The notes under the pieces: model-generated | What the model was told of the DNA's origin: nothing | What the model saw: the letters and a program-made list of their open reading frames with translations, nothing else | The model's database searches: none | Program-made: the position numbers and the translations under genes | Assembly: GCA_021827645.1 (NCBI GenBank) | Contig: JAKAVA010000103.1 | Coordinates: forward strand, 22,382 to 86,381 | Direction of reading: 5' to 3' | Source: Planctomycetota bacterium | GTDB taxonomy: Bacteria; Planctomycetota; Phycisphaerae; WQYP01 | DNA length: 64,000 nt | Shown here: positions 1 to 64,000 of the stretch, piece by piece | Position numbering within the stretch: position 1 is the first letter of the stretch | How the letters are laid out: each line of letters starts with the position of its first letter

Positions 1-877
1 CACCGCGGGCATCAGCAACTTCAAAGACAAAGCCGGTGTAATACGCCAACCCGCGCACCAGGCCAACATCCCAGCGGAAATTATCCGCCAATTCGGGAGG
101 CACGAGCTGATCATGCAGCTGCATCATTTTTTCGTATGCGGTACGAGCTGTCGGTGTCTGAAGGCGATCCTGAAGTGCCGTGCGTCCGCCCGCGGGCACC
201 GCCGTTTCGACGGCGAATAATTCCAGCAATTCCTGCTCACTTACTGAAAAATCACGGGCCTGGAGGAGTTTTTGCCTCTCGACAGGGTTGAGTTTCTGGA
301 GACGGTCGAGCACATAAAATGTATCGTTCAATTTTTCAGGCCGAATACCCAGGGCGACGAGCAATTCGGCCATCAGATCGCGGTGGTTCCAGGCAATGAC
401 GAAATCGGCCGTTGTGAGCCCCATTTCAAAGAGGAATGCAGCGCAGACCGAGAGACATTCCTTATCCGCGGTTAAGGTTTCTTCACCGATAAAATCGACA
501 TTCCACTGAATAAATTCGCGCAACCGGCCTTTCTGCGGCTGCTCCGCACGATAGCAGCGCGGGATGGCAAACCATTTGATCGGTTTGGGTAGTCCGGCTC
601 CGAATTGCGCAACGATACGGGCAAGTGTGGGTGTAAATTCGGGCCGCAGGGCCAGATCACGTCCGCCGCGATCCGTAAATGAAAACAACTGTGAAACGAT
701 TTCGTCGCCGGATTTAACCTTATAGAGATCAAGGGGCTCAAATGTCGGTCCGTCCACCTCCTGAAAACCAAATCGGATAGACACCCGCCGCCAAGCATCT
801 TCGATGTACCGACGCACCGCCATGGCGGGAGGGAGAAAATCACGTGTGCCTTTGGGGCCTTGGAATAAATCTGTCAT
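1..877 (-). CDS. hisS: Histidyl-tRNA synthetase, C-terminal end beyond window
   Basis: Cytoplasmic class II aminoacyl-tRNA synthetase that charges tRNA-His. The gene is absent from the ORF track because its stop codon lies left of the window; I translated it from the ATG at 877. The start reads MTDLFQGPKGTRDFLPP, the usual HisS opening, followed by class II motif 2 (YRAEQPQKGRLREF) and a histidine-binding motif RGLAYYTG. The canonical motif is RGLDYYT, so Ala replaces Asp. About 292 codons are present and the anticodon-binding domain is missing. The HisZ regulatory subunit is the main alternative, but the intact motif 2 and KGTRDF opening favour the synthetase. It is followed upstream by rlmN on the same strand, 32 bases away. 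Confidence 0.88.
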   Translation of the reverse strand, partial: MTDLFQGPKGTRDFLPPAMAVRRYIEDAWRRVSIRFGFQEVDGPTFEPLDLYKVKSGDEIVSQLFSFTDRGGRDLALRPEFTPTLARIVAQFGAGLPKPIKWFAIPRCYRAEQPQKGRLREFIQWNVDFIGEETLTADKECLSVCAAFLFEMGLTTADFVIAWNHRDLMAELLVALGIRPEKLNDTFYVLDRLQKLNPVERQKLLQARDFSVSEQELLELFAVETAVPAGGRTALQDRLQTPTARTAYEKMMQLHDQLVPPELADNFRWDVGLVRGLAYYTGFVFEVADARG

Positions 878-909
878 AGGCAGAGAATCTAAACGAACTT
901 GCCCGGATA

Positions 910-2049
910 TTAAAGCGCCCGGTGAGAACGGGATTTATCACCACCTGTGCGTGGAGTATCCCTGTGAATTTCAAGCGGCACGCGATCCTGCCTTGCCAAT
1001 TGGCCGCACGCGGCGGAAACATCACGCCCACGGCTGCGACGCACATGGGTGTTGACGCCCAGGGTACGCAGACGCTGCTGAAAGGTTTTCATCGTTCCGC
1101 CGTCTGGCCTTAAAAACGGTATGCCGGGCACTTCGTTGTAGTAAATCAGATTGACGTTGGCACGTATCTTACGCGCAATGGAGGCAAGCTCATCCGCGTG
1201 CTGCGGGAGCGTATTGACTCCGGCGAGCATGATGTACTCCAAGGTGACTTCACGACCCGTTTTTTCAAAATAGTCGGTGGCGGCGGATGTGATCATATCA
1301 ATGCTGATACCGGTGGCCCACGGGATGATCTGGCGCCGGAGATCGTCGTTGGGCGCATGGAGGCTTACGGCCAGCGTTACCGGCAATCCATGAGCGGCAA
1401 GTGCCCGAATCTGCGGCGGCAGACCAACCGTACTGACCGTTATTTTTCTGGCCCCAATATGCAATCCCCACGGAGCCGTCAAGGTCTTCAGGGCGCCGCA
1501 GGTGGCATCGAGATTCGCGAGCGGTTCTCCCATACCCATAAAGACGATGTTGGTAAGACGCCGCTGCTCGGGCAGCAGGTGAGTAAGCTGCAATGCCTGT
1601 TCAATCATTTCGCCACTCGTCAGGTTGCGTTTAAGGCCTTCCAGTCCGCTGGCACAAAATGCACAGCCCACCGGACAACCGACCTGAGTGGAGAGGCAGG
1701 CGGTGCGTCGATGGGAAACGACGGTGCGGCCGTAATCATCCGCCTGATCATCATCGCACGGGATCATGACGGATTCGGTCAGGCCGCCGTCAGGCCAGCG
1801 CAGGAGAATTTTCTCCGTCTGATCCTGTGAGGTCACGTGACGTGCTTTTTCGGCGGTGAAGATGACAAATCGATCGGCGAGAAATTCCCGGTCTCGAAGT
1901 GAGAGATTCGTCATCTGATCAAATGACCGAGCGCGATGCTGAAAGACCCATTCCATGATCTGGCGGGCGCGGAATGGCGGCATCCCCGCGGTTTTGAGTA
2001 TCGCGGCAAGAGCCGGGAGATCGAGATTTAATAAATGTTCACGAGTCAT
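910..2049 (-). CDS. rlmN: 23S rRNA/tRNA adenine-C2 methyltransferase RlmN
   Basis: Radical SAM enzyme that methylates C2 of A2503 in 23S rRNA and A37 of some tRNAs. The radical SAM cluster is seen as CPVGCAFCASG (CxxxCxxC), followed by GMGEPLAN, SVSLHAPND and the C-terminal VRRSRGRDVSAACGQLA, which carries the catalytic Cys of the family. The ORF can open 20 codons earlier at 2109, overlapping argJ by 20 bases. I place the start at 2049 (MTREHLLNLDLPAL), because family members begin just before the LLxLDLxAL segment and the extra residues look unconserved. No strong ribosome binding site marks either start. It lies directly downstream of argJ and is probably cotranscribed with it. Confidence 0.93.
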   Translation of the reverse strand: MTREHLLNLDLPALAAILKTAGMPPFRARQIMEWVFQHRARSFDQMTNLSLRDREFLADRFVIFTAEKARHVTSQDQTEKILLRWPDGGLTESVMIPCDDDQADDYGRTVVSHRRTACLSTQVGCPVGCAFCASGLEGLKRNLTSGEMIEQALQLTHLLPEQRRLTNIVFMGMGEPLANLDATCGALKTLTAPWGLHIGARKITVSTVGLPPQIRALAAHGLPVTLAVSLHAPNDDLRRQIIPWATGISIDMITSAATDYFEKTGREVTLEYIMLAGVNTLPQHADELASIARKIRANVNLIYYNEVPGIPFLRPDGGTMKTFQQRLRTLGVNTHVRRSRGRDVSAACGQLARQDRVPLEIHRDTPRTGGDKSRSHRAL

Positions 2050-2089
2050 CTGGTGCGAGTCCGCATAGATTGATTTTCTGTGCCGCTGA

Positions 2090-3307
2090 TCATGTATGGT
2101 AATCCGCATTGATGGTGATGTACTCGCGCGACAGATCGCATGTGTAGATACGCACCGATTCCAGGCCGATTGCCAGATCGACGCGGATATTCACATGCCA
2201 GGCTTTCATGGCGGTTTCGACGGTGGAGAGTTCAACGCCGGTCGGCCGACCGCGACCGAATACCTCAATGCCCCCCACCCAGCAGCGAACGCGGTCAACA
2301 TTCATGCTCGCGCCGCTGTAACCGGCGGCGCTGACAAACCGCCCCCAGTTCGGATCGCCACCATGAATAGCGGTTTTTACCAGCGGCGAATTGGCGATGG
2401 CCATGGCGGCGATCTTCGCCTCGGCGGCAGTTCTGGCCCCGGTTACTTCAATGGTGACCAATTTGGTGGCGCCTTCGCCGTCGGCGGCGATCTGCCGTGA
2501 GAGTGAATCGGCCACATCGAGCAGCGCATCACAGAATGCCCGGTAATGCCGCGATTGAAGCGTCATACGCGGATTTTCAGCTCTGCCGTTGGCGAGGCAG
2601 ACGAACGCATCGCTGGTGCTGGTGTGCTGATCGACGGTTACACAGTTGAAGGTCTGCTCCGCGGTAAGGCGTACCGCTCGGCGGAGCAACGAAACGGGCA
2701 CATCGGCGTCGGTGGCGATATAGGCCAGCATGGTGGCCATTTTGGGGGCAATCATTCCGGACCCCTTGCATGCGCCGGCGATCGTTACGACCGTGTCGCC
2801 CAATTTCAATTTCGTCGCGGCCTGTTTGGTACAGGTGTCCGTCGTGAGGATTCCCTGGGCAAATTGTTCGCCGTGATCAAATGTGGAACCGAGTTGTGGA
2901 ACCAGTCGGGCGATACCTTCCGCGACCTTCTGCATGGGAAGATAGTGCCCGATGATGCCGGTACTGAAAGGGAGAAATTGGTTCAACTCACCGTGAATGC
3001 CACGGCTGGATAAGTGTTCCGCGGCGAGGCTACACATTTTTTCCGCATCGGAGAGTCCGCGTTTGCCCGTGCAGACATTGGCGCACCCGCTGTTGACAAC
3101 ACAGCCGATAATTTTGCCCTGCTCAACGTGCTTTCGTCCCACGATCACCGGCGCACCCACTATTTTATTGGTAGTGAACACGGCGGCGGCCGTCGCCGGT
3201 CGGTCTGACACCAGCATAGCCATATCCGGTTTTCCGGAGGCTTTTATGCCGCAATGCAATGCACCGGCCATAAAGCCCGGGACGCTGGTTATGTTCAAAT
3301 CGGGCAT
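2090..3307 (-). CDS. argJ: Glutamate N-acetyltransferase / amino-acid acetyltransferase ArgJ
   Basis: Enzyme of the cyclic arginine pathway that moves the acetyl group from N-acetylornithine to glutamate. The self-cleavage region is visible as KGSGMIAPKMATMLAYIATDA; the Thr of MATML is the expected nucleophile of the beta chain. Also seen are the N-terminal PGFMAGALHCGIK and the late GGDPNWGR motif. The ORF opens at a GTG at 3400, but ATG 3307 (MPDLNITSVPGF) is preferred: it is preceded by GGAG seven bases away and gives a protein of 405 residues, the usual size. argB and argF are 37 kb away, so the arginine genes are split within the window. Confidence 0.94.
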   Translation of the reverse strand: MPDLNITSVPGFMAGALHCGIKASGKPDMAMLVSDRPATAAAVFTTNKIVGAPVIVGRKHVEQGKIIGCVVNSGCANVCTGKRGLSDAEKMCSLAAEHLSSRGIHGELNQFLPFSTGIIGHYLPMQKVAEGIARLVPQLGSTFDHGEQFAQGILTTDTCTKQAATKLKLGDTVVTIAGACKGSGMIAPKMATMLAYIATDADVPVSLLRRAVRLTAEQTFNCVTVDQHTSTSDAFVCLANGRAENPRMTLQSRHYRAFCDALLDVADSLSRQIAADGEGATKLVTIEVTGARTAAEAKIAAMAIANSPLVKTAIHGGDPNWGRFVSAAGYSGASMNVDRVRCWVGGIEVFGRGRPTGVELSTVETAMKAWHVNIRVDLAIGLESVRIYTCDLSREYITINADYHT

Positions 3308-3834
3308 GCAATACTCCAAAGACTCTCTACCGATCCACCGTGGTGCAGCCTGACAATCGGTCTGCTGCATCAAGTTATACCGAAAATCAGATTTATTCAC
3401 CTCCTGAGGCGATTATGGGCTCAGCCTGCCGTCTTGTTCCGGCCTGTCAAGCGTGTTTCGTAGTCGCCGGTGGATGATTTTTAGAAGAGATCGTAAAGCG
3501 ACAGCAATGGCGATCCCGAACAAAACAGGGAGCCGAAGCAGATCGCAAAAGCCGCAGGCAAAATCGCCAATGGATATGCTGTCGTTGGCCCAGGCTACAC
3601 CGTGGTACAAGCGCGACTGGACATTCTACAAAAATTGGTACCGGGTATATCGAAAGCAAAGAAACAGCGCAAACAGTGGCCACCATAATGGAAACTGGCC
3701 ATCGCACAGACCCATTGCGCCCACCTGAGATCATTGTCACGCCATATTTGAATGACCCGATATACGTGAAAGCGGTGCATGGTGTGCAGCGATAAAGCAC
3801 ACGCGTCTTGGGCTACAGGTTATACTCCTTACTG
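3308..3834. other. Intergenic stretch with only weak small ORFs
   Basis: No gene here is convincing. On the minus strand, one frame (3413-3610) encodes a hydrophobic piece reading GDFACGFCDLLRLPVLFGIAIAV. A second frame (3447-3800) encodes another hydrophobic stretch around PVSIMVATVCAVSLLSIYPV. Read together across a frame change they could be the remains of a small two-helix membrane protein lying upstream of argJ. Neither frame has a good ribosome binding site, and the starts would be TTG and GTG. An AGGAGGTG sequence sits at the GTG of the extended argJ ORF. I do not call a gene. Confidence 0.3.
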
Positions 3835-4611
3835 ATGATCGAGACGCAGCAGGACAATCGGCCCGCCCCGCCACCATCTTTCTTCGCGCTCGGCACCGCC
3901 GGATTACCTGAAGATTTTGCGCTCGAGGATCAGGTATACCGGCTTAAAAAAGTTTTCAAACATGACTTTTTTGCAGCAACCGGCCTTTACACCGACGCGG
4001 ACGGTCAATTGGTCGTGCTGAAATTACAGCGTACCTATCCCCTTTTCGGATTTCCAATGCAATGGTTAGGCGCGCGTATAGCCAAACATGAGATCGCCAT
4101 TTTTCGGCAGCTTCAGGGAATCAGAGGGGTTCCGCGATTTATGGGAGTGTACGGACCGACGGGGTATGTCCATGAATTTATTCCCGGTGAAGATTTATGT
4201 CCGGAGATGCATCCGGATGCCGCATTTTTTGCTGATCTTGAACGACTCTTTCACGACCTCCACACCCGAAACGTTGCCTATGTCGATACCAACAAACGGG
4301 AAAACATCCTTTTTGGAGCAGATGGGCGCCCCTACCTGATCGATTTTCAAATTTCGTTCTGGCTTAAACAAGGGCGGGATGACAGCTATCTGGCGCAATG
4401 GATATTCAAACGGCTGGTGCACGAAGATTGGTACCACTATTACAAGCACAAAACGCGTCTGGCGCCGCAATGCTGCTCCAAAGAAGATTTCGCCCGGGCG
4501 GAAAATCGCAGTTGGTACATCCGTCTTCACCGACTGATTTTCCGACCGCTGATTCAACTCCGTCGTAAATTTCTGGCCCGATATAAGAAGTCCCACCATC
4601 AGATACGGTAA
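3835..4611 (+). CDS. Kinase-fold protein (RIO/lipopolysaccharide-kinase-like)
   Basis: Small protein-kinase-fold protein of about 258 residues. Visible kinase elements, by residue: Lys 63 in VVLKL, Glu 86 in KHEIAIF, a catalytic loop at about 147-157 reading NVAYVDTNKRENIL (Asp 151, Asn 157) and Asp 170 in LIDFQ where DFG is expected. This pattern matches atypical kinases of the RIO1/Kdo-heptose kinase group, which act on sugars or lipids of the envelope or on proteins. The substrate is unknown. The ORF opens at TTG 3808; ATG 3835 is chosen, although neither has a clear ribosome binding site. fabF follows 38 bases later in the same direction, so the two may share a transcript. Confidence 0.7.
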   Translation: MIETQQDNRPAPPPSFFALGTAGLPEDFALEDQVYRLKKVFKHDFFAATGLYTDADGQLVVLKLQRTYPLFGFPMQWLGARIAKHEIAIFRQLQGIRGVPRFMGVYGPTGYVHEFIPGEDLCPEMHPDAAFFADLERLFHDLHTRNVAYVDTNKRENILFGADGRPYLIDFQISFWLKQGRDDSYLAQWIFKRLVHEDWYHYYKHKTRLAPQCCSKEDFARAENRSWYIRLHRLIFRPLIQLRRKFLARYKKSHHQIR

Positions 4612-4649
4612 TATAATCAAAGGTGCACCACCCGAAGACGGAGTATTCC

Positions 4650-5897
4650 ATGACCGATCCGGTCGTCGTAACAGGTATTGGCGTTGTCTCCCCGAACGGT
4701 ATCGGCGCTGATGCCTATACTCGCGCTTTGAGCCGGGGCGAGAGCGGCATCAAAATGATTTCCAGTTTTGATACATCGAAATTGAAAATTCGTTTTGCGG
4801 GGGAAGTTGCAGATTTTCGACCGCAGGATCACATGGATGACCGGGATTTGCGCCGAGTATCGCGGACGGTTCCACTCGCGGTCGCGGCGGCGCGGGAAGC
4901 ATTGACCATGGGCGGGATTACATGTCCGGTTGCGGAGGCTCGCGCGTCAGAACAGATTGGTATTATCCTGGGAACTGGCGGCGGTGGTCAGGAATTTGTT
5001 GAGAACCAATATCGAATTCATTACACGGGACGAGGCAAATCATCGCCTTTTACCGTACCGGCGGGCACGCATGGCAATTTGTCGAGCGAAATATCGATTG
5101 CTCTGGGGCTTCGAGGACAATCTCACGTCGTCACCAGCGGCTGCGCGAGCAGCACCGATGCCATTGGCTATGCGATGATGACACTTCAGGCCGGGCGGCT
5201 GCCGATGGTGCTGGTCGGCGGGTCCGACGCTCCTATCGCGGAGGGGATCATGCTCGGCTTTGAAGCGATGCGGATTCTGGCGAGCCCGTGCGATCCGGTA
5301 TCGAAATCGTCGCGCCCCTTTCATGCGGAGCGCAACGGTTTTGTACTGGGAGAGGGATCGTGGATGATGCTGATTGAAACTGCCTCGCATGCGTCGGCAC
5401 GCGGCGCAAAAGCTCTGGCTGAAATTCGCGGTTGGGGCTCTACCTGTGATGCGTATCACCGGGTACAACCATCCCCAGATTGCACGCAGTCCGCCCGCGC
5501 CATACAAATCGCCATGACACAGGCCGGTATCACACCGGACGATATCGACTACGTGAATCTCCACGGAACGGGCACGAAGCTTAACGATGCACTCGAAACA
5601 CAGACGATGAAGCTGGCACTGGGAAAGCGGGCCGCCGAAATACCGATGAGCAGCACGAAATCCATGATCGGCCATCCCCAGGGGGCCTGCGGCGCAGCGG
5701 GGGTTACGGCCACGATTCTGAGCCTGCGAGCGGGCTTTATTCCCCCCACCATCAATCTCGACTTGGCGGATCCGGCGTGCGATTTGGATTATGTAGCTCA
5801 AGCGGCGCGTCCCAGCGATGGACAATGGGCGCTTTGCAATTGCATTGCTTTTGGTTCAAAAAATTCGGCGCTGGTGCTACGCATTTTACGCGACTGA
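4650..5897 (+). CDS. fabF: Beta-ketoacyl-ACP synthase II family (FabF-like)
   Basis: Condensing enzyme that elongates acyl-ACP with malonyl-ACP in fatty acid synthesis; some members act in polyketide-like pathways. The Cys-His-His triad is complete: Cys 165 in VTSGCASSTDA, His in NLHGTGT and His in KSMIGHPQGACGAAG. At 415 residues it matches FabF. The start is ATG 4650, preceded by GGAG in the sequence gacggagtattcc; the track's 4623 opening is too early. No acyl carrier protein gene or other fab genes are adjacent, so it could be an accessory ketosynthase rather than the housekeeping FabF. Confidence 0.88.
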   Translation: MTDPVVVTGIGVVSPNGIGADAYTRALSRGESGIKMISSFDTSKLKIRFAGEVADFRPQDHMDDRDLRRVSRTVPLAVAAAREALTMGGITCPVAEARASEQIGIILGTGGGGQEFVENQYRIHYTGRGKSSPFTVPAGTHGNLSSEISIALGLRGQSHVVTSGCASSTDAIGYAMMTLQAGRLPMVLVGGSDAPIAEGIMLGFEAMRILASPCDPVSKSSRPFHAERNGFVLGEGSWMMLIETASHASARGAKALAEIRGWGSTCDAYHRVQPSPDCTQSARAIQIAMTQAGITPDDIDYVNLHGTGTKLNDALETQTMKLALGKRAAEIPMSSTKSMIGHPQGACGAAGVTATILSLRAGFIPPTINLDLADPACDLDYVAQAARPSDGQWALCNCIAFGSKNSALVLRILRD

Positions 5898-5916
5898 GAT
5901 CGCCAATGCCGCGGAT

Positions 5917-6495
5917 TCAAAGACCTGCAGGCAACTTTTGGAATTCCAGCAGTTCCTGCGGAACCTGGCGCAGGCCGCGTTTTTTCGCCAGACAAACATA
6001 ATGATGCATGCTGCGGCGGTAATGTCTTTCCACGCGATCATCAATCGGAATCTGACGAAGCCGCATTTGTTCAAATGCCCACTGCCAGACGTGATATTCT
6101 TCTAAACATCGTGGGCGGAACTTTCGGAAGCCAATGGCATGATGTCCGACTTCATGCAGAAAAATACAGGCGCTCACCGGAGACCGTGGATGCGGCGAGG
6201 AAATCAGGCGTTTCACATCGCCGTTGCTGTAGTGCAGTTCATAGGCCACACCACTCATGCTCTGGCGCCATTTGCGAATGCTAATACCGAAGGCTTCCTT
6301 CATCTCATGCACAAGGCGTTCAAAAAACTCGCGACGGGCTCGCCGTCCCTTAGCCGGATAGATATCCAAAGCGTTTACTGTATTCAATTGATCAACACCA
6401 TTTCCACCAAGCGGTGAGCATTGCGTATTCGAAGACTGGCTCGCTAAATGGTCAAAGAGACCCAATTGCCGGACTTTATCGCCGCTCATCATCAC
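5917..6495 (-). CDS. Hypothetical protein with an HExxH metallopeptidase motif
   Basis: Protein of about 192 residues without a family I can name. It carries FLHEVGHHAIG, the zinc-binding HExxH signature also found in SprT, ImmA/IrrE and minimal gluzincin-like peptidases, followed by many basic residues and a possible downstream ligand in RCLEEYHVWQWAFE. The latter resembles the EEYxxD/EExxA helix of ImmA-like proteins. No signal peptide is seen, so it is probably cytoplasmic. The start is GTG 6495 or either of the two ATG codons directly after it. It is convergent with fabF, 19 bases apart. Confidence 0.6.
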   Translation of the reverse strand: MMMSGDKVRQLGLFDHLASQSSNTQCSPLGGNGVDQLNTVNALDIYPAKGRRARREFFERLVHEMKEAFGISIRKWRQSMSGVAYELHYSNGDVKRLISSPHPRSPVSACIFLHEVGHHAIGFRKFRPRCLEEYHVWQWAFEQMRLRQIPIDDRVERHYRRSMHHYVCLAKKRGLRQVPQELLEFQKLPAGL

Positions 6496-6603
6496 ACCAG
6501 AAAGTATATCGCCAAGAACCGGTATGAGTGATTATTTTTTTTGCTACTCAGCCCGCCGTTTCGCTTTTTCAAATGCGGCCGAAATCATGATATTCCGCAT
6601 TCT

Positions 6604-8805
6604 TTAGACTTGCAGGGTTTCATGCATTTCCGGTAGGCAGAGTTGATCGTTACACAAGGTGTAATGTACCAGCAGTTTTCGGGGGCTATCTGTCGAAGTG
6701 GGCGCCGGCAAATCAATCGTGAAATGGCGCACTTGATCGCTCCGCTCACCCGATTCGCCGGCGGTCTCAAGAGCTTTTACGGGGAGCGATGCCGAAACAT
6801 TCGGCGTTTCAGCCGTCTGCATCCGAACCTCAGGCACCTGCATCAATTTGAACGGATGCGACAAACGGGCCTCGATGACCACTCGCAAACCGCCATGATC
6901 AAGCGGATGCGCCGAGGTGATCTGCCATGTGGCCCGCCGCGGGGCGGAATTTGCGATCGGATGGCGAATCAGAGCGCCCAGCAAGGTGGCGGAGCCAACC
7001 GGATAATTGCCGGTGATCGGCAGAATGCACTCGAGGGCGCGGCGTGCCCGATCCGCATAACGCGATGTGCGTTGGATGTGATCAATATCAAGCATGGCAC
7101 TGATAAGGACGGCGGAAGCGCTTGGAGCGACATGATCAAAATCCGCCCGCATCTGCTTGAGCGGACTTCCATGCAAATCAGCGGACGTGAAGAGTTCACC
7201 GGCGGTGCCGCCAAAGAGTTCCAACGCGCTGTCGATTATCCGTCCTGCCAGCGCCAGAGTCTGCTCTGAGTCCTGCGGGTTGTGGGCGGCCCAATCAATC
7301 AATCCACGTGCCAGGTAGGCGTAATCATCCAAAAAACCGGGGCCGAGTGTGTTATTTCCGCATGTTCCACGCAAGACCGAACCGGTCGATGAGATCAGGC
7401 GGGTGTTGAGAGCGGAAAGCAGGCGTGCGCCCGCATCGTAAAAGCGGCGGCCGTTTTCAAGTCGCATGGCATGGGAGAGTGCCGAGAGCATCAAACCGTT
7501 CCACGCAGTAATAATTTTTTCATCGATAGCCGGTGCGGGACGTCGGCGACGGACGGATTCGAGGCGGTTCATCAATTCCGGCCAGCGCGGATCAAGCCAA
7601 AGGTCGGGCAGATCACGCCCGTGGCCCCCCACTTGCAGCACATGGGTTCCCTCCCAGTTCCCATACGGGGCAATATCCAGAACTTGTCGGGCAAAATCAA
7701 AAAGTTGAGGCTCATCGGCAAGCACTTCTGTGAGTTGCTGCCAAGTCCACGTGTAATATCGCCCTTCATGGCCTTCGCTGTCGGCGTCCATCGAACTCCA
7801 GAGCAGTCCGTCGGTGGACGACATATCCCGCAGCCAGAAATCGATGATCCGCTCGGCGGTCCAGGCATAATCACGCCGTTGCAAGAGCAGGGCGGCACGG
7901 GCGTATATTTGCGCCAGTTGTGCGTTGTCGTAGAGCATTTTCTCAAAGTGCGGCACATGCCAGCATTCATCGGTGCTGTAGCGTGCAAAGCCCCCGCCCA
8001 CCAGATCGTGAATTCCACCCCATTGCATGGAGTCCAGCGTGAGGGTGAGCATCGGCCCGGCGCGCCTGATTCGGTCCGTGATGGCCGGTGGAAAATCCGA
8101 TGTGCCGGTATCTGACATCTCCAGCAGCTGAGTCCAGAGCAGAAGTATCTGGTGGGGTGGAAATTTTGGACGTCCACGGAAGCCTCCATTATCCGCATCA
8201 AAGCGTTTTTCCGCATCATCCAACACCGCCGTCGGTAATTCGGACGGCTCGATATGATGGTGAATGGAGGTGTGGCGGATCGCCTGTTCCAAGGCGTGCC
8301 ATATTTCATCCGCCTGCTCCAGTAACGCGCGGCGATGTTTCCGCCATGCTGCCGATATGGATTCAATCAACCGGCGAAATCCGGGCCGGCCGCGGGTATC
8401 GTCCGGGGGGAAATAGGTTCCGGCATAAAACGGCTTGAGTTCCGGGGTCAGCCAGACACTCATCGGCCATCCGCCGGAACCGGATAATAACTGGGTTGCG
8501 AGCATATACGCTTCATCAATATCGGGGCGTTCCTCGCGGTCAACTTTAATATTGACAAAGTTCGCATTCATCTGTTGTGCGATCGAGGCATTCTGAAACA
8601 CCTCATGCTGCATGACATGGCACCAGTGGCATGCGGCATAGCCGACGGAAAGAAAAATGGGAACATCCCGCTGTTTTGCCTCGGCGATCGCTTCGGAATT
8701 CCATGGTCGCCAGTCAACCGGGTCGGCGGCGTGCTGACGCAGATAGGGACTGGCGGCATTTCTCAGGAAGTTCAATTCGGTCTTCATCTGATCTGGCATA
8801 TGCAT
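6604..8805 (-). CDS. Thioredoxin-fold protein of the YyaL/DUF255 (SSP411) family
   Basis: Large protein of about 733 residues. The N-terminal domain is thioredoxin-like with the family pattern NFLRNAASPYLRQHAADPVDW and a redox CxxC in ACHWCHVMQHEVF. It is followed by a long alpha/alpha-barrel region resembling glycosidase or epimerase folds (GGIHDLVGGGFARYSTDECW, HFEKMLYDNAQL). The biochemical role of this widespread family is not settled. ATG 8805 (MHMPDQMKTEL) is preferred to the track start at 8853, since the homologous region begins close after it. It is transcribed away from the LOG-family gene. Confidence 0.9.
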   Translation of the reverse strand: MHMPDQMKTELNFLRNAASPYLRQHAADPVDWRPWNSEAIAEAKQRDVPIFLSVGYAACHWCHVMQHEVFQNASIAQQMNANFVNIKVDREERPDIDEAYMLATQLLSGSGGWPMSVWLTPELKPFYAGTYFPPDDTRGRPGFRRLIESISAAWRKHRRALLEQADEIWHALEQAIRHTSIHHHIEPSELPTAVLDDAEKRFDADNGGFRGRPKFPPHQILLLWTQLLEMSDTGTSDFPPAITDRIRRAGPMLTLTLDSMQWGGIHDLVGGGFARYSTDECWHVPHFEKMLYDNAQLAQIYARAALLLQRRDYAWTAERIIDFWLRDMSSTDGLLWSSMDADSEGHEGRYYTWTWQQLTEVLADEPQLFDFARQVLDIAPYGNWEGTHVLQVGGHGRDLPDLWLDPRWPELMNRLESVRRRRPAPAIDEKIITAWNGLMLSALSHAMRLENGRRFYDAGARLLSALNTRLISSTGSVLRGTCGNNTLGPGFLDDYAYLARGLIDWAAHNPQDSEQTLALAGRIIDSALELFGGTAGELFTSADLHGSPLKQMRADFDHVAPSASAVLISAMLDIDHIQRTSRYADRARRALECILPITGNYPVGSATLLGALIRHPIANSAPRRATWQITSAHPLDHGGLRVVIEARLSHPFKLMQVPEVRMQTAETPNVSASLPVKALETAGESGERSDQVRHFTIDLPAPTSTDSPRKLLVHYTLCNDQLCLPEMHETLQV

Positions 8806-9006
8806 GATCGTCTCACCATGTTTCGCCGGGCTGGAGGATCGCCGGCACTTCAATCGGAACGATTATAGCATAAATGTGTGCGGCGTGGGAACTGACGGAA
8901 CATTACGCTGCGGGGCACCGGAGGTGCAGTTACTGGGTCCGCTAATGTCGAGGGCGAAAAACGCCGACTTAGTTTATACAATGCTGGTTGGAAAGGCGGA
9001 CAGTGC

Positions 9007-9861
9007 ATGGCAACACTCTACGAACATGAATTTAACCATGGTGATCCGACTGCGCGCGACATGTGGCGGGTTTTCCGGATCATGGCGGAATTTGTCGAGG
9101 GCTTTGAGCAGCTTTCAGATCTCGGTGCGGCTGTAACCATATTCGGCTCGGCCCGCACACCGCGCCACGATCCGCTTTACAAAAAGGCCCGCGTCTTGGC
9201 TGCCCTGCTGGCCCGTAAGCAATTCGCCATTATTACGGGAGGTGGGCCGGGCATCATGGAGGCGGCTAATTCGGGTGCGAAGGATGCGGGTGGCGTTTCC
9301 GTCGGGCTCAACATCAGCCTGCCGCATGAGCAGAGTGCCAATCCATACCAGACCATCGCCGTCAATCACCACTATTTCTTCGTCCGCAAGACCATGTTTG
9401 TGAAATACAGCCATGCGATTGTATGTTTCCCCGGTGGCTATGGCACCATGGATGAATTTTTTGAACTTCTCACGCTGATTCAAACCATGAAGATTGATCC
9501 GCGCCCGGTGGTATTGATCGGCAAATCCTATTGGACCGGGCTGATCCGCTGGCTCCGCGGAACCATGCTGAGCAAATATAAAAATATTTCGGCTGAGGAT
9601 CTGCGTATTTTTCGTCTGACCGACGATCCGCATGAAGCCTGTGACATGATTACACAGGCGGAGACAGGCCGCTGTTACTATCCTCCGTCGAGCGGTTTTT
9701 CGGGAATTTCGCGGAGTCGCCAGCTTTCGCCTGAGGGCACGCGATTCGGTGTGGCACCGAAAATCAGCAACGAGACCATCGAACAACCCGCCCTGCCGGA
9801 CGGAAATAATACCGACACCAGACGGGTCAAAGCCGGACGCCAGCGGCGGCACCGCGGATAA
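9007..9861 (+). CDS. LOG family protein (TIGR00730/YgdH-like)
   Basis: Rossmann-fold protein of the lysine decarboxylase-like/LOG family, whose characterised members cleave ribose 5-phosphate from nucleoside monophosphates or from cytokinin nucleotides. Signature motifs are GGGPGIMEAAN and CFPGGYGTMDEFFE. It has about 284 residues; the last 60 are low in complexity, rich in Arg and Pro, and unconserved-looking. The ATG at 9007 follows an AAGGCGG-like sequence. The in vivo substrate cannot be told from the sequence. Confidence 0.85.
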   Translation: MATLYEHEFNHGDPTARDMWRVFRIMAEFVEGFEQLSDLGAAVTIFGSARTPRHDPLYKKARVLAALLARKQFAIITGGGPGIMEAANSGAKDAGGVSVGLNISLPHEQSANPYQTIAVNHHYFFVRKTMFVKYSHAIVCFPGGYGTMDEFFELLTLIQTMKIDPRPVVLIGKSYWTGLIRWLRGTMLSKYKNISAEDLRIFRLTDDPHEACDMITQAETGRCYYPPSSGFSGISRSRQLSPEGTRFGVAPKISNETIEQPALPDGNNTDTRRVKAGRQRRHRG

Positions 9862-9995
9862 GTCACCACCATCTTCCAACTTCAGTCATTGCATTTGGCC
9901 GCATGCCGGGCATTCATGTTCTTTTCATGCTCTCACCGTAGGCTGACTATTGGCATGCAGGATTCGTCCAGAGTGCCGGATGCACAAGGAGATTC

Positions 9996-10724
9996 ATGAT
10001 GATCCGCCCGCTGCCCCTGCTGATCGGGCTTTTGGCGACCGTTGCGATGGGTAACCCGTTGCCCCGAAACGGTGAATACGTAGATTTCGGCGTTAAGTCG
10101 CATGCGACTTTGAATCGCGACGCTACCGCGCCCGTGCCGCTTTCAGCGTCCCCAACATTTCGTAATAAACGGCCGGTCGTGATCGATCCGGGGCATGGAG
10201 GCAGAGATCCGGGCACCCATGGCCGCAATGAAGTAGATGAAAAAACGGTGACCTTGGCGGTTGGCCGCGATCTGGTTCCGTTGCTGCGAAAGGATCGAAT
10301 CCGGTTTATTCTCACCCGTGACCGGGATAGGTATGTAAGCCTCCAGCACCGGGCGGCAGTCGCCAACCAGACACACGCCGCATTGTTTGTGAGCCTCCAC
10401 TGTGACGAATACAGCCATCACAGCATGCACGGCTTCACGGTGATCTATGCGCAGGGCGCTTCCGCCGATTCCCGATTAGCGGCCGGACTCATCGCCGCCG
10501 GCCTCAAGCATGAGCACTTCTTCTGTCACGACGTGAGAGCCGAGGTCCGCCATCTGTATGTCTTGGACAATACGACGTGCCCTGCGGTGCTGGTGGAAAT
10601 GGGGTTCATGAGTGACCCACGCGATCTGAAGTATCTCTGCTCGCACGGCGGTCAGGTACGGCTGGCGAAGGGAATCGCCCGGGGCATCGCCGCTTATCTG
10701 CATGCGACGAGCCGGAGCAAATAA
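9996..10724 (+). CDS. N-acetylmuramoyl-L-alanine amidase (Amidase_3), exported
   Basis: Zinc amidase that cuts the bond between N-acetylmuramic acid and the peptide stem of peptidoglycan. An N-terminal signal peptide (MMIRPLPLLIGLLATVAMG) is followed by the catalytic domain: VIDPGHGGRDPG, then FVSLHCDEY and finally VLVEMGFMSD, which together supply the His-Glu-His-Glu pattern of the AmiA/AmiC fold. The 242-residue length means a single domain without SPOR, AMIN or LysM anchors. The ATG at 9996 has a good AAGGAG site six bases before it. Confidence 0.9.
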   Translation: MMIRPLPLLIGLLATVAMGNPLPRNGEYVDFGVKSHATLNRDATAPVPLSASPTFRNKRPVVIDPGHGGRDPGTHGRNEVDEKTVTLAVGRDLVPLLRKDRIRFILTRDRDRYVSLQHRAAVANQTHAALFVSLHCDEYSHHSMHGFTVIYAQGASADSRLAAGLIAAGLKHEHFFCHDVRAEVRHLYVLDNTTCPAVLVEMGFMSDPRDLKYLCSHGGQVRLAKGIARGIAAYLHATSRSK

Positions 10725-10818
10725 ATCGTTCATATGGCTTTCATGTTGGGCGATTATCGTGCTGATCATGGGCTTCGGGTGTTCCGAGGCCCCTTTGGAC
10801 ATTTTAAGGAGTATTCCC

Positions 10819-11202
10819 ATGCAACACATCTTTCCCAAACTTCTCGTAGCGGCCGGCATTCTGACGGTCGGTCTGGTGTCAACTTCCATGGCAGGCGCGC
10901 AGCCCGCGCTGCTCGGGAATGTGAGCCGAACGATGCAGTCTCCGTCGCGGCAGTTGGTGGCAGCCACAAGCTACCGTTACCTTCAACGGCTTGACAGTTT
11001 GGCCGGAAATTCACTCGCCAATTCAAAATGGGCTTACGTGTCCCCGGGACGGCATGGCGCCATGAGATTTGATCGTGATGGCGACCACGAGCATGAGCAT
11101 GGCGACCATCACGACCACGAGCATGAGCATGGCGACCATCACGGCCACGAGCATGAGCACGGTGACTATCACGGCCACGAGCACGGTGGCGACGGAGATT
11201 GA
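10819..11202 (+). CDS. Exported His-rich repeat protein, probable metal binder
   Basis: Protein of 127 residues with a signal peptide (MQHIFPKLLVAAGILTVGLVS) and a C-terminal tail built from 10-residue repeats of the type DHHGHEHEHG. His/Asp/Glu tails like this bind nickel, zinc, cobalt or copper. The start at 10819 follows AAGGAG in ttaaggagtattccc. The frame is open back to 10702, where it would add a hydrophobic stretch ending in a lipobox-like LIMGFGC; a lipoprotein form starting within the amidase gene is possible but less likely. It lies just upstream of a two-component system whose sensor loop is also His-rich, suggesting a shared role in metal sensing. Confidence 0.7.
   Translation: MQHIFPKLLVAAGILTVGLVSTSMAGAQPALLGNVSRTMQSPSRQLVAATSYRYLQRLDSLAGNSLANSKWAYVSPGRHGAMRFDRDGDHEHEHGDHHDHEHEHGDHHGHEHEHGDYHGHEHGGDGD
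11081..11190 (+). repeat. 30-bp tandem repeat encoding the His-rich tail
   Basis: About three and a half copies of a 30-base unit (gaccatcacggccacgagca...). Copies differ by single substitutions, for instance gaccatcacgac against gaccatcacggc, and the last copy is shortened. The unit keeps the reading frame, so copy number can change without breaking the gene. Confidence 0.85.
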
Positions 11203-11236
11203 ACCCGAAAACCGAAGCGGTAAACACTCCCTAACC

Positions 11237-11275
11237 CGCGCCGATCCTCCCTCAGGGCGGCGCGGCCCCTTTTTT
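11237..11275 (+). terminator. Rho-independent terminator after the His-rich gene
   Basis: The stem CGCGCCG/CGGCGCG surrounds a 14-base loop and is followed by GCCCC and six T. It separates the His-rich gene from the two-component operon that starts at 11343. Confidence 0.75.
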
Positions 11276-11342
11276 CTGTGCATATTGTTAGACTGTTCCC
11301 TGCATGGTTTAGAGTTGTTTATTGATTTGGTGGATTTGGCAC

Positions 11343-12017
11343 GTGCGCATCTTACTGGTTGAAGATTTCCGACCCCTTCGGGCATCGATAGCACAGGCAC
11401 TGCGCGAAGCGGGGTACGTTGTGGACGAAGCTGGCGGCGGCCGCATCGCCATCTGGTCGCTCGGCAGCCGACAAATCGATGTGGTGGTTTTGGATATTAT
11501 GCTGCCGAATGTTGATGGTTATGAGGTGCTCAAGAAAGCGCAGAGTCAACCCAATCCGCCAGCAGTGCTGATGCTGACCGCAAAGGATACTCTTGAGGAC
11601 CGGGTCAGAGGGCTGGATGCAGGTGCCGATGACTATCTTATAAAGCCCTTTGCACTGGAGGAATTGATGGCGCGTATTCGGACGTTGATCCGACGCCGCC
11701 ATCGGGTTGATTCCGCAGTCCTGAAGATTGGGCCGCTGACACTTGATATCAACGCCCGGCGAGTATACCGAGGCGAGATGGAGGTTGTGCTGAGCGCCAG
11801 TGAGTATGCCATATTCGAATATCTGGCGCTGCGTCGGGGGCAGGTTGTATCGCGAGCTGACATCTGGGATCACACGCATGGCGGCGATTCGCCCCCTGAA
11901 AGCAATGTGGTGGACGTATTTATCAAACTGCTTCGGAAAAAAATTGATTCAGCCGCCGGATGTCGAATGATCCATACGCGTCGGGGGCTTGGTTACGTGC
12001 TGGTAGCGCCGGAATGA
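11343..12017 (+). CDS. OmpR/PhoB-family response regulator
   Basis: Receiver domain (residues 1-115) with the acidic pocket in VEDF, the phosphoacceptor Asp in VVVLDIMLPNVDG, Thr in MLTAKD and Lys in DDYLIKPF. This is followed by a winged-helix DNA-binding domain ending TRRGLGYVL. It is most like CusR/CzcR/QseB-type regulators. The start is the GTG at 11343 (VRILLVEDF), since the track's opening adds seven unrelated residues. The stop codon overlaps the kinase start (ATGA), giving translational coupling. The His-rich exported protein directly upstream is a plausible target. Confidence 0.92.
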   Translation: MRILLVEDFRPLRASIAQALREAGYVVDEAGGGRIAIWSLGSRQIDVVVLDIMLPNVDGYEVLKKAQSQPNPPAVLMLTAKDTLEDRVRGLDAGADDYLIKPFALEELMARIRTLIRRRHRVDSAVLKIGPLTLDINARRVYRGEMEVVLSASEYAIFEYLALRRGQVVSRADIWDHTHGGDSPPESNVVDVFIKLLRKKIDSAAGCRMIHTRRGLGYVLVAPE

Positions 12018-13609
12018 AATACTCGTTGCGAATCCGGCTGACGCTCTCCTGTGCCATCGCGATTGCCGTTCTTCTCGCGGGGCTCGGGGTGACGCTTTAT
12101 GTCAGTCTGCGGGGAGCATTTGTGTCGCGATTCGACTTATCGATGCGATCGCGGGCCGTACTCCTGATCAACTCGATTGATTGGGATGCCCGCCAAGGTA
12201 TTCATCTGAGTGAAGATTCGCCTCATAGTGCGGGGCTTTCGGGACTGGATCTGCCGCGCTATTACCAGATATGGACACGTCACGGTCAGCCTCTGCTTGT
12301 CGCTGGCGCACTGCACGGTCACCAACTCCGATTCGACGCGCATCCCTCGCACGGTGGTTCATTCCTGCATGTGAAGTTTTTCAAACATCGTGCGGCCCGC
12401 GAGTATATTTTTCAGATAGCCCGCAAGCCGGATGATGACGACCAGCATGGACAACATCAGCACGGTCGGCAGGATCCCGGGCCCAGCCATCATTTGGCTC
12501 CTGCTCGGCCCACCTCTGATCACCGGGACGTTGAGCCGCATCATCCCGACCGGGACAAGCTTCGGCACTACATTATTGCGGTTGCCAAGTCGACCGGCGA
12601 ACTGGATGCGGCTCTCGATAGCCTTGGATGGTCGTTAATCATCGCGTGTTCGGCGGCTACGCTGCTATCCGCAGCGGTCATGTGGCATCTGCTGGAACGG
12701 GGATTCAGATCGGTCGACAAGGTGGCGGACGCCATCACGCGTGTCGGTACGAAGGACCTGAGCGACCGGGTAGCCATCGCCGATGCCCCGGAGGAACTCC
12801 GGCCAATTATCGACCGATTGAATCAGCTCCTGCAGAGGGTTGAGGATACGGTCAATCGCGAAAAAGCACTGACGGCGGACATTGCACATGAATTGCGAAC
12901 GCCGCTGGCGGGCATGCGGGCTGCGACGGAATTGGCGGTATCACGTCCACGTGAGGCGGAAGAATATCGGCGAATTTTTCGGGATGTGCTGGCCAGTGAA
13001 ATGCAAATGCAGCAATTGGTTGAAAATCTACTGGTGCTGGCGCGTCTGGAGGCACACGAAGCCCGAACTTATCCGCTTGATGAATGCGACTGTACCGCGA
13101 TGATCCAGTGCCTGCTGGACGAGCGGTCGGCCGAAATTCACCAGCGTCACATCACCACACAAATTAAGCTGACCAATCCGGCGGTCATCAGGGCACCGAA
13201 GGAGTTGCTGCGCATCGTGCTGCGAAACGTCATCGATAATGCGGTTGCATATGTGAATGACGGCGGCACCATCAGCATCAGCAGTCATTTCAATTCACAA
13301 GCGTTCGTTCTGGAGATCGGGAATACCGGCAGCAAGATTCCGACGCGGGATGCCAACATGGTCTTTGAACGATTTTGGCGCGGTGATCATGCCCGCACCG
13401 GCTCGCATCGGCACAGCGGCTTGGGGCTCTCCATTGTCCGTCAAGCGGTGGAAAATATCGGCGGCATTGTCAGTGTCCGATCGGAGCAGGGGGAATGGTT
13501 TGAGCTTCGATTTGAATATCCGGCCAGCACCTCAGATGGCCACTCGGACCGCAGTAAAGTGCAAGAGGATGGGGAATCGAAAAACGGACGTACCTCCCGC
13601 CAATCTTGA
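12014..13609 (+). CDS. Sensor histidine kinase with His-rich periplasmic loop
   Basis: Membrane kinase of 531 residues. TM1 is at about 10-33, a periplasmic domain runs to about 205, TM2 is at about 208-230, followed by a HAMP region, the phosphoacceptor box DIAHELRTPLAG, the N box LRNVIDNAVAY and the G box HSGLGLSIV. The architecture matches CusS/QseC/TctE-type kinases. The periplasmic domain holds an unusual His/Asp-rich insert at about residues 138-187 (motifs DDQHGQHQHG, SHHLAP, EPHHPDRD). That insert suggests direct metal binding as the signal. The start at 12014 overlaps the regulator stop by four bases. Confidence 0.92.
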   Translation: MKYSLRIRLTLSCAIAIAVLLAGLGVTLYVSLRGAFVSRFDLSMRSRAVLLINSIDWDARQGIHLSEDSPHSAGLSGLDLPRYYQIWTRHGQPLLVAGALHGHQLRFDAHPSHGGSFLHVKFFKHRAAREYIFQIARKPDDDDQHGQHQHGRQDPGPSHHLAPARPTSDHRDVEPHHPDRDKLRHYIIAVAKSTGELDAALDSLGWSLIIACSAATLLSAAVMWHLLERGFRSVDKVADAITRVGTKDLSDRVAIADAPEELRPIIDRLNQLLQRVEDTVNREKALTADIAHELRTPLAGMRAATELAVSRPREAEEYRRIFRDVLASEMQMQQLVENLLVLARLEAHEARTYPLDECDCTAMIQCLLDERSAEIHQRHITTQIKLTNPAVIRAPKELLRIVLRNVIDNAVAYVNDGGTISISSHFNSQAFVLEIGNTGSKIPTRDANMVFERFWRGDHARTGSHRHSGLGLSIVRQAVENIGGIVSVRSEQGEWFELRFEYPASTSDGHSDRSKVQEDGESKNGRTSRQS

Positions 13610-13708
13610 ACATGCTTCGGGGCGGATTTATCGATCCAGAGTCGGGAAAAGAATCTGGCGTCATTGCCATGCATGCGGAAGCAATTGAAGATGTTATACT
13701 GAACGAGT

Positions 13709-13793
13709 CGCTAGGGGTGTCCCGCGGAGTGGCGGGACTGAGAATACACCCTTGGAACCTGACCCGGCTGGCACCGGCGTAGGGAATGCGATT
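13709..13793 (+). promoter_or_regulatory. TPP riboswitch (THI element) upstream of thiC
   Basis: All conserved blocks are present in order: aggggtgtcc, the P2/P3 core ctgaga, acacccttggaacctga, and the pyrophosphate arm ending in cggcgtagggaa. Thiamine pyrophosphate binding would turn off the thiC gene that begins 63 bases downstream. A TATACT hexamer at 13695-13700 may be the -10 element; no good -35 is seen. Confidence 0.96.
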
Positions 13794-13855
13794 CAATATC
13801 GTGATGTCGCATTTCCCTCATCCGGTTGTCAGACGCCAATTAAAGGAGCCGTTCA

Positions 13856-15574
13856 ATGATTCGCAGCGATGCAACGAAAAATCTTGTTACCCAATATGAA
13901 TTTGCGCGGGCCGGCATGATCACCCCCCAGATGGTCCGTGTAGCACAGCGTGAGGCCCAGACGCCCGAGTACATCCGGCAGGAGGTGGCCTGCGGTCGGC
14001 TGGTGATTCCCGCTAATATCCGCCATCTCGCCGGTGCCGGTGGTAAAACTGGGGTAAATTCTCCCATGGAGGTGGATTTCGGCCCGATTGAGGCGGTCGG
14101 TCATCCCGGAGCAACCGGTGACGCGGCACAGTTGTGGGTGAATCAAACGGTTGATCAGCGATGGGGAATTATTAACAATCCGGAGGCGTTCCGCGGGCGG
14201 TCGGCCCCGAAACGACTGGATCCGACAGGCATCGGCCGGATGATCAGCACGAAAATCAACGCGAACATCGGTGCATCGCCGGTGAGTTCCAACACTGCTG
14301 AAGAAGTCGAGAAACTCAAATGGGCGCAGAAATATGGGGCCGATACGCTTATGGATCTTTCCACCGGGGGAAATTTGGTGGAATGCCGACAGGCGATTAT
14401 CGACAACAGTACGATTCCGATCGGAACCGTTCCGATTTATTCGATGATCATCGGCCGCCGGATTGAAGACCTGAACTACGACATTATTCTGGCGGAAATT
14501 GAATGCCAGGCGCAGCAGGGCGTGGATTATTTCACCATTCATGCCGGCGTCTTGAAGGAACATCTGCCATTGGTAAAAAATCGCCTTACCGGCATTGTGA
14601 GTCGTGGCGGGAGCCTGCTGGCGAAATGGATGATCGTGCACAACAAGCAGAATCCGATGTACGAATTATTTGATGAAATATCCGCCATCATGCGGCAATA
14701 TGATGTGACGTATTCCCTGGGGGATGGTCTGCGGCCCGGTTGCTGCGCCGACGCCACCGATGCGGCCCAACTTGCGGAACTCAGAACGCTGGGTGAACTG
14801 GTGCACAGGGCCCGCGAGGCGGGTGTACAGGTGATGGTGGAAGGCCCGGGGCATGTACCGATGGATCAGATTGCGCTGAATATGCAGCTTGAGCAGCGGG
14901 TTTGTGACGACGCACCGTTTTACGTACTGGGGCCGCTGACGACGGATGTCTTTCCCGGGTATGACCATATCACCAGCGCCATCGGTGCGACCGAAGCGGC
15001 GCGGGCCGGAGCCGCGATGCTCTGCTATGTGACACCCAAGGAGCATGTCGGTCTGCCCAAGGCACAGGATGTCAAGGCGGGATGTATCGCCTATAAGATT
15101 GCCGCCCATGCCGGTGACATTGCCCGCGGCATCACCGGTGCACGACAATGGGATGATGACATGTCCAAGGCTCGGGCGGCGCTCAACTGGCCTAAGATGT
15201 TTGAACTGGCATTTGACGGGCACACCGCCCGAGCGCTTCATGATGAAGATCTCGAGGTTGATACCGATTTTTGTGCGATGTGCGGGCATGATTGGTGCTC
15301 CATGCGAATCAGCAAGGAGATTCAGGAGTTTGCCAGTGGAAAAGATGCGGCGTTTTTACCGGTTAAAACCGCTTCAAAATCGACAGGCGTTTCTGCCGAC
15401 GGATTAGAGCTGCTGAAACAGCGAGGCGTGCTTACGCAGGAAGAGATTCACAAGCTCGCCCATAAGGGTAAACCGATGGCGTGCCATTCGGATATCGTGC
15501 CGGATGAGGATACTGCAAAACTGGTGCAAATCACGGCGCTGGGTAAAACCACGGAGGAAATCCGCTCACGATAG
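13856..15574 (+). CDS. thiC: Phosphomethylpyrimidine synthase ThiC
   Basis: Radical SAM enzyme that rearranges aminoimidazole ribotide to HMP phosphate for thiamine synthesis. At 572 residues it is slightly short of the E. coli enzyme. Recognisable parts are [51 protein letters not shown] and the C-terminal atypical cluster motif [12 protein letters not shown] (CxxCxxxxC). ATG 13856 follows AAAGGAG. Expression is expected to be controlled by the TPP riboswitch just upstream. No other thi genes are nearby. Confidence 0.97.
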
Positions 15575-15616
15575 CCCCGCGATCTATATCGACGGATTAT
15601 CGAGGTGCGATTGGTT

Positions 15617-15898
15617 TTAATTCGACGGTGCGGTGTTGGATTTCGACTTACCGACAGCCTTACCCGCCCCGAGTGACGGTGAATGATCGTCACCCACCGG
15701 GCTTTGCCAATGCCCCCACATGAGGAAAAACCCAATGATGGCGGCTATGGTTGCGCCGGTGAGTTGGACGGTCCAATCCATGATCCCATGGGGTTTTGCG
15801 AGGTATCGAATACTTACGTAGAGGGTGGCCGCGAAAAAGGCCGCCGCCGTCGCCATCGATAATATTCCGCACACCCAGAATCGCGTTGAACTGCGCAT
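15617..15898 (-). CDS. Small two-helix membrane protein
   Basis: 93 residues. Two hydrophobic segments, at about 8-30 (CGILSMATAAAFFAATLYVSI) and about 43-63 (LTGATIAAIIGFFLMWG), are followed by a polar Ser/Lys-rich tail. I do not recognise the family; it resembles short uncharacterised membrane proteins. The start at 15898 follows GAGGGG, a site that lies in the last codons and spacer of the S41 protease gene ending at 15910, so it is very likely cotranscribed with the protease. Confidence 0.6.
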   Translation of the reverse strand: MRSSTRFWVCGILSMATAAAFFAATLYVSIRYLAKPHGIMDWTVQLTGATIAAIIGFFLMWGHWQSPVGDDHSPSLGAGKAVGKSKSNTAPSN

Positions 15899-15909
15899 AA
15901 ACCCCTCTA

Positions 15910-18126
15910 TCAGTTGCCTACAGCTTGCTGCAATAACGTCAGACGCATCATGGTGAGCGCCGTATCCAACTGCGTATCAAACGCCTCCTGTTTTATCGGC
16001 AGGGGGAGCTTTCCGCCATCGGCTTTTAGCGCCTTGGCTTTATCGGACGAATTGGGGATGATGTCCGCGTCCAACCAGGACTCTTGAAGGTCCAATAATT
16101 GCGCCGGCGAAAAGGGAACGGTGATATTGGGCTGCACGCCCCAGGTAGTGGCGTGTGGATTGCGCTGAACACATTCTCCGTCAGGGAGGTAGTAATGAGC
16201 AATTGTTAATTTGAGGATGGCATTGCCTTTCAATCCGATGGGATAAATATTCTGAACCGATCCTTTGCCATACGAGCGATGGCCAATGATCAATGCGCGG
16301 TGCCGATCATGCATGGAACCGCTGAATATCTCCGAGGCGCTGGCACTATCCTGATTGACCAGAACGATCATGGGAATGTCAGTCGGAACCAGCGGATGCG
16401 ATGTCGCATGCCAGGTTCGCTTGGGGCTTGTGCGCCCGTAAGTCGATAGGATAACACCGTTTTTAAGGAACATCCGGCACATCTGCAGGGCAATTTCCAG
16501 CAGGCCACCAGGATTGTAGCGCAGATCAACAATGATGCCGCGAACATGATGCCGAAGCAGATGATCAATGGCTCGCTTAAATTCTCTGGCGGTGTCACCT
16601 TCAAACTGGGTGACGCGGATGTAACCGATGCGCTGCCGGGGGTCGATCATAAATCGCCATCGTCCCGTTGCCGGGTTTCGCAAAAAGCCCGCGACGGAGT
16701 GTACTTCGATTTCCGCCCGCTTGAGATGAAACAGGAGCAGATGGGGCACACCGGCCCGGCGGATGCCGAGGGTTACCTTCGTACCGGGCCTGCCCATGAT
16801 TTTATGAATAACGGAATCGAGCGACATTCCAAGGATACTCTTGCCGTTTACCGTCGTGATGAGGTCGTTGGCCTCGATACCGGCACGATATGCAGGCGTC
16901 CCGTTGAGAGGGCTGATGACGCGGAGAAAGCCGTCATGTGGTTGAATCTGGATTCCCACGCCACCGAATTTTCCCTCCATCATCTTTTTAAATTCCGCGA
17001 CCTGATTAGGCCAAAAGACATCGGTGAAGGGATCCAGCGTACCGAGTGCACCATTGGTGAATTCTTTTACCATCACACCGGTCGGAATTTTAACCGTTTG
17101 CTTATCGGCGGAGAGGAGTTTACTCCAAATGGAGATCATTTGATCGGTATCGATCGATTGATGCCCTTGAGTGCGTTTAAGCAGATGGTTAATGGTATCG
17201 GTAAATCGCCGAACATCGGTAGCATTATTCAGGCGCGGGAATGTATCTGTCAGCATGGGTGTCTGGGGAAAAAGGCGTACCATTTTGAGACCGCCTGTAA
17301 GCAGTTGATGATAATTGAGGTTGAAGACCCAGCGATGTTCGGTCAAATCAAGGGCTTCAACGAGCAGGTCCTGATTGATCCCGCGGATGGATTTGTGCCA
17401 GTTGTGATAAGAGGGAGCGGTTTTTACGGTCGTGCTTTTCGGCGCCTTTTTTTGTCCGGGGATATGCGCACCAGAGGGAAGTACCGCCTCGTTTTTCTTG
17501 AGCAGGAACGATTCCTGCAACTTATAAAATTGTTTAGGGGTATATTCCGCCAGTAGAGTGGTTCGCCGCGTAACTTTTTGAAGCCGGTTGTAAAAACGCA
17601 TCGATATTTTGTACATCCGATTCAGTTGCGTGTAGAGTTCCAACGCATCGAGAAAGCGATTGGTACGCTCATATTCTGCGGCCTTACGGGCGGTGCGTTT
17701 AACAAGGTTGATCACCCAGGGTTTCTTTTTGAATGCCGGTTTATCGGTGCTCACCGCGTAGGCCGCAAGCATATGTTCGAATGCGAGAACGGGGTTTGCC
17801 TTGACCATTGTTTTTTTTGCCAGCGCGCACTGTTGTTGATAGGTTTTCGTCGCGAGAGCCGCCATAGAATTCATCTGCTTGAGATAACTGGTCAGCCAGT
17901 GGTGCAACTGAGCATCGGCCGGATCACCCTTTATCTCCGCATTTAGGTTCGCCAGTCCTTTGAGATTCTGCAGCATGACGAGATTCTGCGCCTTCTGCGC
18001 GAGCGCGGTGGTTTGAGGGGTAGCCGCCCGGGCCAGCAGAGTTGAAGCCATCATAGCGCCAAAAGCTGCGACAATGCATGTGAAATGTGATAACCCTGAT
18101 TTACGACATGGTGAGGTCTTATTCAT
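15910..18126 (-). CDS. Exported S41 C-terminal processing peptidase
   Basis: Tail-specific protease of the Prc/CtpA family that trims or degrades exported proteins. By residue: a signal peptide ending near ALARAA, an alpha-helical N-terminal region, a PDZ domain (FGGVGIQIQPHDGFLRVISPLNGTPAYRAG), and the catalytic core with Ser in NQDSASASEIF and Lys in YGKGSVQNIYP. The length of 738 residues fits bacterial Prc. ATG 18126 (MNKTSPCRKSG) is preferred to the track start 63 bases upstream, since it places a positively charged signal peptide at the N-terminus. Confidence 0.92.
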   Translation of the reverse strand: MNKTSPCRKSGLSHFTCIVAAFGAMMASTLLARAATPQTTALAQKAQNLVMLQNLKGLANLNAEIKGDPADAQLHHWLTSYLKQMNSMAALATKTYQQQCALAKKTMVKANPVLAFEHMLAAYAVSTDKPAFKKKPWVINLVKRTARKAAEYERTNRFLDALELYTQLNRMYKISMRFYNRLQKVTRRTTLLAEYTPKQFYKLQESFLLKKNEAVLPSGAHIPGQKKAPKSTTVKTAPSYHNWHKSIRGINQDLLVEALDLTEHRWVFNLNYHQLLTGGLKMVRLFPQTPMLTDTFPRLNNATDVRRFTDTINHLLKRTQGHQSIDTDQMISIWSKLLSADKQTVKIPTGVMVKEFTNGALGTLDPFTDVFWPNQVAEFKKMMEGKFGGVGIQIQPHDGFLRVISPLNGTPAYRAGIEANDLITTVNGKSILGMSLDSVIHKIMGRPGTKVTLGIRRAGVPHLLLFHLKRAEIEVHSVAGFLRNPATGRWRFMIDPRQRIGYIRVTQFEGDTAREFKRAIDHLLRHHVRGIIVDLRYNPGGLLEIALQMCRMFLKNGVILSTYGRTSPKRTWHATSHPLVPTDIPMIVLVNQDSASASEIFSGSMHDRHRALIIGHRSYGKGSVQNIYPIGLKGNAILKLTIAHYYLPDGECVQRNPHATTWGVQPNITVPFSPAQLLDLQESWLDADIIPNSSDKAKALKADGGKLPLPIKQEAFDTQLDTALTMMRLTLLQQAVGN

Positions 18127-18380
18127 CAAAACTGATTCCTGCTTCAACACGTTTCCACGGGGTGGTTCCTTTGTCAAACCCGCTGACACATTCTATACGG
18201 AATGTGCCGTGAAGTGTTTGCGGCAAAGTCGACTTATGGCGGCGATTCGGGTCTGCACCGATCCTGCGAACGGTATACCGCAGACCTGAGCGATTGATCG
18301 TGAGACTGGCGGGATTTAAGCATGTGGCGGAGTGGGGAGTTTTACGCAGGATGGAAATCGGAATTCACAGATTAAAAGCG

Positions 18381-19337
18381 TTATTTACGGGCGGAGGGAC
18401 GTTTTAATTGTGACTTGAGGTAGGCAAGAAATTGATTCAAGGCGTCCCGTCGCTGAGGAGAAGGAAAATTCATAAACGCATGCCCGACACCCTTGACCAT
18501 GATCAGCTTAACCGGTTTATGGGCATCCTTTAATGCCCCCGCCAGGGTAGAGGCCTCGATCGGAGGTACGAGCTTGTCTCGGGTGCCCTGAAAAAGAAGA
18601 GTAGGCACGGCGTGGTGCAAATAGGCAATGGGCGAAGCCGTGAGCATGCCATCGATGGGATGGAGTTTCAACCAATTTTTCAGATAATCCTGCACCAATT
18701 GATACGCCCAGGTTTTGCGGCTCAGACCGTGGATCAACATGAGATTGGTGGGCGTGTAGAATCCAATCACGGCCCGCACTTTAACGCGATCATTGGGGTA
18801 GGCCGTCGGGATGAAATATTTGGTTTGCGCGGTGTACGCCGTCATCAGCGCGAGATGGGCTCCCGCAGAACACCCGGCGACAAATATCTCATCGGGGCGG
18901 ATATGAAGTCGACGGGCATGTACTTTCAGCCACGCCAGAGCATTTTTGCAGTCGATCAGATCACCGGGAAAGCGCCCTCCGGCACCGATCAATCGATAGT
19001 TAATGTTGAAAACTTCGTAGCCGTTAGCGGCGAGCCGGATTGCCATGTATCTCACGCCCGTGTCGTTTCGGTTGCCCCACTTCCATGCGCCGCCGTGAAT
19101 GAGTAATACGGCGGGATGATTGCCGAGACTCCGCGGGATGTACAGATCTCCAGTCTGCGCGGGAGTACCGCCCATCACATACGGAATGTCACGCTTAATC
19201 CGGATCAGGTGCGCAAAGGGATTGGTGGTGGATGGTGCGCGCGCTGCCGATGTCCCAATCGCGGTGAATGTTCCCACCATGAGCGTGGAATACAGAGTTA
19301 ACATCCTGCGATTCGGCATAAGCAACATATTCTCCAT
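18381..19337 (-). CDS. Exported alpha/beta hydrolase, esterase of the BD-FAE/HSL type
   Basis: About 318 residues. A signal peptide precedes an alpha/beta-hydrolase domain with the oxyanion motif LIHGGAWKWGN, the nucleophile elbow AGCSAGAH, Asp in GTRDKLVPP and His in GVGHAFMN. It is similar to esterases acting on acetylated or feruloylated plant polysaccharides and to carboxylesterases. The start is uncertain: 19337 (MENMLLMPNRR) is chosen, and ATG codons at 19328 and 19319 are possible. The track start at 19430 would overlap the deacetylase gene. Confidence 0.82.
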   Translation of the reverse strand: MENMLLMPNRRMLTLYSTLMVGTFTAIGTSAARAPSTTNPFAHLIRIKRDIPYVMGGTPAQTGDLYIPRSLGNHPAVLLIHGGAWKWGNRNDTGVRYMAIRLAANGYEVFNINYRLIGAGGRFPGDLIDCKNALAWLKVHARRLHIRPDEIFVAGCSAGAHLALMTAYTAQTKYFIPTAYPNDRVKVRAVIGFYTPTNLMLIHGLSRKTWAYQLVQDYLKNWLKLHPIDGMLTASPIAYLHHAVPTLLFQGTRDKLVPPIEASTLAGALKDAHKPVKLIMVKGVGHAFMNFPSPQRRDALNQFLAYLKSQLKRPSARK

Positions 19338-19399
19338 CAGTCGTCGGCGATTGATGTCAGTTCTTCCGACCAGTCTCCACGTTCGGACACCTACTGCGA

Positions 19400-20110
19400 T
19401 TATAGGTTGGCCAGGCTCTTGAAGCTCCACCCCTGATCGCGGATAAATGCCAGAATATCCGGAAGCGCAGCCACCGTTTGCGCCTGCGATGCGTGGCGGC
19501 GGGCGTATTCCAGACCATCATGAAGCAGAATAATATCACCGGCAGAAAGCTTTTTTGTAATCCGTGTAAAAATACGCTCTGCGGGTGCCCCGGTGGTGTC
19601 CCACGCCCAGGCTCGCCACCCAACGTAGCGCATCTGCAATTCTCTGACTGCGGCTGCCTGATTCCATATCTTAAATCCCATCGGCGCACGGAACAGGTTA
19701 GGGCGCGATCCTGAGAGCTCGGCAATCAGATCGCTGGTTCGCTGCAACTGAGATCGCCAATAGCCCCGGCTGCCCATTATGCCGGCGTGATCATGGCTCC
19801 AGGTGTGGTTTGCGATGCAGTGTCCGGCGGCGAGCATATCGCGCACCAGCGATTGGTGGGAAGCCATGTTCTCGCCGATGCAGAAGAATGTCGCCCTGGC
19901 TCCAGCCGATTCCAGTGCTTGGAGAATGGGAACCGTAAATTGCGGGGTTGGGCCATCATCAAATGTAAGTGCGACGGCATCGGTATCAGGTACGCATGAA
20001 ATAATCGGCGCCACCAGAGGCGAATTGTGGTAAAGCACCGCTCCCAAAGCCGTCATAGCACCGGTGTAGGCAACGGCGCCAAGTCCGACCGCTTCTGCGG
20101 AACTTATCAT
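19400..20110 (-). CDS. Polysaccharide deacetylase (NodB domain, CE4)
   Basis: NodB-fold enzyme that removes N- or O-acetyl groups from peptidoglycan, chitin-like or exopolysaccharide chains. Motif 1 is TFDDGPT, the metal ligands are in NHTWSHDH, and motif 3 is LFRAPMG, with a final LLHDG. A hydrophobic N-terminal segment (residues about 5-25) suggests membrane anchoring. The start at 20110 is used; the track's 20152 lies inside the upstream lipoprotein gene, which stops at 20113. The close spacing suggests one operon with the lipoprotein. Confidence 0.88.
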   Translation of the reverse strand: MISSAEAVGLGAVAYTGAMTALGAVLYHNSPLVAPIISCVPDTDAVALTFDDGPTPQFTVPILQALESAGARATFFCIGENMASHQSLVRDMLAAGHCIANHTWSHDHAGIMGSRGYWRSQLQRTSDLIAELSGSRPNLFRAPMGFKIWNQAAAVRELQMRYVGWRAWAWDTTGAPAERIFTRITKKLSAGDIILLHDGLEYARRHASQAQTVAALPDILAFIRDQGWSFKSLANL

Positions 20111-20112
20111 GA

Positions 20113-20763
20113 TCAACCTGCCCCCGCTTGACGTCTCAAAGTGATGACCCACCTTCGCCCATCGGATGAATCCCTAAGGTGAATGCTGCGAAGGCGCCTA
20201 TCGCGCGCCCAGTTGAGCAACGCGGTGACGAAAGTGTGATTCGGCCGCATGACCGTGATTCTCCAAGGGACGCCCGGGTAACCCATAAAATACAATTTTT
20301 CAACATCCCCATTCGGGAGATGGACGGTGCTTTCCTGCACCCCCGGGTGCCTGAAAGATATAACTCTAATTTCGGAAGGCCATTGCAGGATGCGGTGCAA
20401 ATCGCGGATGAATTGCAGCGCCCAAGCGGGCTGATGGGTATAGATGATCTTCTGACTTCCCGCCCAGGAATACGCGACCGCTAGATGTGAATCGGGGCCG
20501 CCCGGATTCATACGATTCATTTCCACATTCAATATACGATTGTGGAATGTCATGGTGCCGAAATACCGCTGGCAGGAATGCTGCGCATACGCTTTAAGTT
20601 CGCCTGAGTTTTGAATTTCAACCGGTTTGGGGCGCCAGAGAACCTGACTCCGATGCAGGCTGGATGACGGGGCCAAGGATTCGGAGGCACACCCGCAGAG
20701 CAGGAGAACCGTCAGAGTTGCCGGTCCGCCGATGAATCTGCAAATGGAAGATCGATTTGCCAT
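20113..20763 (-). CDS. Lipoprotein of unknown function
   Basis: About 216 residues beginning MANRSSICRF, with a lipoprotein signal peptide whose lipobox is LLLCGCAS. The mature part has no motif I recognise; it is rich in Arg and His near the C-terminus (WARDRRLRSIHL). ATG 20763 puts the charged n-region directly before the hydrophobic stretch. It is packed three bases from the start of the polysaccharide deacetylase, so a role in envelope glycan metabolism is a guess from position only. Confidence 0.65.
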   Translation of the reverse strand: MANRSSICRFIGGPATLTVLLLCGCASESLAPSSSLHRSQVLWRPKPVEIQNSGELKAYAQHSCQRYFGTMTFHNRILNVEMNRMNPGGPDSHLAVAYSWAGSQKIIYTHQPAWALQFIRDLHRILQWPSEIRVISFRHPGVQESTVHLPNGDVEKLYFMGYPGVPWRITVMRPNHTFVTALLNWARDRRLRSIHLRDSSDGRRWVITLRRQAGAG

Positions 20764-20823
20764 GCAATGTGAATTTCCATATTCATACACGTTGGACAAT
20801 GCGGTCCATGGCGTCACGCTGCC

Positions 20824-21714
20824 TCACAGTGCGCCGGAGCCATAGTATTCGCGGATACCATCCAAGAGTCCGGCCTTGGGGGTATAGCCCAGCACCGCTA
20901 TGGATTTGGCCAGATCCGCCTCGGTATGTTTCTGAAAAAAGTTATATGGATTATCAATATATTCGGGTTCAAAATTGGTATGCATCACCACATTCAATGC
21001 ACCGATGACGGCGTTAAAAGATTCTGAAATGCCGCTGCCGACGTTGAATATTTCCCCGCCGGAAGCCTCAGCGGCTTTCAAGTTGGCCTGAATGACATCG
21101 TCGATCCAGACGAAATCGCGTTTCTGGTGGCCGTCACGAAATATTCGCGGTCGATGGCCAGCCTTCATCTGCTGGGCAAGCTGATAAATCATGGACGCGA
21201 ATTTACCCTTATGCCCTTCGCCGGGGCCGTACACGTTGAAATATCGCAGACCGATGCATGGCAGACCGGTCTGCCGATGCCACAACCGTGCGAGATGCTC
21301 CATGACCATTTTGGAATAGCCGTAAACGTTAAGAGGATGCGGCGGAGCCGATTCCACCATCGGCGGCGCACTGTTACCGTAAATGGCCGCCGACGACGCC
21401 CATACCACACGGGCTTTCCATGCCGCCGCCCACGAAAGTACGTGCCGAAATCCCTCGACATTGTTGGTCATCATCCGATGTTGATCGGTAACGGTGGTGT
21501 CGGTTATCGAGGCCTGATGAAAGATAATGTCGAAAGGCCCTGGGGGCTGGATCGTGCAATCGGAACAGATCACGTCCCCTTTGAACTTGACCAGATTACT
21601 GAAATTGCCGGCCGAGAAATTGTCGAGAATGGTGACGTCATGTGATTCATCCACCAGCGCCATGGCCAGATTGGACCCGATAAACCCCGCTCCGCCTGTT
21701 ACTAAAGCACGCAT
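20824..21714 (-). CDS. NAD-dependent sugar epimerase, HldD-like
   Basis: Short-chain extended dehydrogenase with the nucleotide-binding GGAGFIGSNLA, active-site pair YGYSK and upstream Ser in SSAAIYGN. The run RYFNVYGPGEGHKGKFAS and the ending TEADLAKSIAVLGYTP match ADP-glycero-manno-heptose 6-epimerase (HldD) more closely than GalE. HldD makes the L,D-heptose precursor of lipopolysaccharide inner core. A different NDP-sugar cannot be excluded because no other hld genes are nearby. 296 residues, ATG start. Confidence 0.8.
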   Translation of the reverse strand: MRALVTGGAGFIGSNLAMALVDESHDVTILDNFSAGNFSNLVKFKGDVICSDCTIQPPGPFDIIFHQASITDTTVTDQHRMMTNNVEGFRHVLSWAAAWKARVVWASSAAIYGNSAPPMVESAPPHPLNVYGYSKMVMEHLARLWHRQTGLPCIGLRYFNVYGPGEGHKGKFASMIYQLAQQMKAGHRPRIFRDGHQKRDFVWIDDVIQANLKAAEASGGEIFNVGSGISESFNAVIGALNVVMHTNFEPEYIDNPYNFFQKHTEADLAKSIAVLGYTPKAGLLDGIREYYGSGAL

Positions 21715-21762
21715 GTTTGCTCCATCTGAAAAACGATCTCGTCTACACGTCGATCATGGTGG

Positions 21763-22857
21763 TCAGGCGGGCTGCTGCTGCGTCATGCAGTGCAGGGTAC
21801 CCAAACCCCAGACCATATCACGGCAGGCGATCGGCACAACCGCCCTGCCGGGAAAGCACCCCGCGATTATATTCAGTGCATCACGATCCGCCGAATCGTT
21901 AAATACCGGCACCAGCACCTTGTGATTGGCAATATAAAAATTGGCATAGCTGGCCGGCAGGCGCTGGCCGTCAAAGTACACCGGCTGAGGCATGGGCAGT
22001 TTGATGACTTTCAGTGGATGCCCCGCAAGGTCCGTCATCGCGGAGAGCAACTCATAATTTTTCTTCAAACGACGGAAGTTTTCGTCGCGGGTATTTTCTT
22101 CATAGCAAGCCAATACCGTTCCCGGCGCAACGAATCGGGCGGTATCATCAATGTGGCCGTGTGTATCATCGCCGGCGATACCGCTCTCGAGCCAGAGGAC
22201 TTTTCGAGCTCCGAGATAACGGGCGAAGATATCCTCCATCTGCTTTTTGGTCATACCGGGGTTTCGGGCCTGAATCTTGGATAAGAGACATTCCCGCGTG
22301 GTGAGAAGCAATCCACATCCATCCACATCAATGCTTCCCCCTTCCAGGACCAGACGCCGCAGCACGCCGCCGGCGCTGATGACGGGCTCCAGACAGGGGG
22401 TTTCAGCAACCTGCGACATCAGATGCGGGACTTTGGCATCGCGATGATAATTGCTGTATTTGGCCCAACCATTGAATTTCCAACTCAGGGCAACCAGCCC
22501 CCGCCCGCCATGCGGTCGGGTAAATATCGCGCCTGAGTCGCGTGTCCAGATACGGTCGGTCGAGAGGCGGTGAAAGCGCACCTGCGAAAGATTTACTCCC
22601 GAGAGTTTTAAAATCTGTCGCGCCCGTCGCCGCTCAGCGTCCGACCCGATGATGATGTGCACCTGTTCCACTTCCGCCAGATGGCGGACGATATCGGCAA
22701 ACACCCATGGGATCGGTTCAAATTTTCCCGGCCAATCGGCCTGATTGTGCGGCCACGCAAGCCAGGTTGCAGTATGCGGTTCCCATTCGGCCGGCATCAT
22801 GCCGGAGTATGGGTCGGCCGCCATAGCGGTTTGCTTTTTTCTGACGTTTTTTTTCAT
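21763..22857 (-). CDS. aguA: Agmatine deiminase
   Basis: Guanidino-group hydrolase that converts agmatine to N-carbamoylputrescine. Family motifs include MPAEWEPHTATWLAWPH near the start, TDRIWTRDSGAIF, LEGGSIDVDG, DDTHGHIDD and the catalytic Cys near the C-terminus in GLGTLHCMTQQQPA. 364 residues. It starts seven bases after the end of aguB, so the two form an operon that makes putrescine from agmatine. No arginine decarboxylase is seen in the window. Confidence 0.95.
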   Translation of the reverse strand: MKKNVRKKQTAMAADPYSGMMPAEWEPHTATWLAWPHNQADWPGKFEPIPWVFADIVRHLAEVEQVHIIIGSDAERRRARQILKLSGVNLSQVRFHRLSTDRIWTRDSGAIFTRPHGGRGLVALSWKFNGWAKYSNYHRDAKVPHLMSQVAETPCLEPVISAGGVLRRLVLEGGSIDVDGCGLLLTTRECLLSKIQARNPGMTKKQMEDIFARYLGARKVLWLESGIAGDDTHGHIDDTARFVAPGTVLACYEENTRDENFRRLKKNYELLSAMTDLAGHPLKVIKLPMPQPVYFDGQRLPASYANFYIANHKVLVPVFNDSADRDALNIIAGCFPGRAVVPIACRDMVWGLGTLHCMTQQQPA

Positions 22858-22863
22858 GCGAAG

Positions 22864-23736
22864 TTAATCCACCAGCCGACGGGTTATCTGATCATACATG
22901 TCAATACGGCGATCACGAAGGAAAGGCCAGTTGCGGCGAACAATTTCCTGCAGGCCGGTATCAACGGTTGCGATGAGTATCTCCTCCACATCGTGCCCCC
23001 CTTTCGCCAACCAACGACCGAACGGATCGCAGATAAATGAATGGCCGAAAAATTCAATTCCGCCGTCCGCGGACCCTTCGTGGCCGATGCGGTTGGCGGC
23101 GGCCACATAGACTCCGTTGGCAATGGCGTGCGAGCGCTGGATGGTTTGCCATGCGTCAACCTGCGCATGGCCAAATTCCTCTTTTTCACGGGGATGCCAG
23201 CCGATGGCTGTGGGATAAAAAATCACCTCGGCTCCGCGCAGAGCGGTCAGTCGGGCTCCTTCGGGAAACCACTGATCCCAGCAGATCAATACGCCGATGC
23301 GGCCGAAGCGGGTAGCGAACGTCTTGAACCCCAGATCGCCGGGCGTAAAGTAATATTTTTCGTAGTAGAGCGGGTCATCGGGAATGTGCATCTTGCGATA
23401 GATGCCTGCGAGACTTCCATCAGCGTCAATGACCGCCGCTGTATTGTGGTAGACACCGGGTTGTCGCCGTTCAAAGAGCGATGCGATGACAACCACGCCC
23501 AGCTCGCGGGCAAGCGGCATGAGTTTATCCGTTGTCGGGCCGGGAATCGGTTCCGCAAGATCGAATATCGCAGGATCCTCCCGCTGACAGAAGTAATCGC
23601 TGCAAAAAAGTTCCTGCGTACAGATCACCTTGGCCCCCCGCCGCGCCGCCTCGGTTATCCGCATGACTATCTTGTCGCGATTCGCCGAGGCGCTTGATTC
23701 CGAGCGCATCTGAATGACAGCTATGTCATATTTCAT
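22864..23736 (-). CDS. aguB: N-carbamoylputrescine amidase
   Basis: Nitrilase-superfamily amidase that completes the two-step route from agmatine to putrescine. The Glu-Lys-Cys triad is present: Glu in CTQELFCSDYF, Lys in YRKMHIPDDP and Cys in LICWDQWFPEGAR. The last motif is the AguB-specific form. It has 290 residues. The start ATG 23736 has only a weak ribosome binding site. aguA follows directly. Confidence 0.94.
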   Translation of the reverse strand: MKYDIAVIQMRSESSASANRDKIVMRITEAARRGAKVICTQELFCSDYFCQREDPAIFDLAEPIPGPTTDKLMPLARELGVVVIASLFERRQPGVYHNTAAVIDADGSLAGIYRKMHIPDDPLYYEKYYFTPGDLGFKTFATRFGRIGVLICWDQWFPEGARLTALRGAEVIFYPTAIGWHPREKEEFGHAQVDAWQTIQRSHAIANGVYVAAANRIGHEGSADGGIEFFGHSFICDPFGRWLAKGGHDVEEILIATVDTGLQEIVRRNWPFLRDRRIDMYDQITRRLVD

Positions 23737-23933
23737 AATTCAATCTCACCGTTGAGTTTCTCCATCGATCCGGACCTTGCGTCCGAACCGGTCGAGCGGG
23801 ATTATAGCGGGCATCGGCTCCGTCGGCGCGGCGTTGTGTGAGCACTTTTGGTATCCATTCGCGCTAACCCATCATGGATGCGGGCTTGAATCGAGGTCAT
23901 GGCGCCTGCCGCAGACCATAACCTGATCGACCA

Positions 23934-24254
23934 TCACGTAATCGCTTCGAGTGCCGCGAGCATTTCGCCGGCGGCATGATCGTCACCGACGCGTCGGGCG
24001 GCGGCAATACCGGATCGGTACATCTCACAGGCTCCGGTGCGCTGGTCCATCTTCTCAAGCGTGCGACCACACATGAAGTAGGCAGCGGCGTAGTCGGGGT
24101 GTTCCCGGATCAGGAGCTTGAAGCGTTCCACCGCCTGAGTCGATTGGCCGAGGCGGGCGTATTCCATGGCCACGGCATATTGAATGAATGCATCATGGGG
24201 ATCCTGCTTGAGCATTTTTTCCAGTTGATCAAGGCGTGAGGGGGACTGGGTCAT
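23934..24254 (-). CDS. TPR-repeat protein
   Basis: 106 residues made almost entirely of tetratricopeptide-like helical pairs (AFIQYAVAMEYARLG, QAVERFKLLIREHPDY, AAYFMCGRTLEKM), a fold used for protein-protein contacts. ATG 24254 is marked by AAAGGAG seven bases before it; the track extends the frame much further back across the preceding gene. It overlaps the 3' end of the YkgJ-like gene by 26 bases and so is probably translated with it. Confidence 0.8.
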   Translation of the reverse strand: MTQSPSRLDQLEKMLKQDPHDAFIQYAVAMEYARLGQSTQAVERFKLLIREHPDYAAAYFMCGRTLEKMDQRTGACEMYRSGIAAARRVGDDHAAGEMLAALEAIT

Positions 24255-24744
24255 TTTCGCTCCTTTGCAACCGGTAATCCCGCAGTGTCGATCTCCATTC
24301 CCGATAACTGTACGGCATCGCAAACCGGGCGTGAAGTTCCAGGATTCGACGGTGAAATTTCTCGTAAAGCTCCGGCTGCCAATCCTGGTTGGCGGGATCG
24401 CAGAAATAAATCCGACACCCCAAAGGCCGCGCTTCACGGGCGGTGCAGAGCCCGTCAATCTGCCAGGGGCAATCGCCTGAAACCGGATATTGCGGCAAGG
24501 AAATGGATATCGCGGTTCCCGCATCCGCTTTTGCCGAGACGGGAATCAGCCCCATCCGCATCGCGAAATATTGCATTTCAAGTGTGCTGACAAAAAGCTG
24601 ATGCCCCCAGGAATCGAACCGACAACATCTGCCGCTTGCATCGCAGCGGGGATTATGCGCGTTGACGACGGCGTCAAGCTCGGCATAAAGCGACACCATG
24701 GCATCAAGCGCAGCGGGATGCGGACCCGATGAATCAGCCATCAT
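24229..24744 (-). CDS. YkgJ-type Cys-cluster protein (zinc/iron-chelating domain)
   Basis: 171 residues. The Cys pattern CDASGRCCRF, followed by DCPWQIDGLCTARE, RPLGCRIYFC, is the signature of the CxxCxxCC/YkgJ family thought to bind zinc or an iron-sulfur cluster; function unknown. The start is ATG 24744, which overlaps the TGA of the upstream DUF2905 gene (ATGA), rather than the track's far upstream codon. TPR, YkgJ-like and DUF2905 genes form a tight minus-strand operon. Confidence 0.8.
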   Translation of the reverse strand: MMADSSGPHPAALDAMVSLYAELDAVVNAHNPRCDASGRCCRFDSWGHQLFVSTLEMQYFAMRMGLIPVSAKADAGTAISISLPQYPVSGDCPWQIDGLCTAREARPLGCRIYFCDPANQDWQPELYEKFHRRILELHARFAMPYSYREWRSTLRDYRLQRSENDPVPLTP

Positions 24745-24962
24745 CGGCGCATCCACCAGTTGAAAAGCCAGATGATGAGCGTCGCCAGAGCCGAGAGAAC
24801 CAGACAACTCACGACAGGGAAGAACAACGAGAACCGTCTGCGGCGAATGATGATATCGCCGGGAAGTCCGTGAAATCCAAATCGAATCGCCAGCCAGGCG
24901 GCTCCGGCGCCGAGGATGAAGATGATGCCGATGAGAAAAAGCCATTTCGGTAAATCAGCCAT
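24741..24962 (-). CDS. DUF2905 family membrane protein
   Basis: 73 residues with two transmembrane helices separated by the family hallmark RFGFHGLPGDIIIRRRRF. DUF2905 proteins are short inner-membrane proteins of unknown role. The start is ATG 24960-24962 (MADLPKWLFLIG). The 62 bases up to the divergent gene contain AT-rich promoter-like sequence (acaatataaagtatagt). Confidence 0.85.
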   Translation of the reverse strand: MADLPKWLFLIGIIFILGAGAAWLAIRFGFHGLPGDIIIRRRRFSLFFPVVSCLVLSALATLIIWLFNWWMRR

Positions 24963-25024
24963 ACAATATAAAGTATAGTGCGGTTGCGGCATGAGCCAAA
25001 CGCGGGCGGAATTTGGAGTTGATG

Positions 25025-25291
25025 ATGAATCGCCATGATGCAACAGAGCCGACGGATGCAGCGGTTGAACCTTTAAGTGGGGGAAGAGTGCTCGAACTTT
25101 ATTTTCTTAAGGCACGTGCAGCAAGCCTCGATATCGCGGCGATGCTCGATCGCCTGTCCCGTGCGGAGCAGTCGCTCGGGCCGGTGAATGACGAGCGAAA
25201 AGTGCGGCTCAAATCGGCGCTCCATGTTCTGGCTGACGAGGCCGGTGATAAGGCGCGCCGCATTCAGGAAATATTCAGCATTAAAGGGTGA
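25025..25291 (+). CDS. Small hypothetical protein upstream of EboB-like hydrolase
   Basis: 88 residues, Ala- and Leu-rich, predicted helical (LELYFLKARAASLDIAAMLDRLSRA), with no signal peptide or Cys. GGAG six bases before the ATG at 25025 decides the start over the ATG at 25022. It ends two bases before the start of the TatD-like hydrolase, so the two are cotranscribed. In ebo clusters the gene before eboB is eboA, which is larger; this protein does not obviously match it. Confidence 0.6.
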   Translation: MNRHDATEPTDAAVEPLSGGRVLELYFLKARAASLDIAAMLDRLSRAEQSLGPVNDERKVRLKSALHVLADEAGDKARRIQEIFSIKG

Positions 25292-25293
25292 CG

Positions 25294-26148
25294 ATGTTTT
25301 TTATCGATCCGCATGTCCACATGGTGTCGCGAACGACGACCGATTATGAAAATATGGCGATGGCAGGCGTTGTGGCGGTCAGCGAGCCGGCTTTTTGGGC
25401 GGGGTTTGATCGCACACCGTCGGCATTTGCCGATTATTATCGCCAGCTGACGGAATTTGAACCGCTTCGGGCCGCACAGTTCGGTATTTCCCATTACTGC
25501 TGGATATGCCTCAATCCGAAAGAGGCGGAGGATTCAGGCAAAGCCCGCGAGGTACTGAGCCTGATTCCGCAATATCTTAGTCGTCCCAATGTGCTGGGGG
25601 TTGGTGAAATCGGACTCCACAAAAACACCCCCAATGAAATGGACATTTTCCGCCGTCATGTCCAGCTTGCCATCGACACAGGCTCCGCAGGACGCCATCG
25701 CCTGATCCTCATTCATACACCGCATCTGGAGGACAAATTGCGTGGCACTCGGTTGATCATCGATATGCTGAAGGAATTTGGATCTGCGATTGATCCGTCG
25801 CGCGTGCTGATTGATCACTGCGAAGAACATACCATCCGAATGGTGAAGGATGCGGGGTTCTGGGCCGGGATGACGGTGTATCCCACGACCAAAGCCACAC
25901 CGGAGCGGGCAGTGGATATGATTGAGGTGTACGGTTCAGAGCGTGTATGCATCAACGCGGCTGCCGACTGGGGCATCAGCGACCCATTGTGGGTCCATCG
26001 CACGATGCTCGAAGCGCGGCGTCGGGGGCATAAACTCCGCACGCTGATGAAAATTTTCCATAACAATCCGGCGACATTTTTCGGCGGTCACCTTGGATTT
26101 GCAATCCGGCCGATGGATGTCGTCCATCGCGACCTGAATACCGACTGA
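25294..26148 (+). CDS. TatD-family metal-dependent hydrolase, EboB-like
   Basis: Amidohydrolase-fold protein of 284 residues with the metal-binding DPHVHMVSR at the start, GVGEIGLHKN, LIHTPHLEDKLRGT, LIDHCEEHT and the late NAAADWG. The MVSRTTTDYENMA opening, EPAFWAGFDR, FGISHYCWICLNPKEA and PTTKATPERAVDMIEVYGSER match what I recall of EboB from the cyanobacterial and algal ebo operon. That operon is tied to export of secondary metabolites. The other ebo genes (UbiA-like, sugar phosphate cyclase) are absent here. ATG 25294 follows the upstream stop directly. Confidence 0.8.
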   Translation: MFFIDPHVHMVSRTTTDYENMAMAGVVAVSEPAFWAGFDRTPSAFADYYRQLTEFEPLRAAQFGISHYCWICLNPKEAEDSGKAREVLSLIPQYLSRPNVLGVGEIGLHKNTPNEMDIFRRHVQLAIDTGSAGRHRLILIHTPHLEDKLRGTRLIIDMLKEFGSAIDPSRVLIDHCEEHTIRMVKDAGFWAGMTVYPTTKATPERAVDMIEVYGSERVCINAAADWGISDPLWVHRTMLEARRRGHKLRTLMKIFHNNPATFFGGHLGFAIRPMDVVHRDLNTD

Positions 26149-26156
26149 CGGCGAGA

Positions 26157-27089
26157 TCAGGTCCAGACCGAGAGCGCGATTTTTCCAAACCCTCCGCCCT
26201 GTTCCAACAGCCGATGCGCGTCGGCGATTTCCTCCATGCGGAACACCTTATTGATGACCGGCTTGATGAGATTTCGCTCAATGAGATTCGAGAGCGATTC
26301 CAGCACGCGGCGATCACGCCGGAGAAATGAATAATGGAGTGTGATATTTTTCCGGTATCCCAAGGCGAGTTCGCCCGACGGATTTACGATCGTCACGATC
26401 TGCCCCATCGGCCGCACCAAATCCATGCAGCGGGCAACCCAGTCAAAGCCCGCGCAATCCAGCACGATATCCACGCCGTGGGGATGCTCTTCTTTGACGA
26501 TAGCGATGACATCTTCCTGATTGCGGTCGATAACCCGGTCGGCTCCAAAGGAACGGGCCAATGCCATATTCGGTCCGGAACAGACGGCGATGACGTACGC
26601 CCCTGCGCGATGCGCAAGCTGCGTGGCGATCGATCCGACGCCACCGGTACTGTTGATGATCAGCACTGTCTGGCCCAGACGTAAATTTGCCCGTTCAAAT
26701 AGTGCCCCATAGGCGGTCATGCCCGCCAGTGGTACCGCGCCGGCCTCCAACCACGAGAGCGACGGCGGCTTGTGAGCGACAATATCAGCGTTGACGACGT
26801 TGAACTCCGCATTACCGCCCGGCAATCCGAAGTCGGGGGAATAATACACGTCGTCGGCGGGGTGAAAATCTGTCACTCCCGCTCCGACTTTCTCCACTTT
26901 TCCGGCGACATCAAATCCCAGCACGCTTCCTGGCCCGTATCCAAAATTGCCTGTTTTCCTGAGCTTGATGTCAATGGGATTGACGCTGCCGGCCAGTACC
27001 CTGACCAGCAACTGATTGGGACCGATGGAAGGCACCGGCAGTTCGCCCGGTTTAAAATTTTCAGGCCCGCCGTTGGCGGTCAAAATCAT
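26157..27089 (-). CDS. Zinc-free MDR oxidoreductase (quinone reductase-like)
   Basis: Medium-chain dehydrogenase/reductase of 310 residues. The N-terminal GroES-like domain has PGELPVPSIGPNQLLVRV and GSVNPIDIK, and the Rossmann motif is NSTGGVGSIATQLAHRAGA with Asp in VLDCAG. The catalytic and structural zinc Cys residues are missing, which places it with NADPH:quinone oxidoreductases and enoyl reductase-like enzymes. Substrate unknown. It is convergent with the EboB-like gene, eight bases apart. Confidence 0.88.
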   Translation of the reverse strand: MILTANGGPENFKPGELPVPSIGPNQLLVRVLAGSVNPIDIKLRKTGNFGYGPGSVLGFDVAGKVEKVGAGVTDFHPADDVYYSPDFGLPGGNAEFNVVNADIVAHKPPSLSWLEAGAVPLAGMTAYGALFERANLRLGQTVLIINSTGGVGSIATQLAHRAGAYVIAVCSGPNMALARSFGADRVIDRNQEDVIAIVKEEHPHGVDIVLDCAGFDWVARCMDLVRPMGQIVTIVNPSGELALGYRKNITLHYSFLRRDRRVLESLSNLIERNLIKPVINKVFRMEEIADAHRLLEQGGGFGKIALSVWT

Positions 27090-27114
27090 GGCTTTAATTG
27101 GAAACTCTCCTGAA

Positions 27115-27141
27115 TAAAAAAGGCCGGGGAATTCCCGGCCT
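27115..27141 (-). terminator. Rho-independent terminator after the A-type carrier gene
   Basis: Read on the minus strand: GGCCGGG, AATTC loop, CCCGGCC, then a run of T. It lies between the stop of the Fe-S carrier gene (27169) and the start of the MDR gene (27089). Confidence 0.85.
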
Positions 27142-27168
27142 TGGCAAATTCAATCATGCAGCACGTTT

Positions 27169-27498
27169 TCAAGCGCTGAAGGATGACCCGCACCCGCAGG
27201 TGTGGGTAGCATTGGGATTCTTAAACACGAATCCGCGCCCCATCACCTCGTCTTTGAAATCGATTTCCGTTCCGTCGAGATAGAGGTAGCTTTTACGATC
27301 TGCTACGACCTTAATGCCATGGCATTCCATGACCTCGTCGGTCTCACCCTGATCATCCGTGAGATCAAGGACATAGCTGAAGCCGGAGCATCCTCCCCCT
27401 TTGACTCCCACACGAAGAGCGACCGATTCGCCCAAGCCCTGCTCTTTTATAATGTTGCGAATTTCGCGTGCTGCTGTTTCCGTAAGCAATATCGACAT
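27169..27498 (-). CDS. erpA: A-type iron-sulfur carrier (ErpA/IscA family)
   Basis: 109-residue scaffold that hands Fe-S clusters to target proteins. The three cluster ligands are at VKGGGCSGF and near the C-terminus in THTCGCGSSFSA, the standard Cys-x63-65-Cys-Gly-Cys layout. ATG 27498 (MSILLTETAAREIRN) is preceded by AAAGGAG; the track ORF opens far upstream without support. ErpA, IscA and SufA cannot be separated with certainty, and no isc or suf genes are adjacent. Confidence 0.88.
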   Translation of the reverse strand: MSILLTETAAREIRNIIKEQGLGESVALRVGVKGGGCSGFSYVLDLTDDQGETDEVMECHGIKVVADRKSYLYLDGTEIDFKDEVMGRGFVFKNPNATHTCGCGSSFSA

Positions 27499-27668
27499 AG
27501 ATAAACTCCTTTCACAAACCTTAGGAATTATAGCATTTCCCGTCTGAAAGTGAAATTCAACGAATCCCTCGGTTGGCAAGGATTTCGCAGATATCCGTCC
27601 GATAGAGTGAGATTGACGCCGATCAACTCTGGGACACTCCACCGGGGAGATTAAACCGTGCTGCGGAT

Positions 27669-28433
27669 TCAGGGATTCCGTGCAACCGTTGGTCCCGCGT
27701 TTCGGCTCCAGATCGGTTTGATCTGAGCAAATGACGTGAGAATGATGCCGCTCTCGTCAATCACTTTGCGCACTTCTGGGGAGCAGAGGGCTTCAACTTC
27801 TGCCGGACGGACGGCGCAATACTCACTGTCCAATGCCAGGTCCAGCCCGGGATGGACGCCAAATTCCGTTATGCCGACGGGAATCTGCTTGATAGCGCCA
27901 ATCAAATTGGCGGAAGAGACAAAATCAGGCCGCGGCGTCATATTTTCGTCCGCACCGAAAAAAACTCCACGATATTGCACCGCCGGATGGCAGGATCGCA
28001 ATGGGATTTCCAATGCCTCGGCCACAGAGCGAAATATCGGCAGGATTTCAGCATTCATATGCATATGCTGATGGGAGTCAAGATGCGTGGGCGGACGGCC
28101 CATCAATTCTGTGAACATGTTCAGTTGTCGGTGAAGTTCTTTTCCAACTGAAGCAGCATCCCGGATATCCACCGCCGTATGGACAGATCGCCACTGGTTA
28201 CCGGCGAAATTCCACTCGCCGAGTTCCACATGGAGGCCCACGCTTAAAAGGGGATTTTCCGCAGCATACTCTGCGGCTTGACGGGCAGCGGTCCGTAAAA
28301 CCATGAGGCTGGCACTGGTGACCACGCCATGACGGTGGGCACGAAGGATGCCTTGATTGGTTCCACTGCTGATTCCGAAATCATCGGCGTTGACGATCAG
28401 ATAACGGAGGGAAGTTTGCAGGCGGGTGTGCAT
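27669..28433 (-). CDS. ChbG/HpnK (YdjC) family carbohydrate deacetylase
   Basis: 254 residues. Metal-binding motifs are LIVNADDFG near the N-terminus and THLDSHQHMHMN in the middle. The family includes the chitooligosaccharide deacetylase ChbG and HpnK of hopanoid gene clusters. It overlaps the upstream glycosyltransferase-like gene by 37 bases and is the last gene of the six-gene glycan operon, so removal of acetyl groups from the assembled glycan is the likely role. Confidence 0.87.
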   Translation of the reverse strand: MHTRLQTSLRYLIVNADDFGISSGTNQGILRAHRHGVVTSASLMVLRTAARQAAEYAAENPLLSVGLHVELGEWNFAGNQWRSVHTAVDIRDAASVGKELHRQLNMFTELMGRPPTHLDSHQHMHMNAEILPIFRSVAEALEIPLRSCHPAVQYRGVFFGADENMTPRPDFVSSANLIGAIKQIPVGITEFGVHPGLDLALDSEYCAVRPAEVEALCSPEVRKVIDESGIILTSFAQIKPIWSRNAGPTVARNP

Positions 28434-29596
28434 CCGATGGTATCCATTATTTTTCGCAGGACTTTTTCAGCATCCAGATATTCTTCGGCTAAATCACGCG
28501 CCGCCCGGCAGTGGCCATCATAATCGGACTCAATGGCATCAAGGGCGGCAAGAATATCATCCATGGTGGAAAAAGCAAAGAGCCCACGCCCTGTCGGCAG
28601 GCTTACGCCGAACGCGGTGTCCTGATTGATCACGGGCCGTCCGGCCGCCAGATAGCAGGCACTGCGATCACTGAACCATCCGCTCCGCAGGCGGATGTTC
28701 TGATCTTTGGCGACAGTAAATTCGCCACGCGCAGAACGAATAAAATCGCGGTATCGGTTCATGTCCGCTGAAATGTGCACCGGGTCGGAAAGGTGCCAGC
28801 CGTGAGCGATAAGCCGCGCGGCAGAGGCTGGATCGGGGTTGGAGGCGAGTTCGAAACCGAGCGGCCTGGCCTGGGGCAAATCAATGAATTTTTCAAATTC
28901 CCGATCTTTTGACCAGTAATACATCTCACCGCCGAATTCAATATCCTTGCCTTTGTTTTTCCATGTGGCGATGGTGTTGTAGCGGCTTCCGCTCGTCGGT
29001 GGAAGGGGTTGCCAGAGGTTGAGCACAACGGGTTGGCGGGTTGGACGCCATTGAAAATGCTCCACCGGTAAGCCGCAATCAGGCCGCCCCAGGTTTTCGC
29101 CGAAGGAGAAATGATGGGTATGCTGCTGCAGTGTGCGGATGACACTTCGATTACCCTTATGAACCTGAATTTGCGATTCGACCGGATCAGTTTCCAGATA
29201 GGCCCTTACCGGCACACGCAGGTGCTCTTCATATAGTTCCTGGGCGCCCGTTACGTTGAGAAGTATGTCGGCGCTGGTGTAAAGCTCCTCAAGCTGCGAT
29301 GGGGTCAAGCCGTAGCACTTCCCATGCTCGTAACGTCCACGAAACGCCCATCGATTTTGAAATCCGTACGCGTGCAGAATGGGGGCGACACGATCAATGT
29401 TGCTTTGGGCATCGGGTGTTGAATCGCCAAGTTGCGGGCTGTAGGGCCAGCGGGCGGAATCTTCAATGTAATAGGGGTCGTATCCCAGCTTGCGCAGACC
29501 GATGAGATAATGCAGAAACTGAAAGGTAACGCCCGCCAATGGATACCAGAAAAGAATTCCGCTGACGATAACTCGAGGTTTGGTACTTTCGGTCAT
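28397..29596 (-). CDS. Glycosyltransferase-like protein of the glycan operon
   Basis: About 399 residues. The start region SGILFWYPLAGVTFQFLHYLIGLRKLG and the late segment FTVAKDQNIRLRSGWFSDRSACYLAAGRPVINQDTAF resemble GT-B glycosyltransferases, where the late segment would sit in the nucleotide-sugar domain; the donor-binding E-x7-E motif is not obvious. ATG 29596 follows GAGAGGTG. The track ORF starts 33 codons earlier, inside the upstream acyltransferase gene. Family assignment is from overall pattern only. Confidence 0.7.
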   Translation of the reverse strand: MTESTKPRVIVSGILFWYPLAGVTFQFLHYLIGLRKLGYDPYYIEDSARWPYSPQLGDSTPDAQSNIDRVAPILHAYGFQNRWAFRGRYEHGKCYGLTPSQLEELYTSADILLNVTGAQELYEEHLRVPVRAYLETDPVESQIQVHKGNRSVIRTLQQHTHHFSFGENLGRPDCGLPVEHFQWRPTRQPVVLNLWQPLPPTSGSRYNTIATWKNKGKDIEFGGEMYYWSKDREFEKFIDLPQARPLGFELASNPDPASAARLIAHGWHLSDPVHISADMNRYRDFIRSARGEFTVAKDQNIRLRSGWFSDRSACYLAAGRPVINQDTAFGVSLPTGRGLFAFSTMDDILAALDAIESDYDGHCRAARDLAEEYLDAEKVLRKIMDTIGCTPACKLPSVI

Positions 29597-29600
29597 GTAA

Positions 29601-30191
29601 TCACCTCTCATTGCCGAGGGTCCGGATGATCCGGGCTGGGTTTCCCGCCGCCAAGCTATTCGGCGGGATGTCGGTGTCCACCACCGATCGGGCACCTATG
29701 ACGCTGCCGGCGCCGATCCGCACACCCGGCAGGATGCAGCAGTCAAAGCTAATCCACACATTGTCTTCGATAATGACCTGGCGGGGCGCATCGGCGGAAT
29801 CATGGCACCTCAGAACATCAGGATCACGTGAATAGGCAAAGCTTTTAAGTTGCTCGCGGCGCGTTGCGGCATCGCGGGAAGCGCGATACGTATCCATGAT
29901 GACAACATTCCACGAAATCAACCCTTGAGAGCCAATCGATACGTGCGCATCGGCGATCACCCAAAGGCCGTTAAGAAGCGTCCATGAGCCGACATGCAAT
30001 TCGGCATCGGGGCCAAGATCAAACATGCAGCCCGCGTAGGCGGAACTGTGATCGCCGAAGGTTGCGGCCGTGGGCCGTCGACTGCGGAAACGGGAAAAGC
30101 TCGATGCGGTTTCAATGTGGACCCCCTCGCCGAGAACGACATTGTTTGGAATGGCGCCGGGGAACCAATCGCCGGGGATCATTCTGGTCAC
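29601..30191 (-). CDS. Left-handed beta-helix acyltransferase (first of two)
   Basis: About 196 residues of hexapeptide repeats ending IIEDNVWISFDCCILPGVRIGAGSVIGARSVV and NPARIIR, the C-terminal pattern of WcaF/NodL/maltose acetyltransferase-like O-acetyltransferases. I place the start at GTG 30191, which overlaps the TGA of the preceding gene and has GGAG eight bases before it (ggagcgacctcagtg). A later ATG at 30182 is the alternative. It likely acetylates a sugar in the glycan assembled by this operon. Confidence 0.82.
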   Translation of the reverse strand: MTRMIPGDWFPGAIPNNVVLGEGVHIETASSFSRFRSRRPTAATFGDHSSAYAGCMFDLGPDAELHVGSWTLLNGLWVIADAHVSIGSQGLISWNVVIMDTYRASRDAATRREQLKSFAYSRDPDVLRCHDSADAPRQVIIEDNVWISFDCCILPGVRIGAGSVIGARSVVDTDIPPNSLAAGNPARIIRTLGNER

Positions 30192-30757
30192 TGAGGTCGC
30201 TCCAGGATGCGAGCGGGATTGCCGCCGGCGAACCCGCCCGCCGGTACGTCGCGCGTTACCATGCTGCCAGGCGCGATCCATGCTCCTCGACCGATGTGAA
30301 CCCCCTTGAGTATGACGCAGGCCGGGCCGATCCACACATCATCTTCAATGACGACCGCTTCGGCCGCTACTGCGGGCCGAGAAATATTTTTGTTCCCCGG
30401 CGAACAGGCAACGGCATCCGCTATTCGCTTCGCCGGATCGAGCGGGTGAAAATCCGAATCGGCGATGACGGTGTTGAATCCGATCAACACATAACTGCCG
30501 ATGGATATGCGACATTCGCTCATGATGACCGCGGCCGTGAAGCAGCAATAATTGCCGATCGACACGCGGGCGCCGGGGGCGATTGAAAACTGAACGCCGT
30601 CAAGGGTTGAATATGATCCGATCACCAGCGCATCGGGTTCCGTTGAGCGGATGCGCCGAAAAGCATGAAGACCGTTGATGCGGACACCGGTACCGGCATT
30701 TACGTTTGGGGGCAACGTTCCGCTGTCCCAAATGGCCTGAACCTGTGAATCGGTCAT
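30188..30757 (-). CDS. Left-handed beta-helix acyltransferase (second of two)
   Basis: 189 residues; hexapeptide repeats (VSIGNYCCFTAAV, ISIGSYVLIGFNTV) with the active-site-like DSDFHPLDP and the typical EDDVWIGPACVILKGVHIGRG and NPARI ending of WcaF-type transferases. It shares start and stop bases with both neighbours: four bases with the ABC transporter gene before it and a few with the next acyltransferase after it. It is a diverged paralogue of the gene that follows. Confidence 0.85.
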   Translation of the reverse strand: MTDSQVQAIWDSGTLPPNVNAGTGVRINGLHAFRRIRSTEPDALVIGSYSTLDGVQFSIAPGARVSIGNYCCFTAAVIMSECRISIGSYVLIGFNTVIADSDFHPLDPAKRIADAVACSPGNKNISRPAVAAEAVVIEDDVWIGPACVILKGVHIGRGAWIAPGSMVTRDVPAGGFAGGNPARILERPQ

Positions 30758-32619
30758 ACGGCTCCGGAGAATGGATGGCCTTGCGTTCGCAAACGGTGAA
30801 GCTTTTGATACAAGCCATGCGATTCGACAAGTTCTTCATGGCGGCCGCACTCCACGATGCGCCCTTGATCTAAGACGGCAATACAATCCACGAATTCCAC
30901 GGTGTGAAGCTGGTGGGAGATGATGATGGTGGTGCGACCGAACATGAGTCTACGCAGTGCCGCAAGCAAATCCGCTTCGGTTTGCGCGTCAAGCCCGGTG
31001 GTCGGTTCGTCGAGAATAATGATCTGAGCATCCTTGAGGAATGCACGGGCCAGCGAAAGGCGCTGGCGCTGGCCGCCCGAGAGCATGACGCCCCGCTCGC
31101 CAATGGAGGTATCCATACCGCGTGGCAAACGTTCAATAAAATCCAAAGCACCGGCGGCTTTGGCGGCGGCGCGGATTTCATCCATATCCGCGTGCGGGTT
31201 GGAATAGGCGATGTTTTCGCCGATAGTCACATCGAAAAGAACGGGATCCTGCGGCACAATGGCGATCTGCCGACGAAGCGACTCCAATTTCAGGCTGCGG
31301 ATGTCGGCGCCGTCAAGGAGCACCTGTCCGGCGGTGGGGTCGTAAAACCGCGGCAGCAGGCCCACCAGCGTGGTTTTGCCGGCCCCGGAAGGGCCAACGA
31401 GCGCCAATGAAGTGCCGGTGGGGATTTTCAGATTAATATCGTGCAGCACGGGACGCCCGGTCGGATATGAAAAATCAACCTGCCGAAATTCAATATCGCC
31501 GACCGCCGGTGCGGTGAGTTGCCGTGCATTGGGACCGTCACCGGGATTTGGCCTACGATCAAGAATTTCAAAGACTCTCTGAGCGCCAGCTGCCGCTCCC
31601 TGCAGAGATGACGCAGTCTGGGCGAGGCTCTCGAGCGGCTTAAAGAGCAGGGCGATGTAACCGACCATGAGGACAACATCACCGGGCGAAAGGCGGCCGC
31701 TGATCACCTGCCTTGCGGTGAGCCAGATGACCGCAACGGTGCCCAGGGCAAAAAGCACGCCGACGACACTCTGGCCCGCTGTTTGAAGCAGCGTGAGGCG
31801 GAGGTTAAATTTAAGACTCTCGGCCGCCTGGCGGGCAAAGCGATCTGCCTCATGCTTTTCGCGACCAAAGGCTTGCACGGTGCGAATCCCTCCCAGTGTC
31901 TGCTCTGCCCGGGTGCTGACCGAACTTTCATTTTCATGAACGCGGAGCGATAACTCGGTCGTGGGTTTTTCAATTCGACGCAGGAACAGCACCAGCAGAA
32001 CGCCGACCGCAAAGGTCACTGCGCCGAGCATCCACTGCTGGCCGATCATCACTGCTGCGATTCCTGCGAGCGTTACCATAGCCGTGAGTCCGGGGATCAG
32101 TCCTTCATTGAAAATCGCCTGGATCGCATAGGTGTCCCAGGTGACGCGATAGAGGGAATCTCCAACGGTGGTGGAATCATGAAACGCCGGTGAGAGGCTT
32201 TGAAGGTGCTCAAAGACCCGGCATCGAAGGCGGAACACCATCCGCAGGCCGACGGCAATGAGAAGCCAGGTGCTCAGCACGGTAATTCCAGCGGCGATGA
32301 GACTTATCAGCAGGAGTGCGGCGCAGAGCACCGTGATTTCTCCCAACGGCCCGTGGACGGCCGGGATTATGATTCCAACTTCACGGGCTGCCGCGTGAAC
32401 GAACGATGGCACATGCCCGGTTGAAACAATATTAACAATATATTTCATCGGCCAGGGTTGGAGCAGACTCATACCCGTGCCAAGCAGCATCAGTCCCGCT
32501 CCCAGTGCAGCAGTTCCCCAATGGCCCTGCATACAGGCACCCAGAAGGCGGCCGGTCACCACCAAAGCCCGGGGACGGGCCTTCTTATTGCCATTGGATG
32601 TTTCTTCAGCGGCAGTCAC
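30754..32619 (-). CDS. ABC exporter, fused membrane and ATPase domains (MsbA-like)
   Basis: 621 residues. Six predicted helices in the first 340 residues are followed by an ATPase domain: Walker A GPSGAGKTT, Q loop IVPQDPVLFDV, signature LSGGQRQRLSLARA, Walker B IIILDEPTTGLD and switch ISHQ. Half-transporters of this type form homodimers that flip lipids or lipid-linked glycans. In this operon it probably exports the glycan or its lipid carrier. Its start overlaps the preceding gene by four bases. Confidence 0.92.
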   Translation of the reverse strand: MTAAEETSNGNKKARPRALVVTGRLLGACMQGHWGTAALGAGLMLLGTGMSLLQPWPMKYIVNIVSTGHVPSFVHAAAREVGIIIPAVHGPLGEITVLCAALLLISLIAAGITVLSTWLLIAVGLRMVFRLRCRVFEHLQSLSPAFHDSTTVGDSLYRVTWDTYAIQAIFNEGLIPGLTAMVTLAGIAAVMIGQQWMLGAVTFAVGVLLVLFLRRIEKPTTELSLRVHENESSVSTRAEQTLGGIRTVQAFGREKHEADRFARQAAESLKFNLRLTLLQTAGQSVVGVLFALGTVAVIWLTARQVISGRLSPGDVVLMVGYIALLFKPLESLAQTASSLQGAAAGAQRVFEILDRRPNPGDGPNARQLTAPAVGDIEFRQVDFSYPTGRPVLHDINLKIPTGTSLALVGPSGAGKTTLVGLLPRFYDPTAGQVLLDGADIRSLKLESLRRQIAIVPQDPVLFDVTIGENIAYSNPHADMDEIRAAAKAAGALDFIERLPRGMDTSIGERGVMLSGGQRQRLSLARAFLKDAQIIILDEPTTGLDAQTEADLLAALRRLMFGRTTIIISHQLHTVEFVDCIAVLDQGRIVECGRHEELVESHGLYQKLHRLRTQGHPFSGAV

Positions 32620-35159
32620 GAATTCCCCTTGAGCTGAATTTCGCCGGGGTGTTCAGCAATAAATGCGTTTTGAATTGCCGCCATGGCCGCCCCGCTGTCG
32701 AACACCAGTCTCGCCGCAATGAGTACGGCAGGCGCCATGACAAGCAGCGACGCCAAGACGCCGCGGTACATGAGATCGATGCTGCCCATCGCAGTCAAAA
32801 CTCCGGAAATGGCGAGCCAGAGTTTGGAAAAGATCGGCCGGGCTTTGATGCGCACCAACTGCTTTCCGGCGCCATGTTCCTCGACGCCCATGCATAGCCG
32901 GGCCCCGCCGAATGCGCCGCTGCGAAGGGTGATATCCCATGTATCAAAATCACCGCCCCGGCGAACACATATCTTCTGCTTCTTTATGCGGTGTTCCAAT
33001 TCCGCCAGCCGCTGATCGGGGCTGCGCCAATGCTCGCTCCAGATTTTCCACTGCGCCGGCGTCGGCAGGCGAAATCCACCAGAGAAACGCATGCGCCAGG
33101 GCGTGAGACCGTACGTCATCCGGCCCTTGAGCCGGGCGACAGGTTGGATGAGATGGCACCACATGGTAAGCAGGCGGAGTTTGAAAAGTTTGCGGTGGGC
33201 CTGGGGCGGCTGGTCAAATTGACTCTGCAGAACTCCGATGACGGCCTGAGTAACGGTCGCTCCGACGGAAAGGAGCAGAAGAAGGCCGAGTATCCACGGG
33301 TGCCAGTAGAACCCGAACACCAGCAGCAGACAGATCAGCACGACGCCGAGATACCACTCAGGCATCATGGCCAGTGACATGACGATGCTGGGCGAACCGT
33401 GGTAAACGCTTTGAAACAGGGCGCTACCCCACGAACCGTGATAGATGCGCCGCCGTCCCCAATTAAGATATTGCTGGAAGCCTCCGCCATAAAGCCGCCC
33501 TGCCCAGGCGATATGACCGAACCCATTGTATTTTTCGGGCCATTTTCGCTCCAGCATGGCCTCGGCCTTGCCGTAATTAAGTTGCTGGCGCCAATAGGCA
33601 CGGATGGAATTACGCCGTTTATGCCATACGACCGCCGCCGGCGCAAAGCCCAGCCGCCAGCCGCGAGCCTGAAGGCGCCAGCAGATATCCACATCATCTC
33701 CTGCGATGCGGAACTGCCGGTCAAAGCCGCCGATCAAACGCAATGCCTCGGTGATAAACGCCATGTTGCAGCCGGGGATGTGCTCCGCGACGGTATCGCT
33801 GAGCAGCACATGGATGGGACCGCCGGGTGAACGCGCAACCGCGGCGGCCGCATCACCATCGCCGACCGGTGGGATATTGGGCCCCCCCACACCGACATAA
33901 CCGCCTCGCTGGAGCGTATCGACGAGGAAGGTGAGCCAGTCGGGCTCCGGTGAGGCGTCATCATCCAGATACGCTATTACTTTTCCAGTAGCAGCGTGAA
34001 GCCCGACATTGCGGGCGTTGCTCAAGCCCAGATTTTGAGACCGAATGATGCGGACGGGGTAATCGGCGGCCATCGCCGCGAGCGAATCCGTTGAACCGTC
34101 ATCGACCACAATGACCTCGTAATCGGGATAGTCAAGTTTCATGACCCCGTCGAGACAGAAGCGGATGGTCCGCGACCCGTTATAGCTGCAGATAACCACT
34201 GAAACTTTGGGCCACCGGGCGCCGGAACCGGAAAGCCCGGCCGCAAAGGCGTCGGCGACGGATGCGAGCGCCGGTTTAGGCTCCCGACGACGGGTGGTGA
34301 GACCGAAGTGCCAGTCATGAATGTCAACGCCACCACGATGCCACTCGTCGGTCCATGAAAATACAAATGCCCCCGCGCACCCGGCCCGCAGGGTTGTACG
34401 AATCTGCCAACCCAGCATGTGTGCCTGAGTGTGTTCCCCCTTCGATCGGCTGTCGACACCGAGTTCAGCCAGAAGCAGCGGCTTGTCACCGGCGATGGTA
34501 TGGAGTCGGCTCAAATAGCGCGACAATTTCACTTCCGATTCCAGATACACATTCATCGCGAGAAAATCGAGAAACGGAAGATACAGATATTCGGTTGTCG
34601 GATAATTGACGTAAGTGACCAATGCCTCGGGGTCAACGCGTTTGACGGCATGGAACATCTGCCGAAGAAATTTTTCAATACGTCGGTATCCGTACCATCG
34701 CACGGTGGACGCAGGAATTTCATTGCCGATGGTAAAACCGAGCAACGCCGGATGACCGGCACATGATCGTGCCTGCTTCACGGCATCGTCAATGATCTGT
34801 TTACGCGTGGCTCGGGAATCGAGAAACCCGGTATGCTGTGCCCAAGGCAGGCCTACGAGAACATGGAGGTCGTGCGATGCAGCAATGTCGAGAAGCCAAA
34901 CCGGCGGAACGGTGTAAAGCCGCACGGTATTTATGCCGTGCTCTCGCATCATGGCGAAATCGGCATCTACTTTTTCGGGCGAGTGATATTCGCAACCACC
35001 CGGCTCCGGCGCAAATGGGCCGTAGGTAACCCCGCGAATGGTAAAGCGCTGGTCACCGAGATAAAAGAACTTTCCCTTGGCCGTAATTCGAGTTTTCCGA
35101 TGCGGCAGCGTGGCCGGTGTCTGAAGCGCCTCCAAGGGGCGTCGGTACGTCTGCGTCAT
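32616..35159 (-). CDS. Glycoside hydrolase-glycosyltransferase 2 fusion, membrane protein
   Basis: 847-residue fusion. Residues about 25-305 form a TIM-barrel resembling GH2/GH5-type beta-glycosidases: RGVTYGPFAPEPG, acid/base Glu 147 in TIGNEIPAS and nucleophile Glu 232 in LLLAELGVDS. Residues about 318-600 are a GT2 domain with VSVVICSYNG, VIVVDDGSTD, AYLDDDASPEP and GDDVDICWRLQARGW. Hydrophobic segments follow at about 620-660 and near the C-terminus. Such a protein could both build and trim one glycan chain at the membrane. ATG 35159 lies at the head of the operon. Confidence 0.88.
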   Translation of the reverse strand: MTQTYRRPLEALQTPATLPHRKTRITAKGKFFYLGDQRFTIRGVTYGPFAPEPGGCEYHSPEKVDADFAMMREHGINTVRLYTVPPVWLLDIAASHDLHVLVGLPWAQHTGFLDSRATRKQIIDDAVKQARSCAGHPALLGFTIGNEIPASTVRWYGYRRIEKFLRQMFHAVKRVDPEALVTYVNYPTTEYLYLPFLDFLAMNVYLESEVKLSRYLSRLHTIAGDKPLLLAELGVDSRSKGEHTQAHMLGWQIRTTLRAGCAGAFVFSWTDEWHRGGVDIHDWHFGLTTRRREPKPALASVADAFAAGLSGSGARWPKVSVVICSYNGSRTIRFCLDGVMKLDYPDYEVIVVDDGSTDSLAAMAADYPVRIIRSQNLGLSNARNVGLHAATGKVIAYLDDDASPEPDWLTFLVDTLQRGGYVGVGGPNIPPVGDGDAAAAVARSPGGPIHVLLSDTVAEHIPGCNMAFITEALRLIGGFDRQFRIAGDDVDICWRLQARGWRLGFAPAAVVWHKRRNSIRAYWRQQLNYGKAEAMLERKWPEKYNGFGHIAWAGRLYGGGFQQYLNWGRRRIYHGSWGSALFQSVYHGSPSIVMSLAMMPEWYLGVVLICLLLVFGFYWHPWILGLLLLLSVGATVTQAVIGVLQSQFDQPPQAHRKLFKLRLLTMWCHLIQPVARLKGRMTYGLTPWRMRFSGGFRLPTPAQWKIWSEHWRSPDQRLAELEHRIKKQKICVRRGGDFDTWDITLRSGAFGGARLCMGVEEHGAGKQLVRIKARPIFSKLWLAISGVLTAMGSIDLMYRGVLASLLVMAPAVLIAARLVFDSGAAMAAIQNAFIAEHPGEIQLKGNS

Positions 35160-35657
35160 AGTTTTCCATCCCGACCAATACCATCCATAAATCGCAGCAT
35201 CTATTTTAACTCAAGCGGGCGTCATTCGGTGCGAGGCAACCAAAATAGAACTTTTTTTTCGCTTTTAGCGAATATTATGCCATCGCTGCCCGCCCCATAA
35301 TTTTTGCCACATGGCGAGGCCCAATGAACCAGACGACCGCACGCCTGCGCAAGACCTGTCTGACCCCAAAAGCAGCATAAAGTTAGTGGTGGCGTACGGT
35401 CGCGTATTCACAACGATTTATAAATTGTGGTCTTACATCTCATCATGAGAGCGGATGAGCGGCGCAGCGCCGCGTGGAATAAGCTCCATGTGTAGCGGTG
35501 ACGCACTGCCGGATGACGTGAGCCATCCGTCGCGTTAGGATTGTAACCGGCAGCGGGACTCAGGGACGAAAAAGCCCTCGGAGTTGAAAAGCTGTTTTGG
35601 GCATCGACCAAGCGACCGAATCCGGGTGCCACAGGCGAGTATCGACAGGAGACAGAT
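35160..35657. other. Divergent intergenic region rich in inverted repeats
   Basis: No coding frame is convincing. It holds a T-run followed by the hairpin ttcgcttttagcgaa (near 35255-35272), an AT palindrome atttataaat flanked by cacaa and ttgtg (about 35408-35430), and gcggcgcagcgccgc, which can pair over seven bases (about 35458-35475). It should contain the promoters of the glycan operon (left) and galM (right). A structured leader RNA before galM is possible but I recognise no known riboswitch. Confidence 0.4.
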
Positions 35658-36701
35658 GTGAAATTGTCCCATGAACTTTTTGGCAGCATGCCGGACGGAA
35701 CACCGGTTCAGCTTTATAGCATTTCCAATCAGGCGGGAGTGGAGATGAAACTCTGCGCGTTGGGTGCAACGATTACAGAACTCATCGCTCCTGACCGGGC
35801 GGGCCGCAGAGCCAATATCGTTCTCGGGTTCTCTTCGCTGGCAGATTACATTGCGCCCCATCCGCATTTTGGCTGCATGGTTGGACGTGTCGCCAATCGT
35901 ATTGCGCACGCCCAATTCAAACTTTCCGGAAAAACCTATCGACTGGAAGCCAACAACGGCCCCCATTGTCTACATGGCGGCAGTGCAGGCCTCGGCTTGA
36001 AACTGTGGCAGGCCAAGCCGATTGAGGTGGATGGGCGGATGGGAGTTGAATTCTCATACCGTAGTCCTATCGGCGAAGGAGGATTTCCGGCATCGGCGGA
36101 ATTCAGTGCCATTTACACGCTTGACGAACAGGGTGTTATCCTTCTGGAGATGCTCGCCGCTGTAGATGCCCCGACCCCCATCAACCTCACCAATCACACC
36201 TATTTCAACCTGAGCGGCGCCGGTTCGACGGATATTCTTGGACATGAACTTATGATTGGCGCCGATTTTTACACGCCCACGGATGCCACACTGATTCCCA
36301 CCGGTGAAATACGTTCCGTTGCCGGTACGCCGCTGGATTTTCTTACGAGCCGGGCGGTCGGGCGGGACATCGCTGCTGTTTCGCCGGGATATGATCATAA
36401 TTATGTATTAACCAGTGAGGCGGACCCGCGCGGTGTCCGCCTCGCCGCATTTCTGCGTGATCCGAAAAGTCATCGGACGCTGCGTGTCTGCACCACGCAG
36501 CCGGGCATGCAGCTTTACACCGGTAATTTTCTTGACGGCAGTGTCAGCGGCATCGGAGGACGATACCTGAAACATGGCGGCCTGTGCCTGGAGACACAGC
36601 ACTTTCCCGATTCGGTGCACCATGCCCATTTTCCATCAACCATCGTGCGACCGTCCGAGCCGTATCGACACGTCATTGAGTATCATCTCGGCTGCGATTA
36701 G
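35658..36701 (+). CDS. galM: Aldose 1-epimerase (galactose mutarotase)
   Basis: 347-residue cytoplasmic enzyme that interconverts alpha and beta anomers of aldohexoses. Catalytic His in NLTNHTYFNLSG and Glu in LCLETQHFPDSVH are present, with an early VGRVANRIA and PHCLHGG. The start is GTG 35658 with GGAG six bases before it. The end overlaps the end of the convergent dnaA gene by 29 bases. It may serve the galactose released by the GH27 enzyme further along, which is a speculation from content. Confidence 0.93.
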   Translation: MKLSHELFGSMPDGTPVQLYSISNQAGVEMKLCALGATITELIAPDRAGRRANIVLGFSSLADYIAPHPHFGCMVGRVANRIAHAQFKLSGKTYRLEANNGPHCLHGGSAGLGLKLWQAKPIEVDGRMGVEFSYRSPIGEGGFPASAEFSAIYTLDEQGVILLEMLAAVDAPTPINLTNHTYFNLSGAGSTDILGHELMIGADFYTPTDATLIPTGEIRSVAGTPLDFLTSRAVGRDIAAVSPGYDHNYVLTSEADPRGVRLAAFLRDPKSHRTLRVCTTQPGMQLYTGNFLDGSVSGIGGRYLKHGGLCLETQHFPDSVHHAHFPSTIVRPSEPYRHVIEYHLGCD

Positions 36702-38199
36702 ACATCGGGTCGGTGGCGACTGCGGCAACGCCCATCCGGGTGCCGGTTCGCGGCAACTGGCGAACGCGGGCCGTGATATCGGCTGCCACCTGGGCTACGC
36801 TGGCACTTCGCAGAGCCCCCCCCACCCGCCACATCAGAACGTGGCTGACCTCGATCTGGTGGGATACGCGTTGACAGGCGCTGATGACCGCAGAATGACT
36901 TTTCACGCCGACGATCCGACCGATTTCCGGGTAACTTCTGTGGGCGAGCTCCCGCAGTAAATACATGGCGATGCCGCGGGCGCGGGCACATTCGGCAGTG
37001 CGACACCCGCCCGTAAGCTTGGCGAGTTCCTGCCCCAGATATTCGGCTGTTGCCTGCAGGATCATGTCTACCGAGACCTCTGGTGGAAGTTGATAGCGAT
37101 TTGAATCGACACTCGGCGGCGGGGTTAATCCAGCGGAGGCACTGCCCACGGTCTGACGCATAAGCGTCTGAGTCAATCGCCCCTCCAATTCACGCACATT
37201 GGCTACCGGCTCACGCGCAAGACGGTTAATCACCACCTCGCTGATCGTCCAGCCACGACTTTCGGCGGCCTGCCGAAGTATTGCCGCCTTGGTCTGTGCA
37301 TCGGGTAGATCGATGCGAACCACCATGCCGCTCATCAACCGCGATGCCAGCGCCTCGGAGATATCCGTTACATCCTGGGGAGCACAGTCCGCCGCGAGAA
37401 CGATTTTCCCGCCGGCAGCGATGATCTCATTGAACGTATGCAGAAATTCCTGCTGCGTAGAGGCTTTTCGACTGAAGAAATGGGCATCGTCGACCACCAG
37501 TAGATCGGTGCGGCGCATCCGTCGGCGGAAAAGCCCCATAGTTCCTTTTTTAATATTTTCCATAAATTCATTGGTGAACTGCTCCGCCGTCACGTACCGC
37601 CACGTCCGCTGCGGAAACGACTGCGCCCAGACGCGGCAGATACCCTGAAGCAGGTGGGTCTTACCCAAACCGCAATTGCCGTAGATGAACAGCGGCCCAT
37701 GAATTTTTTCCGGCGATGCGACAAGCATTTTGGCGGCATGCAGGGCCATTCGATTGCCGACTCCGCTGATAAAGCGGCCAAGGGTGAATTGCGGATTCAA
37801 GCGCATGGGACTCGACGGACGCGCGGCCGCAGGCGACTCCCGATGCAGGGGCGCCGCGCGGGTGACGGATGCCGCGGCCCTGCCGGTCGGGGGGATATCC
37901 TGTCCAGCAGCACGAATCTCCACCTGTGTGATGCCCGCGATCGTAAGTGCCGTCCGGCGCAGATCGTCGGTAAAATGCCCTCGTATCCATTGGGCGACGA
38001 ACGCACTGGGCGCGAGCACGGTGAGGGTGCTATTGGCCATTTCAAAGCGCGTCTGCGGACCGAACCACTGCACAAAGCGAATTTCACCGATTCTCTCTGA
38101 TAGTGCGGTTTTGATTTCCGATATGGCATCTGCATGATGTACAAGGTGAGCGGAATGATTCTCAGACGCTGTCGGGGGGGATTCAATAATCGCCTGCAC
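36673..38199 (-). CDS. dnaA: Chromosomal replication initiator DnaA, diverged domain IV
   Basis: 508-residue AAA+ protein. Domain III has Walker A GNCGLGKTHLLQGI, Walker B LLVVDDAHFF, and sensor residues in ASRLMSGMVVRIDLP. Domain IV has RGIAMYLLRELAHRSYPEIGR followed by IVGVKSHSAVISAC; most DnaA proteins read GGRDHTTV at this DnaA-box-reading helix, so Lys-Ser replaces Arg-Asp. A Pro/Ala-rich linker lies at about residues 100-130. GTG 38199 is preferred to 38223 because AAGGAG lies seven bases before it. It is not next to dnaN, recF or rpmH. Confidence 0.93.
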   Translation of the reverse strand: MQAIIESPPTASENHSAHLVHHADAISEIKTALSERIGEIRFVQWFGPQTRFEMANSTLTVLAPSAFVAQWIRGHFTDDLRRTALTIAGITQVEIRAAGQDIPPTGRAAASVTRAAPLHRESPAAARPSSPMRLNPQFTLGRFISGVGNRMALHAAKMLVASPEKIHGPLFIYGNCGLGKTHLLQGICRVWAQSFPQRTWRYVTAEQFTNEFMENIKKGTMGLFRRRMRRTDLLVVDDAHFFSRKASTQQEFLHTFNEIIAAGGKIVLAADCAPQDVTDISEALASRLMSGMVVRIDLPDAQTKAAILRQAAESRGWTISEVVINRLAREPVANVRELEGRLTQTLMRQTVGSASAGLTPPPSVDSNRYQLPPEVSVDMILQATAEYLGQELAKLTGGCRTAECARARGIAMYLLRELAHRSYPEIGRIVGVKSHSAVISACQRVSHQIEVSHVLMWRVGGALRSASVAQVAADITARVRQLPRTGTRMGVAAVATDPMSNRSRDDTQ

Positions 38200-38754
38200 A
38201 AAGGACTCCTTTCCAGATGACACGTCACGTTGCGGTTACGCATGCGAAACGCTGAACCGTCCAGGTTCAATCTTCCAGAAGGAAGCGGCAGTCCATTGCC
38301 AATACGATGCCCGATTCTACCGGGGTCTTTGGCCCCGTATGTTGGCCACTTGCGGCGGCCGAAAAACTCCACGAAACAAAAGAGCGCCGGGCCGGCACAC
38401 CCGATCCGATTGATGAGCCACCGAAAAACTTGCGCGGCTCGTCTGCGGGATCACCCTGTTTGACATTCATAAAGCGACGGCCGGATCCGTCCGACCGCCG
38501 CAAGGTTTGCTTCCCAGATGGTCTCCACCAAGCCGGTTAGCTGCTCGAGCGGGATGTAGTATTAAGGTTCGGTAAACGTCACGCCAGTGAGATTTAATCT
38601 CCGCGTTATTCACATGATCACAGATCAAGTATTTTTATGCGCTTAGAGATCATCGCCAAAAATTTCCAACGTTTATTACACGCCGCTGGGTATAGATTGT
38701 GGATTCACTGCCATTTCGGCAGCAGGTTTGAAATCGCGTTTATCCATCATGGTT
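38200..38754. other. Candidate replication origin region upstream of dnaA
   Basis: 555 bases with no supported gene on either strand. A perfect DnaA-box consensus match ttattcaca is at 38606-38614, and a weaker reverse match tgtggattc at 38699-38707. The sequence between them is AT-rich for this genome (atttttatgcgcttagagatc, aaaaatttccaacgtttatta). One good box is thin evidence, so this is a candidate only. Confidence 0.35.
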
Positions 38755-39813
38755 TTATCGGCTTTTTACGCCAAGCGGTAAAAAATAAACCTCACGACGC
38801 TGTGTGGGGCGATAACCCACTTTACGATATAAACCGACCGCGGGAGTGTTGCGTTCGTCAACGGCCAGCGTGCTGGCGCGGGCGCCAGTCCATCGCATGA
38901 TTTTGCGGGTTTGAGTCATAAAAAATAAACCGAGATGACGCCCACGATGGGCGTGGCCGATACCCAGATAGGTTACGTCGAGTGAGTTCATCGATGCATG
39001 ATACGTGAGGATTAACACACCGACACCACGGTCTTGATGAACCAGAACAAACCAGAGTGCGGGATCAAATGTGCCGGCGTGTTGATGTCCGACGATCACT
39101 TCGTCCAAACTGCGAAGTCCGGACATTGCGGGACAATCGAGCGTCTGCTCATAACTTGCACCGATGGCCTGCTTGAAGAGTTCGTGCGTGTCGGGGCGAT
39201 ACGTCTCCAGATCATAATCGTCGGGAAGCTGAATCTCGGGAAGTGTCCAGCGTGCGGTATGTTCCATGAACTGTAAAACAGCCAGCAGCTGATACCCCGC
39301 CGACTGATAAATGCCCGGCAGAATTTTTTCTTCAGGGTCAAAAATACCCTGAATCATTTTCATACCGGCGGCCGCAGCCTCACCGGCGGCAGCCTTCAGA
39401 CATGCGGCCGTCTGGGCTTCTCGACCCTGCAGATAGCGGCTTGGCGGCAAATAGCAAATCGCCGATTTACCCGGATTGGGGACCCAGAGACCGGCGGCCG
39501 CCACCTGATCATTCTGCAGGCACACCACCTGATTGGTGGCGGAGATGTTGTACTGTCGGCAAAGGGCATCAAAACCCGATCGCCGAGCGCGTATCTCCAA
39601 CCGCCGGGCCATACCGCCTCTCTCGGGCCCCGCCAAAATACAGTCGATGCCCCGGTCGGCAAGTTCCGGCGACGGATGGGTGATACAGACAAATCCCGTT
39701 TCGGGGGTCAAGACATCCTCCAATGGCCCGCACGTCGAGCAACGATATCCGCGCGCTCCGATGGGCGGTTGAATCCCGGGCGGCCCTCGGCATTTGAAAT
39801 GCGGAGCACACAT
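38755..39813 (-). CDS. GNAT-family N-acetyltransferase with two tandem GNAT-like halves
   Basis: 352 residues at most. The second half has the GNAT acetyl-CoA loop as LGIGHAHRGRHLGLFFM with the ending NTPAVGLYRKVGY. The first half (GLWVPNPGKSAICYLPP, AAACLKAAAGEAAAAGM) looks like a second, degenerate GNAT domain. The true start is unclear: the first 65 residues are Cys/Pro/Gly-rich and may not be coding. ATG 39612 (MARRLEIRARR) preceded by GAGAGG is a good alternative. It is divergent from argB. Substrate unknown. Confidence 0.72.
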   Translation of the reverse strand: MCAPHFKCRGPPGIQPPIGARGYRCSTCGPLEDVLTPETGFVCITHPSPELADRGIDCILAGPERGGMARRLEIRARRSGFDALCRQYNISATNQVVCLQNDQVAAAGLWVPNPGKSAICYLPPSRYLQGREAQTAACLKAAAGEAAAAGMKMIQGIFDPEEKILPGIYQSAGYQLLAVLQFMEHTARWTLPEIQLPDDYDLETYRPDTHELFKQAIGASYEQTLDCPAMSGLRSLDEVIVGHQHAGTFDPALWFVLVHQDRGVGVLILTYHASMNSLDVTYLGIGHAHRGRHLGLFFMTQTRKIMRWTGARASTLAVDERNTPAVGLYRKVGYRPTQRREVYFLPLGVKSR

Positions 39814-39860
39814 CCGTATTCTTTACCGCTCGGTTTGGATGATATCAATGGGAAGGTAAT

Positions 39861-40754
39861 TTGGATATTCCTGTCGAACCCGGTGTGCTTGAAAAGGCTG
39901 GAGCTTTAATCGAAGCTCTCGGCTACATTCAGCGTTTCAACGAAAAAGTTGTCGTCGTCAAACTCGGCGGTTCATTCATGGACAGCCAGGATGAGTTTCG
40001 GAAGGTTCTCACGGACGTGGTCTTCATGCACGCCGTCGGCATGCGACCGGTGGTGGTCCATGGTGGCGGCAAGGCCATTACGCAGGCGATGTCGGAGGCG
40101 GGGATTCAGGCTCAGTTTGTGATGGGACGCCGTTACACCGACGAGAATACCCTCGCGATTGCCGAACACGTCCTCGTGCATCAGGTGAATTCCTTTATTG
40201 TGGAGACGATCGAAGCTCTCGGTGGGCGGGCCATGCCGCTGCACTCCCTCGGCAGCGCCGTGCTTTTCGGCGAAAAACTGTTCCTCTCGGCCCCGGATAA
40301 CCGCAAGATTGATGTCGGCCGGGTGGGAGAGGTGAAACGCGTCAACAGCACGCTGATTTCTGCTTTGACACGGGCCGACGTTATTCCCGTCATCGCCCCC
40401 ATTGCGCTCGACGGCGCCGGGGGTAAACTCAATGTCAACGCCGATACAGCGGCTGGGTTTGTGGCCGCCGCCTGCAAGGCCGAGAAACTGGTGCTCGTGT
40501 CGGATACGCACGGCATCCGGGCTCGAAAGAATGACCCGCAGTCACTGCTCCGAAGTGTCACCCGCGCGGATATTGAGCGACTCATCGCGGCAGGTGAGAT
40601 CTCGGAAGGTATGCTCCCCAAGGTGGAATCATGCCTCATTGCGCTGGAGGCGGGTGTGCAGAAGACACACATCATCGACGGGCGGTTTCCCCATTCGCTG
40701 CTATTGGAAATTTACTCCGACCGGGGCGTCGGCACTGAAATCATCCGAGGATAA
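39861..40754 (+). CDS. argB: Acetylglutamate kinase
   Basis: 297-residue amino-acid kinase that phosphorylates N-acetylglutamate in arginine synthesis. Motifs: VVVKLGGSFMD, VVVHGGGKAITQAM, NVNADTAAGFVAAACKAEKLVLVSDTHG and LPKVESCLIAL, ending DRGVGTEI. The N-terminal extension of about 25 residues before the kinase core is of the kind found in arginine-inhibited hexameric enzymes. The start is TTG 39861 with AAGG four bases before it; an ATG at 39848 runs straight into a stop. argF follows six bases later. Confidence 0.95.
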   Translation: MDIPVEPGVLEKAGALIEALGYIQRFNEKVVVVKLGGSFMDSQDEFRKVLTDVVFMHAVGMRPVVVHGGGKAITQAMSEAGIQAQFVMGRRYTDENTLAIAEHVLVHQVNSFIVETIEALGGRAMPLHSLGSAVLFGEKLFLSAPDNRKIDVGRVGEVKRVNSTLISALTRADVIPVIAPIALDGAGGKLNVNADTAAGFVAAACKAEKLVLVSDTHGIRARKNDPQSLLRSVTRADIERLIAAGEISEGMLPKVESCLIALEAGVQKTHIIDGRFPHSLLLEIYSDRGVGTEIIRG

Positions 40755-40760
40755 ATAAGA

Positions 40761-41714
40761 ATGCCTGATGACAAGGTTAACATGCGAAACACGGGCCAGC
40801 CAGCTCACTTCATCGATATTCTTTCCACGGACGCGGGCCGCCTGAAGCATCTGCTTTCGCTCGCCCAGCGTCTCAAGGCGGCGCATTTGGCGCATCAGCG
40901 GGAATCGACGGCCGCCGGCAAAACCCTCGCGATGATTTTCGAAAAGCCATCGCTGCGAACCCGCGTGAGTTTCGATGTCGCCATGACTCAACTGGGCGGC
41001 AGTGCCATTTATATTTCACCCAATGAAATCGGGTTGGGTTCCCGGGAATCGGTGCCGGATGTCGCCCGTGTTCTTTCGGGCATGTGCGACGCAATCATGG
41101 CCCGCACATTTTCGCATCAGACCATCATCGATCTGGCCCTTCATGCCGCGATTCCCATCATCAACGGCCTCTCGGATCACAGTCATCCCTGTCAGGCCAT
41201 GGCCGACCTGCTTACCATTCAGGAGGCATTCGGCTCATTGGAAGGACGCACTCTGGCGTATATCGGCGACGGGAACAATGTTGCCCGATCGCTGCTTGAG
41301 GCGTGCGCGGTCTTCAAAATGCGATTTGCCATCGCCACGCCGCCCGCCTATCGGTTGCCGGAAGCTGATTTTCGTGCCGTGCAGGCGGCGTTTCCAATTG
41401 AATGTCTTGTGACGGATGACCCCCGAGTGGCCGTGGCGAAAGCCGATGCCATCTACACGGATACCTGGGTGAGCATGGGACAGGAAGCTGAAAAGGCGCA
41501 GCGACTGCCGGTGTTCAGACCGTATCAGATTAATACTGAATTGCTTTCCAGGGCGCCCAAGCATGCCATCGTTCTGCACTGCCTTCCGGCCTATCGTGGA
41601 GTGGAGATTACCGATGAGGTTATCGACGGCCCGCAAAGCCGGGTGTTTGAAGAGGCGCACAATCGCCTGCATTTTCAAAAGGCGCTTCTGGCCAATCTGC
41701 TTACCGGGGCGTGA
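40761..41714 (+). CDS. argF: Ornithine carbamoyltransferase
   Basis: 317-residue enzyme that makes citrulline from ornithine and carbamoyl phosphate. Carbamoyl-phosphate motif EKPSLRTRVSFDVAM (usual SxRTR), then NGLSDHSHPCQAMADL, DTWVSMGQE and the ornithine-site HCLPAYRGVEI. The acetylornithine transcarbamylase variant (ArgF') is less likely given the canonical HCLPA. It is the second gene of an argB-argF operon and is followed after 55 bases by rph. Confidence 0.95.
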   Translation: MPDDKVNMRNTGQPAHFIDILSTDAGRLKHLLSLAQRLKAAHLAHQRESTAAGKTLAMIFEKPSLRTRVSFDVAMTQLGGSAIYISPNEIGLGSRESVPDVARVLSGMCDAIMARTFSHQTIIDLALHAAIPIINGLSDHSHPCQAMADLLTIQEAFGSLEGRTLAYIGDGNNVARSLLEACAVFKMRFAIATPPAYRLPEADFRAVQAAFPIECLVTDDPRVAVAKADAIYTDTWVSMGQEAEKAQRLPVFRPYQINTELLSRAPKHAIVLHCLPAYRGVEITDEVIDGPQSRVFEEAHNRLHFQKALLANLLTGA

Positions 41715-41769
41715 TTGCCACGGATGATCGCCGGAAATCAATCGTATATTGCTGTAGGATGGAAAATAT

Positions 41770-42513
41770 ATGTCAAACTCACATGCGAAAACAGGAAAAA
41801 CGGCACGCCCTGAAAACCGCCGACCGAATCAGTTGCGCCCCGTATCTTTTCATCGTCATTTCACGCACCATGCCGGCGGCTCGGTGATTGCGACGTTTGG
41901 CCGAACGAAAGTTCTGTGCACCGCGATGATTGAAAAAGGGGTGCCCGATTGGCTTAAGGGCAAAGGAGTTGGCTGGCTTACGGCTGAATACGCAATGTTG
42001 CCGTCATCGACCGTCGGGCGCAAGCGTCGTGACGGCGCCAAGCCAGACGGGCGTAGCGTCGAAATTCAGCGGCTGATCGGACGGGTACTTCGTGCGGTGG
42101 TGGCATTGGATCGGGTGGGAGAGAATACGATTTTTGTGGATTGCGATGTGCTCCAAGCGGACGGTGGGACCCGTACCGCCGCCATCACCGGAGCTTACGT
42201 GGCACTACGCGATGCCGCCTCCGCCGCCATGAAAAGCGGGTTACTCGTCCGTGATCCGATCATCGGTCAGGCGGGTGCGGTAAGCGTCGGTATTGTGCGG
42301 GGGGTGCCGATGCTGGACCTTGATTACAGTGAAGATTCCGTTGCCGATGTGGATATGAACGTCGCAATGCTTTCCAACGGGCGGTTTATTGAACTTCAGG
42401 CAACCGGTGAGGAAAACACTTTTTCGCGATCGGAATTGGATGCGATGCTGGCATTGGCGTCCACCGGGATTCGTCGCCTGCATCGATTGCAGAAGGAAGC
42501 TTTGGCCGGGTAG
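41770..42513 (+). CDS. rph: Ribonuclease PH
   Basis: Phosphorolytic 3'-exoribonuclease that trims tRNA 3' ends. 247 residues with [34 protein letters not shown], the catalytic-region [14 protein letters not shown] and [22 protein letters not shown] 41770 follows AGGATGGA. The next 297 bases (42514-42810) contain no gene I can support. Confidence 0.96.
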
Positions 42514-42810
42514 CCGGGGCGATGGCCCGCGTTGAACATGCGCCGTCACAAAGGTTGCCGAACCCGTCGGCGTTTCGCATTCGCACTTGATTGGCATGGG
42601 CATGTAATGCCGCAAGAACTCTGATGTAAATATGTTCCTGAAGCCGACCGCCACGTTTTATGATATTGCCGCTGTGTGCTTGCCAACTCGACATGATTGT
42701 CGGCGATCGTCTTGCCGTCTCCTACGCACCGCGGCGTGCTCTATGATTGAACCTGCTCGCGACAAAGCCCCCAACAGACCAACTTCGAAATGGGAGAAAG
42801 CGGTGAAGAT

Positions 42811-43530
42811 TTAACGGTCGGTTACATGCGAAAAAAGCGCTCCGGGTGGATTATTGACATCAAACCCGGATGATTTGCTTTTAGTGGTCGAGGTTTCACC
42901 AAGCGTTTGACCGACGGCTTTACTGACATTCGTGGGTTGTGATCCGGGAATATTCTCAGTGGTGTGATTACCGATAATAACCGTTGCGGACTTAACCGCA
43001 GATGCTTGGGCGCAACCCATGGTGCTCGTCGACATTTGCAGGGGACGGCTTGTCGTCTCTGGATGTTTTACGACCGGCGACGCAGCACTGGAGTGACCGG
43101 CCGCAACAACTTGTGCCGGGAGAGTTTTCACCGCAAAAGTGGAGTGTGACACGACTGACGATGGATGCAGCGATCTGTCAAATCCGAAACTTGAGTGCAA
43201 AAGGGGCGCACCGACAAAAATGGCAGCCGATGCGATAACCGCAACTCCGAGGCCTAGACATAAACCCAACCCCGTGCCTGAGTACGTCCAGCTTCCTTTT
43301 TTCATTCGTCGGCTATCCCTCAAAGAACAGAGCGTTGCCAGAGTTTCGATCGCATCAACCGATGTCGGTGCCCTTTGAATATGATCGTCAACCTTAACTC
43401 CTGATGTTGAACGATCGCTCAGAGCTACACAGCGAACGCGCCGGGTTGATCTCGGTGTTCCGGCCGGTCTGCTTTTCGTCGCAAGTTCCGGGCGCAATAT
43501 TTCCCGCTCGTCCATCACTTTTATCGCCAT
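42811..43530 (-). CDS. Hypothetical single-pass membrane protein
   Basis: 239 residues. A charged cytoplasmic region of about 75 residues, rich in Arg and Ser, is followed by one transmembrane helix (GLGLCLGLGVAVIASAAIFVGAP) and a Ser/Thr-rich outer part. No motif is recognised; the plan resembles anti-sigma-factor-like or stalk-type proteins. ATG 43530 (MAIKVMDEREI) is chosen because GGA lies just before it and the upstream extension overlaps the opposite-strand gene. Confidence 0.5.
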   Translation of the reverse strand: MAIKVMDEREILRPELATKSRPAGTPRSTRRVRCVALSDRSTSGVKVDDHIQRAPTSVDAIETLATLCSLRDSRRMKKGSWTYSGTGLGLCLGLGVAVIASAAIFVGAPLLHSSFGFDRSLHPSSVVSHSTFAVKTLPAQVVAAGHSSAASPVVKHPETTSRPLQMSTSTMGCAQASAVKSATVIIGNHTTENIPGSQPTNVSKAVGQTLGETSTTKSKSSGFDVNNPPGALFSHVTDR

Positions 43531-43735
43531 CTCTAAATTCCTTAACTTGGGCCGACTGAAAGCCGGGAGTTGCATTTCTCTGCTTGGATTTATCGTCGCC
43601 CCGTCGCCGGAACCTTGACGAATAAAAATTGCTGGCATGTCCCATATGTCAGTCAACCGTCGATGCCCATCGCAGGGACGACTCACCGCGCCGGCGGTAT
43701 GATCTGCGGAGCGGCAGCGAGATGCGATTTCTGCC

Positions 43736-44191
43736 GTGCGGTTGAGGTGCGTCTTGCTGACGAGTCTGTTCATCTGGTTCACCCATCCGACCGCCAATCG
43801 CGTCATCCTGATGTTGCTTACCGTTCTGCTGGCCGGGTGCTCGGTGCTGATCGTCCCGTGCCTGCTTGCCGCGATCATGATGTTTGATGCACCCGGTTCC
43901 ACCCGGCGTCTGCTGCCGTGGGCAGTCTTGGGCATTACTTTTTTCTGGCCGGTTGTGATGCTTGCCGGTGCCATCATGGCCTATGTGTGCCTCGCGGCCC
44001 ACCATCCTGTCTGGGCCTATGTGTCGATTGGAGTTCCGCTGCTTCCATTTGTGGCGTTGATGGCGATATTAAGCCGATCCAAAATTCGGGCGGGTCGTAC
44101 CGACGGTCGGTTGCCCAAACCACCAACAGGTCCCCTACCCGATGCCAGTGACGGCCAACCGCGCAAGACCGTGGAATCTGAGCCGGACTGA
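43736..44191 (+). CDS. Three-helix membrane protein upstream of merR
   Basis: 151 residues with three hydrophobic helices (ILMLLTVLLAGCSVLIVPCLL, WAVLGITFFWPVVMLAGAIMAYV, YVSIGVPLLPFVALMAIL) and a polar, basic C-terminal tail. No family recognised. GTG 43736 is the first start; a TTG at 43754 is another choice. Its stop overlaps an ATG of the next frame (TGATG), so the gene may be transcribed together with merR. Confidence 0.55.
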   Translation: MRLRCVLLTSLFIWFTHPTANRVILMLLTVLLAGCSVLIVPCLLAAIMMFDAPGSTRRLLPWAVLGITFFWPVVMLAGAIMAYVCLAAHHPVWAYVSIGVPLLPFVALMAILSRSKIRAGRTDGRLPKPPTGPLPDASDGQPRKTVESEPD

Positions 44192-44277
44192 TGACTGTTC
44201 CTGCGCCCACGTTTTTACTGGATGCCCATCATTCACATGCAGCTTTCTCCCCCGACGAACCCGACCTATCATGTCAT

Positions 44278-44703
44278 ATGATGAATGGTGCAGGGCGTTA
44301 CAACATCGGACAGTTGGCCAAGGCGGCGGGCGTGCCCGTGACGACGGTGCGGTATTACGAACGCATCGGCCTGCTGCCTCCGGCCGGGCGGACGGGGAGC
44401 AACTACCGCTATTACGACCGACATTCGCTTGAACGCCTGCGATTCATCCGCCTTGCCCACGCGGGCGGCTTTTCGATCAGTGATATTCAAAGCATGCTTC
44501 AGGTGGCCAATGGCTTAAAATCGACTGCTCAGTGCCGCGAGATCGGCAATCTGATTGAGCAGCGGCTTGAGGCAGTTCGGTCGCAGATACAGGAACTCAA
44601 GCGACTGGAAAAAATTCTAACGGGCGATTTACGACTCTGTCGCGACGGCAAGCCGGGGCGCTGTGCAGTGGTGGAACAATTGCAAACCGCAGCGAAGGGT
44701 TGA
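44278..44703 (+). CDS. merR: MerR-family regulator, mercury-sensor type
   Basis: About 141 residues. N-terminal winged helix-turn-helix YNIGQLAKAAGVPVTTVRYYERIGLLPP, a long dimerisation helix, and the metal site: one Cys in AQCREIGN and a pair in LCRDGKPGRC. This one-plus-two Cys layout is that of mercury sensors (Cys82, 117 and 126 in Tn501 MerR), although the last pair is one residue closer. ATG 44278 or 44281 puts the HTH at the usual place; the track's ATG at 44191 would add 29 residues. The MerR-type operator follows 138 bases downstream, before the mer genes. Confidence 0.85.
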   Translation: MMNGAGRYNIGQLAKAAGVPVTTVRYYERIGLLPPAGRTGSNYRYYDRHSLERLRFIRLAHAGGFSISDIQSMLQVANGLKSTAQCREIGNLIEQRLEAVRSQIQELKRLEKILTGDLRLCRDGKPGRCAVVEQLQTAAKG

Positions 44704-44840
44704 CGGCGTGATGCCCGGGGAGTTGGCAGAGGCTGGGCAGCATCGGCAGGGCACATTTTTAAGTTGTCCATAACTACCTGTTTTTTTCAACAGTTAAAAA
44801 CACAGATCAGCCCAAAAAAATGAAAATTCACATTTTTCGC

Positions 44841-44872
44841 TTGACCTTACACTATGGTGCAAGGTGTAGGAT
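44841..44872 (+). promoter_or_regulatory. MerR-type promoter-operator of the mer genes
   Basis: A -35 ttgacc at 44841-44846 and a -10 taggat at 44867-44872 are separated by 20 bases, longer than the normal 17. The imperfect dyad ccttacac-tatg-gtgcaagg (44845-44864) fills the spacer. This long-spacer architecture with a central dyad is the hallmark of promoters that MerR proteins untwist on metal binding. Confidence 0.85.
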
Positions 44873-44956
44873 TCAAGTGTGAAGTTCGCAGCGGGCTTTC
44901 GGCCCACCGACTGCGGGCGCTGCTTTCATCTGGCCGGCGAAATTAAGGAGCTTTTT

Positions 44957-45193
44957 ATGAAAAGCGCGCTATTGAATGTTGCGGGTGCGATGCTGATCGC
45001 AGGGTTGGGATTTTCGGGATTGGCTATGTCGCCGGTGGCGGCAGGCGCGATCCTTGGGGGTTCCGGACGGGTGACATCGACAATCTCGACGGCCTCGAAA
45101 TGCAAAAATCCGAAATGCAATCCAAAAGACCCCAAGAGCCAGCCGCCGGGATGCAAGGGTCCGCACTGCACCGCGCCAGGCTGCTGCCAATAA
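44957..45193 (+). CDS. Small exported Cys-rich protein of the mer operon
   Basis: 78 residues with a signal peptide (MKSALLNVAGAMLIAGLGFSGLA) and a Cys-rich end: CKNPKCNPKDPKSQPPGCKGPHCTAPGCCQ contains seven Cys. I do not know this family; the density of Cys and position between the MerR operator and merA suggest that it binds mercury outside the cytoplasmic membrane, taking the place of MerP as the first capture protein. The start follows AAGGAG (ttaaggagctttttatg). The frame is open 26 codons further back without support. Confidence 0.7.
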   Translation: MKSALLNVAGAMLIAGLGFSGLAMSPVAAGAILGGSGRVTSTISTASKCKNPKCNPKDPKSQPPGCKGPHCTAPGCCQ

Positions 45194-45313
45194 AAAGAGT
45201 CGGTCCGCCGGGACCGTGCAGGCGCTTCGTCCATGACGCCTGCGCGGTTCCTGTGGGCTGGAGTTGATTTTCCATACTCGTACACCGCGGACTCCGCGGA
45301 GAAATGTTTTTTT

Positions 45314-46753
45314 ATGACGTCATGCTGTGAGATCACGAAATCCCAAGACGCCGCCGGAAAGCTCATCATCATCGGTGGTGGTTCGGCGGCATTTGCCGCC
45401 GCTACGCGGGCGGTGGAATTGGGGGCCGAGAGGGTCACCATCATCAATTCGGGCCTGCCGACCGGTGGCACGTGCGTCAACGTCGGGTGCGTTCCATCCA
45501 AAACGCTGATTCGGGCGGCGGAATCGTTGCACCGCGCCAAAAGCAATCCGTTTGCGGGAATAAAGACGGGTGGATCGTTGGCGGATTTTTCCACCGTTAT
45601 TCAGGAAAAGCGGCAACTGGTGGCGGAAATGCGGCAAGCCAAATATGTTAATGTGATCCGCGACCTGCCACAGGTTGAACTGATTCACGGACGCGCTCAA
45701 CTCCTTGGTGCAGGCAGCGTGCAGGCTGGAAATCGCCATCTTTCGGCGGAGCATCTGATCATCGCCACCGGCGCCACCCCGGCGATTCCGCCGGTACCGG
45801 GCCTTGTGGACGCGGGGTATCTGACCAATGAATCAGCCTTTGAGCTTGAAACCCTTCCGGAATCATTAATTGTTCTGGGCGGGCGATACATCGCCCTGGA
45901 ATGTGCTCAGATGTTTGCACGATTCGGCAGTCGGGTGACGGTGCTCCAGCGCTCAGATCATATCCTACCGACCGAAACCGAGGATATCACGGATGCCCTT
46001 GCGGGTTATCTCAAGGCCGAGGGAATGGAGATTCATACGGGTGTGAAGATTGAACGCGTTGACCGCAGCGATGCGGGCGTGACGGTGAAGGCGGTCATTC
46101 ATGGGGAAAGACGCACCATCACCGCAGCACAGATATTGGTAGCGACTGGCCGCAGGCCCAATACGGGCGATTTTGGTTTGGCAGCCGCGGGCGTACAGCT
46201 TGATGAATACGGGTTTATCAAGGTAAGCCCGACGCTGGAAACCTCGCAGGCTGGCATCTGGGCGGCGGGGGATGTGATCGGCGGGAACATGTTCGTGTAT
46301 ACGGCGGCATACGAGGGGGCGCTGGCGGCGGAAAATGCCCTCACCGGCGCTAGGCGCAAAACCGATTACACCGCCCTGCCGTGGGTGATTTTCACTGATC
46401 CACAATTCTGCGGCGTGGGCATGGATGAGCGGCAGGCGACGGCAGCGGGGTACGATGCCGAAGTGGCCAGCTTATCTCTTGACCATGTGCCGCGAGCGGC
46501 TGCGGCCCGTGATACCCGCGGTCTGATCAAACTGATCCGTGATAAGCAGACAGATCTGCTGCTGGGTGCCCGGATTCTGGCTCCGGAAGGTGCGGAATTA
46601 TTGATGGAATTGGCCCTGGCGATCAAATTTGGTATTACCGTGCGGCAGATTCGCGAAAGCTTCCATCCCTATCTGACACTGGGCGAAGGAATCAAGCTGG
46701 CGGCAATTACGTTTGAGAAGGATGTGGCGCAACTGAGCTGCTGCGCCAACTGA
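45314..46753 (+). CDS. merA: Mercuric reductase without N-terminal HMA domain
   Basis: 479-residue flavoprotein disulfide oxidoreductase that reduces Hg(II) to volatile Hg(0) with NADPH. FAD-binding IIIGGGSAAFAAA, redox pair Cys 54/Cys 59 in GTCVNVGCVPSK, NAD-binding VLGGRYIALECAQM, ATGRRPN, and the mercury-specific C-terminal vicinal pair LSCCAN that passes Hg(II) to the active site. The pair separates it from dihydrolipoamide dehydrogenases. The N-terminal HMA domain is replaced by a short segment with CC at residues 4-5. Start ATG 45314. Confidence 0.95.
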   Translation: MTSCCEITKSQDAAGKLIIIGGGSAAFAAATRAVELGAERVTIINSGLPTGGTCVNVGCVPSKTLIRAAESLHRAKSNPFAGIKTGGSLADFSTVIQEKRQLVAEMRQAKYVNVIRDLPQVELIHGRAQLLGAGSVQAGNRHLSAEHLIIATGATPAIPPVPGLVDAGYLTNESAFELETLPESLIVLGGRYIALECAQMFARFGSRVTVLQRSDHILPTETEDITDALAGYLKAEGMEIHTGVKIERVDRSDAGVTVKAVIHGERRTITAAQILVATGRRPNTGDFGLAAAGVQLDEYGFIKVSPTLETSQAGIWAAGDVIGGNMFVYTAAYEGALAAENALTGARRKTDYTALPWVIFTDPQFCGVGMDERQATAAGYDAEVASLSLDHVPRAAAARDTRGLIKLIRDKQTDLLLGARILAPEGAELLMELALAIKFGITVRQIRESFHPYLTLGEGIKLAAITFEKDVAQLSCCAN

Positions 46754-46781
46754 GTGAATTTTTTATTAAGAATCGAGGTGC

Positions 46782-47561
46782 ATGATGAACATGCAGAATC
46801 CATCTGATCGCACCGGCGGCGAGAGCTGCTGCACGCCGCAGGGCCCATCGGCGGGACCCAATCCGAATCCGAGCACGCCGAAAACCTGGTCGGCGGGTGT
46901 GGTGGCCATTGTGGCCTCCATCCTGGCTTCCGCCTGCTGCTGGTTGCCGCTCGCCCTGCTGGGGCTTGGCCTTTCGGCGGCGGGGCTTGCGAAATTGATT
47001 ATTGGCGCACGGTGGGTTTTTGTGGCGGTTGCGGGGATCGCGCTGGGGCTGGGCTTTTATTTCAGCTACCGACGCAGAGCGGCGTGCGCACCGGGTGAGG
47101 CCTGTGCCCCCAGCGCATTGGCACGTTTCAACCGCGTGATGTTGTGGGTATCGGCTGTGCTGGTGGTTGCGTTTGCCACATTTCCCTATTACAGCGCTCC
47201 GCTGCAGAAAGCTTTTGGCGGTAGTTCCAGCTCCGGCGATCATGCAAAACTGGTGACGGCTTCAGGCGCCGGCCCTTCCAACCGCCCCACCGGGACCAAT
47301 GGATCACACACCGCGACGACAAATTTGAACGTGCTGCACATTTATGCATTTCATATTTCAGGCATGGACTGTCAGGAGTGTGCCAATGGCCTGCAGGGTT
47401 CCATCGCAGCGCTGCGCGGCGTGAAATCAGCGAAGGTGTCGTTTGCCAAAAGGACGGCGGTGGTCAAAGCGGACGGCGAATTTAATCCCCAAAACCTGAT
47501 CCACCGGATCACCGGCGTCGGCTATAAAACCACGCTGATATCCCCGGCGGCGAAACGGTAA
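46782..47561 (+). CDS. merT: Mercury transporter MerT fused to a MerP-like HMA domain
   Basis: 259 residues. Three transmembrane helices, the first with a vicinal pair (LASACCWLPLALLGLG) and the cytoplasmic loop with CAPGEAC, as in MerT. After a linker rich in Ser/Gly/Thr comes a heavy-metal-associated domain with GMDCQECANGL (GMxCxxC) like MerP. An extra CC occurs near the N-terminus (GESCCTPQG). It imports Hg(II) for MerA. Starts are ATG 46782 or 46785; the second is better spaced from GAGG. Fusions of MerT and MerP are known; here it lies last in the operon. Confidence 0.9.
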   Translation: MMNMQNPSDRTGGESCCTPQGPSAGPNPNPSTPKTWSAGVVAIVASILASACCWLPLALLGLGLSAAGLAKLIIGARWVFVAVAGIALGLGFYFSYRRRAACAPGEACAPSALARFNRVMLWVSAVLVVAFATFPYYSAPLQKAFGGSSSSGDHAKLVTASGAGPSNRPTGTNGSHTATTNLNVLHIYAFHISGMDCQECANGLQGSIAALRGVKSAKVSFAKRTAVVKADGEFNPQNLIHRITGVGYKTTLISPAAKR

Positions 47562-48141
47562 CCCCTCAGGCGGGATTACCGGGCCGTGACCAATTCACCG
47601 TCGGTCGGGGGGATGGCTGCGGATTGGGCAGAAGCCTGAGCCGACAACATCGGCGACGGCGGCAGATTGCAAGAAAACCTCGAAAAATTGAATAACGTCG
47701 CTGTCGCCGCTGTAGAGAGTGTCATAAACGCGGCCAGATCCTCCGATGGCAAATCTCGGCAGGCATCGCGTGAGGTCGAAGGGCGAAATGTTACAAACAC
47801 CCTTCCCCTGCCACCGTGGCCGTCCCAGCCCGCCACACGGCTGATGCAAGAACTGCGGGCCGGGCAACATTGCCAATGTAGTATTTTCCGATGGGCATAC
47901 CACCACGATACTCATCAACACCTTCACTCCCGGCGTCGGAGCCGGCTATTTGAGGCAGAATCGAATACAGCCCGCGATCATGCAAGGTTTCACGCATATT
48001 AAAACTTGGACATCGGCCTGAGCATCACTTTACATCTTTTCTGCAACCCTGATATGATCGGGATTGTTGTTCATTCCACCGTGCGGATTACCTTTGAACC
48101 AAGGGGGTGTCGCGTAGTCGGTGCAGAAAGGAGATATCAAC
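47562..48141. other. Intergenic region after the mer operon
   Basis: No gene is supported. Minus-strand frames (47595-47927, 47791-47997, 47576-47836) give Ser/Ala-rich or Gly-rich peptides with no family pattern and shift into each other, as a decayed gene might, but I cannot identify one. The promoter of the sulfatase must lie at its right end. Confidence 0.4.
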
Positions 48142-49725
48142 ATGACAAAAGTGACCAGCACAAAGACGGCCGGTGAACAACCATCGACTGCGGGTAACCC
48201 GGCGCCACGGTCAACGCGGCGGGATTTTCTGCGCCGGTCGATGGCAACCGCCGCGACGGTGCCTTTGGCGTCCGCCGTTCCCGTCTCTTATGAACAGGCC
48301 AGAGGTCAGGCGAAGGAGAAATCGCCCGAGCGTCCGAACATCCTTATTATTCATTCCGATCAGTACCGCTGGGATTTTGTTGGCGCGGCGGGTCTGAATC
48401 CCATGGCCTGCACTCCGAACATCGATGCGATGTACCGCCGTGGCACGGTGTTTCAGAACTTCATCACCAATCAGCCTTTATGTTCACCCTCCCGTGCGTG
48501 CCTGTGGACCGGTCAATATGCCACCACCAACGGCGTATGGAAACTTCTGTGGAGTCAGCATCCGCGAGTGGGGATTAAGCCCGACGCTGTTACGCTCGCG
48601 ACGCAGTTGCGTGCAGCGGGATACAGCACCAATTACATTGGTAAATGGCACCTTGCACCATGGTTGGAGAACGAAACGTGGAAACAGGCCATCGGCTATG
48701 TCAAGCCGGAATACCGTGGGGGGTTTCTCGATCTGTGGCAGGCGGCCAACGTCTATGAGTTGACCACGCATCCCTACCACGGCACGATCTGGGATGGGGA
48801 TGGTCATCCCATGGAGTTCAAGGATATTTATCGCGTCGATTACCTGACCGATCTTGCGGAGAAGTTTCTTCGGAAAAAGCACGACAAACCGTTCTGTCTT
48901 GTGGTCTCACAACTTGAGCCGCACCAGAACAACTTTGTCAACGGATTCAGTCCTCCCAAGGGGTATGGGGAGAAATTTCGCAACCCGTACATCCCGCCTG
49001 ATCTACGGGCATTCCCGGGTGATTGGCCCTATCAGGCGGCCAATTATTATGGTGACATCAGCGCAATTGACCAATCGGTAGGCCGACTGCTCAAGACGCT
49101 CAAGGAACAGAATCTCGAGGAAAATACCATTGTCATTTTCATGAGCGATCATGGGTGCCATTTCCGGACGCGCAATTCAGAATATAAGCGCAGCCCGCAT
49201 GAAAGTTCCGTCCACGTACCCCTGGTGATCCAAGGGCCCGGATTTAATAACAGCCGGGTTATTCCCGAACTCGTGAGCATGATCGACGTGACACCATCGC
49301 TTCTGGATTGCGTCGGACTGCCTGTCCCTGCGTGCATGCAGGGAAAAAGCTTCATGCCGCTGCTGCATGACGCCGAAGCGCGGCATTCCTGGCGCAATGA
49401 GGTATTCATACAGGTCAGCGAGTCGGAGATCGCCAGGGCACTGCGAACGCCGGAATTTACCTACGTCGCCCTGGCACCCGAAGGTCGTCCGTACATGCAT
49501 CCGGGGAGTATGCACTACGAGGATTACCAGCTTTACGACAACCGCGCTGATCCGGCGCAGATTATCAATTTAGCAGGGCGACACGATCCCCCTTCTCTGG
49601 TGCACTATGTCGGAGATCGATCCATGATACAGCTCACGACTCATCTCCGAGAGCGATTAATGGCCCGCATGGTGGAAGCCGGAGAAAAGCTACCCGAAAT
49701 CAAGCCCAAGCGCTACTATCCTTGA
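48142..49725 (+). CDS. Exported sulfatase (formylglycine-dependent, family S1)
   Basis: 527 residues. A Tat-type signal (RRDFLRRSMATAATVPLAS) precedes the alkaline-phosphatase-fold sulfatase domain: metal motif NILIIHSDQYRWD, the modification motif LCSPSRACLWTGQ whose Cys becomes formylglycine, FMSDHGCH and KWHLAPW. It removes sulfate esters from glycans or small compounds. ATG 48142 follows AAAGGAG. No sulfatase-maturing enzyme is seen nearby. The surroundings contain glycan-degradation gene remains, suggesting a carbohydrate use locus. Confidence 0.93.
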   Translation: MTKVTSTKTAGEQPSTAGNPAPRSTRRDFLRRSMATAATVPLASAVPVSYEQARGQAKEKSPERPNILIIHSDQYRWDFVGAAGLNPMACTPNIDAMYRRGTVFQNFITNQPLCSPSRACLWTGQYATTNGVWKLLWSQHPRVGIKPDAVTLATQLRAAGYSTNYIGKWHLAPWLENETWKQAIGYVKPEYRGGFLDLWQAANVYELTTHPYHGTIWDGDGHPMEFKDIYRVDYLTDLAEKFLRKKHDKPFCLVVSQLEPHQNNFVNGFSPPKGYGEKFRNPYIPPDLRAFPGDWPYQAANYYGDISAIDQSVGRLLKTLKEQNLEENTIVIFMSDHGCHFRTRNSEYKRSPHESSVHVPLVIQGPGFNNSRVIPELVSMIDVTPSLLDCVGLPVPACMQGKSFMPLLHDAEARHSWRNEVFIQVSESEIARALRTPEFTYVALAPEGRPYMHPGSMHYEDYQLYDNRADPAQIINLAGRHDPPSLVHYVGDRSMIQLTTHLRERLMARMVEAGEKLPEIKPKRYYP

Positions 49726-49774
49726 ATTCGGAAAGGGCGATACCGATCTTCTTCAAGCTTGTCGCAGTGAATGG

Positions 49775-50188
49775 ATGCCGGGACTCCAGGTAAATCGCGT
49801 CTCCTCCAGCCTTGTGACACTGGTGAGCCTTCTCCTGGCCGGGTCGTTACGGGCGGCGCTACCAAATCTCCATGCCACGTACCAATCTGATCATGCGTGG
49901 ACCCGCGGCGACTATTTGACGGTGAGTACCGGCCGAATCGAACTTGATTGGCAATGAACGGGGCAGGAGTTCTTGACGAGAGCCGTTATCGATTTGTGCA
50001 GCTATTTTCGCTGGAGTGATGCGAAGCCCGATGCATGCGCCTACTGGTCTTTTCCACAGCGGCAAAGCCACCGAATCGAGAACGAAATAGCAGGCGTGCT
50101 TCCAGCGGCGGTTTCGCCGCGTCACAAGCGCTGCCATGGGTGTGGCCGGCACCTCCGCAGAAGAAATCGGGAGACCCCGAATCAATGA
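49775..50188 (+). pseudogene. Decayed exported glycosidase-like N-terminal fragment
   Basis: A signal peptide (VTLVSLLLAGSLRAALPN) is followed by LTVSTGRIELDWQ, then an in-frame TGA at 49955, then the same frame continues TGQEFLTRAVIDL and ACAYWSFP before fading out. It resembles the start of large melibiase-like or glycoside hydrolase proteins found in Planctomycetota, a recall-level match. One stop and a missing body mark it as a pseudogene. Confidence 0.45.
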
Positions 50189-50200
50189 CCCGGTGCATAT

Positions 50201-50728
50201 TTATGGTTTTGGTTCTGCCGACCATGGGAACGCCAGCGCCGGCCATCCGCGTTTGTTAAACAGGTTGGGAACAGCGATATCGCTCCATGGGAACCGCACC
50301 ATTTCAGGATCTCTTACCGCCGGAGATGAGACGATTACGGTCCGGCCGTGAACCTGAGCTTGCGCGGGCTGGAACCGGCCGCTGCTGCCGGCGATCTCAA
50401 AATCATCGGGGGTATCGCTCCCTTTCATCAACAGGCCGCCGAAAGTGGACATGAAATGCACGGTGATTCGCCCCGCAGTGATCTGCGCCGATTTCAACAT
50501 GGCTCCCGACCAGGTGTAACCCGGCAGGTGATAGGTGCGGGCCAATGCCAAATCCGCCATTCGACGTGCCGCCGCCGGGGCTTCTAAAAAAGTTTCGCCC
50601 ACCACCCGGATGAACCGCCCGAACACGTTCTGGACCGACGCCGAGGAGGGTTTGGCTCGAAGTTCCATCTGGTTAATGACGGCACGGGAGTGCCGCTCAC
50701 TTTCCGAGTAACGGGTGGACAGGTTCAT
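50201..50728 (-). pseudogene. C-terminal fragment of a sialate O-acetylesterase-like protein
   Basis: The end of the frame reads LALARTYHLPGYTWSGAML, ITVHFMSTFGGLLMKG, DFEIAGSSGRFQPAQAQVHG, VIVSSPAVRDPEMVRFPWSD and NLFNKRGWPALAFPW. This order is the C-terminal part of sialate O-acetylesterase family proteins. The catalytic SGNH half is missing, and the first 50 residues do not fit the family. The gene has been cut off, probably when the neighbouring insertion sequence arrived. Confidence 0.65.
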
Positions 50729-50764
50729 GAATCAACGCGGCTGGAGTCCATGGTGGGCCGCTAC

Positions 50765-51156
50765 ATCGCCTCAGGTCAACATCGTCGGCGGCGCAAGCCC
50801 CGGAAGTTGGTTGGTGACAAAGGTTACAGTGTGCCGCGAATTTGTGATTGACTCAGGGCGCAGGGGATAGAACCGGTGATACCGCATCGGGACAACGAAC
50901 ATGCACGCCGTGATCCATCCGTGAGATTTGATCGCGGGGCGTATCGCCAACGTCATGTGATTGAGCAGTGCGTCGGCTGGCTCAAGAACTACGCCGGATT
51001 GGCACGCGATTTGAAAAACTGCCGGCGCACGGCCACGGAATGCTGCAGTTCTCCATGATCCGACTTTATCTCAAATTACTGTTTTCTCAGAAAGAGCCCA
51101 GGCTCTGGGGCTTAAATTGGTCTGAAAACCGCGTCTACGCTAAAGCCCGGCGTTGA
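50765..51156 (+). pseudogene. Remnant of an IS5-family transposase
   Basis: The C-terminal part of a DDE transposase can be read as VGDKGYSVPRICD, a TGA at 50849 where Trp is usual, LRAQGIEPVIPHRDNEHAR, then AYRQRHVIEQCVGWLK, followed by a frame change to RRIGTRFEKL and MIRLYLKLLF. The stop codon and frameshift make it inactive. No terminal inverted repeats were found by eye. Confidence 0.75.
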
Positions 51157-51174
51157 CAATGCACCAGTTTCGAT

Positions 51175-52560
51175 TCATTTTGCTGGGGTTATCCTCAAAA
51201 GTCGTGAACCATGCGCTGGCAGTTTTGCGGAGAATCTCTTGGAAAACGTACCCAAATTTCTCTCTGCCCAGAGGTCTTTGACAGTAGCCGTAGGACCGGC
51301 CATGGCCAGTTGCCGCCAGTCTACGCTGACCTGCTCGGGCCTCTTGGCGAGGTTGAACATTGCAACCGTGCAGGACCCGTCGGCATTGTGAATGACCCAC
51401 ACCTGCTGTGGGGTTTTCTGGGAAAGCGGTGTGGCAGGATGGCCGGCCTGGTCAATGGCGATAGCGGCCCTGTTAGTAATGATTTTGAAGTCACCGTTTG
51501 TAAGATGCGTCAAATCAGCCCCCAGGCAAAGCGGCGAGCACTCGATACACCAGAAAATCATAACGGTTTGACGTTCAGCCGGTGTCAAACCATCGTGCTT
51601 CCCGTTACCGATGTCAAGCGAGTCAAAGTCATTCCAGTGGCCCGGACCGGCATAAGGAACCCACTTGGCGTTATATTTAAAACGCGCCATGACGTTCTTC
51701 CAGCAGGTTAAATCCTTCTTATAGCTTTCAATATCGCCGTTGATGCGCCATCCATTGGCGTATTTGGCCCAGAACGCGGCATATTTAAAGTTGAGATTGT
51801 AGGAAAGTTCCAGCCATATCGGTCGCCCGCAGCGGCTCAACGCCAGAGCAAAATGGGCCACCTCTGAACGGCAATCCGGTCCAAGATAGCGCCTTCCTCT
51901 CCGATAGCTCGGACCGACGTAATCGAGCTTGATGTAGTCAACGCCCCAACTCGCATAAAGATTAGCGCAGCTTTGCAGATACGCCATGGCACCGGGACAA
52001 CCAAAATTAAGCATATAGCTCTTTGTTCCTTTCGTCATCCCCGTGTTACCCTTTAAGTGTTTATAAACAATTTGCCGCGCGGTGTAATGGGTGCCAAAAA
52101 TTGGATCGTTGGCCTGATACACCGAATTGGGGAGTCCCGGCCGCAGATAAATTCCCAGTTTTAATCCGCGTTTATGCAACCACTTTGCCAGCGGGGCCAT
52201 GCCACCGGGAAATTTTTTCGGATCCGGCACGGGTCGCCCGTAACGGTCGTATTCCTGCTGTCCACCGGCATCAATATTCCAACCGGCGTCAATATTTATA
52301 TAGTCGTAGCCGAATTTTTTCAGTCGTGCGACCATGACGCGGGCTTGCGCTTTGACAATGTGTGCATCCACCTTTTGACGAATGGCGCTCCAACTGCTCC
52401 AACCCATAAATGGGTGCAGAGCGGGGTTGGCCTTTTGAAACGCAGGCAGACTTACGGCAAGTACGCTCGGTGTACCCGCGGCATACCAAAGTGAGAGCAT
52501 CAGAGTTAAGGCGATCAGACCTGTTCTAATGGTTGGGTGGCCGAGGGGTTTCCGTCGCAT
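51175..52560 (-). CDS. Exported alpha-galactosidase (glycoside hydrolase family 27)
   Basis: 461 residues with a signal peptide (residues about 12-35). The GH27 barrel opens with FMGWSSWSAI and YDYINIDAGW; the nucleophile is Asp 213 in VDYIKLDYVG and the acid/base is Asp 276 in RINGDIESY, with GPGHWNDFDSL and the late ECSPLCLGADL. It releases terminal alpha-galactose from oligo- or polysaccharides, probably in the periplasm or outside. ATG 52560 has a GGAG upstream. It appears intact despite lying between pseudogenes. Confidence 0.93.
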   Translation of the reverse strand: MRRKPLGHPTIRTGLIALTLMLSLWYAAGTPSVLAVSLPAFQKANPALHPFMGWSSWSAIRQKVDAHIVKAQARVMVARLKKFGYDYINIDAGWNIDAGGQQEYDRYGRPVPDPKKFPGGMAPLAKWLHKRGLKLGIYLRPGLPNSVYQANDPIFGTHYTARQIVYKHLKGNTGMTKGTKSYMLNFGCPGAMAYLQSCANLYASWGVDYIKLDYVGPSYRRGRRYLGPDCRSEVAHFALALSRCGRPIWLELSYNLNFKYAAFWAKYANGWRINGDIESYKKDLTCWKNVMARFKYNAKWVPYAGPGHWNDFDSLDIGNGKHDGLTPAERQTVMIFWCIECSPLCLGADLTHLTNGDFKIITNRAAIAIDQAGHPATPLSQKTPQQVWVIHNADGSCTVAMFNLAKRPEQVSVDWRQLAMAGPTATVKDLWAERNLGTFSKRFSAKLPAHGSRLLRITPAK

Positions 52561-52646
52561 AACAATGACTCCATTAGGTTAAGGGTAACCGTTCAAGGGC
52601 AAAACAATGGCCCAAAACCATTATGCTACTCCTCCCCTGCCACTAA

Positions 52647-53191
52647 ATGCAAGCAAATTTCGAAAGAGCTGCGCAGGTTATATTAGCCAACTGTGCAGTT
52701 GACGGATTTTGCAGTTTAAGCGGGCTACCGCATTCAAACCCAACATCGTCAGTATCATGCTGGGTAACAACGATTCCAATCCGTGCAATCGCCTGCAGGT
52801 GCGAAAAGACTTTACGAGGGACTATTCAGAACTAGCGCGACATTTTCAGAATCTCTCCGCCCATCGGTGTATTTTTATCTGCCTTTCCCCGTCGCTGGAG
52901 GGTGGCACGGTAAAAGGACCACGCCCGGCCATTCCCACCCATCGCGTGATTCAACGCATCGTGTCCATCGCACATTGCGTGCGTCTCACATGCATCAATA
53001 TTTTCCACGCCTTGGCAGGTCGTTGGAAGCTCTTCATCCGCAATCGTATCCATGCAAATGCCCAAGGGCAGGCCACCATGGCCGAGGTATGCTATCACGC
53101 CCAGCTTGAGGCCGGCGCGGTACACCCGTCAACACGCTCTGTGAGAGCGGCCACGCTGGCAGGTGGGCAATCCTTGTGGGGATTGAATTGA
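52647..53191 (+). pseudogene. Truncated SGNH/GDSL-type esterase
   Basis: From 52712 the frame reads FKPNIVSIMLGNNDSNP (block III with Asn), DYSELARHFQNL and finally RIHANAQGQATMAEV, which is the C-terminal catalytic Asp/His block in altered form: HANAQG, where HPNxxG is usual and the Asp is not evident. The N-terminal GDS block with the nucleophile Ser is absent and the upstream frames are broken. I read it as a pseudogene of an SGNH hydrolase. Confidence 0.6.
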
Positions 53192-53292
53192 CGCCGAAAT
53201 TTGCATCGAGCGTGGTGTTGGCGCATGACGCACCGGCGGTAGAGCCCGAAACGACATGAACCAAAATCTCGCGAGGGGCGGCAAACGCGCAG

Positions 53293-53439
53293 GGCCATTC
53301 GGCGGAGAACTACTCGCGGCTGAGCCGACTGGCGTTGAATCTGCTTAAGCGTGACAAATCAATCAAGAACGGCATCAGCAGTAACCGCTTCATCGCCGGC
53401 TGGGACAAAGGCTACCTCCTGCGGCTCATCTCCACCTGA
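53293..53439 (+). pseudogene. C-terminal remnant of an ISAs1-family transposase
   Basis: The frame reads GHSAENYSRLSRLALNLLKRD and NRFIAGWDKGYLLRLI before a TGA at 53437. This is the C-terminal end of ISAs1-family transposases (DHAAEN, LALNLLKRE, AGWDxxYLLRLL). Everything upstream is missing. The flanking bases 53440-53595 contain no gene. Confidence 0.7.
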
Positions 53440-53595
53440 TCCGCGTAGGCGATTGCGTTGTGTCAGTGGTGCGAAAATCACCCCCGCACGCGGGACCATG
53501 TAGCCTCATGACGTTGCCGTTCCCCCGATTTGGAGCCGTAAGCCCTGCCAAAGCCATTATTGTACTTTTGTTGGCGGTGGCTCGCCATGAATTAA

Positions 53596-53781
53596 TTATC
53601 TGTACGGAGGATTGATCGCACACATCGCAACGAGAAAAAGGAGCATGGCGAAAAAGATCACGACAACGGCACCGGCGATGGACAGGACAATAGAAAGGAC
53701 GCGGAGAAGTGGACTGCGCTGGGGATCATCCGGATTGGGATCCCCGTCGTCGGGATCAAAATTTTGGAAATCATCCGTCAT
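53596..53781 (-). CDS. Small single-pass membrane protein after the radical SAM gene
   Basis: 61 residues: an acidic N-terminus (MTDDFQNFDPDDGDPNPDD), then one transmembrane helix (VLSIVLSIAGAVVVIFFAMLLFLVAM) and a short tail. Its ATG overlaps the TGA of the radical SAM gene (ATGA), so translation is coupled. No family recognised. Coupling suggests it works with the radical SAM enzyme or the Lgt-like protein. Confidence 0.7.
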   Translation of the reverse strand: MTDDFQNFDPDDGDPNPDDPQRSPLLRVLSIVLSIAGAVVVIFFAMLLFLVAMCAINPPYR

Positions 53782-55208
53782 ATCAGCGGCAAGCCCCCCA
53801 CGCGCAATTCGTACCCGGTAGCACGGCGGAGTTCCTCCAATTTTGCACGGCGGTGATCGCGATAAAACAGATTAAACGTGTCAAAGGGAATTAACGTTCC
53901 GTCCGGTTGTGCCATGTGGACGCAACTTCGCTTTACCGACCGGATATCAAAATTCCACGCATCCATAAACTGCATCACGATGATGCGAAACACATTGCGA
54001 TACGACAAGGTGCTCTCCAGCTTGATCTGCGGCAGACAGCAGAGCAACTGCCCCAGCGCCGCACCGGCCGAAGCAGGAGAATGGTTGGTGGAAAAGGTAT
54101 TGTAAACGGCGCGGATCAGATCGGAGTTGCGCTCAAAAGCGATGGTGCTTCCTTCACCTTGAAGCAAAAACTGCGGATCGACAAGGCCCGTGAGTGGTGT
54201 GATCGCATCGCCGAGCTTCAGCGCATAGGCCATCAGAATGCAATCCGGATGGCAGGGGACGGGAATGATGTCGGAGAGACTGAAAGTTCCGGACTGCTCC
54301 GCTATGGCGGACCGTACTTCCGACACCGTCAGGCGACTATGATCAGGGTTTTCGAGCCGGGTTCTGCCGGCAAACTGCACGGGCTGAAATGTCACGCCCC
54401 GGACGCAGGGTTGTTTGAGAGCGAAATCAATCATGGAGCCTATCTGATCGTCGTTTACGCCCCGAGCCACGGTGGCGACCAGGGTGGTGGAGATGTCGAG
54501 GTTATTTAACGTTTCAAGGGCCTTAAGGCGGGACTTGTGGAGGTTAGCGCCTCGCAGGATGTTGAGCGTGCGCGGATCGAGCGAATCAAACTGCAGATAA
54601 ATCTCAAAACCAGGCGCGTAGTCCCTGAGCCGGCGGGCAAAATCCGCATCACCGGCGATTCTCAGGCCGTTGGTATTGACCATCAGGTGCTTGATGGGGC
54701 GCTGGCGGGCGGCGTCGAGAACGGCGAAAAATTCGGGGTGAATGGTCGGCTCTCCCCCGCTGATCTGCACAATATCGGGTTGTCCCTCGTTGCGAACTAC
54801 GGCATCGAGCATCCTGTTGATTTCTTCCAGTGAACGATGCGTCGGTCGCGAGGGGCCCGAATCGGCGTAGCAGACGGGACATTCCAGATTGCAATGATCG
54901 GTGATCTCGACCAGCGCGAGGCAACTGTGCTGCTCATGATCGGGACAGAGCCCGCAATCATAGGGGCAGCCGTAACGAATCGGCGTGTTGAATTGCAGCG
55001 GCATCTGGCCCGGTTTGATGAATGACCGCTGCAGTCGATAAAACGCCGGATCGGTCGAGATGAGCACATTCTGGAATTTATGCTCCGGGCACCATTTGCG
55101 CATGATGACGCGTCCGTCCTGCTGAATGATTTTCGCCTCCACCTTGCGCATGCAGATACCACAGATGCTGGTGGTGATGTCAAGAAATAAATAATCACGA
55201 TCCGGCAT
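53778..55208 (-). CDS. Radical SAM enzyme resembling Tes/MJ0619 family
   Basis: 476 residues. A Cys-rich N-terminus (C16, C19 in ICGICMRK; C40 in KWCPEH), then RYGCPYDCGLCPDH (C81, C85, C88), then the radical SAM cluster CNLECPVC (C106, C110, C113), SGGEPTIHPE and a TIM-barrel half. Three Cys sets in this order are typical of the family that includes archaeal tetraether synthase Tes and methylase MJ0619. Tes joins lipid tails; bacterial relatives are mostly uncharacterised. It lies between an Lgt-like gene and a small membrane protein. The exact substrate is inference. Confidence 0.82.
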   Translation of the reverse strand: MPDRDYLFLDITTSICGICMRKVEAKIIQQDGRVIMRKWCPEHKFQNVLISTDPAFYRLQRSFIKPGQMPLQFNTPIRYGCPYDCGLCPDHEQHSCLALVEITDHCNLECPVCYADSGPSRPTHRSLEEINRMLDAVVRNEGQPDIVQISGGEPTIHPEFFAVLDAARQRPIKHLMVNTNGLRIAGDADFARRLRDYAPGFEIYLQFDSLDPRTLNILRGANLHKSRLKALETLNNLDISTTLVATVARGVNDDQIGSMIDFALKQPCVRGVTFQPVQFAGRTRLENPDHSRLTVSEVRSAIAEQSGTFSLSDIIPVPCHPDCILMAYALKLGDAITPLTGLVDPQFLLQGEGSTIAFERNSDLIRAVYNTFSTNHSPASAGAALGQLLCCLPQIKLESTLSYRNVFRIIVMQFMDAWNFDIRSVKRSCVHMAQPDGTLIPFDTFNLFYRDHRRAKLEELRRATGYELRVGGLPLI

Positions 55209-55211
55209 ATG

Positions 55212-55998
55212 TCAGACCGCCGCCTGCGGCACCGGGGCCGCATCGCGAAGGATCAATACGCGCCTGCTTACAAGCCAGTAGCTGCAGTAAACCGCAAGCA
55301 GGAATGCCAGCCACTGCACGGCGGTAAGGCCGAACCAGGTGATCGGGCGCGGTTTCAGGAAGTCGATCGCGAGCCGATAGAATCCGTAGCCGGCGATGAA
55401 CAGACGAAATCGAGCACCCGGAGGCGACAGCTTGGGAAGACGGGCGAGGACGACGCCGAATATTATTAAAAACAGGATATCGTAAAGTTGCACCGGTTGG
55501 CGGGGCACGCCATCACCGAAGTTGACGCCCCAGGGAAGGTGCGTCGGCAGGCCGCAGGTGCCGTCCCTGAGCCCGGTCAGGAAACAACCGATCCGTCCGA
55601 TGCCCATGCCGCACATGACCGGGAAAACCATCGCATCACCGGTTGAGTGATTGATATTAAGTAATTTTTTCCCCAGTTCCACGCCTATCCAACCTCCGAG
55701 GAGCCCCCCCCACGATCTCTTGGCCTCCGTGGATAAGCATCCAGAGAGGATGCTGGCGCAACAGCACTGCGGCCTGCCAGGGGCTTTGCGCCCAGGCCAT
55801 GGTGCGGCTGCCGATGATTGCCCCGACAAAAAGAAATGCGATCAGCCAAAAATTCTTTTCCGTGCCGATGGGAGAGCTTTGCCCGCGGAAGCGGTTCATG
55901 ACATACCAGATGATGCCGACCAGAAACGCCGTCCCTTCCGCGACGGAATGGGCCGGCAGCGCATAACCGAAGAGGTGAAAGGTGACCGGGAAGTGCAT
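55212..55998 (-). pseudogene. Lgt-like gene broken by a frameshift in an eight-G run
   Basis: The first part reads MHFPVTFHLFGYALPAHSVAEG, a membrane stretch, and LIHGGQEIVGG; the second, in another frame, reads LLGGWIGVELGKKL, GMGIGRIGCFLTGLRDGT, GVNFGDGVPRQPVQLYD and more helices. Together they form a seven-helix Lgt-like protein (prolipoprotein diacylglyceryl transferase family) of about 262 residues. The frames meet at gtggggggggctc (minus strand, about 55702-55709); seven G instead of eight would join them. ATG 55998 follows AAGGAA. It could be a sequencing slip, a phase-variable site or a real pseudogene. It ends three bases before the radical SAM gene. Confidence 0.8.
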
Positions 55999-56163
55999 AC
56001 GTTCCTTCCAATCCAGCCTATCAGGGGGCTCACGATGTAAATTCCCTTTTGGGGAGTCTATCGCCGCAAGCGGAAATTTCAAAGCAGGATTATAAGGAGC
56101 ATGCAGAGGATTCAGGACGAATGCGGCGGACCTTAAATGGTTGTCCCGGAGTTTTTCTCGGTT

Positions 56164-56184
56164 GGTACCTTTTAATAAGGTACC
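56164..56184. repeat. Perfect inverted repeat GGTACCTT-TTAAT-AAGGTACC
   Basis: An eight-base perfect stem with a five-base loop, 20 bases downstream of the rloB stop and 166 bases upstream of the Lgt-like start. It lacks a T-run on either strand, so it is unlikely to be an intrinsic terminator. A regulator-binding site or structured element is more plausible. Confidence 0.6.
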
Positions 56185-56204
56185 ATGCTCGAAGATGGAG
56201 ATGG

Positions 56205-56798
56205 CTAAGGTGGGAACAGCAGGCCCGTGAGAAGGTGAACATTTGTGGATGGAATCTGCTGGCGGACAACTGATATGTCATCGCAAGTTGAAATATTGTC
56301 CGCGGCCCGTGCCAGATTGCAGCATTCGTTGCCGAGAATATCGGTGGCATAATCCATGCCACCAGACCTGGAGAATTCTCGCTGCATTTCGCAGGCGAGG
56401 GCGTCCTTGAATTCTCGGGCTCCCGGGCCGTCGTTTGAGGTCAGCCTACGCAGGTGCGCCAGAGCCCAGGCGTCAAAGGAGGGGTTTGTGAGGGCAATAC
56501 TGATTTTCTGGCGATCGGCAAGCGCGATTGCCTTCAAAAGCATTTTCGATTCCGAATTCTCAACGTCGATCACACACCACCGTTGGCGATATTTTCCCGG
56601 TCCCTCCTCAGAAGCCATTTCCACTACCCTCAATGGGCTGCCTCCATCGGCGCAAATAATTGTGAATTTGAATTCATCCGCCCCACCACGTCGCTTATAG
56701 AGACCGTATAGGCGCCGAAAATAATAATCTTCCAAGTACCCCTCGCAAACTATCAGCACGGGGGCTCGGAAGTTTTGACGTTTGTTGATCCTTTTCAC
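56205..56798 (-). CDS. RloB-like TOPRIM-type protein
   Basis: 197 residues. The N-terminus LIVCEGYLEDYYFRRLYGL carries the Glu of a TOPRIM-like fold and RWCVIDVENSE the second acidic motif (usually DxD), with SNPSFDAWALAHL (family pattern NPxFExWLLLH) after it. RloB proteins pair with RloA ATPases, and are predicted nucleases linked to restriction loci and anti-phage defence. It overlaps the ATPase gene by four bases. The family name is from motif order; no nuclease activity can be shown here. Confidence 0.75.
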   Translation of the reverse strand: MKRINKRQNFRAPVLIVCEGYLEDYYFRRLYGLYKRRGGADEFKFTIICADGGSPLRVVEMASEEGPGKYRQRWCVIDVENSESKMLLKAIALADRQKISIALTNPSFDAWALAHLRRLTSNDGPGAREFKDALACEMQREFSRSGGMDYATDILGNECCNLARAADNISTCDDISVVRQQIPSTNVHLLTGLLFPP

Positions 56799-58186
56799 GG
56801 CTTGGATGTTTCCTCGGCGGAGGTATCGGCGTCGTCGGATGTAGCACCACTGCTATCGTACGGCACGCCCGCAAGATATGGACCAAAATCCGCGATTGCA
56901 CCATATGCCCCGGAGAGGTAATTGCGTTCAAACGCCTCGGTGCTGCGCGGGGCGTTTTTTCCGCGGAAGTCCGCGAGGCAAAAGAGCCGGGTTTCACCGG
57001 CGGGTGTTTTCTCCGTAAACCATATCTGATCTTTCCGCAGGAGACGGGGAGCAAGAAGCTGAGAATAGTGCGTGGAGAATATAAGCTGGGCAGCGTGGTT
57101 GTGCTTCGGATTCTGGAACCACGTTATCAGGCGTTGCAAGAGGAGCGGGTGGATATTTGCGCCGAGTTCGTCAACGATCACCGTCAGACCTTTTTGTGCA
57201 GCACGGGCGAAAATACAGAATAACACCGCAAACAATTGTGTGCCGAACGATTCCTCGCCCCAGTCAAACTCAACATCGCGCCCCTGGGCCGATTTGTGTA
57301 ATGACCTGACTGGCCTGCGCGTGTTTGCCTCAACAAATTGGCGGGCGATCTGCCGGGCATTGTCTCCATGGGTCGGTCGAAGTTGTTCCTCGATTGCCGC
57401 GACCTGCTCGTCGGACGGCGGCGGGGCTTGGGGGATGCGGATGTTTTCGATCCCAATATCTGCATCCCGCAAAAAAGCCTGAAGTTGTTGGGTCAGCGGC
57501 ACATCCTCGTTGATGAGGCGGGCGAGATGGGTACTTTGGTCAGTCTGCAGCGGTGAAAAGTGTAGAAATAACGAGCGGGCGGTTATGAGCTCGTAGATAT
57601 CGCGCAGCACCGGCACGTTGATGTTGGCTCCGCTCGACAATACCAGTGAAGTTTCGCGCGTGAACTTTCTGATCTGATCACATGCGATGGGTTCGAAATC
57701 GGTCTTATGGTGAAATTCCACGGTCGTACGGTTGGCGGCGTCAGTCTGCCTGGTAAAAATTGGACGCTGCCGATCGGACGGCAGTTCTTCGATAAGTTTT
57801 TCCTCCGCGATTCGTTGCGGCAACGCCGAAAAAGTGTACCGAAAGACGCGTTCACTTGAGGATGGTAAAACGATCTCAAATCGGGTTGGCTTAGCTTCCC
57901 ACGATTCGGAGAGGCGGTGCGGCACGATGCCCGGAATCAGATTGCCTGGGAATATGACCGCTGCCGAGTGCCGGATTATGTTAACGAATACCTCGCCAGC
58001 CATCAGAAAATTGCTTTTGCCCGAGGCGTTATGGCCGAAAATGGCGGCCACCCGGACCGTCTGCGGAAAACCGGGGAGGGCGGGGATGAGGTTCTCGGTT
58101 TTTTTTCGTTCCTTACCCTTGATAAGTGAAAGGGTCTGCGCCTCGCCGAAGGACCGGAAGTTTTCGATGGTGAATTCATAGATCAT
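56795..58186 (-). CDS. RloA-like AAA15-family ATPase
   Basis: 463 residues. The start IYEFTIENFRSFGEAQTLSL and Walker A GHNASGKSN (residues about 51-59) are typical of SMC/OLD-like AAA15 ATPases. Walker B is LTVIVDELGANIHPLL and the late switch His is in LIFSTHYSQLL. The coiled-coil region between is short. RloA/AriA/PtuA-type ATPases act as sensors or clamps in two-gene defence systems. The start ATG 58186 opens the pair; it is cotranscribed and coupled with the TOPRIM gene. Confidence 0.85.
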   Translation of the reverse strand: MIYEFTIENFRSFGEAQTLSLIKGKERKKTENLIPALPGFPQTVRVAAIFGHNASGKSNFLMAGEVFVNIIRHSAAVIFPGNLIPGIVPHRLSESWEAKPTRFEIVLPSSSERVFRYTFSALPQRIAEEKLIEELPSDRQRPIFTRQTDAANRTTVEFHHKTDFEPIACDQIRKFTRETSLVLSSGANINVPVLRDIYELITARSLFLHFSPLQTDQSTHLARLINEDVPLTQQLQAFLRDADIGIENIRIPQAPPPSDEQVAAIEEQLRPTHGDNARQIARQFVEANTRRPVRSLHKSAQGRDVEFDWGEESFGTQLFAVLFCIFARAAQKGLTVIVDELGANIHPLLLQRLITWFQNPKHNHAAQLIFSTHYSQLLAPRLLRKDQIWFTEKTPAGETRLFCLADFRGKNAPRSTEAFERNYLSGAYGAIADFGPYLAGVPYDSSGATSDDADTSAEETSKP

Positions 58187-58454
58187 GGATAATTCGCCCG
58201 TTCGTCAATCAGTGTCGCCCATCCTTGGACATGTTCAGCTTAAAGGTGGCCGCTCTAGATCGTTCGCACCAGCCAGCCACGTTCAGAAATCATCTTAGCT
58301 CGATTTCGACCAAATTGCAAAAAATCTGCAATTTTGTGCATATTTTTTGGATTTAGCTGATTTTTCATGTTGTAAGCGTAAATTTTTCGCAGAATTCCCC
58401 GATTAAACCGAGAAGCAAGCGGCTGCTTGGACGGGAGCACCCCAAGCCAAGGCT
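58187..58454. other. Intergenic region upstream of the RloAB pair with inverted repeat
   Basis: AT-rich for this window, without coding potential. It contains the inverted repeat attgca-aaaaatc-tgcaat (about 58313-58331), extended imperfectly to caaattgca and tgcaattttg. It may hold the promoter and operator of the RloAB operon. Confidence 0.45.
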
Positions 58455-59714
58455 TTACTCGAAATGCTTGAACCATGAGAGCGATTGCGCCACGGCGGTG
58501 AGAAATGTACCGCGGTGGCTGCCGCCGGGCACCTCCACCAGATGAATCGAACGGCTTCCCATGGCCGCCTGATAGCAGGCTGCGAGTTTACCCAGCGGCA
58601 CAGGGATGGCCTCATCGTCGGTGCCTTCATACATTCTCACCGGAGAGAGAAACATGGTGCGAATGGTCTGCGAACGTGCTAAAAGTTTGCCATAGGTAGA
58701 GTCTGCAAAATACATCGGATTTTGGTACGGTTTGCGAAGGTACGCCAGCAGGGGAACGCGCGGCTTAATAAGTGAATTGAATATGCGGGCGAGCCCGGCT
58801 TGGCTGTGGTAATCACGGTCATAAATTTTTCGGAAGGCTTGATAATATTTCGGCTTGAGTACCGATGCCGCCAGCCCGGGCTTGGAATCATAATGCTGAT
58901 AGGAAAATAGCGTCAGCCCCAGCAGGGTATTTTCCCAGATTGCTTCATGTTTTCGCGGGTGATAAAGCCAGCAATTGAGCCCGGCAAATGGGTCGTTCGG
59001 TGAGGACGCGGTAAATGTGGCGGTAACCTTGATGCCGACGGATTGGAGTTTTGCCAAAAATGCGGTCGTGACCAATCCGCCCGCCGACCAACCGGCGAGA
59101 AACAGCTTGGATTGCCGGATATCTTTACGGGCCAGAAATGCGGCGGCAGCACGATAAAGACCCAAACAGGCGGCTTGTTCGGCACCTTTCACGGTGTATG
59201 CCTCCGGCAACGATGAATCTCCCATCCCGAAATAGTCGGCGGCCTCTACCACAAAACCCTGCCCGGCGTATTGAGCGACCATCAGCCTCGTTTCATACGC
59301 CCCGGAATATTGCGAAAAGCCGGACGGATTGGTTTTTGAAAACGCGTACGATGGAACTTCATACTTGCCGTAGACCGTACCGTGCTGATAGCAGACCACC
59401 GGAAAGATATGGGTGCCGGGGATGATGGGGATCGCAATGAGGCCGGAGGCGGATGTCGGCTTATTGTGCCATTCGGGCACCACCGACGGGTATTGCACGC
59501 GGTAGATCGCGACGGGAAAGCGTGCGGCGACGGCCTTGGGCCATTGGTAATTTTTGGATCGGCTGCCCGCAGGAAGAAAGTTGGCCCGCTGGGGGCCAAG
59601 GATATGGTTAAGCTGGGCCGTGCTGACTTTTTTGATGAGCGTGAAAACGGCACCGTGAGCTCGTGCATCGGCAACGGTCGACAAAACCAGGATAATAAAT
59701 ATTAGTCGTCGCAT
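58455..59714 (-). CDS. Exported secretory-lipase-like alpha/beta hydrolase
   Basis: 419 residues with a signal peptide (LIFIILVLSTVADARA). Catalytic triad candidates are Ser in AGWSAGGLV, Asp in YEGTDDEAIP and His in PGGSHRGTF. The long insertion between domains and the VVCYQHGTVYGKYEVPS opening fit secretory lipase or prolyl aminopeptidase-like hydrolases. A natural substrate cannot be named. Confidence 0.82.
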   Translation of the reverse strand: MRRLIFIILVLSTVADARAHGAVFTLIKKVSTAQLNHILGPQRANFLPAGSRSKNYQWPKAVAARFPVAIYRVQYPSVVPEWHNKPTSASGLIAIPIIPGTHIFPVVCYQHGTVYGKYEVPSYAFSKTNPSGFSQYSGAYETRLMVAQYAGQGFVVEAADYFGMGDSSLPEAYTVKGAEQAACLGLYRAAAAFLARKDIRQSKLFLAGWSAGGLVTTAFLAKLQSVGIKVTATFTASSPNDPFAGLNCWLYHPRKHEAIWENTLLGLTLFSYQHYDSKPGLAASVLKPKYYQAFRKIYDRDYHSQAGLARIFNSLIKPRVPLLAYLRKPYQNPMYFADSTYGKLLARSQTIRTMFLSPVRMYEGTDDEAIPVPLGKLAACYQAAMGSRSIHLVEVPGGSHRGTFLTAVAQSLSWFKHFE

Positions 59715-60546
59715 CCATGATCCCTGTTCAATGACGGCAAGATATTAAAGCAAAACGTCCAGTTAGAAGTTATGCCCGAGGGGCACCATTGTAAAGCAGC
59801 CCTGGAAGTGGTACGTCGCCACGTCGGCTTTCCAGACTCGCTTGGTGCACAGCATTCTGTTACTTGAGCAAGGTATGCAACCGGAATCGTAAAAGTTTTC
59901 TGGAGTCGGCGGGCTTACAGCATCCCGGAGCACATTTGTAATACCGAGCGGCGCAATTTTTAGGGGCCTTGGTGATGTGAGTGCCTTGCCGGCCGGAGCC
60001 GTGATTCCGGCCGACGTAACAGGAGGAAAACCGGTTTCACGAAAGTGGAAGCGGGAGGATGCTGCGAACGCCCATTCGGCGGGCCTACTGTCAAATGTTG
60101 TGGATGAAGGCAATCAGGCGGCAGGGGTTTTGACGCCGTTATCAAGTCGGGATCCTGCCAGAACATTTGCCATGGGTTCCCATCGGTTGGGTTGCTGGAA
60201 GCCCGCGCTCCGCTCTGGCATGACTTGAAGGCCATCGCCAGGCAGGCTTTTCGATTGCCATCGTTCCGCGTCTTGTCATTTGGTAGTCGCGGGGTCGACA
60301 AAATATTTTCGATTGGTTGGACAGGACGGACATGCTCCCGACGCCCTGCCGAGGAATCATGGGACCTCCACCTCGCTTCACGCGGCGCTGTTCACGATGG
60401 TGGCGCACTCCCCGAAAACAACATCGAGGATCCGAGCCCAACGTACACCGGGGGTTTGCCCTCGCGGATCTTGCAAGGTCCGCTTTTAGGCGATCTAATG
60501 GCATTATTGTTTTTGGGTGGTTTCGTTTACGGAATGGGAGTGCGCC
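59715..60546. other. Long gap before the GC-rich triad
   Basis: 832 bases with only short overlapping frames in both directions, none with a family pattern, signal peptide or good ribosome binding site. Its left part has the same composition as the genome core; beyond about 60.5 kb the GC content visibly rises. It may hold the left border of transferred DNA but no direct repeats or integrase were seen. Confidence 0.5.
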
Positions 60547-61308
60547 ATGGCAAGACAATTCGCCTTAGGGGACGGCGTCGAGTTTGCGGAGAATCCCGAG
60601 CCCCGATGCGCGTGCCTGATGCTGCTGGATACCTCCGGTTCGATGGGCACCGTCGAGGGCGGGGATTACCAAGACCTCGGCTATTCATATACGCAGGACG
60701 GCCAGACCTTCAGGGCGGCTTCCGGTGGCCATACCCGTATCGGCGAGTTGAACGGTGGATTGCAGGTTTACAAGTCCTCCCTCACAGAGGACCCGCTCGC
60801 CGTCAAGCGGGTAGAGGTGTCCGTTATCACGTTCGGCGGCCACGTTGAAACCGTCTGCGATTTCACCACTGTTGACAATTTTGTGCCGCCCGTGCTGCGA
60901 GCCGATGGCGATACGCCGATGGGAGCGGCTATCGTGGCTGGATTGGATGCGCTCGAACGGCGCAAGCTATCGTACAAGGCAAACCGAATCAGCTACTATC
61001 GCCCTTGGGTCCTCCTGCTGACCGACGGCGAGCCGACCGACAGCTGGGACGCAGCGGCGGAGCGAATACGTCGCTTGGAGTCGCAGAGGGCCATGGCGTT
61101 TTTCCCGATAGGCGTTGGCTCGGCGAACATGGAGCTGCTGGCCCAGCTTTCCGGCACCGAGCCGAAGAGGCTTTCGGGGTTGAAGTTCCGCGAGCTATTT
61201 CAGTGGCTCTCGAGATCGCAACTCGCCGTCTCGCGATCCCGGCCTGGCGGCGAAACGGGAAGCGACAGGGTGGCGCTCCCGAAAACGACGGGTTGGGAGG
61301 CGGTATGA
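60547..61308 (+). CDS. TerY-like von Willebrand factor A protein
   Basis: 253 residues, cytoplasmic. The vWA MIDAS metal site is complete: LLDTSGSMG, Thr in DGDTPMGAA and LTDGEPTDSW. TerY-like vWA proteins occur in stress-response operons with a PP2C phosphatase and a kinase; that is the situation here. ATG 60547 (MARQFALGDGVEF) is preferred to the track's 60517 start. Its stop overlaps the next ATG by four bases. Confidence 0.85.
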   Translation: MARQFALGDGVEFAENPEPRCACLMLLDTSGSMGTVEGGDYQDLGYSYTQDGQTFRAASGGHTRIGELNGGLQVYKSSLTEDPLAVKRVEVSVITFGGHVETVCDFTTVDNFVPPVLRADGDTPMGAAIVAGLDALERRKLSYKANRISYYRPWVLLLTDGEPTDSWDAAAERIRRLESQRAMAFFPIGVGSANMELLAQLSGTEPKRLSGLKFRELFQWLSRSQLAVSRSRPGGETGSDRVALPKTTGWEAV

Positions 61309-62111
61309 CGCCGCCGGCGCCGTGGCGTGTTTGTTCCGCAGCGGTTGTCGGGCGGAGCCACCGCGAAAACGGGTTAGGCTGCCAAGACTGCTGCCTCTGC
61401 GGTTGCCTACGCCGGGGCGGCCGGACCTTCGCGGTGGGCGTCGTCGCCGACGGAGCGGGCAGCTCAAGGCACGGACGGCTCGGGGCGCAGCTCGCCTGCA
61501 AAGCCCTTTGGGCCTCCGCAGGTCGCTTGGCTAAATATTACCCGCAGTTGGGATGCGTCGGACGCGACCAGGTCGTCGCAGTATTCCGGGAGGCGAGGGA
61601 CTCGATCCTCGGCCGGGCCCGGCGGCGTGTGGCGCGCGACTACGCGACAACGGCGGCCCTCGCGATCCTCGGTCCCGACGGGTGCGTCTTTGCGTCAGTG
61701 GGTGATTCTGTCCTGGTCACCCGAGGCCCAAGCGGCTACCAGCCCGTTTTTTGGCCTGAGAACGGGGAGTTCGCCAGCACGACGTCCTTCCTCACCGAGG
61801 GCGATTTCGGGGACCACCTCCAGTTTGAGGCGAGGTCTAGCGCCGTGGAGGAACTCGCGATGTTTACCGACGGCCTGAGCCCAGTCGCATTGAATTTGGG
61901 TCTCCGGGCTGCGCACGGGCCGTTCTTTTCCCCGCTCTTCCTCCAACTTACGGCCGCCTCGCGGCGGCGTACACCGCGACGCGACGTGGAGCGCGGCCTG
62001 CGCCGATTCCTCTCGTCCGAAGCGCTGGAGCGGCGCCTCGAGGACGACCGATCACTCGTCCTCATTTGCTCAAGAAAGCGGGGTAGCGGTGGCGGCGATC
62101 TACGTCGATGA
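61305..62111 (+). CDS. PP2C-type serine/threonine phosphatase
   Basis: 268 residues. Metal-coordinating Asp residues are in VGVVADGAGSS and in the late MFTDGLSP, with a conserved ASVGDSVLVTR. The N-terminal VGRSHRENGLGCQDCC places an extra Cys-rich part before the catalytic core. The protein is the middle member of the triad and is expected to reverse phosphorylation by the kinase next to it. ATG 61305 is coupled to the vWA stop. Confidence 0.85.
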   Translation: MTPPAPWRVCSAAVVGRSHRENGLGCQDCCLCGCLRRGGRTFAVGVVADGAGSSRHGRLGAQLACKALWASAGRLAKYYPQLGCVGRDQVVAVFREARDSILGRARRRVARDYATTAALAILGPDGCVFASVGDSVLVTRGPSGYQPVFWPENGEFASTTSFLTEGDFGDHLQFEARSSAVEELAMFTDGLSPVALNLGLRAAHGPFFSPLFLQLTAASRRRTPRRDVERGLRRFLSSEALERRLEDDRSLVLICSRKRGSGGGDLRR

Positions 62112-64000
62112 TCACGATCGTCCGCTCAGCCTCGGGAAGCGCGTCGGAACCGGCGGCGAGGGTGAGGTCTGGGAACTTTCCGGGGGCCCGCCGCGTGTAG
62201 TAAAGCTTTACCATAAACGCCCCCTACCGCAGGACGTCTTTGCCAAGCTCAGGGCGATGGTGGCCATGGGATCGGACGGCCTTCGAGAGGCGGCCGCCTG
62301 GCCCGAGTCGATCGTCATGGACTCAGGGGGCGCCGCGCACGGGTTCGTTATGCCGTTCGCCGGAGGAAGAGAAATCCACGACATCTACACGGCCGCCTCG
62401 CGTTCCAAATATTTTCCGGCCGCGAGCTGGAGATTTCTGGTCGGCGTTGGGCGCAACCTTGCGGCGGCACTGGAGACCCTGCACGAGCACGGTGCCGTCG
62501 TTGGCGACTTTAACCAGCGCAACGTGCGCGTCGAGAAGGATGGCAAAGTAAAATTTGTCGACTGCGACTCATTCCAGATCAGAACCAACGGTCCCCCCTT
62601 TCGCGCTGCCGGGGTCGGCGTGGACGAGTACCTGCCACCGGAGCTGCAGGGCCACGACCTGCGCGAAGTCGTATTCACGGAGGAGCACGACAACTTTGCC
62701 CTTGCGATCATCATTTTCCAGCTCCTCTACCTCGGCAGGCACCCCTTTTTCCCCAATCCGGGCGGGGACCTCGTAGCTGCGCGCGGGGAGCTAATCAGAA
62801 AAGGGATCTGTGTGTTCTTGCATCCGCCGGAGCAGTTCCCTCCGCCCGGCATCGCCGGGGTGCCCGAGGGGCTGCTATCGATGTTCAAGGGCGCGCTCCT
62901 GGGTGGATTGGGACGCGGCAGGCCGACGGCAGGGCAGTGGAGGGAGGCGCTCGGCAGCCTCTACGGGCAACTGAAAGCCTGCTCCGCCGACCCGTCCGGC
63001 CACCTGTTCTTCGGGGGCATGGGGGCTTGCCCCTGGTGCGGGGCGTCTGGTGGCCCGCTGGGCGGTTACGACCCCTTCGCAAATGTGGGCATGGTTTATT
63101 GGAGGCAATTTTCAGTGCGGCACCTCGCCGAGCAGGCCGACCCGTTGCGCCGACGGATTGAATCGCTCGCCCTCCCCATCCCCGCGGTGAAAATTCCGCA
63201 CCTGACCGCCTCCGCCGGGCGGCTCCCAAAGGAAGTGGAAGATGCGATCGCGAGGATCGGCACACGTCCGGCGTGGCGTGAGGTTCTGTTATGGAAGGAA
63301 CTGCGAACCGTGCGCCGCGAGGTCGAACAGCGCCGCAAGGCGCTCTCCCTGGCGCGGGATGGTATTCGGTCACTTTGGGATGAGCACGAGAAGCTCCGAG
63401 CCCGAGCCGATGGGGTTGCGAGGGCTTGCCGGAGCCATGCGGAGCCTTTGCTCGCGAAGCTATCCCACTTGCCGGAGGCTTACCAGGCGGCATTGGGTGA
63501 GAAACAATCCGCTCTGTCGCGGGGAGATCTCTCCGAGTTCCTGCGCAGCCGAAAAATCGCCGACGCGGGCCTTGGGCTGCCGCGGACCGTTGTGTCCTCA
63601 TTAGAGTCTGCTGGCGTCGTCACAGCCGCCGACATAGACGTGGAGGGTGGGCCGTACTTCCGGCAGGTATACCGTGGGCAACAAGTCAAGATCAAGGTGC
63701 GCGGTATCGGGCCAAGGCGACGGGAGCTACTGGTTTTTTGGCGGCAGCGGCTCGAGCAGACATTCAGGCCTAAGGGGGAGCTGCCGGACGCAGTGATTGC
63801 GGCCCTGAAGAGGAAGGCGGCTGACGACGGGGCACGGCTCCGCGCTGAGTGCAAGGCGATTGTTGAGGGGGCCGAGCCCGGATTATTCACGGTCATCGCG
63901 GCAGTGCTGAGATATGCATGGTTGTATATACATCGGTGGCATGGCTGCAGGTTTTTTACGGTTGTGGGCAGAAGGCCCCCTTACCCCCATTGGCCGATCG
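62089..64000 (+). CDS. Protein kinase of a TerY-P triad with HhH-like C-terminus, partial
   Basis: At least 637 residues; the stop lies beyond the window, so the ORF track omits it. Glycine loop GTGGEGEVW (residues 20-28), Lys 39 in VVKLY, catalytic loop VVGDFNQRNV (139-146) in place of HRDLKxxN, and VDCD (157-160) in place of DFG. A CPWCG zinc-ribbon-like half follows at 314-318, then a charged coiled-coil-like region, then from about 505 ESAGVVTAADI and VRGIGPRRRELL, a helix-hairpin-helix-like DNA-binding segment. The GTG start overlaps the PP2C gene by 23 bases. Confidence 0.8.
   Translation, partial: MAAIYVDDHDRPLSLGKRVGTGGEGEVWELSGGPPRVVKLYHKRPLPQDVFAKLRAMVAMGSDGLREAAAWPESIVMDSGGAAHGFVMPFAGGREIHDIYTAASRSKYFPAASWRFLVGVGRNLAAALETLHEHGAVVGDFNQRNVRVEKDGKVKFVDCDSFQIRTNGPPFRAAGVGVDEYLPPELQGHDLREVVFTEEHDNFALAIIIFQLLYLGRHPFFPNPGGDLVAARGELIRKGICVFLHPPEQFPPPGIAGVPEGLLSMFKGALLGGLGRGRPTAGQWREALGSLYGQLKACSADPSGHLFFGGMGACPWCGASGGPLGGYDPFANVGMVYWRQFSVRHLAEQADPLRRRIESLALPIPAVKIPHLTASAGRLPKEVEDAIARIGTRPAWREVLLWKELRTVRREVEQRRKALSLARDGIRSLWDEHEKLRARADGVARACRSHAEPLLAKLSHLPEAYQAALGEKQSALSRGDLSEFLRSRKIADAGLGLPRTVVSSLESAGVVTAADIDVEGGPYFRQVYRGQQVKIKVRGIGPRRRELLVFWRQRLEQTFRPKGELPDAVIAALKRKAADDGARLRAECKAIVEGAEPGLFTVIAAVLRYAWLYIHRWHGCRFFTVVGRRPPYPHWPI

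Follow-up and report, generated by a model that had tools for sequence, protein, structure and literature searches.

A conserved export-type cysteine-rich protein encoded in mer and other MerR-controlled loci of one family of Planctomycetota

The window, i.e., the whole stretch of 64,000 nt that was analyzed, belongs to a Planctomycetota bacterium (GCA_021827645.1, contig JAKAVA010000103.1) and carries a mer locus in the order merR-type gene, MerR-type promoter, a short open reading frame (44957-45193, forward strand, as are all window features below; its protein is called X in the following), merA and a merT-merP fusion gene. The regulator gene (44191-44703, 170 aa as called) has mercury MerR as its best family match, with 101 bits against TIGR02051 and thus under the cut-off of 150.85, and its product has three cysteines at the positions expected of a metal-binding MerR. 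The MerR-type promoter/operator (44841-44872) consists of TTGACC, a 20-bp spacer with the dyad ACCTTACAC-TATG-GTGCAAGGT, and TAGGAT, and the reading frame of X lies right behind it, as a preliminary description of this DNA had stated. The gene merA (45314-46753) encodes a mercuric reductase with 538.6 bits to TIGR02053 (cut-off 454.45), and the fusion gene (46782-47561) combines a MerT domain with a C-terminal HMA domain, matching PF02411 and PF00403 above the cut-offs.

X is an export-type protein of 78 aa with two CX4C pairs and a terminal CC, and all six cysteines (C49, C54, C66, C71, C76 and C77) are located inside 29 residues of a Pro/Lys-rich tail. According to a simple rule-based check the N-terminus is of the export type with a basic start, a hydrophobic core and small residues at the cleavage site, and a Shine-Dalgarno sequence AAGGAG (44945-44950) is positioned six bases upstream of the ATG. 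The preliminary description was accurate for the coordinates, the export-type N-terminus and the motifs CKNPKC, GCKGPHC and GCCQ, whereas its count of seven cysteines has to be corrected to six. A longer reading of 104 aa from a GTG at 44879 was rejected because this start is too near the expected transcription start and has no Shine-Dalgarno sequence, whereas the ATG has one. AlphaFold2 with an 11-row alignment revealed no confident fold (mean pLDDT 51.8), a result that would fit a peptide becoming ordered only once metal is bound, but that does not count as evidence of such a peptide.

A search of X against Pfam and NCBIfam (E<=1) and of 11 members against Pfam (E<=0.1) assigned no family, and X had no relative among PDB sequences. 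In detail, PF00403 and TIGR02052 matched neither X nor the other members, a metallothionein profile was found neither for X (Pfam, NCBIfam, E<=1) nor for the 11 members (Pfam, E<=0.1), DUF2946 was without Pfam match for X or the members, and TRASH without Pfam match for X. The G156 member gave no tblastn match in plasmid records, and we found no report of an X-like protein in the open-access full-text literature. This agrees with the earlier remark that no mer protein of this type is recognised.

The composition of X by itself could be a result of chance, and 4 of 60 Markov-shuffled windows yielded at least one signal-like reading frame of 50-130 aa with six cysteines in 31 residues. We do not regard X as a product of chance, since homologues that evolve under purifying selection occupy the same place in other genomes. 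Profile searches recovered 12 copies in 8 of 28 genomes of the same GTDB family, window included, with E-values of 1e-15 to 1e-29; matches were retained only when an E-value <1e-4 in this search was accompanied by supporting context. Values of dN/dS between members are 0.17-0.58 in all measurable pairs but two (0.68 in a distant pair and 0.85 in a pair with few changes), some pairs being saturated in this comparison. Three residues (C49, C54 and P74) are invariant in the 11-row alignment and five more (M1, K2, A9, G75 and C76) nearly so, many members end in a conserved PGCC, and the number of cysteines varies from 4 to 8. The Shine-Dalgarno sequence and the position are consistent across the copies. 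Taken together, the profile matches, the dN/dS values and the invariant residues show that X is a real protein family conserved within one bacterial family. Two sets of candidates were discarded: an initial protein search across the class gave matches in 242 of 298 genomes at E<=1, almost all of them by chance, and G014:C132 (E 3e-4) was not counted as X with its two cysteines and lack of mer context.

All 12 copies are the first gene behind a MerR-type promoter, the promoter layout of the window is repeated upstream of every homologue, and the 29-base promoter core is identical before the X gene of G073. In seven loci the X gene is located immediately 5' of merA (window, G156:C57, G144:C163, G024:C37, G138:C104, G168:C478 and G073:C289), so that at these seven loci, spread over several genomes, X is a component of the mer operon, in the same orientation as merA and downstream of a MerR-type promoter. 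In G168:C478 a second copy is present farther upstream in the locus, past a TlpA-HMA gene. In G144:C48 the X gene is followed by a merA remnant comprising the C-terminal end only, and then by merTP. Three further copies (G047:C117, G047:C57 and G168:C53) carry TTGACTCCGTAC-like promoters and are followed by a second merR gene and no merA; beyond the second merR gene of G047:C117 a heavy-metal P-type ATPase is encoded. These second regulators also have mercury MerR as best match (130 bits, under the cut-off of 150.85). Absence from all other mer loci, which the preliminary description had named, together with a lack of metal binding, as speaking against its proposal, did not occur, X being found beside merA in other genomes, and its idea of a new mer-locus protein holds with the exception of the cysteine number: X is conserved, export-type, Cys-rich, without known family and has its copies in mer or MerR-controlled metal loci.

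Some of these loci show signs of decay. The merA remnant between X and merTP in G144:C48 (L137:2857-3000) points to a decayed mer operon, and the mer locus of G138 looks damaged, with the MerT and MerP parts split over two reading frames (L104:2126-2914 (-) and L104:4532-4855 (-)) and the terminal GCC of its X lost through a frame change. A separate feature of relatives' mer loci are genes for TlpA/ResA-like thiol oxidoreductases (L097:5395-6429 (-), L137:1359-2414 and L092:4424-5467 (-)) with their own MerR-type promoter, an HMA-like domain being detected in the L097 copy; the window's genome contains no full-length copy.

MerA above the cut-off is encoded in 11 of the 28 genomes of the GTDB family, and X is missing from the mer loci of G097:C35, G004:C78 and G024:C44, which are near-identical, as well as from those of G114:C32, G047:C113 and G162. 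In G085:C283 the leader, the intergenic hairpins and merA are retained and X is cleanly excised between leader and hairpins, which argues that at least one loss of X is derived. Since several mer operons of close relatives are without X or have it deleted, X is not indispensable and is an accessory of mer loci. A MerA tree, from which four sequences were left out, did not resolve whether X is ancestral. The three near-identical loci (L099, L100 and L101) encode identical MerA in genomes of three genera, which reflects either a transfer that happened recently or contamination of the MAGs during binning. At L060:3986-4987 / L149:1570-2571 a truncated merA continues without a change of frame into the sequence of an HMA domain, as would result from an internal deletion that joined merA to the 3' part of merTP. 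Outside the GTDB family, 21 loci (L038-L061 without L040, L050 and L060) contained no convincing case of a similar exported Cys reading frame beside merA, and a search across the wider phylum (392 genomes, E<=1e-4) recovered only the window itself, with 15 candidates scored per genome, so that distant copies could escape. The family has so far been seen only in metal-resistance gene clusters of one bacterial family.

Two conserved hairpins precede merA. A stem-loop between X and merA (45201-45260) is supported by the predicted fold in the window and the consensus fold of six relatives, among them G085, with mostly one-sided pair changes. A short hairpin beside the merA ribosome-binding region (45285-45299, predicted fold), which it covers only in part, has five pairs that recur in relatives, two of them changed on both sides. 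No T-run was seen behind the stem-loop, and we therefore interpret it as an element that affects RNA stability or tunes translation, which could make X exceed MerA in amount. Rfam returned only a chance microRNA match. Independently of these hairpins, a further element is found repeatedly in the 5' leader of mer loci, downstream of the MerR-type promoter and ahead of the first gene, whether or not X is present (L097:5172-5251 and 6897-6976 (-), L031:2186-2267, L060:3917-3996, L098:1249-1328 and others), with 11 genomes at E<=0.01, two of these matches being weak and unconvincing. The element resembles an H-type pseudoknot, in which the hairpin loop CCCGGCTT can pair with AAGCCGGG just 5' of the Shine-Dalgarno sequence, and two compensatory changes are present in G024; the leader of the window did not match the model of this element.

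With a conserved export-type Cys protein in mer and MerR-controlled metal loci, mercury binding outside the inner membrane appears to be the likeliest function. We consider it probable that X is a thiol peptide that is exported by the Sec pathway, remains largely unstructured and binds Hg(II) in the periplasm, acting as a soluble scavenger or buffer that passes the metal to MerT-MerP or holds it. MerR with Hg(II) would switch on the operon, and X, encoded first in the mRNA with a good ribosome-binding site, would be made and exported via Sec. The two CX4C pairs and the terminal CC may then bind Hg(II) outside the inner membrane, next to the membrane-tethered MerT-MerP, and the metal would either move on to the tethered HMA domain for uptake and reduction by MerA or simply be held by X. 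As MerT carries the MerP-like HMA domain in fused form, X could supply a diffusible pool, and simple buffering would serve as well as transfer. Export, mercury binding, transfer and a dose of X above MerA are all four what we infer here. This reading is supported by the 12 homologues, the purifying selection, the conserved Cys pairs and the placement before merA, together with a MerA above the curated cut-off and MerT and HMA domains in the same operon, and some relatives' loci additionally encode a TlpA-like thiol oxidoreductase that bears an HMA-like domain, which would be fitting for a need for reduced thiols. Counting against it are the variable number of cysteines (4-8), the several close mer loci that lack X, the three copies in MerR-controlled units without merA and the missing confident fold; moreover, the cysteines could form disulfides in an oxidising periplasm.

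The copies in units without merA imply that the metal could be another thiophilic one. X may thus be an exported peptide mainly for Cu(I), Ag, Cd or Pb, which is present in mer operons as metals co-occur, e.g., in mine waters. Besides these three copies followed by a second merR, one with a heavy-metal P-type ATPase farther on, the window regulator under the mercury MerR cut-off and the ACCTT..AAGGT operator arms, which we take to resemble copper-type operators, point in this direction. We regard it as rather unlikely, as seven of the 12 copies lie directly 5' of merA and one 5' of a merA remnant, and even the second regulators match mercury MerR best.

Another reading takes up the hairpins. 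The small exported Cys proteins CutF (Rhodobacter) and CruR (Bordetella) are encoded first in copper operons and sense metal while still nascent, by means of Pro motifs at the C-terminus, and in the case of CutF a stem-loop also shields the Shine-Dalgarno sequence of the next gene (PMC9973294, PMC9426467). X shares the anatomy of CutF (PMC9973294, PMC9426467) as a small protein with Sec signal, first in its operon, with a Cys motif, a Pro-rich C-terminus and a stem-loop, and the conserved hairpins before merA and the conserved PGCC end are in line with this. Hg(II) bound to nascent X might alter ribosome pausing or release, open or close the stem-loops and thereby tune merA, so that X would be a metal-sensing exported leader peptide. 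In 11 of the 12 copies, however, all cysteines are within the last 24-32 residues and would stay in the ribosome tunnel until termination; in CutF and CruR about 45 residues separate the metal site from the arrest motif, whereas the first Cys of X is located 23-31 residues before the C-terminal residue in the same number of copies. In addition, DUF2946 does not match, operons without merA can start with X as well, and G085 retains both hairpins and merA yet has lost X. Such a sensing peptide is therefore unlikely in our view, and quite unlikely is also the broader version, a mercury counterpart of CutF/CruR from an unrelated family, in which merA would be controlled via the stem-loops by the translation, export or thiol ligation of X, a post-transcriptional layer on top of the textbook MerR switch. 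It is highly improbable that X has lost its function or is a by-product, a reading frame carried in the mer transcript without useful product: an X-like composition can arise by chance, and the copies of G138 and G144:C48 have a changed C-terminus and a damaged start, respectively, but the purifying selection, the low E-values and the consistent Shine-Dalgarno sequence and position speak against it.

X adds an undescribed component to a metal resistance system that is among the best studied, and does so in a phylum with one planctomycete MerA listed in a survey of 2021 (PMC8261052). If X as a periplasmic thiol peptide indeed binds Hg(II), the diffusible carrier of the periplasm need not be a MerP with HMA fold but can be a short unfolded peptide, and naturally paired mer loci, one having X and the other lacking it (e.g., G156 and G085), allow a direct test of its role.

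In comparison with known systems, small Cys metal-trafficking proteins with a TRASH domain have been proposed for archaeal mer operons, and the parts of that paper available to us describe nothing comparable to X (PMC3466566), which differs from them by its export-type N-terminus, its bacterial origin and the lack of a TRASH match in Pfam. With CutF and CruR, X has in common that a small exported Cys protein heads a metal operon with a stem-loop ahead of the next gene, but its cysteines are at the extreme C-terminus, DUF2946 is missing and it is also found in operons without merA. Bacterial metallothioneins are likewise short Cys-rich thiol metal sinks, whereas X is of the export type, does not match their profile and has its cysteines spaced as CX4C and CC. 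SilE is a periplasmic silver-binding protein, and X would resemble it in being an exported, disordered buffer of metal that is encoded in a resistance locus, with Cys in place of the Met/His that SilE uses for Ag(I). MerP, the periplasmic Hg(II) scavenger, is similar in being small, exported and mer-encoded, with Cys pairs for Hg(II) that would serve MerT; X, in contrast, has neither the HMA fold nor the GMxCxxC motif and carries six cysteines in a Pro/Lys-rich tail, and its operon already contains a MerP-like domain, fused to MerT. X represents a new protein family with no known relatives, whose likeliest role is a known kind of task.
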